This document shows positions 1 through 35,184 of a stretch of 35,184 bases of DNA, in pieces. Numbering within the stretch: position 1 is the first letter of the stretch; every line of letters begins with the position of its first letter. Position numbers and translations under genes: made by a program. The notes under the pieces were generated by a model, which worked only from the letters and a program-made list of their open reading frames with translations, made no database searches and was not told the DNA's origin. The stretch lies in the NCBI GenBank assembly GCA_003153355.1, contig PLYH01000001.1, positions 3,379 through 38,562 of the forward strand, read 5' to 3'. The stretch comes from Candidatus Peregrinibacteria bacterium. Its GTDB lineage: Bacteria; Patescibacteriota; Gracilibacteria; UBA1369.

Positions 1-67
1 CGCACAGGACTTAAAATCCTGGGCTTCCGAAAGGGGCGTGCGGGTTCGATTCCCGCCCTCGGCACCA
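1..67 (+). tRNA. tRNA-Leu (UAA), 3' part
   Basis: The 5' end lies outside the window. What is visible is the anticodon stem CAGGA/TCCTG (5-9 and 17-21), the loop CTTAAAA with anticodon TAA at 12-14, a long class II variable arm (22-39), the T arm GCGGG-TTCGATT-CCCGC (40-56), the 3' acceptor strand (57-63), discriminator A64 and an encoded CCA (65-67). The long variable arm fits leucine. The acceptor and D-arm partners cannot be checked. Confidence 0.93.
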
Positions 68-77
68 GAAGTTCCTC

Positions 78-105
78 TTGACTCTTGAGGTAAAATAACT
101 AAAAT
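78..105 (+). promoter_or_regulatory. sigma70-type promoter of the His-rich small gene
   Basis: TTGACT at 78-83 and TAAAAT at 100-105 are separated by 16 bp. Transcription would begin near 112, giving a leader of about 22 nt before the ATG at 134. The pair lies just after the tRNA CCA end. Confidence 0.6.
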
Positions 106-133
106 ACAATACCTAATCAATAAGTCAAATATT

Positions 134-442
134 ATGTCAGCAACACCATCAGCACATCCCGAAGCTCACGCACCGGCACACGCAGCGGAAGCAGGACATG
201 GACATGAAACCGCGCACGGCCATGAAGAACAAAGCTCGCTCGATATGATCTTCAAGGGAATCAAGAGCGTTGTGAACGGCGTACGCAACCAAATCTCAAG
301 ATTATTTAAATTGATAGGCAGAGGATTTGAGAACTTTGGTAATCTTATTTTTGGGGAAAAAGGCCAAGGAGGAAATGAAACTACAATCATCGCCGAAGCT
401 TCGATCGTTGCACAAGCCACCCCGGCTCCAGCCCATCATTAA
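134..442 (+). CDS. small His-rich protein, function unknown
   Basis: This is a 102-residue protein I do not recognise. Residues 1-33 are rich in Ala, Glu and His, with His at 8, 12, 16, 22, 24, 28 and 30, and the chain ends in two more His. Such clusters can bind Ni, Cu or Zn, but no named family is evident. Residues about 37-75 look like an amphipathic helix (IFKGIKSVVNGVRNQISRLF) and a Gly/Phe stretch. No signal peptide or membrane segment is clear. The ATG at 134 has no Shine-Dalgarno sequence but sits about 22 nt downstream of a good promoter. Its stop is 3 bp from the convergent stop of mutM, leaving no room for a terminator. Reality of the gene is supported by the promoter and by the shadow frame on the other strand being poorer in plausible composition. 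Confidence 0.7.
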   Translation: MSATPSAHPEAHAPAHAAEAGHGHETAHGHEEQSSLDMIFKGIKSVVNGVRNQISRLFKLIGRGFENFGNLIFGEKGQGGNETTIIAEASIVAQATPAPAHH

Positions 443-445
443 TAT

Positions 446-1270
446 TCAGCGCAAAATCTGACACTTCACACAAACGAAGGTTCCGCGTCCAGCGACCTTC
501 GTTTTTTGAATCTCCAATCCGCATGAATAACAAGGATCACCCTTGCGTCCATACACTTTTAAATAAAGCTGGTGCTTTCCAAGGGTTCCGCGTGTTCCGA
601 CGAAATCGGACACTGAAGCTCCGCAATGATCAATCCCCTCCTGTAAACAATGAAGAATCGCTTCATGAAGATTTTTTAAATCTTTTGGTGTGAGATGTTC
701 CAGACGGGATTTGGGATGAAGTCCGATCCGGTAACAAATCTCATCGGCATAAATATTCCCGATGCCCGTGATCAGATCCTGCCGCAACAGATTATTTTTC
801 AGAATTCCTCTTTTATGTACAAAAATTTTATTCAAATTTTCATGGCTGAATGTAGGGCCAAACGGTTCTATTCCTAATTTGAAAATTCCCGTAGCTCCCT
901 CATAATCTTTTTCGGAATAAAACCAGATCCTGCCGAACTTACGAGCGTCGGAAAAAATCAGCGACGTCGCATCGCTGAAACTGAAGACCGCCCGGCTATG
1001 TTTCTCTTTCTTAAGAACCTTTTTCCACATGAGTCTCCCGCTCATCCGTAAATGAATGACAAGTCGCATTTTTTTATCCAGAACAAAAACAATAAACTTT
1101 CCGCGACGGGTAACATCAAGAACTTTGAGTCCTTTGATCTTCGTGGAAATTTCTTCATAAGAAGGAAGAAACACATAGTGAAGTTTTCCTTCAACCTTCC
1201 AAAACTTTTTACCTACGACTTTCGGCCGCAATTCACGGACGATTGTCTCGACCTCTGGCAATTCAGGCAT
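446..1270 (-). CDS. mutM: formamidopyrimidine-DNA glycosylase (Fpg/MutM)
   Basis: A bifunctional glycosylase/AP lyase that removes 8-oxoguanine and formamidopyrimidines in base excision repair. It starts MPELPEVE, which supplies the catalytic N-terminal Pro2 and Glu3. The hairpin lysine is seen in RRGK (about residue 57). The middle carries the helix-two-turn-helix with LLRQDLITGIGNIYADE. The C terminus has a four-Cys zinc finger (CYSC...CVKC) after KVYGRKGDPC. The 274 residues are the usual family length, and all key residues are present. The gene is divergent from the SLH-cupredoxin gene, and its promoter (TTGACT, 17 bp, TTAAAT) reaches into that gene's first codons. It ends in TGA, 3 bp from the stop of the facing small gene. 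Confidence 0.97.
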   Translation of the reverse strand: MPELPEVETIVRELRPKVVGKKFWKVEGKLHYVFLPSYEEISTKIKGLKVLDVTRRGKFIVFVLDKKMRLVIHLRMSGRLMWKKVLKKEKHSRAVFSFSDATSLIFSDARKFGRIWFYSEKDYEGATGIFKLGIEPFGPTFSHENLNKIFVHKRGILKNNLLRQDLITGIGNIYADEICYRIGLHPKSRLEHLTPKDLKNLHEAILHCLQEGIDHCGASVSDFVGTRGTLGKHQLYLKVYGRKGDPCYSCGLEIQKTKVAGRGTFVCVKCQILR

Positions 1271-1299
1271 AAAAATGTTAATGTGCTCGGGCCTTTATT

Positions 1300-1328
1300 A
1301 TTTAATCTTTTTTGCCCATGAAAGTCAA
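1300..1328 (-). promoter_or_regulatory. mutM promoter
   Basis: Read on the minus strand, TTGACT (1323-1328) and TTAAAT (1300-1305) are 17 bp apart. The leader would be about 23 nt to the start at 1270. The -35 box overlaps codons 2-4 of the divergent gene, so the two genes share control space. Confidence 0.55.
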
Positions 1329-2352
1329 AAAGACTCTCGTTGGTGTGGTGTGCGCAAGCCTACTTATATTTTCGTTGCCAGCAATAGTAGGCGCGCAAAT
1401 GATCGGCACCAGTGTGGACTTGGGTGCTCAGGTATTTTCTGACGTGAGCACATCAAATCCAGATTTTACTGCCATTGGTTATCTTAAAGATCACGGGGTG
1501 ATCAGCGGCTATCCTGACGGCACTTTTAAACCTGATCAGGTCGTAAACCGCGCTGAAGCGCTGAAAATTATTCTTTTAGGTTCAGGTGTGCAGGTTGCTG
1601 CATCCGTTGATCTGGAACCTTTCCGCGACACCGACCGCACCGCCTGGTATGCAACGTACGTTGAAAAAGCGAAAGAACTTGCCGTTGTGAGCGGTTATCC
1701 CGATGGAACGTTCAAACCGGCTCAAACCGTAAACCTCGTTGAAAACCTCAAAATGCTTCTCCTGACTCAAAAGATTGATTTGAACAGCGTCATGGTGATG
1801 TCGAATCCATACGCCGATGCGACCATGGACCAGTGGTATACAAAATACGTTGAATACGCCAAAGAAAAAAACCTGATCGATGCTGACAACATGAACATGA
1901 TCTATCCAGCGCAAGGCATGACCCGGGGCAAACTCGCTGACGTCATGTACCGTTTGATGTACATGAAAGCTATGGGTTGGGATACATACATGACAGGCAC
2001 GACTCAACAGCAGACTCAACAAAATACTATGCAGACAACCGAACAGACCACCATGCAGGTGACTCAACAGACAACGCAGGAAACAACACAACAATCGACT
2101 GTGGGCATTAATATTTCAAATTTTGCTTTCTCGAACACTGACCTGACCGTAAAAGCCGGAACAACAGTAGCTTGGACAAACATGGACCTCGTAACGCATA
2201 AAATCGTTAGCGATGATGGAACGAGCTTCAGCAGCAACAACCTTGCAACCGGCGAAGTATTCAATTTCACGTTTAACACTCCGGGAACTTTCACCTATCA
2301 TTGTGCAATTCATCCCTCAATGACAGGAAAAATCACCGTGACGGCAAATTAA
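1318..2352 (+). CDS. secreted SLH-domain protein with C-terminal cupredoxin (blue copper) domain
   Basis: A predicted cell-surface electron-transfer or copper-binding protein of 344 residues. Residues 1-26 are a signal peptide (MKVKK, then a hydrophobic core, ending IVGAQ). Three SLH repeats follow at roughly 36-88, 96-150 and 160-217; the first two carry the SGYPDGTFKP signature. A Thr/Gln-rich linker spans about 220-258. Residues 262-344 form a plastocyanin/amicyanin-like fold with ligand set His294 and CxxHxxM (Cys329, His332, Met335), the type 1 copper pattern. SLH domains bind cell-wall polymers, so the copper domain should be held at the outer surface. ATG 1318 is chosen over an in-frame TTG at 1312 because it opens the signal peptide directly. 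No ribosome-binding site is visible. A strong terminator follows at 2377-2407. Confidence 0.9.
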   Translation: MKVKKTLVGVVCASLLIFSLPAIVGAQMIGTSVDLGAQVFSDVSTSNPDFTAIGYLKDHGVISGYPDGTFKPDQVVNRAEALKIILLGSGVQVAASVDLEPFRDTDRTAWYATYVEKAKELAVVSGYPDGTFKPAQTVNLVENLKMLLLTQKIDLNSVMVMSNPYADATMDQWYTKYVEYAKEKNLIDADNMNMIYPAQGMTRGKLADVMYRLMYMKAMGWDTYMTGTTQQQTQQNTMQTTEQTTMQVTQQTTQETTQQSTVGINISNFAFSNTDLTVKAGTTVAWTNMDLVTHKIVSDDGTSFSSNNLATGEVFNFTFNTPGTFTYHCAIHPSMTGKITVTAN

Positions 2353-2376
2353 TTATAAAAATTTCATGAACAAAAA

Positions 2377-2407
2377 AGACCGTTGGATTAGCAACGGTCT
2401 TTTTTTA
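2377..2407 (+). terminator. intrinsic terminator after the SLH-cupredoxin gene
   Basis: The stem AGACCGTTG (2377-2385) pairs with CAACGGTCT (2392-2400) around a 6-nt loop, and a T run follows (2400-2407). A-rich sequence before the stem may let it also work for the facing tRNA. Confidence 0.92.
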
Positions 2408-2421
2408 TGAGTTCATAATTT

Positions 2422-2497
2422 TGGTGGGCCAGCCGAGAGTCGAACTCGGGACCATCGCCTTAAGAGGGCGTTGCTCTACCAGCTGAGCTACTGACCC
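2422..2497 (-). tRNA. tRNA-Lys (CUU)
   Basis: A full 76-nt cloverleaf on the minus strand. Acceptor GGGTCAG pairs with CTGGCCC (one G-T pair). The D arm is GCTC/GAGC, the anticodon loop CTCTTAA has anticodon CTT (complement at 2462-2464), and the T arm is CCGAG-TTCGACT-CTCGG. Discriminator A is followed by an encoded CCA (complement at 2422-2424). The first anticodon-stem pair is an A-A mismatch. No convincing promoter was found upstream. Confidence 0.95.
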
Positions 2498-2573
2498 GCA
2501 CCATCCGGCAAACAAAAACCTGCCGTACAACAAACTCGGAAAAAAGCGCAATAAAATTAGCATTATTCCCCTG

Positions 2574-2600
2574 TTGATTCAAGCGGTTTTTTACTATGAT
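2574..2600 (+). promoter_or_regulatory. promoter of the glycosyltransferase-radA unit
   Basis: TTGATT (2574-2579) and TATGAT (2595-2600) lie 15 bp apart, which is short. The ATG at 2610 is only 9 nt past the -10 box, so the transcript would be nearly leaderless. Confidence 0.5.
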
Positions 2601-2609
2601 GTATTTGCT

Positions 2610-3737
2610 ATGAACAATATTCTTTTTTATACAGACACACCATTTACGGGCGGCGCTGAAAAGCACATCCATCTTTTGGCAAAGAGCCTGACGAAGGACG
2701 GCTATCACGTAAAAGTGGTCTGCTCGGATTACAAAAAACTTGATGTCTGGTGTTCCGAAATGAAAAAAGACGGTATTGAAATTCTCCGTTTAAAAGTGAG
2801 CCACAAACACGATCCCCGGCATTATTTCCAGCTCAAAAAAATTCTTCAAAAAAACAATCCCGATCTTCTTCATCTTCATTTATGGAATCCGGGAGCCTGC
2901 CGCTACGGATTTTGGGCCGGAAAAAACCGCGCGCAGATCGTCACGACCGAGCATGATCCTTTCCGCCTTCAGGGCCTCAAAAAGAAATTCAAAAAAGGCG
3001 CTTTAGGAAAAACCGAACATACCATCACTGTTTCCGAATCGAACTATCTGCAGATGCTCAAATGGTATCCTGAACTCAAAAACCACATGAGCGTTATCCA
3101 CAACGGAATTGACCTTAATGCTTTTGAAAAAGAGCTCATGCACTTTACGACTCAGGAGAAACAAAAAATTCGTTCGCAAATTTTTGAAGCAAAATCAGAC
3201 GACACTGTTTTGTTAACTATCGCGGCACTTCATCCACGCAAAGGAATAAAATATTTGCTCAGAGCAATGCAGAAAATAGTTGAACAAAAAAATAGTACAA
3301 AACTGGTGATCATCGGCGAGGGTCCTGAAAAAACCGATCTGGAAAAACTTGCGAATAAACTCAAAATTCAAAACCATGTAAAATTTCTGGGGCACCAAGA
3401 AAATATTCCAAAATTACTGAAAAGCAGCGAACTTTTTGTTCTGCCGAGCGTGAAGGAAGCTTTCGGGCTGGTGCTTTTGGAAGCCATGGCAGCGCAGCTT
3501 CCGATTGTGGCGACAAATGTCGGAGGCATACCGGAAATAGTTGAAGACAGAAAAACGGGAATGCTGGTGGAACCCAAAGACGCCGACCTGCTGGCAAAAA
3601 ATATTCTTATGCTCATCAACAACAAACCGTTAAGAGAAAAACTGGCTTTTTTGGGCCATCATCGCGTAAAACAGTTTGACGTTGAAGCTATGGTGGAAAA
3701 AACCAAAAGGGTCTACGATAAAGTTCTTAAAAAATAA
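2610..3737 (+). CDS. family 4 glycosyltransferase
   Basis: A 375-residue GT-B enzyme that transfers a sugar from a nucleotide-sugar donor, probably to a surface glycan or glycolipid; the substrates cannot be told. The N-terminal acceptor domain has the FTGGAEKHIHLLAKSL loop near residues 13-28. The C-terminal donor domain has HPRKGIKYLLRAM (about 210), VIIGEGPE (about 235) and the E-x7-E signature EAFGLVLLE (about 288-296) followed by GGIPEIV. ATG 2610 is preferred to an upstream in-frame TTG (2574) because that codon is the -35 box of the likely promoter, and family members begin close to the first beta strand (NNILFYTD). radA follows 11 nt later on the same strand, a likely co-transcript without obvious functional link. 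Confidence 0.93.
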   Translation: MNNILFYTDTPFTGGAEKHIHLLAKSLTKDGYHVKVVCSDYKKLDVWCSEMKKDGIEILRLKVSHKHDPRHYFQLKKILQKNNPDLLHLHLWNPGACRYGFWAGKNRAQIVTTEHDPFRLQGLKKKFKKGALGKTEHTITVSESNYLQMLKWYPELKNHMSVIHNGIDLNAFEKELMHFTTQEKQKIRSQIFEAKSDDTVLLTIAALHPRKGIKYLLRAMQKIVEQKNSTKLVIIGEGPEKTDLEKLANKLKIQNHVKFLGHQENIPKLLKSSELFVLPSVKEAFGLVLLEAMAAQLPIVATNVGGIPEIVEDRKTGMLVEPKDADLLAKNILMLINNKPLREKLAFLGHHRVKQFDVEAMVEKTKRVYDKVLKK

Positions 3738-3748
3738 CGAAGAGCACG

Positions 3749-5107
3749 ATGAAACTTAAAAATATTTACGTCTGTGAACAGTGCGGATTTCAGTCACCAA
3801 AATGGGCGGGGAAATGCCCGGATTGCAATGCCTGGAACTCATTTCACGAAGACGTCATAGAAAAACTTTCCGGCAAAGAAAAACCTGAAGGAAAAATTCT
3901 TTCCACGTCGGCGCTCATCCACGAAGATCATGTTGAAATGCGCATCGATACAAAGATGGAGGAACTCAACCGCGTCCTCGGTGGAGGTTTGGTCAAAGGA
4001 AGTATGGTCTTACTGAGCGGAGAACCCGGCATCGGCAAATCGACCCTGACCCTGCAGATTTGCAATTATTTCGCCCAGCAAAAATTGAAAGTGCTCTATA
4101 TTTCCGGTGAAGAGTCCCAGCACCAGATCGCTTCACGCGCAAAAAGACTTGGCATGAAAGATCCTGGAGATTTTTTGGGAGAAACCAAGTTTGAAAATAT
4201 TCTGGCAACCATTGAAAATGTTAAACCTGACTGCGTAATCATTGATTCCATCCAGGTCATGTATTCAAGCGAAGTCGGATCTTTGGCCGGAAGCATTAAT
4301 CAAATCCGCTATTGCACCGAAAAATTGATGGAGTTCGCCAAACGCACGGCCATTCCGGTTATTTTAATCGGACACGTGACCAAAGAAGGTAATCTGGCCG
4401 GCCCGCGCGTATTGGAACATCTGGTGGACACGGTTTTGTTTCTTGAGGGAGAACGCTATCAGAATCTAAGAATGCTGCGCAGTATGAAAAACCGCTTCGG
4501 GCCGACCCATGAAGTCGGAATTTTTGAAATGAACGAACAGGGACTTCAGGAAGTTGCAAACCCTTCGGCGCTATTTCTGGAAGGACGAAAAAAAGACAGT
4601 TTCGGTTCTACGATCACCGCAACGGTGGAAGGAACCCGCCCCTTACTTTTGGAAATCCAGGCTTTAACAAACATCACAGCCTTCGGATATCCCAAACGCG
4701 CCGGCAGCGGATTCGATAACAACCGTCTACAGCTCCTCATAGCCGTCATTCAAAAACATTTGGGATTAAATCTGTCCAATCAGGACGTGTATGTAAATAT
4801 AGTTGGCGGATTCCGTCTGAGCGAACCGGCCGCAGATTTAGGAGTCGTCATGGCAATCATCTCATCGCTGACGCAGGAACCGATGGATTCGGGAAGTTTA
4901 TACATTGGAGAAGTTGGACTTTCCGGGGAACTCCGGAGTGTTTCGGATCTTGGCAAAAGAATCCGCGAAGCCGAAAAACTTGGATTCACTAAAATCTATA
5001 TTCCAAAGCAAAGCAAAAAAAACGAGTCAAAAACTGCGGAAATCATTCAGATTGAAGATCTCCAGCAAATCATCAAACTCCAAAAAGCTTCAGCGCGTTC
5101 GAAGTAG
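3749..5107 (+). CDS. radA: DNA repair protein RadA
   Basis: A hexameric RecA-like helicase that promotes branch migration in homologous recombination. Its 452 residues show the family order: an N-terminal zinc finger (CEQCGF...CPDCNAW, about 9-30), a RecA-type ATPase with Walker A GEPGIGKST (about 91-99), the RadA-specific KNRFG motif (about 247-251), and a C-terminal Lon-protease-like domain (NVVGGFRLSEPAADLG, about 350). All key elements are intact and the length is normal. It lies 11 nt behind the glycosyltransferase gene. Its last 35 bp overlap the 3' end of tatD on the opposite strand. Confidence 0.98.
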   Translation: MKLKNIYVCEQCGFQSPKWAGKCPDCNAWNSFHEDVIEKLSGKEKPEGKILSTSALIHEDHVEMRIDTKMEELNRVLGGGLVKGSMVLLSGEPGIGKSTLTLQICNYFAQQKLKVLYISGEESQHQIASRAKRLGMKDPGDFLGETKFENILATIENVKPDCVIIDSIQVMYSSEVGSLAGSINQIRYCTEKLMEFAKRTAIPVILIGHVTKEGNLAGPRVLEHLVDTVLFLEGERYQNLRMLRSMKNRFGPTHEVGIFEMNEQGLQEVANPSALFLEGRKKDSFGSTITATVEGTRPLLLEIQALTNITAFGYPKRAGSGFDNNRLQLLIAVIQKHLGLNLSNQDVYVNIVGGFRLSEPAADLGVVMAIISSLTQEPMDSGSLYIGEVGLSGELRSVSDLGKRIREAEKLGFTKIYIPKQSKKNESKTAEIIQIEDLQQIIKLQKASARSK

Positions 5108-5840
5108 TCTGCTCGCCGATTTTTTCAAGCTTTACTCCCCTCGCTTCAGCCAAAACTTTTGCGGTTTCAACCATAAAGGCAGGTTCATTGCGTTTACCCC
5201 GTAAAACCTGTGGAGTGAGATAAGGACAATCCGTTTCTAAAAGAATATTTTCAGCGGGAGCCTGACGGGCAACTTCACGAAGATACTCATTTTTAGGATA
5301 AGTCAGAACCCCTGAAAACGATGTATGATAGCCTCTTTCCCAACAAGTTTTTGCATATTGCAGCTCTCCGGTAAAACAGTGAAGGATGACTTTGGTATTT
5401 CCGGATTCATGAAGAATATTGAGGGCATCTTCCCACGCATCGCGGACATGAACGACAACCGGCAAATCCAGATCTTTGGCAAGAAGCAGCTGCTCACGGA
5501 AAGCTTTTTCCTGAACATCTTTCGGCTGGAAATTCCGGAAATAGTCCAGCCCCATCTCGCCGAGCGCAACAACTTTTTTTTCATGTTGAACCGTAAGACG
5601 GAAACGTTCGCTGATTTCGTCATTCCAGTCATTAGCGTTATGAGGATGAACGCCAAGCGTAGCCCATAATGAAAAATCCTTATGGGCCTTAACGAATTCC
5701 AAAGCTTCATAAGAGTCTTTTACCGTACATCCAACAATGATTTGGCGACTGACTCCTGCGAGTTTAGCGCGAGCCAGAATTTCTTCAACATCCGGAAACT
5801 CCTTCCGAAAATGAATATGTGAATGCGTATCAATAAACAT
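5073..5840 (-). CDS. tatD: TatD-family metal-dependent hydrolase / DNase
   Basis: A 255-residue TIM-barrel metallohydrolase; family members are 3'-5' DNases or act on D-aminoacyl-tRNA. Metal ligands are seen in order: HSH near residue 6, the glutamate of LGEMGLDY (about 92), the His of VVHVRDAW (about 130), the His of LHCFTG (about 155) and the Asp of ETDCPYLTP (about 205). The length is typical. The C-terminal sequence NALKLFGV is what the family usually ends with, so the 35-bp overlap with radA is real rather than a misread stop. The substrate is not predictable. Confidence 0.93.
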   Translation of the reverse strand: MFIDTHSHIHFRKEFPDVEEILARAKLAGVSRQIIVGCTVKDSYEALEFVKAHKDFSLWATLGVHPHNANDWNDEISERFRLTVQHEKKVVALGEMGLDYFRNFQPKDVQEKAFREQLLLAKDLDLPVVVHVRDAWEDALNILHESGNTKVILHCFTGELQYAKTCWERGYHTSFSGVLTYPKNEYLREVARQAPAENILLETDCPYLTPQVLRGKRNEPAFMVETAKVLAEARGVKLEKIGEQTTSNALKLFGV

Positions 5841-5866
5841 GGCTGAATTTTAACATATTTGAACTC

Positions 5867-5895
5867 TTGACGGACATAGTTAAATTCTGTTTAAT
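5867..5895 (+). promoter_or_regulatory. promoter of the four-gene unit ending in nadB
   Basis: TTGACG (5867-5872) and TTTAAT (5890-5895) are 17 bp apart, placing a start near 5902 and a leader of about 19 nt. Its position inside the longer possible reading frame argues for the ATG at 5921 as the true start. Confidence 0.65.
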
Positions 5896-5920
5896 AAAAG
5901 CTAAATTTCATAAAGAAACT

Positions 5921-6295
5921 ATGAGTGAAATTCCTACAGATCATCCCGCTACGGGAGAAAACCCCGGGCTTACTGAAAGTGAAAATCAAGCTTTAAGAGA
6001 AAGCCGTCCGCGAACACTCGTTGCGCCTGATGGTGTCGTGAATATTGCCGAGTTAAATGAACAGCTTATGGGAATCGTCAATGGACAGGTCGGTGATATC
6101 GAAGACGGAAATTCATCTCCGGTAGCAGAAATTTCTCCAGACTCAATGACCGCGCAAAGAAGAAGTACTACCAACCTCCCTCCAAGTCCTCAAATTCTGA
6201 CCGATGTTTCACGATTCAGCAGCAACGGACGGCCAAAGCCTGATAAAAGCAGCAAAGACAAAGGCGGCCCTGAATGTTCTGAAGATGAAGAATAA
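5921..6295 (+). CDS. acidic, probably disordered protein of unknown function
   Basis: A 124-residue protein I do not recognise. It is rich in Ser, Pro, Glu and Asp, has no signal peptide or membrane segment, and ends in a charged tail (DKGGPECSEDEE). A short stretch near 36-52 (VAPDGVVNIAELNEQLM) may be the only ordered helix. The start at 5921 is placed by the promoter at 5867-5895; an upstream in-frame TTG coincides with the -35 box. It is first of four closely packed genes (8 nt to the next) ending with nadB. A weak AAAGAA lies before the ATG. Confidence 0.65.
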   Translation: MSEIPTDHPATGENPGLTESENQALRESRPRTLVAPDGVVNIAELNEQLMGIVNGQVGDIEDGNSSPVAEISPDSMTAQRRSTTNLPPSPQILTDVSRFSSNGRPKPDKSSKDKGGPECSEDEE

Positions 6296-6303
6296 TTTTC
6301 CTT

Positions 6304-7008
6304 ATGGCTTACGATTTAGCTGAAAAAGGATTCTCAACTTCGGGTAATGAAACCGGCAAACCAAGCTCGGAGGAGCGCATCGTCTCAAGAAAGGCCGAAA
6401 CCCTGGGCTGTCGGGATATAAAAACCATCTCGGAAATTACAAAAGCTCAAAGAATCGAAATAGAACTCAGTTTTCCTCATCTGGCGAAGGTTCTTTTTGA
6501 CGACGAAACAAAACCATCGCAAAACGGCGGAATCCTGGGAAGTCAGGAAGAGTGGGATAAAAAAAGTTATGGACGCGAGGCATTGAAAGTACTGGCGTTA
6601 TCGCGCCATGATGCGGAATGCGTCATGCAGGAAGTACATCCTGAAGCTTATAACGCTCCTGTGCTCACCGATGAAGAAACAGATTTTTTTGCAGTGCAGG
6701 GTTACAGACATGCCTTGGATATTTTACGTTATGAACCCGGTGAAGACCCCGATGCCTTTGAAGAAAATGTCAAAGACCGGCGGCGCGCCAATCCGATTGC
6801 CAAACAGCCCGCACGGCGATTATTGACCCTTCTGGGCGAGGCAAAACGGATGTTTCCCAATGATTTCTCGAATAACAGGCTGGCAGAAAACGACGACGTC
6901 ACCGTCCACCCGCAGGCGCACCCTACGATAATTCTTCCGCCCCAAAATCCCAAACTTGAGGATGAACTTCTTCAAAAATTAGGTACAATGCAGAAGCAAC
7001 AAAAATAA
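6304..7008 (+). CDS. protein of unknown function, 234 residues
   Basis: I do not recognise this soluble, charged protein. It has no signal peptide or membrane helix. Residues about 40-160 look helical and compact (for example ISEITKAQRIEIELSFPHLA and REALKVLALSRHDAECVMQ). The stretch 195-222 is Pro/His-rich (VHPQAHPTIILPPQNP), and the last part is a short Gln/Lys-rich helix. It follows the previous gene after 8 nt and precedes a one-helix membrane protein after 11 nt, so the three unknowns and nadB probably share one transcript. There is no ribosome-binding site. Confidence 0.72.
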   Translation: MAYDLAEKGFSTSGNETGKPSSEERIVSRKAETLGCRDIKTISEITKAQRIEIELSFPHLAKVLFDDETKPSQNGGILGSQEEWDKKSYGREALKVLALSRHDAECVMQEVHPEAYNAPVLTDEETDFFAVQGYRHALDILRYEPGEDPDAFEENVKDRRRANPIAKQPARRLLTLLGEAKRMFPNDFSNNRLAENDDVTVHPQAHPTIILPPQNPKLEDELLQKLGTMQKQQK

Positions 7009-7019
7009 TCCAAACGCCA

Positions 7020-7358
7020 ATGGCTGAAAACGAAAAAATCATGGAATTGCTGGAAAAACAAAACAACTATCTTCAAACCATAGCAGAGATTTTACGAAAA
7101 GAGCACCGTGAAGCAAAAATAGGCAGGATCATTCACGCGCTGCTCGTTATCATTCCTTCAATCGTGATTGTGATTTTGGGTTACTACCTTTGGACCGGAA
7201 TCACGCATTATCTGGATGTCATGAACAGTAACATCAACGCGCTCAAATCCAATTTTGACGCGCTCACGGGGTTTTTCAGCAAACTGGTTCCTGATTTCAG
7301 TAAAATCGGTTCGCAACTGGACCAAACGTGGCAAAACATTCAATCCTGGAACAAATGA
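7020..7358 (+). CDS. small single-pass membrane protein with coiled coil
   Basis: A 112-residue unknown. Residues 5-34 form a charged helix with heptad character ([20 protein letters not shown]). Residues about 38-62 are a hydrophobic transmembrane segment ([19 protein letters not shown]). The rest, about 65-112, is an amphipathic region with repeated [10 protein letters not shown] and FSKLV patterns. The topology is probably N-in. Its stop overlaps the nadB start by four bases (ATGA, 7355-7358), which implies coupled translation. Function unknown; it could anchor or organise the two preceding proteins. Confidence 0.75.
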
Positions 7359-8812
7359 TTTACGATGTCGTCATTATCGGATCGGGACTTGCCGGTTTGA
7401 ACAGTGCCCTGCATGCTTCAAAATACGGACGGGTTTTAGTCATCACCAAAGCAAAGCTTCTGGAAAGCAATTCGCGGTACGCCCAGGGAGGCATTGCCGC
7501 GGTTTTTCAGCATCATGACAGTTTTCAAAAACACATCAAAGACACGCTGATCGCCGGCGCATACCATAACGACAAAAAGGCCGTAAAATATTTTGTGGAA
7601 CAAGCCCCGAAGATCATCACCATGCTCCAAAAACAGGGAGTTCATTTTGAAAAAACTTCTCATGGAGAGTTTCTTCAAAATCAGGAAGCTGGACACGAAT
7701 ACCGCCGCATCGTTCACGCCGGCGACCACACAGGATTAAGTATTATGCAGGTCGTGGCTCAAAAAGTTCTGGCGGACAAAAACATCACGGTCTGGGAAAA
7801 CAGTTTTGCGAAAGATTTGATCGTAAACAACAAAACGTGCCGGGGAGTTCTGGCGATTCATAAAAAAAAATACGCGGTAGTTCTTGCGCGAAGGATAATC
7901 ATTGCAACCGGGGGCGTTGGCCAGTTGTATGAATATACCACCAACCCCGCGGTAACCACCGGCGACGGCATCGCTCTGGCTGCACGGGCCGGATGCCGCA
8001 TTCGGGACATGGAATTCATCCAATTCCACCCCACGGCTTTTGCGGAAGACAAATCTCCACTATTTTTAATTTCTGAAACAGTTAGGGGTGAAGGTGCCAA
8101 ACTGCTGAACTCCAAAGGCCAAAGATTCATGACAAAATATCACAAATCTGCAGAACTCGCGCCGCGCGACGTTGTTTCACGAGCCATGTACGAAGAGCAG
8201 AAAAAAGGCCCGGTCTATTTAGACATCCGTCATAAATCTGCACAAGAGCTTCGTGAAAAATTCCCGACGATTTTCAAATATTTAAAAAAACATGGCTACG
8301 ATTTAAGCAAAGATCTTGTTCCGGTCACACCCGCAGCGCACTATCTTTGCGGAGGCATCGTTACAAACGTCCGGGGGAAAACCAATATCACAAATCTTTA
8401 CGCACTCGGCGAAGTCACCTGCACGGGTTTGCAGGGAGCAAACCGTCTTGCATCAAATTCACTGCTGGAAGCAGGAGTAATGAGTGAACACGTGATGGAC
8501 GATCCCCTGCCTCAAATAAAAAAAACCCATTCTCTTGTTCCACCGATATCCGATTTTAAAATGGCATCAAAAAAACTTAGCCTTTTGAGAAAAAAACTTC
8601 AAAAATCAATGTGGATAAATGTTGGAATCATCCGAACAAGAAATTTACTCACAAACGCTAAAAAACAAATTAGGGAAATACAAAAACAGCTTCCGGAAAA
8701 TGAAAGCATTGAAAAATTCGAACTTCAAGACATGCTCCAAACAAGCGGAATGATTATTGAAGCCGCACTTAAAAGAAAAAAGAGTTTGGGAGCGCACTAC
8801 CGGAAAAATTAA
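7355..8812 (+). CDS. nadB: L-aspartate oxidase
   Basis: A FAD enzyme that oxidises L-aspartate to iminoaspartate, the first step of de novo NAD synthesis. It opens with the dinucleotide-binding motif [13 protein letters not shown]. Further family motifs are [80 protein letters not shown] and the C-terminal [10 protein letters not shown]...[28 protein letters not shown]. The start at 7355 gives a standard N terminus (MIYDVVIIG); a GTG at 7328 would add nine residues. The length of 485 is slightly short of the usual 500-540. Neither nadA nor nadC is in the window. The relatives sdhA/frdA are less likely given the aspartate-oxidase-type motifs. Its TAA shares the palindrome TTAA with the prfA stop. 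Confidence 0.9.
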
Positions 8813-9879
8813 TTTTTGCCGCTCATCAAAAGTTCGGTCTGTTCAGCAAAATTTAATGCATCGACGATATCGCCGATGTTGCCTTCCATGATCGAAGGAA
8901 TATTACTCCAGCTTTGTTTGATGCGGTGATCGGTGACCCGGTCCTGCGGGAAATTATAAGTGCGGATCTTTTCGGAACGGTCGCCGCTGCCGATCTGACT
9001 CAGACGTTTTTCACCGAGCTCTTTCTGGCGTTTCTCAAGTTCCATCGCATACAACCTGGTTCGTAAAACCTCCATGCCTTTTTGCTTGTTTTTAAGCTGA
9101 GATTTTTCATCCTGCTGTGAAACCACCAATCCCGAAGGAATATGGGTAATACGCACCGCAGAATCGGTTGTATTCACACTCTGACCTCCCGGGCCTCCGG
9201 CCCGGAAAACATCGATACGCAAATCTGAATCTTTAATCTCAAGATCAACTTCTTCCGCTTCGGGAAGAACTGCAACCGTCACCGTTGAAGTATGAATGCG
9301 GCCCTGGCTTTCCGTTGCCGGAACGCGCTGAACACGATGCACTCCACTTTCAAACTTGAATTTACTGTAAGCGCCGTCACCAATAATCTTAAAAATAATT
9401 TCCCTCAGACCGCCAGCCGTTGCTTCACTCTTATTGATAAGCTCAATCTTGTAACCGCAATTTTCAGAAAACTTGCTGTACATACGAAAAAGTTCTCCGG
9501 CAAAAAGCGCGGCCTCTTCTCCACCTGCACCGCCGCGTATTTCCACGATGACGTTCTTAAAATCCATCGGATCTTTTGGAATAAGCTCCAGCTTGATCGC
9601 ATCTTCTGCTTTTGTGACGGTTTCTTTTGCAGACTGCATCTGCTCTTTGACCATGGTGCGCATCTCTTCATCCTTTTCCGTCTTCAAAATATCTTCCGCG
9701 TCCTGAATTTCCTTCTTCGCTTTTTGATATTCGCGATAAAGCGAAACCGCTTTCCCGATCTCTTTATAACGGCGCATCAGAGCCGTATACTCTTTTTGAT
9801 TGCCGATGATAGCCGGATCGGAAAGTTTTTGCTCCATTTCCATGTACTCTTTTTCGAGTTGTTCAAGTTTATCAAACAT
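8809..9879 (-). CDS. prfA: peptide chain release factor 1
   Basis: Recognises UAA and UAG and triggers peptide release. Its 356 residues include the RF1 tripeptide PAT in [18 protein letters not shown] (about 186-188; RF2 would have SPF) and the GGQ peptidyl-transferase motif in [18 protein letters not shown] (about 229-231). TGA stops in the window mean that an RF2 must exist elsewhere in the genome. It lies 7 nt downstream of prmC, whose product methylates the GGQ glutamine. Its TAA stop overlaps the nadB stop on the other strand in TTAA (8809-8812). Confidence 0.98.
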
Positions 9880-9886
9880 AGATTGC

Positions 9887-10735
9887 TTATACGGTCGGGG
9901 GCCATTCTACCACAAACATGCGATCAATGTGAGCATAATCTTGCTCAAAACGGATTTTGTCGTCAGGAAAAAATTTCTGGAACAAAGCAACGAGTTCATC
10001 TCGCTGTAAAAAGCCGAACTCTCCGAGCAATAATCTGGGTCTCCAGGATTTTTGAGAAAGCTGCTCGAAAAACTTAACATAAAGACCAAGGCCGTCATCG
10101 CCTCCAAAAAGCGCCACGTGCGGTTCGTAATCATAAGCCGATTTGCTGACGAACGAAAAACGTTTTTCGCCAATGTAAGGCAAATTGGCCACTACAATAT
10201 CAAAAGGCTCATCAACAGCAGTAAGCAAATTACTGGAGAAAAATCTCATACGAGAAGTGAGACCGTGACGGTCGGCATTCAAACGTGCAACTTCCAAAGC
10301 TTCATCGGAAATATCCACGCCCGCTACCTGGGCAGAAGCAATATTTCTGGCCAATGAAACGGCAATACACCCGCTTCCGGTTCCCACATCCAAAATCTTC
10401 AAGGCACTCGGAGTTTGGGTGCTGAATTCCAAAATTTTCTCAACGAGATGTTCTGTTTCCGGTCTGGGAATAAGGACGCGCCGGTCAACAAAAAAATCCA
10501 GACCGTAAAACTCTTTCTTATTGATCAGATAGGCCACCGGCTCTCCCGCAATCATGCGGCTGAAAAGCTTTTCAAAATTATCCAGCATCGGAGCAGAAAC
10601 ATCTTCATCCCCATGAGCAAGCAGATATTCACGGTTTTTGTCCAAAACAAAAGCCAACAAAAGTTCCGAGCCGAGGTGATCACCTTCCGGACCGGTATTT
10701 ATACGTGCCTTTTGAAGAAGTTCTTGAATATTCAT
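9887..10735 (-). CDS. prmC: release factor glutamine methyltransferase
   Basis: Methylates the GGQ glutamine of release factors using S-adenosylmethionine. Its 282 residues show an N-terminal helical domain, then [10 protein letters not shown], the SAM-binding motif [16 protein letters not shown] (about 118-133), the acidic loop [11 protein letters not shown], and the substrate-glutamine motif NLPY (about 182-185, matching the family NPPY with one change). It is followed after 7 nt by prfA, its substrate. The gene begins just after a GC-rich double hairpin (10746-10800), and I see no clear promoter between rpsU and prmC, so it may depend on read-through past the rpsU terminator. Confidence 0.95.
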
Positions 10736-10745
10736 AAAAACTTAA

Positions 10746-10800
10746 CCGAGCGCACAGCGCGAGGGCGGAAGCGTGTGGCTTTGCCACCGCTGGAGCGCAT
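10746..10800. repeat. GC-rich compound hairpin in the prmC leader
   Basis: One stem is AGCG-(T)-GTGGC, loop TTT, GCCAC-CGCT (10770-10791, one-base bulge). A second is GCGC-ACA-GCGC (10750-10760). The element is framed by direct GAGCGC copies (10748-10753, 10793-10798). It is much richer in GC than its surroundings and resembles a short dispersed repeat unit, but only one copy was noticed here. Confidence 0.5.
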
Positions 10801-10802
10801 AA

Positions 10803-10836
10803 AAAAGCAAACCCCCACATTGCTGCGGGGGTTTTT
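10803..10836 (-). terminator. intrinsic terminator of rpsU
   Basis: AAACCCCC (10809-10816) pairs with GGGGGTTT (10827-10834) around a 10-nt loop. On the minus strand the stem is followed by GCTTTTTT, the required U run. A T run on the plus side could make it bidirectional. Confidence 0.88.
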
Positions 10837-10843
10837 AAAAATC

Positions 10844-11050
10844 TTAGTAAAACTTCTGTCTTTCACGCTGTTGGCGGTAATGCGTACGCATCATGGCAGC
10901 AGTGCGTTCATGACGTTTGCTTGGTTTCTTTTTGCGATAACGTCTCTCCTTGTTCATCAAAATGATACGGCTCGATTGAACCTTTTTGTTGAAACGGGAG
11001 ATCAAACGATCCACAGACTCTTTCTGGTTTTTCCAAAGGGTAATGGCCAT
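10844..11050 (-). CDS. rpsU: small ribosomal subunit protein bS21
   Basis: A 68-residue, strongly basic protein of the 30S platform next to the anti-Shine-Dalgarno end of 16S rRNA. The pattern fits bS21: a short beta start (AITLWKNQKESVDRLISRF), then ERRYRKKKPSKRHERTAAMM and a long basic helix. The gene has a full AGGAGGTGA (complement of 11057-11065), 6 nt before the ATG, the only perfect Shine-Dalgarno sequence found in front of any gene here. A clear promoter (11105-11132) gives a leader of about 48 nt that could form a small GGCTT/AAGCC stem upstream of the ribosome-binding site. A terminator follows at 10803-10836. Confidence 0.93.
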   Translation of the reverse strand: MAITLWKNQKESVDRLISRFNKKVQSSRIILMNKERRYRKKKPSKRHERTAAMMRTHYRQQRERQKFY

Positions 11051-11056
11051 ACAGTT

Positions 11057-11065
11057 TCACCTCCT
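11057..11065 (-). promoter_or_regulatory. perfect Shine-Dalgarno sequence of rpsU
   Basis: AGGAGGTGA on the minus strand, 6 nt from the ATG. It is unusual here because no other gene start in the window has more than a 3-4 base match. Confidence 0.93.
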
Positions 11066-11104
11066 CTCCTTTTTCAGGGCTTAAAATAAATAAAAAGCCT
11101 CCCC

Positions 11105-11132
11105 ATTATAAAAAGAACTTCCCAAAAGTCAA
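11105..11132 (-). promoter_or_regulatory. rpsU promoter
   Basis: Minus-strand TTGACT (11127-11132) and TATAAT (11105-11110) are separated by 16 bp. The predicted start is near 11098, giving a 48-nt leader. Confidence 0.82.
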
Positions 11133-11185
11133 ATTCTTGCCTAAAATCCACCCACAATTGAACTTTCTTAAGAATGAAAGAGATA

Positions 11186-11213
11186 TTGACAAAAATATAA
11201 TAAATGTTAAAAT
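11186..11213 (+). promoter_or_regulatory. promoter of the cyclase gene
   Basis: Consensus TTGACA (11186-11191) and TAAAAT (11208-11213) are separated by 16 bp in AT-rich DNA. The leader would be about 30 nt to the ATG at 11250. Confidence 0.75.
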
Positions 11214-11249
11214 AAATTCTTAATTTTGTGCCTTTGCATCTCTAATACT

Positions 11250-14200
11250 ATGGCTATGGAAAAAGGAACCTCAAAGCGGGATGAACAAATCAAACTTGAT
11301 GTAGAAGTGGCCCGAAAAACTCTCATTGACCGTAAAGTTGATGTTGATGAAGCAAGACTTGAAAACGGTGTAAGAAATGACTGGGATGTTTTAAAGCATG
11401 CCAGGGAAACACTTTCCCCCGAAGAGCTAAAGCACGTCATGAAAACGATTGTCCGTCTTATTCAGGACAGACGCAGGGCCGCAATCCACGTCATGCCGGA
11501 TGTTTTGGGAAAAGTCGACCAGCATTTGAAAGCAGGCGGAAAGCCGGAAGATTTTGATATGGATATGATGGAAATGATGCTACGGGTGAACGCCCGGGTG
11601 GGCGCGGAACAAACTGAAATGGACCCGAAAGCTCTTGGATCGCTCGCAGTCGCAAAAAAAATGATATCGGAACAACTCCGATTGATGACGACAACCAAAA
11701 AAGCACTCACGCGCGTTGAAGCCGCGGAAAGATATGCCGAAACAATAGCCCTCGATGCCGAAACCCTCAAGGTTGACCAGGAACTCTATAAAATCATCAA
11801 TTACGTTGCAGGGGGAGAATCACTTGAAGAAGGCATTAAAGACGTCATGAAATTTATAAAAAGTCTTCTGGAAGATAAAGGAAGCGACATCACCTTTTAT
11901 CTCGTCAATGAAAAAAATCATTATCACGAAACTGAACATCTCACAAAAATCCCGCTCCACGGCAATCCTCACGCGATGACAAAAGCCCAGTTTGAAAAAC
12001 TTCATCAGAAACCGCTTTTCCATGACGAAGAAAAGTTCACCTTCAGCGACACGCAGGAAAACGTTTTCCATGTTGAACTGAAAATAGCCGACCGCAGATT
12101 GGGCGTGATGGAAATTCAACTCATGCCTGGAGAAACTTTGGACAAAAAACTTGAAGCATTCATCAACCAGGCCCGCACCCGTTTGAATACAAAAATCGAT
12201 GAAGCACTGCGCGGCCAGCGGATGGGACGCATCGACAGTCTTGCGCATGAAATTTTGGACCGATACGGCGCCTGCGACGAATATTTTGAAAAAGGCATCG
12301 CCGAACTGATGAAAGAAGTTTGTCTTTACAGTAAAGCAACGGAAGCTGATCTATTGCTGGTTGTTGCAGACGAAGATAAAGACGAATGCGACCATTTTAT
12401 TGCCAAACGCTACAGCGACGATCGCGATCCTGAATCACTCGAAGAAACAGCAGAGCTCCGCGAAATCGCATATAAACCCGCAAAGTTGATGGGGCGATCA
12501 GGGGGGAAACACACGATGGTGAAGGATATCGTTGACCCGACGGCTCCGGATCAAAAAATTATCGGTAAAATTATTTTCCGCACCGATGAGGGACAAGAAC
12601 TGGTGCATGAAGACAAAACTTTCCTTCGCATGGCATCGATGATCATAGCCAGCCACGCTTCACAGTGGCGCAATAACTTACGCTTAAAGATTGAAGGCCA
12701 CGATCCAAAAATTGCTGAAATGGAAATGCGCGAAGGCATTGCCGATCTGGTACGAATTAAAGCCACTATAGTCGAAACTGATATTTCGGGATTCACGGCG
12801 ATCTGCGACCGCCTTGAACGAAAACTTTTTAAGAATGACAAGGTGGGACTTGACGCCCTGCTTACCATTAAAAAACTTGTTAAGGAGTTTCTGACAATAG
12901 GCCACAGAATCAGCTCAAAATATTGCGGGACCTGGGATAAAGGCATCGGAGATATGGCTGTAGCTTACTTCGGCGGACCAATCGGGAAAAAAACAGGGAA
13001 TGATCCGCTTGGATATGGAGAAGATGACCGCCACCCTGAATTTTTTGCCATCAATGCATTAAAAGCATCGCTCCTTATTCAGCGTGAACTGAAGGGTCTT
13101 TCCGATAATTTCAGGACAAACCTTATTAAGCTGGCTGAAAAAAAATTCAGTCCGCCTGCGGCCGAAAATACTGAAAACACGGAAGATTGGACGAAATTCC
13201 AAGAAAACCCTGAACAATGGTATCTGGACCACCTTCGTGATGAATTCGGACTTTCGCCAGTTATTGACACCACGACAGTTGTGTACACGGGAGATGTAGC
13301 TATTGTTAAAATAAGCCTTCCATCATCAAACACTTACACCGTCCTGGGAACGACGATGAACACCGCTTCGCGTTTGCAAGGCAAAGCGCGACGCAAACAA
13401 ATTCTCATCCCGCGCTATACGCAGCAATTGATCAAACCGCTTATTGATGCAGACACTCCGGTGCCTTACCGTTTTTCACATAAAAGAAAAACCCGTTACG
13501 AAGAAACTTTTTCACAATTTTTAACCGAAAAACTGGGACTTGACGCCGCATCAATAAAATCGGTGATCAATGAACAATTCGATAAACCTTTTAAAAATCT
13601 TCAAGGCTCAAATCTTTACTACAGTTTTGAAGTAAGAAACGCAGCGGCTCTCCTGCCCACAAAAAGTGAAAAATTGGATGCAGAAGGTTTAGCGCAATAT
13701 GACGGCCAGGAATTTTCGATTCATCATGCGCAGATCAGTGACGACAAAATTAAATTTTCTTTAGCAACAATCCCGCTCGACGGTGAAAAAGGAACAACCT
13801 TTAAAGCCACGATCCGCCAGGGAGGCGTCGAAGAGGTCGTGCCTGTATATATTTCACGGCAAGAGTATGAAAAACGCCGCCACCGGGGAAACCACCGGAC
13901 TTTACGCGTTCAAGACAGCCGCTTTACCGAATTTGACTATAAACCTCTCGGAGAAATGCAAAAAACAGAACTCGATCATGTCCTGGATCAAAAAAACGGT
14001 TTAGTGCAAGGCGGAGTGATCCAACATAAAAATACGCCTTCTGGTTGTTATCGCCTCGTAGGTTCCAAAGTAAAAGGAGAACGGACGACGCTTGAAATGA
14101 ACAAAGGAACCTATATCTTTAAAGTAAATTACCAAGGTTCACGCATCAAGAGCGGTATCGAAGAAATCGTTGCAGATGATGAAACTTTAACCTTCTTCAA

Positions 14201-14480
14201 AGCATATCTCATCGAAATTATTGAAGAAATCGATACTGATGCGGAGGCAAATATTATTTTCGTACATAAAGGAGATTACTTCCAGCTCACCACGCTTGAA
14301 GCAGCAAGTTTAATTGAAGAGCTGAAGACCCAGATTCACCGTAGCGTTCCGCCTCGTGAAGACCGTGATCACCGCTATTCAATGATGCCCGCACCCGGAT
14401 CTCCAAGGAGCATGGTCTTAACGTCAACTGCCACGATGCGTGCTCCAGCTGGAAAAATTGACCCGGATGAAAAAGAATAA
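11250..14480 (+). CDS. large soluble class III adenylate/guanylate cyclase with two GAF-like domains
   Basis: A 1076-residue protein. The N terminus (1-175) is helical. Two GAF-like regions follow, about 180-320 (ITFYLVNEK...LGVMEIQL) and 330-480 (ADLLLVVADEDKD...IIGKIIF). A class III cyclase domain spans about 500-730. Visible catalytic residues are metal-binding Asp511 (TDISGFT) and Asp568 (KGIGDMAVAYFGG), and the transition-state pair Asn704 and Arg708 (NTASRL). The purine-selecting pair is Lys564 with Thr697, the Lys/Thr form of class IIIb adenylate cyclases, some of which respond to bicarbonate. Some 60 extra residues lie between Asp568 and Asn704. The last 330 residues are of unknown fold. 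There are no membrane segments, so it should be cytoplasmic. The start 11250 (MAMEK) follows the promoter; a GTG at 11226 is less likely. It is monocistronic. Confidence 0.88.
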   Translation: MAMEKGTSKRDEQIKLDVEVARKTLIDRKVDVDEARLENGVRNDWDVLKHARETLSPEELKHVMKTIVRLIQDRRRAAIHVMPDVLGKVDQHLKAGGKPEDFDMDMMEMMLRVNARVGAEQTEMDPKALGSLAVAKKMISEQLRLMTTTKKALTRVEAAERYAETIALDAETLKVDQELYKIINYVAGGESLEEGIKDVMKFIKSLLEDKGSDITFYLVNEKNHYHETEHLTKIPLHGNPHAMTKAQFEKLHQKPLFHDEEKFTFSDTQENVFHVELKIADRRLGVMEIQLMPGETLDKKLEAFINQARTRLNTKIDEALRGQRMGRIDSLAHEILDRYGACDEYFEKGIAELMKEVCLYSKATEADLLLVVADEDKDECDHFIAKRYSDDRDPESLEETAELREIAYKPAKLMGRSGGKHTMVKDIVDPTAPDQKIIGKIIFRTDEGQELVHEDKTFLRMASMIIASHASQWRNNLRLKIEGHDPKIAEMEMREGIADLVRIKATIVETDISGFTAICDRLERKLFKNDKVGLDALLTIKKLVKEFLTIGHRISSKYCGTWDKGIGDMAVAYFGGPIGKKTGNDPLGYGEDDRHPEFFAINALKASLLIQRELKGLSDNFRTNLIKLAEKKFSPPAAENTENTEDWTKFQENPEQWYLDHLRDEFGLSPVIDTTTVVYTGDVAIVKISLPSSNTYTVLGTTMNTASRLQGKARRKQILIPRYTQQLIKPLIDADTPVPYRFSHKRKTRYEETFSQFLTEKLGLDAASIKSVINEQFDKPFKNLQGSNLYYSFEVRNAAALLPTKSEKLDAEGLAQYDGQEFSIHHAQISDDKIKFSLATIPLDGEKGTTFKATIRQGGVEEVVPVYISRQEYEKRRHRGNHRTLRVQDSRFTEFDYKPLGEMQKTELDHVLDQKNGLVQGGVIQHKNTPSGCYRLVGSKVKGERTTLEMNKGTYIFKVNYQGSRIKSGIEEIVADDETLTFFKAYLIEIIEEIDTDAEANIIFVHKGDYFQLTTLEAASLIEELKTQIHRSVPPREDRDHRYSMMPAPGSPRSMVLTSTATMRAPAGKIDPDEKE

Positions 14481-14498
14481 ACAAATTTCCAAATCAAC

Positions 14499-14531
14499 AA
14501 AAAACCCGCTCAAAAATCGAGCGGGTTTTTA
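14499..14531. terminator. bidirectional terminator between cyclase and gyrB
   Basis: AAAACCCGCTC (14501-14511) pairs with GAGCGGGTTTT (14519-14529) over a 7-nt loop. An A run precedes and a T run follows, so it serves both convergent genes. Confidence 0.93.
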
Positions 14532-14550
14532 AATACCTTTCAGGTCGAAT

Positions 14551-16503
<1,953 letters not shown>

Positions 16504-16572
16504 TTAAGTCTGGAAGCCAAGTCCTGACGATCATCTTTTCAAAAATAACTTTCGTCAAAAAAGGCCATTGGG

Positions 16573-16600
16573 ACTATAGCACAACTGCTTTTCAAAGCAA
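16573..16600 (-). promoter_or_regulatory. gyrB promoter (extended -10)
   Basis: Minus-strand TTGCTT (16595-16600), 16 bp spacer, TATAGT (16573-16578) preceded by TGC, an extended -10. Confidence 0.7.
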
Positions 16601-16604
16601 ATAG

Positions 16605-19094
16605 TTAAGGAGATGCATTCCCTGCTTGAACTGCAGCCTTAACTTGAGCCGAAACGTCGGACAAATTCAGGGTTCCGGAAACAGGCTTGGACCCGCCTAA
16701 AATTTGAACGGCTAAATTGGTGACAATATTGTTTTTGCCGTCAACGTCAAAACTGAAGGTTATCGATTGATCGGAAATAAGAATAGCGCTGCTCACGGTA
16801 AACAAACTGTTGCTAAGATCATCAATGGTAACGGCGTCCTGAGTCACGCCGATGTCGTAAGTTTTCAGTTTTTGGATAAGCAGCACCTTTGCCACCAGTT
16901 CTGTTTTGGAAATGTTTGAAGACGGTGACGGTGACGGTGAAGGTGAAGGTTGAGGAACAGGCTGCGGCGTGGGTTGAACGGCTTGCTGTTGTTGTTGCAG
17001 CTTGGTTTGAATAAGTAACGCCAGATTGTTCAAAGCAACCGGATCCGTGGAAATTAAAGTATCACCGGCGTAAATTTGGGAAAGCAGTTTGTTATCCCAG
17101 TCGTACTGACCCTGGATCGTAGCGCCGGCAACGACCGCGCTGTTTAACGGAATCAATTTCTGCGTAACATCGCTGAGCGTTCCGAACACGACGTTTCCTG
17201 CTCCGATCGCAGAAAAATCCTGCTGGGCCTGAGCTAAAATCTGATCGGTGGTAATCGTCGGAGTCGTTGTTTGATTGCCAAGAATTTCCTGACGGATCTG
17301 GTCAATGCTCACTTGTTCCTGCTGAGCCTGAACGAACTGGTTAAATTGATCCTGACGTGATGCGCCGTGCAAAGTCGTGGCGACATATTCAGGTGAACTC
17401 AAATAACGATAAAATGTCCCGAAGTCCTGAAGCCGTTGGTCAAAAAGCTGATTGACGGCAACCTGCTGATCAGAGGGCAGCTGCAAACTATCGGCTTCGT
17501 GGAATAAACGCTGAACAATGCTTTTGGCGTCATCAATGGTAATTTTGTCAGCCAAAAAGAAAGTCTGTAAACGGTTGAGGAAATCGATCTTGGTGCTGAT
17601 GATCGTCTGCTTTTCTTCATTTTTCCCGTCACCTTCAGGGAGAAGCGCCAGCCATTGCTGTTCAAGCTGGTTCTTCATGGAAAAGAAAACATCGCGGTAA
17701 AAAATCGGATACTGCAAAAGAAGATTGTTCATGATCTGATTTTCCTCGGCCAGAATGTTGCTCATGCCGCTTAAACGTGACTGTTCCTGGCCTACCAATT
17801 TCGTAAAATCATTAAAATAGTCCTGGAGAGCCTGGCCTGCCGACTGTGAACCTTTATCGGCAAGATCATAGACGCCGTTCATGGTGTTGCGCACCAGTAA
17901 AAATTTCTGAAGGATGCCGTTTTCATCATCGCCGATCTGGGCAAGAAGATCATTCACTACCAAAGCTTTTGCCGGCGCGAGTGAATCGTCCGGAGTAATG
18001 TAACTTAACTCATCGTATTCATTCCAAAGACTGGCCAAAGCCGCTGCTTTATATGCATCGCCCTGAGAAGCCAAAGCTTCATCCAAAGATTGTTTAAAAA
18101 AGTCGAGCCGTTCCTGCGCCTTGGTGGTTTGACCGAAAAGAAGAAGATATTTCGCGTCATCAAAATGATCAAAAATATTGTTATTGGTGCGGTCGATAAC
18201 TTTAGGCTGGGAAAAAGTCAAAAAATTATAAAAATGGTTGAGCGATTGTCCGAAGGTATATCCGAACGAATTCAGGTCGGCAACAACCAGCCCGCGCGAA
18301 CGGATTTGCTGCGAAGCGTCAGCTTGAATTTTGCTGGCAAGAGTTTTATCGAACTGAATATTATTTTTCAGCCACGCATCGCTGGTCAAAACCTGAGGGT
18401 CAATGATGCCGAACGGAAACTCTTTTACCAGTTTGGAATAAAAAAGTTTACGGAGCGTTGTTTCATCCTGAGTGATCTTATCGGCAAAAACCGTCGTCTG
18501 ATTGCCTTCGGCAAGAATGTAACTGTTGATGAGGTCGCTGTCCGGAAAAAGTTTCGCCGATTTTGCCTGGTAATTCAAAGGAACGAGGCCCACGCTTACC
18601 TGATGACTGTTGGCATAAACTTCGGTTTTTTGACCGTCGATGTTGACGTCAAAAGACGCAGCATCCGGAATCAGATAGGCACCGTCGGCAACCAAATTCA
18701 AAGTCGCCGTCGTATAAATATTATTAGCCCAGGCCCGTCCCTGCTTCAGATTCAAAACATATGCGTCATGTGAAGGATCCAAAAAATCCACGCCGAGCAA
18801 AGCATTGTCGGAAAGGCGGACAAGGCCGTGATCGGAAAAATGGACCTCGATGCCCGTGCCGGATTTCACCTGAACGGTATCCCCTGCCTCCAAGGGCTGA
18901 TTCGCGTCACCATTCACCGTTTGAACGGAGCCGTTATGGGTGACATCTACAGATTGACCGGACGGAACAATCAGAGCAAGATTTCCTTTCATTGCTAATT
19001 CAACCGGAACTGCAAAAACACTTTCAAGACCCAGGGTCCCTAAAAAAACGCCGAAAGCGACGGCCGCAATAATGAGTTGTTTTAAACTTTTCAT
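16605..19094 (-). CDS. secreted FecR-like domain protein with long helical region
   Basis: 829 residues. Residues 1-28 are a signal peptide (MKSLKQ, hydrophobic core, cleavage likely after SVFA). Residues about 38-150 resemble a FecR/sugar-binding-like beta domain: LALIVPSGQSVDV, LEAGDTVQVKSGTGIEVHF, VLNLKQGRAWANN. Residues about 190-690 are mostly helical and of unknown fold. A Gln run and a Pro/Ser linker (about 700-727) lead to a C-terminal domain of about 100 residues with two beta-rich patches. No second membrane segment is seen, so it should lie outside the cytoplasmic membrane. Unlike classical FecR it is not next to a sigma factor. It is divergent from an SLH-protease gene and has its own strong promoter, 16 nt leader and no ribosome-binding site. 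Confidence 0.78.
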   Translation of the reverse strand: MKSLKQLIIAAVAFGVFLGTLGLESVFAVPVELAMKGNLALIVPSGQSVDVTHNGSVQTVNGDANQPLEAGDTVQVKSGTGIEVHFSDHGLVRLSDNALLGVDFLDPSHDAYVLNLKQGRAWANNIYTTATLNLVADGAYLIPDAASFDVNIDGQKTEVYANSHQVSVGLVPLNYQAKSAKLFPDSDLINSYILAEGNQTTVFADKITQDETTLRKLFYSKLVKEFPFGIIDPQVLTSDAWLKNNIQFDKTLASKIQADASQQIRSRGLVVADLNSFGYTFGQSLNHFYNFLTFSQPKVIDRTNNNIFDHFDDAKYLLLFGQTTKAQERLDFFKQSLDEALASQGDAYKAAALASLWNEYDELSYITPDDSLAPAKALVVNDLLAQIGDDENGILQKFLLVRNTMNGVYDLADKGSQSAGQALQDYFNDFTKLVGQEQSRLSGMSNILAEENQIMNNLLLQYPIFYRDVFFSMKNQLEQQWLALLPEGDGKNEEKQTIISTKIDFLNRLQTFFLADKITIDDAKSIVQRLFHEADSLQLPSDQQVAVNQLFDQRLQDFGTFYRYLSSPEYVATTLHGASRQDQFNQFVQAQQEQVSIDQIRQEILGNQTTTPTITTDQILAQAQQDFSAIGAGNVVFGTLSDVTQKLIPLNSAVVAGATIQGQYDWDNKLLSQIYAGDTLISTDPVALNNLALLIQTKLQQQQQAVQPTPQPVPQPSPSPSPSPSSNISKTELVAKVLLIQKLKTYDIGVTQDAVTIDDLSNSLFTVSSAILISDQSITFSFDVDGKNNIVTNLAVQILGGSKPVSGTLNLSDVSAQVKAAVQAGNASP
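16921..16953 (-). repeat. 6-bp tandem repeat coding for a Pro-Ser linker
   Basis: On the plus strand the units GGTGAC and GGTGAA repeat five or more times in a row. They encode the (PS)n linker of the FecR-like protein. Such repeats can gain or lose units in frame. Confidence 0.75.
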
Positions 19095-19116
19095 AGCTGA
19101 AATTCTTAATCTCTAT

Positions 19117-19145
19117 ATTATACAGGAAAACGGCCATAGGGTCAA
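19117..19145 (-). promoter_or_regulatory. promoter of the FecR-like gene
   Basis: Minus-strand TTGACC (19140-19145), 17 bp, TATAAT (19117-19122), a near-consensus pair. The leader would be about 16 nt. Confidence 0.85.
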
Positions 19146-19193
19146 CAACCAAAACCACACAAAAGTGGCTGACCAAAGCCATAAACCGTTTGA

Positions 19194-19222
19194 TTGTTTT
19201 TATAAAACGCATCGTCTATAAT
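19194..19222 (+). promoter_or_regulatory. promoter of the SLH-S41 protease gene
   Basis: TTGTTT (19194-19199), 17 bp, TATAAT (19217-19222). The start lies near 19229. A hairpin AGAGCA-loop-TGCTCT (19226-19242) followed by TTTTA sits at the very 5' end of the transcript. Confidence 0.8.
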
Positions 19223-19267
19223 TGCAGAGCATTTTTTGCTCTTTTATTCGCTGAAAAACGTCAATTT

Positions 19268-21061
19268 ATGAAAAAAACTGCTCTGAAGAAAATTTTGACC
19301 GGAAGTTTAAGCGTTTTGTTCTTTTTGATTCAAACCCATGGAGTTTTTGCATCGTTCACCGATGTTCCTTCAGCGTATCCGCAAGCAAAATCCATCAACG
19401 TTCTGGAGATGGAAAAAGTCATCGGTGGTTATTCGGACGGGACATTCAAACCGGATAAACTCATCACGCGCGGGGAGTTTTTGAAAATGGTTTTTAATGA
19501 CATCGGATACAAGGCTGCACCAAGTTTAGGTGCAACCCCTTTTGTTGATGTTCCAAGCGGAAACTGGATCACTCCATATGTTCAAAAAGCGCTTCAAATA
19601 AATGCCATCAGCGCCACGGGCGCACAGCCGAAATTCAATCCGACAAATCCGATCAACAAAGTCGACGCTCTAAAAATAGCTTTTGCGATTGAAGGAATTC
19701 CAACACCGTATTATACGGACATCGACCCTCAAGAATTATTCAGCGATGTAAGTCCGTCAGCCTGGTACGCTTATCTTGCCCGCGCAGCAAAATTAAACGG
19801 CATCGTTTCTTCAAAACAGCCGGAAATGTTCTGGGCCAACCATCTTTTAACCCGCGGTGATGCTGCGGAACTCATTTATGAAATTGAAGTATTGCGCCAG
19901 TCAACCCTCGATGGTTCCAGTCCGAACCAAACATCCGTCATTTCACAAAATCCAAGCACCAGTAATCTTGATGACCTTTCTTCGCAGCTCGTCAATAATC
20001 CAAAATTCAATATTCTTCTTGATGTATGGGACAGAGCGAACAGCGAATATTATGGCAAAAGCAAAATCAATCAGGATGAACTGATTTACGGAGCCATTAA
20101 AGGATTAGTTGATAAACTCGGCGATCAATACACCGTATTTGAAGAACCGAGCGATGCGCTTGGATTACAGCAATATTTAGCCGGTCAGTTTGAAGGAGTC
20201 GGAATTTTTCTCAATTTCACTAATAACCAACTGGTCATTCTCAAAACCGTCCCCGGCTCACCGGCGGATAAAGCAGGACTTCAGACCGGCGATGTGATCC
20301 AAAAAATCAACGACCAGTCCGTAGCCAACCTGACGATCAATCAGGCAATGGATCTTATTAAAGGAGCAACCGGAACAACCGTGACGCTGAGCATCGAACG
20401 CAACAATCAAACCTTCAACGACACTTTGACCAGAACGGAAATCACCATCAGTTCCATCAGCGGAAAAATGATGAACAATTTGGCCTACGTTTCCGTGAGC
20501 GAATTCACCCAGACCACGCCCGATGACTTCACAAAAACTCTGAGCGATCTGAGCAAACAATCACCAAAAGGTTACATTCTTGATCTGCGCAGCAACCCGG
20601 GCGGATATTTGGACTCTGCTCTTGCGATGCTCGGACACTTTGTTCCAAAAGGCACCACTGTCGTTTCGACGAAATCTTCAGACGGAACAACAAATGCATT
20701 CCAGGCAACAGGTGATGATGAACTGAAAGGAAAACCTTTGGTGGTTTTAGTCGATCAAGACACGGCATCAGCTGCGGAAATTATGGCTGGGGCGCTGCAA
20801 GATTTGAAACTGGCGAAATTAGTGGGCGTAAAAACGTACGGCAAAGGGAGCGTTCAGGAGATCACCAACTACACGGATAATTCTTTGCTCAAAATCACCA
20901 TTGCGCATTGGCTAACACCTAACGGCCGCGACATCAACGGGGCCGGGCTGACGCCTGACGTCAACATTGAACTCGACCAGACTCAACTGCTAAAAGGCAC
21001 TGACAACCAGCTGAACAAAGCCGTCGACACGTTGAACAGCATCATCAACGGACAAAGCTAA
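19268..21061 (+). CDS. SLH-domain C-terminal processing peptidase (S41, PDZ)
   Basis: A 597-residue secreted serine protease. Residues 1-27 are a signal peptide (MKKTALKK, core, GVFAS). Three SLH repeats occupy about 28-210 (FTDVPSAYPQAKSIN, GGYSDGTFKPDKLITRGEF, FVDVPSGNWITPYV, FSDVSPSAWYAYL). A PDZ domain lies near 320-400 (GVGIFLNF, VPGSPADKAGLQTGDVIQKIN). The tail-specific protease core has YILDLRSNPGGYLDSAL, catalytic Ser501 (DTASAAE) and Lys526 (TYGKGSVQ), 25 residues apart as in CtpA. The SLH repeats should hold the protease on the cell wall. ATG 19268 is used because the longer reading frame back to 19190 runs through the promoter. It is divergent from the FecR-like gene and ends 11 bp from the facing VirB4-like gene. 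Confidence 0.94.
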   Translation: MKKTALKKILTGSLSVLFFLIQTHGVFASFTDVPSAYPQAKSINVLEMEKVIGGYSDGTFKPDKLITRGEFLKMVFNDIGYKAAPSLGATPFVDVPSGNWITPYVQKALQINAISATGAQPKFNPTNPINKVDALKIAFAIEGIPTPYYTDIDPQELFSDVSPSAWYAYLARAAKLNGIVSSKQPEMFWANHLLTRGDAAELIYEIEVLRQSTLDGSSPNQTSVISQNPSTSNLDDLSSQLVNNPKFNILLDVWDRANSEYYGKSKINQDELIYGAIKGLVDKLGDQYTVFEEPSDALGLQQYLAGQFEGVGIFLNFTNNQLVILKTVPGSPADKAGLQTGDVIQKINDQSVANLTINQAMDLIKGATGTTVTLSIERNNQTFNDTLTRTEITISSISGKMMNNLAYVSVSEFTQTTPDDFTKTLSDLSKQSPKGYILDLRSNPGGYLDSALAMLGHFVPKGTTVVSTKSSDGTTNAFQATGDDELKGKPLVVLVDQDTASAAEIMAGALQDLKLAKLVGVKTYGKGSVQEITNYTDNSLLKITIAHWLTPNGRDINGAGLTPDVNIELDQTQLLKGTDNQLNKAVDTLNSIINGQS

Positions 21062-21072
21062 AATGAACGGAA

Positions 21073-23907
21073 CTAAACCGTAGTTTGGAACTGCTGTTGA
21101 TCGGAGCGTCCCCGTAAAATCTCTTCCGGATTGGTCGTCACGATTTTATCTTCCGTGTACGAAGCAATAACCTGAATTGCCACGTGTTTCAGGCCTGCGA
21201 AGAAAAGGCCCTGGCCCACACCGCTGTTTAAGAGCATATACTTTTCGCCTTCGGTCAGGTTGAAGGTTGCAGAGAGAATCTCGATGGCTGAAGGCGCTTG
21301 TTTTAAAAGTAACTGCATCGAGGAATTGGTAACCACCGGTTTACCGAACGGACTTTTCACAAAGTCTTCCACGTCCTGCGTAATGGTCGTGATCCCCAGA
21401 TAATATTTACGGGCGCGTTTGACCAGACCGAACAAAAATTTCGCGGAATCTTCATACTGCATCATCGTCCAGGCTTCATCGATGACCAGCAGGCGTTTCT
21501 TGAGTTTGCTGCGGACCCGGCTCCAGATATAATTTAAAATAATATACATCGCCGTCGGACGGAGCGCGTCCTCAAGATCGCGGATACTGAAGACCATCAA
21601 ACCCGAACTCAAATCCACATTGGTAGGTTTATTAAAAATACCTGCGTATGTACCCTGGGTATATTTCTGCAAACGCTGGGCCAAAGCCTGTCCGCCGTCC
21701 ATATTGACCAAAATATCATAAAGATCTTCCATAGTCGGAGGCGGAGTTTTTGAAGGATCAAGAATATCCATGGTAATACCTTTGACGGCATATACATCGT
21801 TCAGGGCTTTATCCAAAATACCTTCTTCCAGAGGTGTAACCCCGCCAAGCATAATCTTCAGCAAACCGTGAAGGTTAATAATGTTGGAACGGAGCAAATC
21901 ACCCGGCTGCAGCTCTTCATCCTGAAGCGGAGCGGGCAGATCGAACGGATTAATGCGGCGGTCTGACGTGAGCGATACGCGCAAATACGAACCGCCGACT
22001 GTTTGGGCCAGCGCTTCATATTCATTTTCCGGATCGATCACGATCACATCCGTACCAAGCATGAGTGAACGCAAAATTTCCAGTTTTACGCAGTAAGACT
22101 TCCCTGCCCCGGATTTTGCGAACACCACTGAGTTGGCATTTTCCAAAGAAAAACGGTCAAAAATAATCAAACTGTCGTTATGACGGTTCAGGCCGTACAA
22201 AATACCTTCATTGGAGGTAAGGTCGGAAGAGCTGAACGGAAAGGTTGAAGAAAGCGGAGAGGTATTCATGTTGCGGTTCACTTCAAGTTCATCCATGCAA
22301 AGCGGCAGCGTTGAATTAAACCCGAGTTCCATCTGGAGTTCGGACTTTTTGGTCAAAATAAGTTTTCCGCCGAGCAGACTTTCCAGCTGTTTGGAAACCT
22401 TCTCCAATTTTTTATCGTCTTCGCCGTAAATCGTAAAATACAGACCGAACTGGAAAAACTTTTCCTGGCCGCGCTGAATCTGGGTGCGGAGTTCTTCGGC
22501 ATCTTCCAAAGCCGTTTCAATCGCCGGATCGCGGACATTCCCTTTCTCTTCTGCTATGCGGATCGATGACTGCATTTGCGCAACTTTCTTTTTGAGCACC
22601 GACATGATCGCGGCCGAATCGATCGGATAAATAAACTGAGAAATATCCATGGTCACGTCAAAATTCACGACCGGCGAAAGCCAGTTCGTATCCAAATAAC
22701 GAGGATAAGAATATACAAAAAACGTTTGCGCATACATGCCTTCAACGCGGATGCGGTCATACTGAAGCTCCATCGAAGACGGAGAAATCAAATCACGGAT
22801 CGTGGTAAGACCTTCCTGATAAACTTTTTCAGCTTCGACTAATTTTTGACGCTCTGCAGCTGTGGCCTTATCAGTAGCAGCTTTTTTTGCAGCTTGTTCT
22901 GGAGGTAAAGGCTTCGGCATTTCCGGCGCGCCCGCTGCTTTTCCGGCCTGGATTGCCTGAGCTGTTTTTGCAGCTGCTTTTTTTCCGAAATCCAAAAATG
23001 AAAACATTCCTTTTTTAACCGACTGCAGCGTTGCAGCTTTCTGTTCCTGAGATGGAGTCGGTGTTGGAACCGGGGGGGGAGTCGGTGACGCAGAAACAGA
23101 TTGTGCGGAACTTGAAGCTGGTGTCACAGTTGGAGCCGGTGATGTCTGAGGAACAGGTGCAGGTGGAACAACTGAAACAGGTGCTTCTTCAGCTTTTGTT
23201 TCCAAAAGACCCGGAATCGCTGGAGAAACATTTTGTTGAACAGACGGCGCTGGTTGAGACGGAGCAGGTACAGAAGGAGTTGAAACCGGAACTTGGACTG
23301 CCGGTTCCGATACTGGAGCTAATGCTTTTCCCTGCTGCGAAGCAGCAATTAATTTTGCAAAATCGTCTTGAGGAGGTGTTGCTGGAGTTGGAACAGAAAG
23401 GGCTGGAGCAATTGATTGAGAATCTGCTGGAGTTGAAGGTGTTAGTATTGGCGCTGGTGCGCTAGCACCTGCAGCGCTCGCGGCAGCAACCCCTGGCGCA
23501 GACAACGGCTTGGAACTTGCCTGCTGGAGCCACAACGGCAAAGGAGCATCTCCCTTCAGAGCATTATTAACTTCGTCTGGATCGGTTTTCGGAACAAGCA
23601 GCTGATCTGCAGAAGTCGCAGCTGGTTCTGCTGAAATATCTGCAGCCGATGAGGATGCGGTCCCCGGTTGCGGAGCGTTATTTCCAACACCATGAACAGG
23701 ATCAAAACCTTGCTGAATCAATGGAGCTCCTTTTTCCTCATGCGTTTCAAGACCCTGAACCTGTTTCAACCATGCAGGCATTGGAGCAGACTGGTCAGCG
23801 GCTGGAGTAGCCGGAGCAGTTCCTGAATTCGCAGGAGTTACCGGTTCAGGTTGAACCGTTTGCCCCTGCTGACTTTGATTCTGATTTTGTGCGTTTTCGT
23901 CTGCCAT
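21073..23907 (-). CDS. VirB4/TraC-like ATPase with long Pro-rich N terminus
   Basis: A 944-residue member of the type IV secretion ATPase group. Residues 1-330 are a low-complexity tract rich in Pro, Ala, Gln and Ser, with repeated PLPLWLQQ/PMPAWLKQ-type short motifs (near 50 and 130). Residues about 370-560 match the VirB4 N-terminal domain. The motor has Walker A AKSGAGKSY (about 599) and Walker B LLVIDEAW (about 805), with DPENEYEALAQ between and ITTITQDVEDF after. ATG 23907 is chosen because the longer frame crosses the promoter. No other secretion gene is in the window, so the partner machinery is unknown. Such ATPases are common in Patescibacteria chromosomes, where their role is unsettled. 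Confidence 0.88.
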   Translation of the reverse strand: MADENAQNQNQSQQGQTVQPEPVTPANSGTAPATPAADQSAPMPAWLKQVQGLETHEEKGAPLIQQGFDPVHGVGNNAPQPGTASSSAADISAEPAATSADQLLVPKTDPDEVNNALKGDAPLPLWLQQASSKPLSAPGVAAASAAGASAPAPILTPSTPADSQSIAPALSVPTPATPPQDDFAKLIAASQQGKALAPVSEPAVQVPVSTPSVPAPSQPAPSVQQNVSPAIPGLLETKAEEAPVSVVPPAPVPQTSPAPTVTPASSSAQSVSASPTPPPVPTPTPSQEQKAATLQSVKKGMFSFLDFGKKAAAKTAQAIQAGKAAGAPEMPKPLPPEQAAKKAATDKATAAERQKLVEAEKVYQEGLTTIRDLISPSSMELQYDRIRVEGMYAQTFFVYSYPRYLDTNWLSPVVNFDVTMDISQFIYPIDSAAIMSVLKKKVAQMQSSIRIAEEKGNVRDPAIETALEDAEELRTQIQRGQEKFFQFGLYFTIYGEDDKKLEKVSKQLESLLGGKLILTKKSELQMELGFNSTLPLCMDELEVNRNMNTSPLSSTFPFSSSDLTSNEGILYGLNRHNDSLIIFDRFSLENANSVVFAKSGAGKSYCVKLEILRSLMLGTDVIVIDPENEYEALAQTVGGSYLRVSLTSDRRINPFDLPAPLQDEELQPGDLLRSNIINLHGLLKIMLGGVTPLEEGILDKALNDVYAVKGITMDILDPSKTPPPTMEDLYDILVNMDGGQALAQRLQKYTQGTYAGIFNKPTNVDLSSGLMVFSIRDLEDALRPTAMYIILNYIWSRVRSKLKKRLLVIDEAWTMMQYEDSAKFLFGLVKRARKYYLGITTITQDVEDFVKSPFGKPVVTNSSMQLLLKQAPSAIEILSATFNLTEGEKYMLLNSGVGQGLFFAGLKHVAIQVIASYTEDKIVTTNPEEILRGRSDQQQFQTTV

Positions 23908-23941
23908 CGTGTTTGTTTTTCTGCTTTTAGAATTTCTTAAT

Positions 23942-23970
23942 AGTATACCAAAAAACGGCCTATTCTTCAA
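23942..23970 (-). promoter_or_regulatory. promoter of the VirB4-like gene
   Basis: Minus-strand TTGAAG (23965-23970), 17 bp, TATACT (23942-23947). The leader would be about 28 nt to the ATG at 23907. Confidence 0.75.
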
Positions 23971-24071
23971 TAACAGCAAAGCAAAAAGTACATTTTGGTA
24001 CTGTATTTTTTTTTGAATTGTGATAAAGTACCGTTCGGCATAAAGCCAAAACCCAATTTTTTGTTTTCCTT

Positions 24072-26645
24072 ATGGCCGAAAATCAACCTTCACCATCCAA
24101 CGAAGAATCCAAGAAAAAAGAGGCTGAAACATCAACAGAAATGTTCAGCGATCATACGCTTCGCAACATTTCAGAAGAAATGCAAAGCTCTTATTTGGAT
24201 TACGCGATGAGCGTAATCGTTTCACGCGCCCTCCCGGACGTGCGAGACGGCCTCAAACCGGTACACCGCCGAATTTTATACGCGATGCATGATATCGGAT
24301 TACGATCTACAGGTGCATACCGAAAATCGGCATACCTGGTGGGTGAAGTACTTGGTAAATACCATCCTCACGGCGATGCGCCTGTTTATGAATCCATGGT
24401 GCGTATGGCACAAGATTTTGCAATGCGTTATACCCTCGTAAGAGGCCAAGGAAACTTCGGCTCCATCGACGGCGACAGCGCAGCGGCAATGCGTTATACC
24501 GAAGCTAAAATGGAAAAAATCACCGAAGAAATGCTCACGGATATTGAAAAAGAAACCGTTGCCTGGCAGCCGAACTACGATGGACGTTTTCAGGAACCTA
24601 AAGTTCTTCCGACTAAAATTCCCCAACTCCTTTTGAACGGATCACAGGGTATTGCCGTAGGTATGGCAACATCGACCCCGCCTCACAACCTCACCGAACT
24701 GATTGATGGAATCACGCATATCATGCAGCACCCGGATTGCACGGTTGAAGATCTCATGCAATTTATCAAAGGCCCTGACTTCCCTACCGGAGGCATGATT
24801 TATGATGTCAACGCCATCAAACAAGCATACATGACCGGCCGCGGCGGAGTCATCATGCGCGCCAAAACAAGCATTGAAGAGAAAAAAGGCGGACGTTTTG
24901 AAATCATCATTCACGAAATCCCTTACCAGGTGAACAAATCAAATCTTGTTTCCAAAATTGCCGAACTCGTGCGTGACAAAAAAATTGTCGGCATTACCGA
25001 CGTCCGCGACGAATCAAACCGCGAAGGCATCCGCGTGACGATTGAACTGAAAAAAGACGCATATCCTAAGAAAATCCTGAACCAGCTGTTCAAGATGACA
25101 CAAATGCAGGACACCTTCAACTTCAACATGATCTCGCTGGTTGACGGCTTGCAGCCAAGGCTTTTGGATCTTAAACAAATTCTTGAATATTTCATTGCGC
25201 ACCGCAAAGAGGTCGTCATCAACAGAACCAAATTCGAACTCCGCATCGCGAAAGAACGTCTCCATATTTTGGAAGGTTTAAAGACCGCGCTCGATCACAT
25301 CGATGAAATCATTGCCACCATCCGCAAATCCGATACCAAAGAAGAAGCGCATGCTGCATTGATGAAAAAATTCAAACTCAGCGATCTCCAGTCCAAAGCC
25401 ATTCTGGAAATGAGACTGCAGACTCTCGCCGGTTTGGAACGCAAAAAAATCGAAGACGAATACGATGAGAAAGTGAAACTCATCGCCGAACTTGAAGGTA
25501 TTTTGAAAGATGAAAAGAAAATCTTGAAGATCATCAAAGATGAAATGGCCGAAATTAGAAAAACCTACGGCGATGAACGCAAAACGGAAGTTCACCGCGA
25601 GGCGCTCGGACAGATCGGCATGAAAGACACGATCCCGAACGAACCGATGATCGTGATGCTCACCAAAGAAAACTACATCAAGCGCATGCCTCCTTCAACG
25701 TTCCGCGCACAACACCGCGGCGGAAAAGGCATTATCGGAGCCACGACCAAAGAGGAAGACGAAATCCGCATCGTGCTTCCGGCCAAAAACCATGATGAAG
25801 TTTTGTTCTTCACCAACTTCGGACGCGTGTTCCGTTTACCGGTCTACGAAATTCCGGTAGGTTCACGCACGGCGAAAGGTCAGGCCATCGTGAATCTTTT
25901 ACAGCTCCAGGACCGTGAAAATGTTACATCGATTCTTGGTACAGGTGAACATTTGACCGGCGAATTCCTTTTCATGACGACCAATAAAGGAACCGTCAAA
26001 AAAACTCCGATCGCTGACTTCAAAAATGTCCGTAAAAGCGGTCTGATCGCAATCAAATTGCGCGAAGGAGATATGTTGGAATGGGTCCGCCAGACCAGCA
26101 AAGGAAATCAGATTATGATTATCAGCCGCGAAGGAAAATCCATCCGTTTCAATGAAGAAGACGTCCATGCAACCGGCCGCGCCTCAATGGGCGTACGCGG
26201 CATCCGTCTGCATGCAGGCGATGAAGTCGTGGATATGGACGTGATCAAAAACGTAAACAAGGCTGAACTGCTCGTGATTATGGAAAACGGCCTCGGTAAA
26301 ATGACCAAAGTTACGGATTATCGTTTACAGACACGCGGAGGTTCAGGCGTAAAAACAGCCAACATTACGACCAAAACCGGAAAAATCGTCGGCGCCAAAA
26401 TCAACGATGAAGACACGAAAGGCGATCTTATGATTATGTCCAAACAGGGCGTCATCATCCGCATGAACCTCAAGTCCATCCCTTCACAGGGCCGCACGAC
26501 ACAGGGCGTTTACCTCATGAGAATGAGCGGTGACGACAAAGTCGCCTCAACCACGGTCATCGAAAACGACGGCACCGAAGACCTAACCCCTGAGGAACCT
26601 GTTGATGAAAAACAGCAGCGTTTAGTCGCTGAAGGGAAAGAGTAA
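24072..26645 (+). CDS. gyrA: DNA gyrase subunit A
   Basis: DNA-cleaving subunit of gyrase. Its 857 residues include an acidic, Ser-rich N-terminal extension (1-27) and the family core YLDYAMSVIVSRALPDVRDGLKPVHRRILYAM, written in parts: YLDYAMSVIVSRALP then DVRDGLKPVHRR. The catalytic tyrosine is Tyr142 (AAMRYTEAK). The C-terminal beta-pinwheel carries the GyrA box as QHRGGKG, one change from QRRGGKG, which supports gyrase over topoisomerase IV. The quinolone-determining region reads HGDAPVYE: Ala103 stands where E. coli has Ser83, and Glu107 where it has Asp87. It is separated from gyrB by 7.6 kb and is on the opposite strand. No convincing -35/-10 pair was found. Three AGTAC-type boxes (23985-24032) lie upstream. 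Confidence 0.97.
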   Translation: MAENQPSPSNEESKKKEAETSTEMFSDHTLRNISEEMQSSYLDYAMSVIVSRALPDVRDGLKPVHRRILYAMHDIGLRSTGAYRKSAYLVGEVLGKYHPHGDAPVYESMVRMAQDFAMRYTLVRGQGNFGSIDGDSAAAMRYTEAKMEKITEEMLTDIEKETVAWQPNYDGRFQEPKVLPTKIPQLLLNGSQGIAVGMATSTPPHNLTELIDGITHIMQHPDCTVEDLMQFIKGPDFPTGGMIYDVNAIKQAYMTGRGGVIMRAKTSIEEKKGGRFEIIIHEIPYQVNKSNLVSKIAELVRDKKIVGITDVRDESNREGIRVTIELKKDAYPKKILNQLFKMTQMQDTFNFNMISLVDGLQPRLLDLKQILEYFIAHRKEVVINRTKFELRIAKERLHILEGLKTALDHIDEIIATIRKSDTKEEAHAALMKKFKLSDLQSKAILEMRLQTLAGLERKKIEDEYDEKVKLIAELEGILKDEKKILKIIKDEMAEIRKTYGDERKTEVHREALGQIGMKDTIPNEPMIVMLTKENYIKRMPPSTFRAQHRGGKGIIGATTKEEDEIRIVLPAKNHDEVLFFTNFGRVFRLPVYEIPVGSRTAKGQAIVNLLQLQDRENVTSILGTGEHLTGEFLFMTTNKGTVKKTPIADFKNVRKSGLIAIKLREGDMLEWVRQTSKGNQIMIISREGKSIRFNEEDVHATGRASMGVRGIRLHAGDEVVDMDVIKNVNKAELLVIMENGLGKMTKVTDYRLQTRGGSGVKTANITTKTGKIVGAKINDEDTKGDLMIMSKQGVIIRMNLKSIPSQGRTTQGVYLMRMSGDDKVASTTVIENDGTEDLTPEEPVDEKQQRLVAEGKE

Positions 26646-26652
26646 AACGAGC

Positions 26653-26681
26653 TTGCCTCAAAAAAAGTTTTCTTGTATAGT
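26653..26681 (+). promoter_or_regulatory. rpmE promoter
   Basis: TTGCCT (26653-26658), 17 bp, TATAGT (26676-26681). The leader is about 18 nt to the ATG at 26706. Upstream in-frame codons from 26673 lie inside this promoter. Confidence 0.75.
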
Positions 26682-26705
26682 TCAATGGCATTTTTCTCAA
26701 AAACC

Positions 26706-27062
26706 ATGAAAAAAGATATCCACCCAAAAATCTATCCTGCATTGTTCGTTGATCTTTCAACCGGTGCTGAATTCGTTTCTTTCACCACACGCAAAACCCA
26801 GGAAACGAAAAAAATCGGCGACGTTGAATACAATGTCGTAAAAGTTGAAATCACGTCCGATTCTCATCCGTTCTTCACAGGCAAACAGATGATTCTTGAT
26901 ACTGCGGGCCGCGTCGATAAATTCCGCGAAAAGGTCAAGAAGATGAAGGAAATGAAAGAAAAAAAAGAAAAAGTAGAAAATCCCGAAGAAGGAATGGAAG
27001 AAATGACAGAAAAAAAGCCTGCGAAAAAAGCTGCAGCCAAGAAAACCGCCAAGAAGAAATAG
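26706..27062 (+). CDS. rpmE: large ribosomal subunit protein bL31, Cys-free form with Lys-rich tail
   Basis: A 118-residue 50S protein that bridges to the small subunit. It opens with the family sequence MKKDIHPK and contains VKVEITSDSHPFFTGKQ and the DTAGRVDKFREK block. The four zinc-binding cysteines of classical bL31 are absent, as in the zinc-independent type. After residue 78 comes a charged extension of about 40 residues, first Lys/Glu (KMKEMKEKKEKVENPEEGME), then AKKAAAKKTAKKK. Typical bL31 is 70-90 residues. It has its own promoter, overlaps nothing and ends at a strong terminator. Confidence 0.93.
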   Translation: MKKDIHPKIYPALFVDLSTGAEFVSFTTRKTQETKKIGDVEYNVVKVEITSDSHPFFTGKQMILDTAGRVDKFREKVKKMKEMKEKKEKVENPEEGMEEMTEKKPAKKAAAKKTAKKK

Positions 27063-27085
27063 TCAGTACGACAATGATGAAATTC

Positions 27086-27112
27086 AAAGCCTCCCGGTTG
27101 GGAGGTTTTTTT
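27086..27112 (+). terminator. intrinsic terminator of rpmE
   Basis: CCTCCC (27090-27095), loop GGTT, GGGAGG (27100-27105), then seven T. It lies between two convergent genes, and the T run is only on the plus side. Confidence 0.9.
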
Positions 27113-27133
27113 GTTTGAATAATGGGCTTCAAA

Positions 27134-30100
27134 CTAAGCGGCTTTATTTTTTGGTGGAGCACCAACCCACACCTTTGTATCAGGATCAAGAACACCTATA
27201 ACCGTATGAGTACCATCACCGTTATTTTTAAGATTATAAACATTTTTATCCATCTTTTCAGCAAACTTACTTTCAATCAAAGTATGACCGGCTTCATTCA
27301 GTTCACCTTTTTTTATTTGCTCAGCAAGCAATCTTCTCATGTCCTCACCGCCGCTAGGAACATTTTTAATAGCAGGCTCCGCTGTCGGACGCGGCACTTC
27401 AGCAGCAACGTTTGAAGTAGCTGACTTTTCGGATTTGGCATATGGATTAAAATTTCCAATCGGATCTTTAAGAGCAGAATTATCTTCATCAAGTTGGTGA
27501 AGATTCCCTCGTGCTTCCTCGTACTCCCCCAGAACTTCGCCCCACCGTTTATCAATATGCTCTTGGGTAATTTTACCCATTTCTTGTTTCCATTGATCCG
27601 TCCCTTCTTTTGCCATTGAAGGAAAATTTTTGTTACGAATTGCATCAATGGCTTTCTTCTCGGGACCGGCCGGAATTTTAGTATAAACATCATACCAAAC
27701 CTCTTGCATCTCTTGAGGTGATAACTTTTTACCGTTAACTATCTTGGCATTCAGCGCTTCATGAAACAGCTTATCAATATCCATAAATCTTGCTCTATCT
27801 GAATTCAAAACTTTAATTTCCTGTTCAAATTTTTTGATCGACTTTTGTTTTGCTTCGAGGGCCATGAGATCCTTGGCTTCCTGAGCGCTCTTTTCAGCAA
27901 ATTCTTCCGGAGACCGTTTTTGAATAATTTTCTTCGGAACATTCGGTCCCTGTTTCATAACATTTTTATTCACTTCAAGTACAACTTCTGCTGTGCCGAT
28001 TTCTTCAATTTTTGCTGCCAAACGTTCTTCAATATTTGCAATGCGATAAGGTATAGCGGTTCTCATCGCCTGGGCGGTAGCCTGCTTAAACTCCTCAGAA
28101 TCGGCCTTCACTTCTTTACTGAGACCTTTTATGAGTTCATCACGGTATTCATCAACAGCTTTTTTGAGCGGTCCTTGAGGTAATTTTTCATAACCCTCAA
28201 AGAGCATCTCAACCGTTTCCTTTTGCGTTAAACTTTTATCACCTTTCGAAGCAACACCTTCGCTGTACTTTTTCATAAAATCTTCAACCTGCGACTTCTC
28301 TTCTTCCAAAGCATTCAATTCGCCGCGCAATTTTTTCACTTCTTCTTTACTGAGTTTTACTCTCTTTTTAGCGGCCTGCTGACCTTCTTTAATCTTAGCG
28401 AGATTCACGGGAAGTTCACGGTCCATGGAATGCAAATTTTCAAACTGTGACTTCAAGGCGTCTATTTCCGCCTCGGTAAGTTTACCCAGATTCCCTTTAT
28501 CTTTATATTCTTTCAAAAAAGCCGGCCATTCCATCCGTCGGCTGTCATAAACCATCTTCGCTGACGTGAATGCATCGTTCTCCAATCCTTTAAATTTTTC
28601 ATAAAAACCGGACAAAACTTTTCCCTGTTCACCTTTACCGATATTCACAAAAGGAAACTTTCCGGATAACTTCATATCCAAAAGACCGGATTTAGGGAAC
28701 TGTTCGCTGAAATCCTTAAAAAACTCTTTAACATCCTGATCTTTAAACATCGGATTATTTTCATTTTCCTTCACAAACTGTTCCCAAGGTTTTTCTTTCA
28801 CATCGGCAAAGAGGGCGTCAACGGCTTTGACATCGTGACCATCGGCAAGAAGCGATGCTTTAGCGGTCTGTTCAAGATCAGTAAGAGCAGCTTTGTTCAT
28901 AGTAAGGTTGCCCGGGATGCCTTTGACAGTCCTCCGGAACAAACCTTTCAAAAATTTCCCTGGAGTCTGGAACATGCGCAGCACTTCCATCGGGTTATGC
29001 ATATGCCACCAGGCTTTGCCTGCTTCTTTCCCTACAGACCCGGCCATTTTTCCCCAAAGGATTTCACCTTCCTTCACAAATTTTCCCTGAACATAATAAC
29101 CCATGCCAACCTCTTTGCCTCCTTCAAGAGCCTTTTTAATGAGTGTCTGCTCTGCAGTGCCTTTAGCAATTCCTTCTTCCAGACCTTTCATCCCTCCGTA
29201 TTTATAACCTCCAAAACTTAACGCACCTAGGACGCGGTTAACTCTTGAAGCCGGACGTGTTGCAATTTTAGCCGCTTGTTCGGCATATTTAGCCGCCTGT
29301 TTCTTTCCAAGCTCTTCCGCAAAAGGCTTCATGGCATCCGTGAGAACAGTTTTAAGAAGCTCACGGGCTGCTTTGCGTTCAGCCCCCGTTGCTGCCCCTG
29401 TTCCAACTTTCACCAGCAAGGCTTTTTGTTCCTTCGTTAAAGTTTTAACGCTATTATTCACAGCTTCCTGGACTCCGCTGCTTAACACTGACTGCTCAGC
29501 AGTTTTCTGAACAGCTTCTTTGCCAACGCCTTCTGCAACGGCATGGCCGGCGACATCTGCACCTTCTTTGGCTGCTCCTTCGGCAATGACATGACCGCCA
29601 ATCTCCGCACCTTCTTTAGCGACACCTTCTGCTACAACCTTCGCTCCTCCTTCGGCTACGACTTTTGTCCCGCCCTCCAATGCAGCGCGGGCGGCTACAT
29701 GTGCGGTTACCTCTGCTCCGGCTTTTAACGCAGCTTTTCCTCCTGCTTTCGCCAAAGTTCCACCGATACCAAAAGTAAAAATATCCAAAACGATTGAACC
29801 AACGCCGATAACACCGCGCACAATTCTTTCCGTCGTTCCCATCTTGCGGCCGGAAATAGTTGTGCCATTAATCGCAAACCCGATATCCCACAAACCGCCG
29901 ACGATCGGAATCAAACTGATACCAAAATCCGCTACTTCAAGCGCCGTATTCGATCCGGACTCTTCGCCCTGATGCGCAGCCTGATAATAACCGAATCCGA
30001 CGGCAAACTGCGGCATGAGCAGCATTCCAAAACTCGACGCCTTCAAAAATTTCTGAACAACGGTAGGGCAGTTCTTATTTTCAACGATCTTGGCAAGTGT

Positions 30101-31108
30101 AGGAACCCTCAGTCCCATCGTATTTTTAACATCATTCAATTTCAGCCATTTGTTGGATGCTTCAATAACGTTGTTTGCGCCGTCCAAAAGCTTAATGGCC
30201 TGTTCCGCCTGGAAAGTGCATTCTTCAGGAGTCTTCGCCATAACGGCGTTCTCCTTAAAATCATCAAACTGTTCATCAGCGCCCTCAAGCATTTTTTCGA
30301 TTTGCACACGCTGCGGATCAGTTTTCGGAATATGCATGTCGTCCATCTGCTTGAACAGCGTCTTCTTGTTCTCGTCGTAGCGTTTGCGCTTGATCATCAT
30401 CATTTGTTCAGCCAAAGCATTGCGGCTGTTCAAGTCGATCACCACCAAATCGTCTTGGCTTTTTACGTCGCGCAGGAGTTTTTCATACTCGGTAAGAACA
30501 TCATAAAACTGATCTCCCTGGTCCAGAATATCTTTAAGTCTCGCGTGTTTTTCGCCAATATCCTTGGTTTCGTAATATGCTTTCTGTTTTGAATCAAAAA
30601 AATCGGTATAGACCTCCATCGAAGTCATATAAAACTGCAGTTCCGTACCCGCAGGGTCCAGATTTTTAGTCTTAATGAGAAGCTCTATTTGTTCTTTTTT
30701 TGAATCAAATTTTTGTCGTAACTTTGTAGCATCTTTCCATTCCTTCAAAAGTTCCTGGCGGATCTTGAGATCAACGATATCATCAAGTTTGGCTTCACGG
30801 TCATCTTCGGCCTGGTCTTTGACCTCAACCTTCAGGGTGGATTCCATCGAACGCAACAGCGGTTCATATTCCTTTTTGAGACGCTGCAAATTATTGGCGT
30901 CTACAAGATTCAGATAACTGTCCAGACGCTTGATGTAATCCTCTTTCTGGGGATCGTTCATCTGCGAATCCATGATCGCGCTCTTAAGTTTAGCGATACG
31001 GTCAACGTAAAGCTCGGCGACCTCTTTTTTCTCGGGACCTTCATAAGATTCCGCAAGTTTGCGGACTCTTTCCTGTTGGGCGTTAAATTTTTGCTGTTCA
31101 ACGGGCAT
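27134..31108 (-). CDS. giant helical protein with pre-toxin-TG-like segment, function unknown
   Basis: A 1324-residue protein I cannot assign. Residues 1-380 are charged and strongly helical, with coiled-coil character. Residues about 389-456 are hydrophobic and Gly-rich: ADFGISLIPIVGGLWDIGFA, then TTERIVRGVIGVGSIVLD and GGTLAKAGGKAALKAG. This pattern resembles the pre-toxin TG module of polymorphic toxins. An Ala/Gly/Glu repeat tract follows (about 463-533), including GVAKEGAEIGGHVIAE and GAAKEGADVAGHAVAE. Residues 540-1270 are again helical and Lys/Glu-rich. The last 30 residues look like a small beta unit (DGTHTVIGVLDPDTKVWVG). There is no signal peptide. It lies 9 nt behind an 84-residue gene on the same strand, with which it is probably co-transcribed. 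Confidence 0.75.
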   Translation of the reverse strand: MPVEQQKFNAQQERVRKLAESYEGPEKKEVAELYVDRIAKLKSAIMDSQMNDPQKEDYIKRLDSYLNLVDANNLQRLKKEYEPLLRSMESTLKVEVKDQAEDDREAKLDDIVDLKIRQELLKEWKDATKLRQKFDSKKEQIELLIKTKNLDPAGTELQFYMTSMEVYTDFFDSKQKAYYETKDIGEKHARLKDILDQGDQFYDVLTEYEKLLRDVKSQDDLVVIDLNSRNALAEQMMMIKRKRYDENKKTLFKQMDDMHIPKTDPQRVQIEKMLEGADEQFDDFKENAVMAKTPEECTFQAEQAIKLLDGANNVIEASNKWLKLNDVKNTMGLRVPTLAKIVENKNCPTVVQKFLKASSFGMLLMPQFAVGFGYYQAAHQGEESGSNTALEVADFGISLIPIVGGLWDIGFAINGTTISGRKMGTTERIVRGVIGVGSIVLDIFTFGIGGTLAKAGGKAALKAGAEVTAHVAARAALEGGTKVVAEGGAKVVAEGVAKEGAEIGGHVIAEGAAKEGADVAGHAVAEGVGKEAVQKTAEQSVLSSGVQEAVNNSVKTLTKEQKALLVKVGTGAATGAERKAARELLKTVLTDAMKPFAEELGKKQAAKYAEQAAKIATRPASRVNRVLGALSFGGYKYGGMKGLEEGIAKGTAEQTLIKKALEGGKEVGMGYYVQGKFVKEGEILWGKMAGSVGKEAGKAWWHMHNPMEVLRMFQTPGKFLKGLFRRTVKGIPGNLTMNKAALTDLEQTAKASLLADGHDVKAVDALFADVKEKPWEQFVKENENNPMFKDQDVKEFFKDFSEQFPKSGLLDMKLSGKFPFVNIGKGEQGKVLSGFYEKFKGLENDAFTSAKMVYDSRRMEWPAFLKEYKDKGNLGKLTEAEIDALKSQFENLHSMDRELPVNLAKIKEGQQAAKKRVKLSKEEVKKLRGELNALEEEKSQVEDFMKKYSEGVASKGDKSLTQKETVEMLFEGYEKLPQGPLKKAVDEYRDELIKGLSKEVKADSEEFKQATAQAMRTAIPYRIANIEERLAAKIEEIGTAEVVLEVNKNVMKQGPNVPKKIIQKRSPEEFAEKSAQEAKDLMALEAKQKSIKKFEQEIKVLNSDRARFMDIDKLFHEALNAKIVNGKKLSPQEMQEVWYDVYTKIPAGPEKKAIDAIRNKNFPSMAKEGTDQWKQEMGKITQEHIDKRWGEVLGEYEEARGNLHQLDEDNSALKDPIGNFNPYAKSEKSATSNVAAEVPRPTAEPAIKNVPSGGEDMRRLLAEQIKKGELNEAGHTLIESKFAEKMDKNVYNLKNNGDGTHTVIGVLDPDTKVWVGAPPKNKAA

Positions 31109-31117
31109 GAGACGTTT

Positions 31118-31372
31118 TTATTGATTTTTAGCGATAAAATCCTTTTCAAGCGACTCAATGTTTTTCGCGAAAAAATATCCCCGGAAACCTTTCATCTTTT
31201 GTTTTAATACATCCGTGATGTCCTGTTTCTCATCGCTTAAAGCTTTATAAAGACGCTCACGTTCCTCACCTTCGAGGTAAGGGACATAACTGCGCCACCT
31301 CACCTTTGCCTGAAAATCGAGCGAAGGCGAAAAATCGATGAGTTCAATGAGTTGTTGATTGGTGATTTTCAT
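31118..31372 (-). CDS. small helical protein of unknown function, upstream of the giant gene
   Basis: An 84-residue soluble protein rich in charged residues, with helices around 5-14, 36-50 and 70-82 (LEGEERERLYKALSDEKQDI is the most regular). No family is recognised. Its stop lies 9 nt before the giant gene's start, and an extended -10 promoter (31413-31421) lies 34 nt upstream of its leader end, so the two form one operon. It may be a partner of the larger protein; that is inference from position only. Confidence 0.68.
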   Translation of the reverse strand: MKITNQQLIELIDFSPSLDFQAKVRWRSYVPYLEGEERERLYKALSDEKQDITDVLKQKMKGFRGYFFAKNIESLEKDFIAKNQ

Positions 31373-31412
31373 AGAGTCAAAAATCCTGAAAAAACCTTAA
31401 AATAATCTCTTT

Positions 31413-31436
31413 ATTATACCACAAAAATGGTATAGT
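31413..31436. promoter_or_regulatory. divergent extended -10 promoters on an inverted repeat
   Basis: TATACCA (31415-31421) and TGGTATA (31428-31434) form a perfect 7-bp inverted repeat with a 6-nt centre. Leftward, TGGTATAAT gives an extended -10 (box 31413-31418) for the 84-residue gene. Rightward, TGGTATAGT gives one (box 31431-31436) for tgt. Neither has a good -35. Confidence 0.72.
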
Positions 31437-31461
31437 AGGAACGCTTTCTGCTCCCATCCGA

Positions 31462-32622
31462 ATGTTTTCATTTAAAATTCTTCACAGCGACAAAAAAACC
31501 AAAGCCAGAAGCGGAATTTTCACCACTCCGCACGGTAAAATCGAAACGCCTATTTTCATGCCGGTGGGAACGCTCGGCACGGTAAAATCCCTGAGTCCTC
31601 ATGAAGTTGAAGATTTAGGCGCACAGATTATTCTCGCGAACACGTATCATCTTTACCTGCGGCCGGGCCATGAACTCATCAAAAAAATGGGCGGTCTTCA
31701 TAAGTGGATGCACTGGAACAAACCGATCCTGACCGACTCCGGCGGATATCAGGTTTTTTCGCTGGGCTCGGGGAAAAAACATACGAACAAAGGCAGCATC
31801 GTAAAAATCCTCAAAGACGGGGTCGAATTCCGTTCGCATCTGGACGGTTCCAAACATTTTCTGACGCCGGAAAAAGTGATGGAGATTGAACAGGCTCTGG
31901 GTGCCGATATCATTATGGCTTTTGACGAATGCGCTCCCCATGATTCGTCGCATGCATACGCGCGGGAGGCGATGGAGCGCACGCACGACTGGCTGCTCCG
32001 CTGCATAAAAAAACATCAGCAGTTGCAAAAAAAAGAAGGCAACGCCAAGCAGGCCTTGTTTCCAATTATTCAGGGAGTCGTCTACGACGATTTACGGATT
32101 GAATCAACAAAATTCTGCGCACAAACAGACCTGCCCGGAATCGCCATTGGCGGCTTAAGCGTTGGCGAAAAACGCGAAGACATGTATCGCATTTTGGATG
32201 TCATGCATCCGCATTATCCAAAAAATAAACCGCGTTATTTAATGGGCGTCGGCACACCCAGAGATATTTTTGAAGCGGTTGAACGGGGCATCGATATGTT
32301 CGACTGCGTTCATGCCACGCGTCTGGCGCGCCACGGTAATTTTTACGACGATCACGGACGCCAGCACGTCAAAAACAGCAAATACAAAGCCGATCCGGCT
32401 CCTCTACAAAAAGGTTGCAGATGCTACTCCTGCCAAAATTTCAGCAAGAGCTACATCCGCCATTTGATGATGGAAAACGAAATGCTCGGAGCCCGCCTTC
32501 TGACTATTCACAACCTTCACTTTTTGTTAGACTTGATGAGTAAAATCCGGACAAGCATCAAAGCCGGAAAATTCTTGAGTTTCAAACAACAATTCTTTAA
32601 AAAATTTAAAGCTCTGGTATGA
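31462..32622 (+). CDS. tgt: queuine/preQ1 tRNA-ribosyltransferase
   Basis: Exchanges guanine-34 of GUN-anticodon tRNAs for a queuosine precursor. Its 386 residues match the family: an N-terminal PHGKIETPIFMPVGT, the ILANTYHLYLRPG block, general-base Asp in TDSGGYQVFSL (about 93), IMAFDECAP, and nucleophile Asp in IDMFDCVHATRLARHG (about 275). This last stretch differs from the usual PTRNARxG by an Ala and a Leu. The zinc site CRCYSC plus a downstream His is intact. It heads a five-gene operon and overlaps the next gene by four bases (ATGA). No other queuosine gene is in the window. Confidence 0.95.
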   Translation: MFSFKILHSDKKTKARSGIFTTPHGKIETPIFMPVGTLGTVKSLSPHEVEDLGAQIILANTYHLYLRPGHELIKKMGGLHKWMHWNKPILTDSGGYQVFSLGSGKKHTNKGSIVKILKDGVEFRSHLDGSKHFLTPEKVMEIEQALGADIIMAFDECAPHDSSHAYAREAMERTHDWLLRCIKKHQQLQKKEGNAKQALFPIIQGVVYDDLRIESTKFCAQTDLPGIAIGGLSVGEKREDMYRILDVMHPHYPKNKPRYLMGVGTPRDIFEAVERGIDMFDCVHATRLARHGNFYDDHGRQHVKNSKYKADPAPLQKGCRCYSCQNFSKSYIRHLMMENEMLGARLLTIHNLHFLLDLMSKIRTSIKAGKFLSFKQQFFKKFKALV

Positions 32623-33197
32623 ATTTTGAAAAACTTTGCGACTATATTTTCGAACTCAACACGCTCAAAAAATTCCATCACAGCGGAACCAAACTTGCCG
32701 GAGTAAATATTCCCGACACCATTGCTGAACATGCCTACCGGACGGCTGTAATCGGTTATATTCTGGCGAAAGCCGAAAAAGCCAATCCGGACAAAGTGGC
32801 TCTGATCTGCCTGATGCACGACAACGCTGAAGCAAGAATTACGGATCTCCATAAAGTCGCACGCAGATACGTCGACACTAAAAAACCGGAAAAACAAGCA
32901 TACAAAGAACAACTCGAAAGACTTCCTGAAGATCTGGCCGGCCTGTTCTGGAAAAACTTTCTGGAGTTCGAAGACCAGACAACCAAAGAAGGCATCGTTG
33001 CACGCGACGCTGATATGCTGGAAACGGCTTTTCAGGCAAAAGAGTACCTTGATCTTGGCCATAAAGCATGCCAGGATTGGATCAGCAACGTTGAAAAATG
33101 CTTGAAAACGAAAACCGCCAAAAAACTTCTGCAAACCATGAAAAAGAAACAGTTTACGGACTGGTGGCAGGGATTGAAAAAAATCGAAGGATATTAG
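32619..33197 (+). CDS. HD-domain hydrolase, probable 5'-deoxynucleotidase
   Basis: A 192-residue metal-dependent phosphohydrolase of the HDDC2/YfbR-like group, which removes phosphate from deoxynucleoside monophosphates. Visible ligands are the His of TIAEHAYRTAV (about 38), the His-Asp pair in CLMHDNAEA (about 67-68) and a later Asp in VARDADMLETAF (about 133). The length fits the group. The start overlaps the tgt stop (ATGA, 32619-32622). It is 18 nt upstream of ruvA. The exact substrate is a family-level guess. Confidence 0.85.
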   Translation: MNFEKLCDYIFELNTLKKFHHSGTKLAGVNIPDTIAEHAYRTAVIGYILAKAEKANPDKVALICLMHDNAEARITDLHKVARRYVDTKKPEKQAYKEQLERLPEDLAGLFWKNFLEFEDQTTKEGIVARDADMLETAFQAKEYLDLGHKACQDWISNVEKCLKTKTAKKLLQTMKKKQFTDWWQGLKKIEGY

Positions 33198-33215
33198 TCA
33201 GTAATTCCACATTCA

Positions 33216-33791
33216 ATGATCGGATATCTTCAAGGGACCATCCAGAAAAAACTGCAAAAAAACATCATTCTGAACACCGGCAATGTTGGATATGTCGTGA
33301 ATCTTGCCAATCCTCTGCTGGAAAAATGCAGCGAAGGAAAAACGCTCGAGCTGTACATCTTTACTAAAGTGCGCGAAGACGACATCAGCTTGTACGGCTT
33401 TGTAAAAATCGAAGAACTGGAATTTTTCAAAACGGTTTTAAACGTCAACGGAGTAGGACCAAAAACCGCCCTGGAAATTCTTTCGCAGGATATGGATAAA
33501 ACCAAAGCCGCAATTCTAAGCAACGACATTTTATTCCTGAGCAAAATCCCGGGTATCGGCAAAAAAACCGCTGAACGCATTATCGTCGAACTGAAAAACA
33601 AACTGGACTGGGTTGATTCGATGCGCCTGCACGGCACTCTGGATGATGAACAAAAAACCAATGAAGAAGCCATAGAAGCCCTGCTCACTCTTGGCTATCA
33701 GCGCTTTGAAATCGGCAAAATTCTCAAAAAAATGCCTGCCGAAATTACTACTACCGAAGATATCGTCACCTATTTCTTAAAAAATAACTGA
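33216..33791 (+). CDS. ruvA: Holliday junction DNA helicase subunit RuvA
   Basis: Binds Holliday junctions as a tetramer and loads RuvB for branch migration. Its 191 residues show the N-terminal OB domain (MIGYLQGTIQKK...GNVGYVVNL), two helix-hairpin-helix motifs (VNGVGPKTALEILS and IPGIGKKTAERIIVELKNKL) and a C-terminal domain (EEAIEALLTLGYQRFEIGKIL) that contacts RuvB. ruvB and ruvC are not in the window. It ends in TGA, 2 nt before the next start. Confidence 0.97.
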   Translation: MIGYLQGTIQKKLQKNIILNTGNVGYVVNLANPLLEKCSEGKTLELYIFTKVREDDISLYGFVKIEELEFFKTVLNVNGVGPKTALEILSQDMDKTKAAILSNDILFLSKIPGIGKKTAERIIVELKNKLDWVDSMRLHGTLDDEQKTNEEAIEALLTLGYQRFEIGKILKKMPAEITTTEDIVTYFLKNN

Positions 33792-33793
33792 TC

Positions 33794-34894
33794 GTGAAAT
33801 CTTCCCATCTCACCGTCCGCATCGCCGACGTCCAGCGCCGGCTCAAAAAACAAAAACTTGATGCGCTCCTGGTGACGGACAGTTTTAATGTGCGCTTTTT
33901 AAGCCAATTTACGGGCACGAACGGACAGCTGTTCATTTCCCAAAAGCATGCCTACTTTATAACGGACTTCCGCTACATCGCCGTGGCAAAAAAAATCCTG
34001 CCTGATTCGGTCAAACTGGTTGAAATGAAGAAAGGTCTTATTGCAGCGCTGCAAATGCTTGCTGAAAAAGAAAAAACACTAACGCTTGGTTTTGAAGAAA
34101 AAAATATCAGCTACTGGAAATATTCAATTTTCAAAAAACATCTCAAAAACTGCAAACTTCAGGCCACACAAGGAATCATTGAAAACGCGCGCATCATCAA
34201 AACACCGGAAGAGGTTCTGCTGATCACCAAAGCGCAAAGGATCGCTGAAAAAGTTTTTATTGAAGTCCGCAAAAATCTTAAACCGGGCAAAACCGAACAG
34301 GAGATCGCCTGGGAAATTGAAAAGCTGGGTCATGAATACGGAGCCGACACTATTTCCTTCCCCGCTATCGTCGGATTTCAGGAAAACAGTGCCAGCCCTC
34401 ATCACCAAAACTCCGGACGCAAACTCAAAAAAGGCGATATCGTGTTGATCGACATGGGCATGATATACCAGGGCTACTGCTCGGACATGACCCGCATGAT
34501 CTTCACAAAAAAACCTTCAGCATTTGAAGCAAAGATCTACAACACCGTACTGGAGGCTCAGGAAACAGCTATTCAAAAACTTAAAGCTGGCGTAAAAGGC
34601 AATATTGGCGATAAATGGTCAAGAGATATCATTACCAAGGCGGGTTATGGAGAAACTTTCGGCCATAGCCTGGGGCACGGCATCGGCCTGGAAGTCCATG
34701 AAGCTCCATCGCTTTCCGCCGGCTACGACGAACCGATTCCGGAAGGCACGATTGTGACCGTGGAACCGGGCATTTACCTCGAGAATTCTTTTGGAGTTCG
34801 CATCGAAGATATGGTATTAGTTAAGCGTGATCATGTCGTAAACCTCACCAAAATTCCTAAGAACTTAAAGGACTCTATCTTCCCTATTCGTTAA
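33794..34894 (+). CDS. pepQ: M24 metallopeptidase, Xaa-Pro dipeptidase/aminopeptidase type
   Basis: A 366-residue creatinase-fold enzyme that hydrolyses Xaa-Pro peptides. The N-terminal domain (1-125) and the pita-bread domain are both present. Metal ligands are the two Asp of IDMGMIYQGYCSDMTRM (about 219 and 230), the His of GHSLGHGIGLEVHEAP (about 294), the Glu of TVEPGIYL (about 326) and the Glu of GVRIEDMVLV (about 340). It starts at GTG, only 2 nt after ruvA, with no ribosome-binding site, so translation is probably coupled. The symbol is tentative, since PepP and PepQ are hard to separate by motif. Confidence 0.9.
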   Translation: MKSSHLTVRIADVQRRLKKQKLDALLVTDSFNVRFLSQFTGTNGQLFISQKHAYFITDFRYIAVAKKILPDSVKLVEMKKGLIAALQMLAEKEKTLTLGFEEKNISYWKYSIFKKHLKNCKLQATQGIIENARIIKTPEEVLLITKAQRIAEKVFIEVRKNLKPGKTEQEIAWEIEKLGHEYGADTISFPAIVGFQENSASPHHQNSGRKLKKGDIVLIDMGMIYQGYCSDMTRMIFTKKPSAFEAKIYNTVLEAQETAIQKLKAGVKGNIGDKWSRDIITKAGYGETFGHSLGHGIGLEVHEAPSLSAGYDEPIPEGTIVTVEPGIYLENSFGVRIEDMVLVKRDHVVNLTKIPKNLKDSIFPIR

Positions 34895-34898
34895 AGCG

Positions 34899-35184
34899 AT
34901 GAAATCACCAAAAGTAGCCGTTATTTTATTCCCCGGAAGCAACTGCGAACTTGAAGCCCTCCGCGCGGTGCGGCATTCAAAGATGGATGCTGAACTCATC
35001 CGTTGGAACGATCAAAGCAAAAAACTGAGCAATTATGATGCTTTTATTTTGCCGGGAGGTTTTTCTTACGAAGACCGGGGACGTTCGGGAATCATCGCGT
35101 CGAAAGATCCGATCATGAATGCCGTCAAAAAAGAAGCCCTGAACGGGAAACCGGTTCTTGGCATCTGCAACGGCGCGCAAATTC
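34899..35184 (+). CDS. purQ: phosphoribosylformylglycinamidine synthase glutaminase subunit, 5' part
   Basis: The first 95 residues of PurQ, cut by the window edge. PurQ supplies ammonia from glutamine to PurL in purine synthesis. The start MKSPKVAVILFPGSNCE, the loop LPGGFSYEDRGRSG and the glutaminase elbow GICNGAQ with nucleophile Cys90 identify it. In the family the second motif is usually FSYGDYLRAG, so this copy is slightly divergent. It starts 4 nt after the M24 peptidase and belongs to the same operon. Confidence 0.92.
   Translation, partial: MKSPKVAVILFPGSNCELEALRAVRHSKMDAELIRWNDQSKKLSNYDAFILPGGFSYEDRGRSGIIASKDPIMNAVKKEALNGKPVLGICNGAQI

Follow-up and report, generated by a model that had tools for sequence, protein, structure and literature searches.

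The gene for ribosomal protein bS21 (rpsU) in a genome of Candidatus Peregrinibacteria carries an exceptionally strong Shine-Dalgarno (SD) sequence on an SD-less background. This SD is conserved in relatives, covaries with the 16S rRNA tail and is absent where the anti-SD core is degraded. By analogy with Flavobacterium, bS21 is probably autoregulated by ribosomes that lack bS21, here outside the Bacteroidota and without the residue Tyr54. In Flavobacterium the mechanism has experimental proof: bS21, bS18 and bS6 of F. johnsoniae hold the 16S tail, and rpsU, the only gene there with a strong SD, is initiated faster by ribosomes that lack bS21, by which the level of bS21 is set; rpsU autoregulation extends to much of the Bacteroidota (McNutt et al. 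2023, PMC9976891).

In the mechanism proposed for the present lineage, rpsU mRNA would be initiated via an extended SD/anti-SD helix, and other genes, ribosomal-protein genes included, would be initiated without one. In a complete 30S subunit, bS21 and the platform proteins next to it would keep the 16S 3' tail off the mRNA. In subunits without bS21, the tail would be exposed and would bind strongly to the rpsU leader, and bS21 would be made until the subunits were complete again (a feedback loop). We infer the masking of the tail and the feedback itself from the Flavobacterium case. The same logic had been suggested in an earlier note on the window (the whole stretch of DNA analysed, 35,184 nucleotides) for what looked like an unrelated SD-poor lineage; the outlier SD, the intact 16S tail and the conservation described below support it. 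The lineage does lie outside the Bacteroidota, and the genome has no SD excess over a reversed-tail control.

The genome comprises 1.456 Mb in 7 contigs. The rpsU locus in the window contains the following features:

10847..11050, minus strand: rpsU, ribosomal protein bS21, 68 aa (stop codon 10844-10846), assigned by family profile match
11051..11056, minus strand: spacer AACTGT between the SD and the ATG, read from the sequence
11057..11065, minus strand: core of the extended SD, AGGAGGTGA, a perfect 9-base complement of the 16S tail UCACCUCCU
11105..11132, minus strand: sigma-70-like promoter of rpsU, TTGACT-16-TATAAT, 11/12 consensus matches (consensus match only)
10809..10834, minus strand: intrinsic-terminator-like hairpin 3' of rpsU, 11-pair stem followed by a T run

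On the minus strand the leader reads AAAAAGGAG AGGAGGTGA AACTGT ATG (ATG at 11050-11048), with AAAAAGGAGAGGAGGTGAAACTGT immediately upstream of the ATG. From the position of the promoter, the leader is predicted to be about 48 nt long. Given the sigma-70-like promoter and the terminator-like hairpin, rpsU looks like a one-gene unit. No Rfam family matched the leader above its cut-off as a conserved RNA element.

Searched by itself, the rpsU protein stayed below cut-off in both Pfam and NCBIfam, its top match being bS21; its sole NCBIfam match, TIGR00030 (S21p), was under the cut-off of that family. A profile built from 22 relatives matched solved PDB chains, nearly all of which are named bS21 (best E 6e-7). 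The short length of the gene and a family score under the curated cut-off are what an annotation artefact or a chance finding would produce, yet leader and protein are conserved across dozens of genomes, and this explanation is hardly credible; a chance match of the SD in particular was ruled out by its conservation. bS21 was not found in three genomes that are 99-100% complete (G008, G014 and G026), which possibly reflects loss of rpsU. Two records labelled Nitrospirae/Nitrospirota (L085, L087) carry a Peregrinibacteria-type bS21 and a GGGGATGA leader, and look mislabelled or mixed.

For the comparison of rpsU with the rest of its own genome, gene calls over 435 kb were made with a simple SD-independent codon model. 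The 20 bases 5' of each start were scored against the 16S tail, with the reversed tail as control; pairing energies were computed as ViennaRNA duplexes, not with free_scan, and gene starts are inferred. The rpsU leader paired with the 16S tail at -22.3 kcal/mol (core with neighbouring bases). rpsU had been singled out as the only gene of the window with a perfect, correctly spaced SD, and this was borne out: AGGAGGTGA stands six bases from the ATG, and the remaining called genes of the window scored -5.3 kcal/mol or weaker. Among the 293 other called genes of the 435 kb, the next best reached -12.2 kcal/mol, which leaves rpsU an outlier by about 10 kcal/mol. SDs were generally absent from these 293 genes, since the real tail paired no better than the reversed one (mean -1.2 vs -1.1). 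Some stretches of the 435 kb sample had been picked for containing AGGAGGTGA, by which the outlier status of rpsU can only be weakened; this bias runs against the finding.

Because the gene caller may pick wrong starts, all in-frame starts of 360 genes were rescored. This gave 23 matches at or below -11 kcal/mol for the real tail and 23 for the reversed tail, with one additional genuine case, a CDP-alcohol phosphatidyltransferase-like gene. The 1.456 Mb genome contains 14 copies of AGGAGGTGA, one of them the 16S tail, vs 4 of the reversed pattern. In this whole-genome search only rpsU and the CDP-alcohol phosphatidyltransferase-like gene were plausible complete genes with AGGAGGTGA at the proper distance from the start. 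Extended to the whole genome, the description of rpsU as the only such gene thus nearly holds: it is one of two. The second gene (L309, G000:C2:397298-398041) lies outside the window and reads GGAAAGGAGGTGATAGC-ATG, pairing at -22.5 kcal/mol, an SD equal to that of rpsU. It has homologues in a few relatives, and no SD was seen in those homologue leaders that a rough scan could read (several loci were unreadable, and the evidence is weak); membership of this gene in a conserved regulon is therefore unsupported. An apparent depletion of SDs relative to the region 50-70 bases upstream was not attributed to selection, as no depletion was seen relative to the reversed-tail control.

Most of the genomes used for comparison are metagenome bins, and the named relatives are almost all Candidatus Peregrinibacteria or Peribacteria (Patescibacteria). 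An rpsU SD at or below -13 kcal/mol was present in 46/79 genomes of the order, spanning 9 of the 15 family groups with leaders read, and in 10/11 genomes of the family to which the window belongs. The relatives that carry it are themselves SD-poor. Conservation of the rpsU leader SD, on which the earlier suggestion depended, was thus confirmed. In 20 genomes, gene calls across the ribosomal-protein clusters (which cover part of the ribosomal protein genes) gave 0/430 at or below -12 kcal/mol; in the same genomes rpsU ranged from -15.9 to -22.3 kcal/mol (20/20). Genes neighbouring rpsU in 41 named genomes gave 0/286 at or below -14 kcal/mol. A second SD gene, rpsR (bS18), as in Bacteroidales, was looked for and not seen: the SD was absent in all 17 readable rpsR leaders, a further 13 loci being unreadable by motif search.

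These comparisons bear on the view that rpsU simply has an ordinary strong SD, in which the anti-SD would be free on all ribosomes and a short one-gene rpsU mRNA would need the strongest initiation, with no feedback. Such a view agrees with the intact 16S tail and with the moderate SDs used elsewhere in some other patescibacterial genomes, and masking of the tail by bS21 is itself argued here from analogy. We consider it rather unlikely, since ribosomal-protein genes with an equal need for output do without an SD in 20 genomes, a free and useful tail should be exploited by other genes, and a pairing of 9-13 bp far exceeds the requirement. A loop of opposite sign was also considered, in which bS21 would expose the anti-SD and complete ribosomes would favour rpsU (positive feedback or an assembly check). 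Exposure of the anti-SD by bS21 was proposed for E. coli in older work. A general disturbance of initiation upon bS21 loss, reported in work cited in PMC9723584, would fit this sign as well. A positive loop would be a poor means of setting the level of a ribosomal protein, and it leaves the avoidance of SDs by all other genes unexplained; we regard it as improbable. Autoregulation by bS21-lacking ribosomes would be dispensable within the order, as about two fifths of its genomes have no rpsU SD. Where the rpsU SD is missing (leaders such as L043 and L159), a TATAAT box often stands about 25-30 bases upstream of the ATG, which would make for very short leaders.

The 16S tail of the genome under study (G000:C4) reads GGATCACCTCCTTTCTAGG, with the CACCUCC anti-SD intact; the 16S gene is truncated where its small contig ends. 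The 3' end thus retains CACCTCCTTTCT, a check that the earlier note had asked for. 16S tails vary within the order, AUCACCUCC being found in most SD-bearing genomes. Three genomes of the window's family have the tail AUUACCUCC (C1533U), and their rpsU leaders read GGUAA vs GGUGA/GGUGN in others. Two genomes of another family have the tail AUCAUCUCC (C1535U), and their rpsU reads GGGGAUGA, with an A opposite U1535. When three tail classes were scored, the best pairing was with the own tail class for 28/28 leaders (23/23, 2/2 and 3/3). In a 22-gene tree built from the ribosomal-protein cluster regions, the C1533U genomes grouped together with support 1.0, far from the C1535U genome. The two changes are on separate branches and therefore represent two independent paired changes; each tail change being one event, the support for covariation counts as two events and not as five genomes. 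One exception was found (G020), the tail of which contains AACACC unmatched by its leader; this leader pairs slightly better with the canonical tail. That the ribosome uses the rpsU SD is strongly supported by the covariation, for which there is no other good explanation; the covariation exceeds what the earlier note had proposed. A strongly altered anti-SD was observed in G027 (L156, 16S tail AACATTCCCTTATAGG), the bS21-like match of which has an internal stop.

Within the order, a degraded anti-SD core (CCUCU or UCUCU for CCUCC; CUCUUUU) was seen in seven genomes, which belong to three families. Their tails are L159, L160, L162, L163, L174, L175 and L177. An rpsU SD was found in 0/7 of these genomes vs 32/39 of those with CCUCC or UCUCC (Fisher p 6e-5, uncorrected for relatedness). 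Seven other genomes retain a CCUCC or UCUCC core without an rpsU SD, so SD loss may come before core decay. The loss of both rpsU SD and anti-SD core in several families could also be expected of a relic, that is, of an ancestral wide SD use that decayed everywhere except at rpsU and serves no regulation. A relic would not follow base changes of the 16S tail in two lineages, and we hold this account to be very improbable.

Several features are shared with F. johnsoniae and the Bacteroidota: the genome is SD-less with an intact anti-SD, and, among the ribosomal-protein genes checked, only rpsU has an extended SD of exceptional strength (below -13 kcal/mol). As in Chryseobacterium, the rpsU SD covaries with a variant anti-SD, although each variant tail here has one changed base, at 1533 or 1535, rather than the UCUCA core. 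Unlike in several Bacteroidia orders, the readable bS18 leaders have no SD. The present lineage further differs from F. johnsoniae and the Bacteroidota in belonging to another phylum, in having a regulation proposed by analogy, and in the absence of Tyr54. This residue stacks on A1534 in Bacteroidia and was not conserved among the 22 relatives (the column contains Met, Ile, Val, Leu, Ala or Lys), so the masking contacts, if the tail is masked, must differ, as suggested for Chlorobia. In Chlorobia, Tyr54 is absent and 11 other tail-contacting residues are conserved (PMC9976891). Chlorobia resemble this lineage in combining a strong rpsU SD, an SD-less genome and the absence of Tyr54 with a mechanism that is likewise a proposed one; unlike this lineage, they belong to the Bacteroidota in the wide sense.

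Tentatively, Patescibacteria may keep the 16S anti-SD largely for rpsU, in a bS21-sensing loop that would have arisen or persisted independently of the Bacteroidia pocket, with decay of the core where the rpsU SD is lost. Autoregulation by bS21-lacking ribosomes, if true, would extend a case of specialised ribosomes proven in one phylum to the Patescibacteria, a large and mostly uncultured group in which translation initiation has hardly been studied. It would offer a reason for anti-SD retention in SD-less bacteria and make that retention testable in natural lineages with the loop, without the loop and with matched base changes. A literature search, with subscription papers and preprints outside its reach, found no paper on rpsU SDs or SD use in Patescibacteria.

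The wider phylum was sampled with 40 genomes. General SD use varied across the phylum and showed no link to the rpsU SD (Mann-Whitney p 0.30). With identical scoring, rpsU reached -13 kcal/mol or below in 22/40 genomes vs 2% of 453 neighbouring genes, and at or below -16 kcal/mol the counts were 14/40 vs 0/453. Several of the rpsU genes in this sample start at GTG or TTG.
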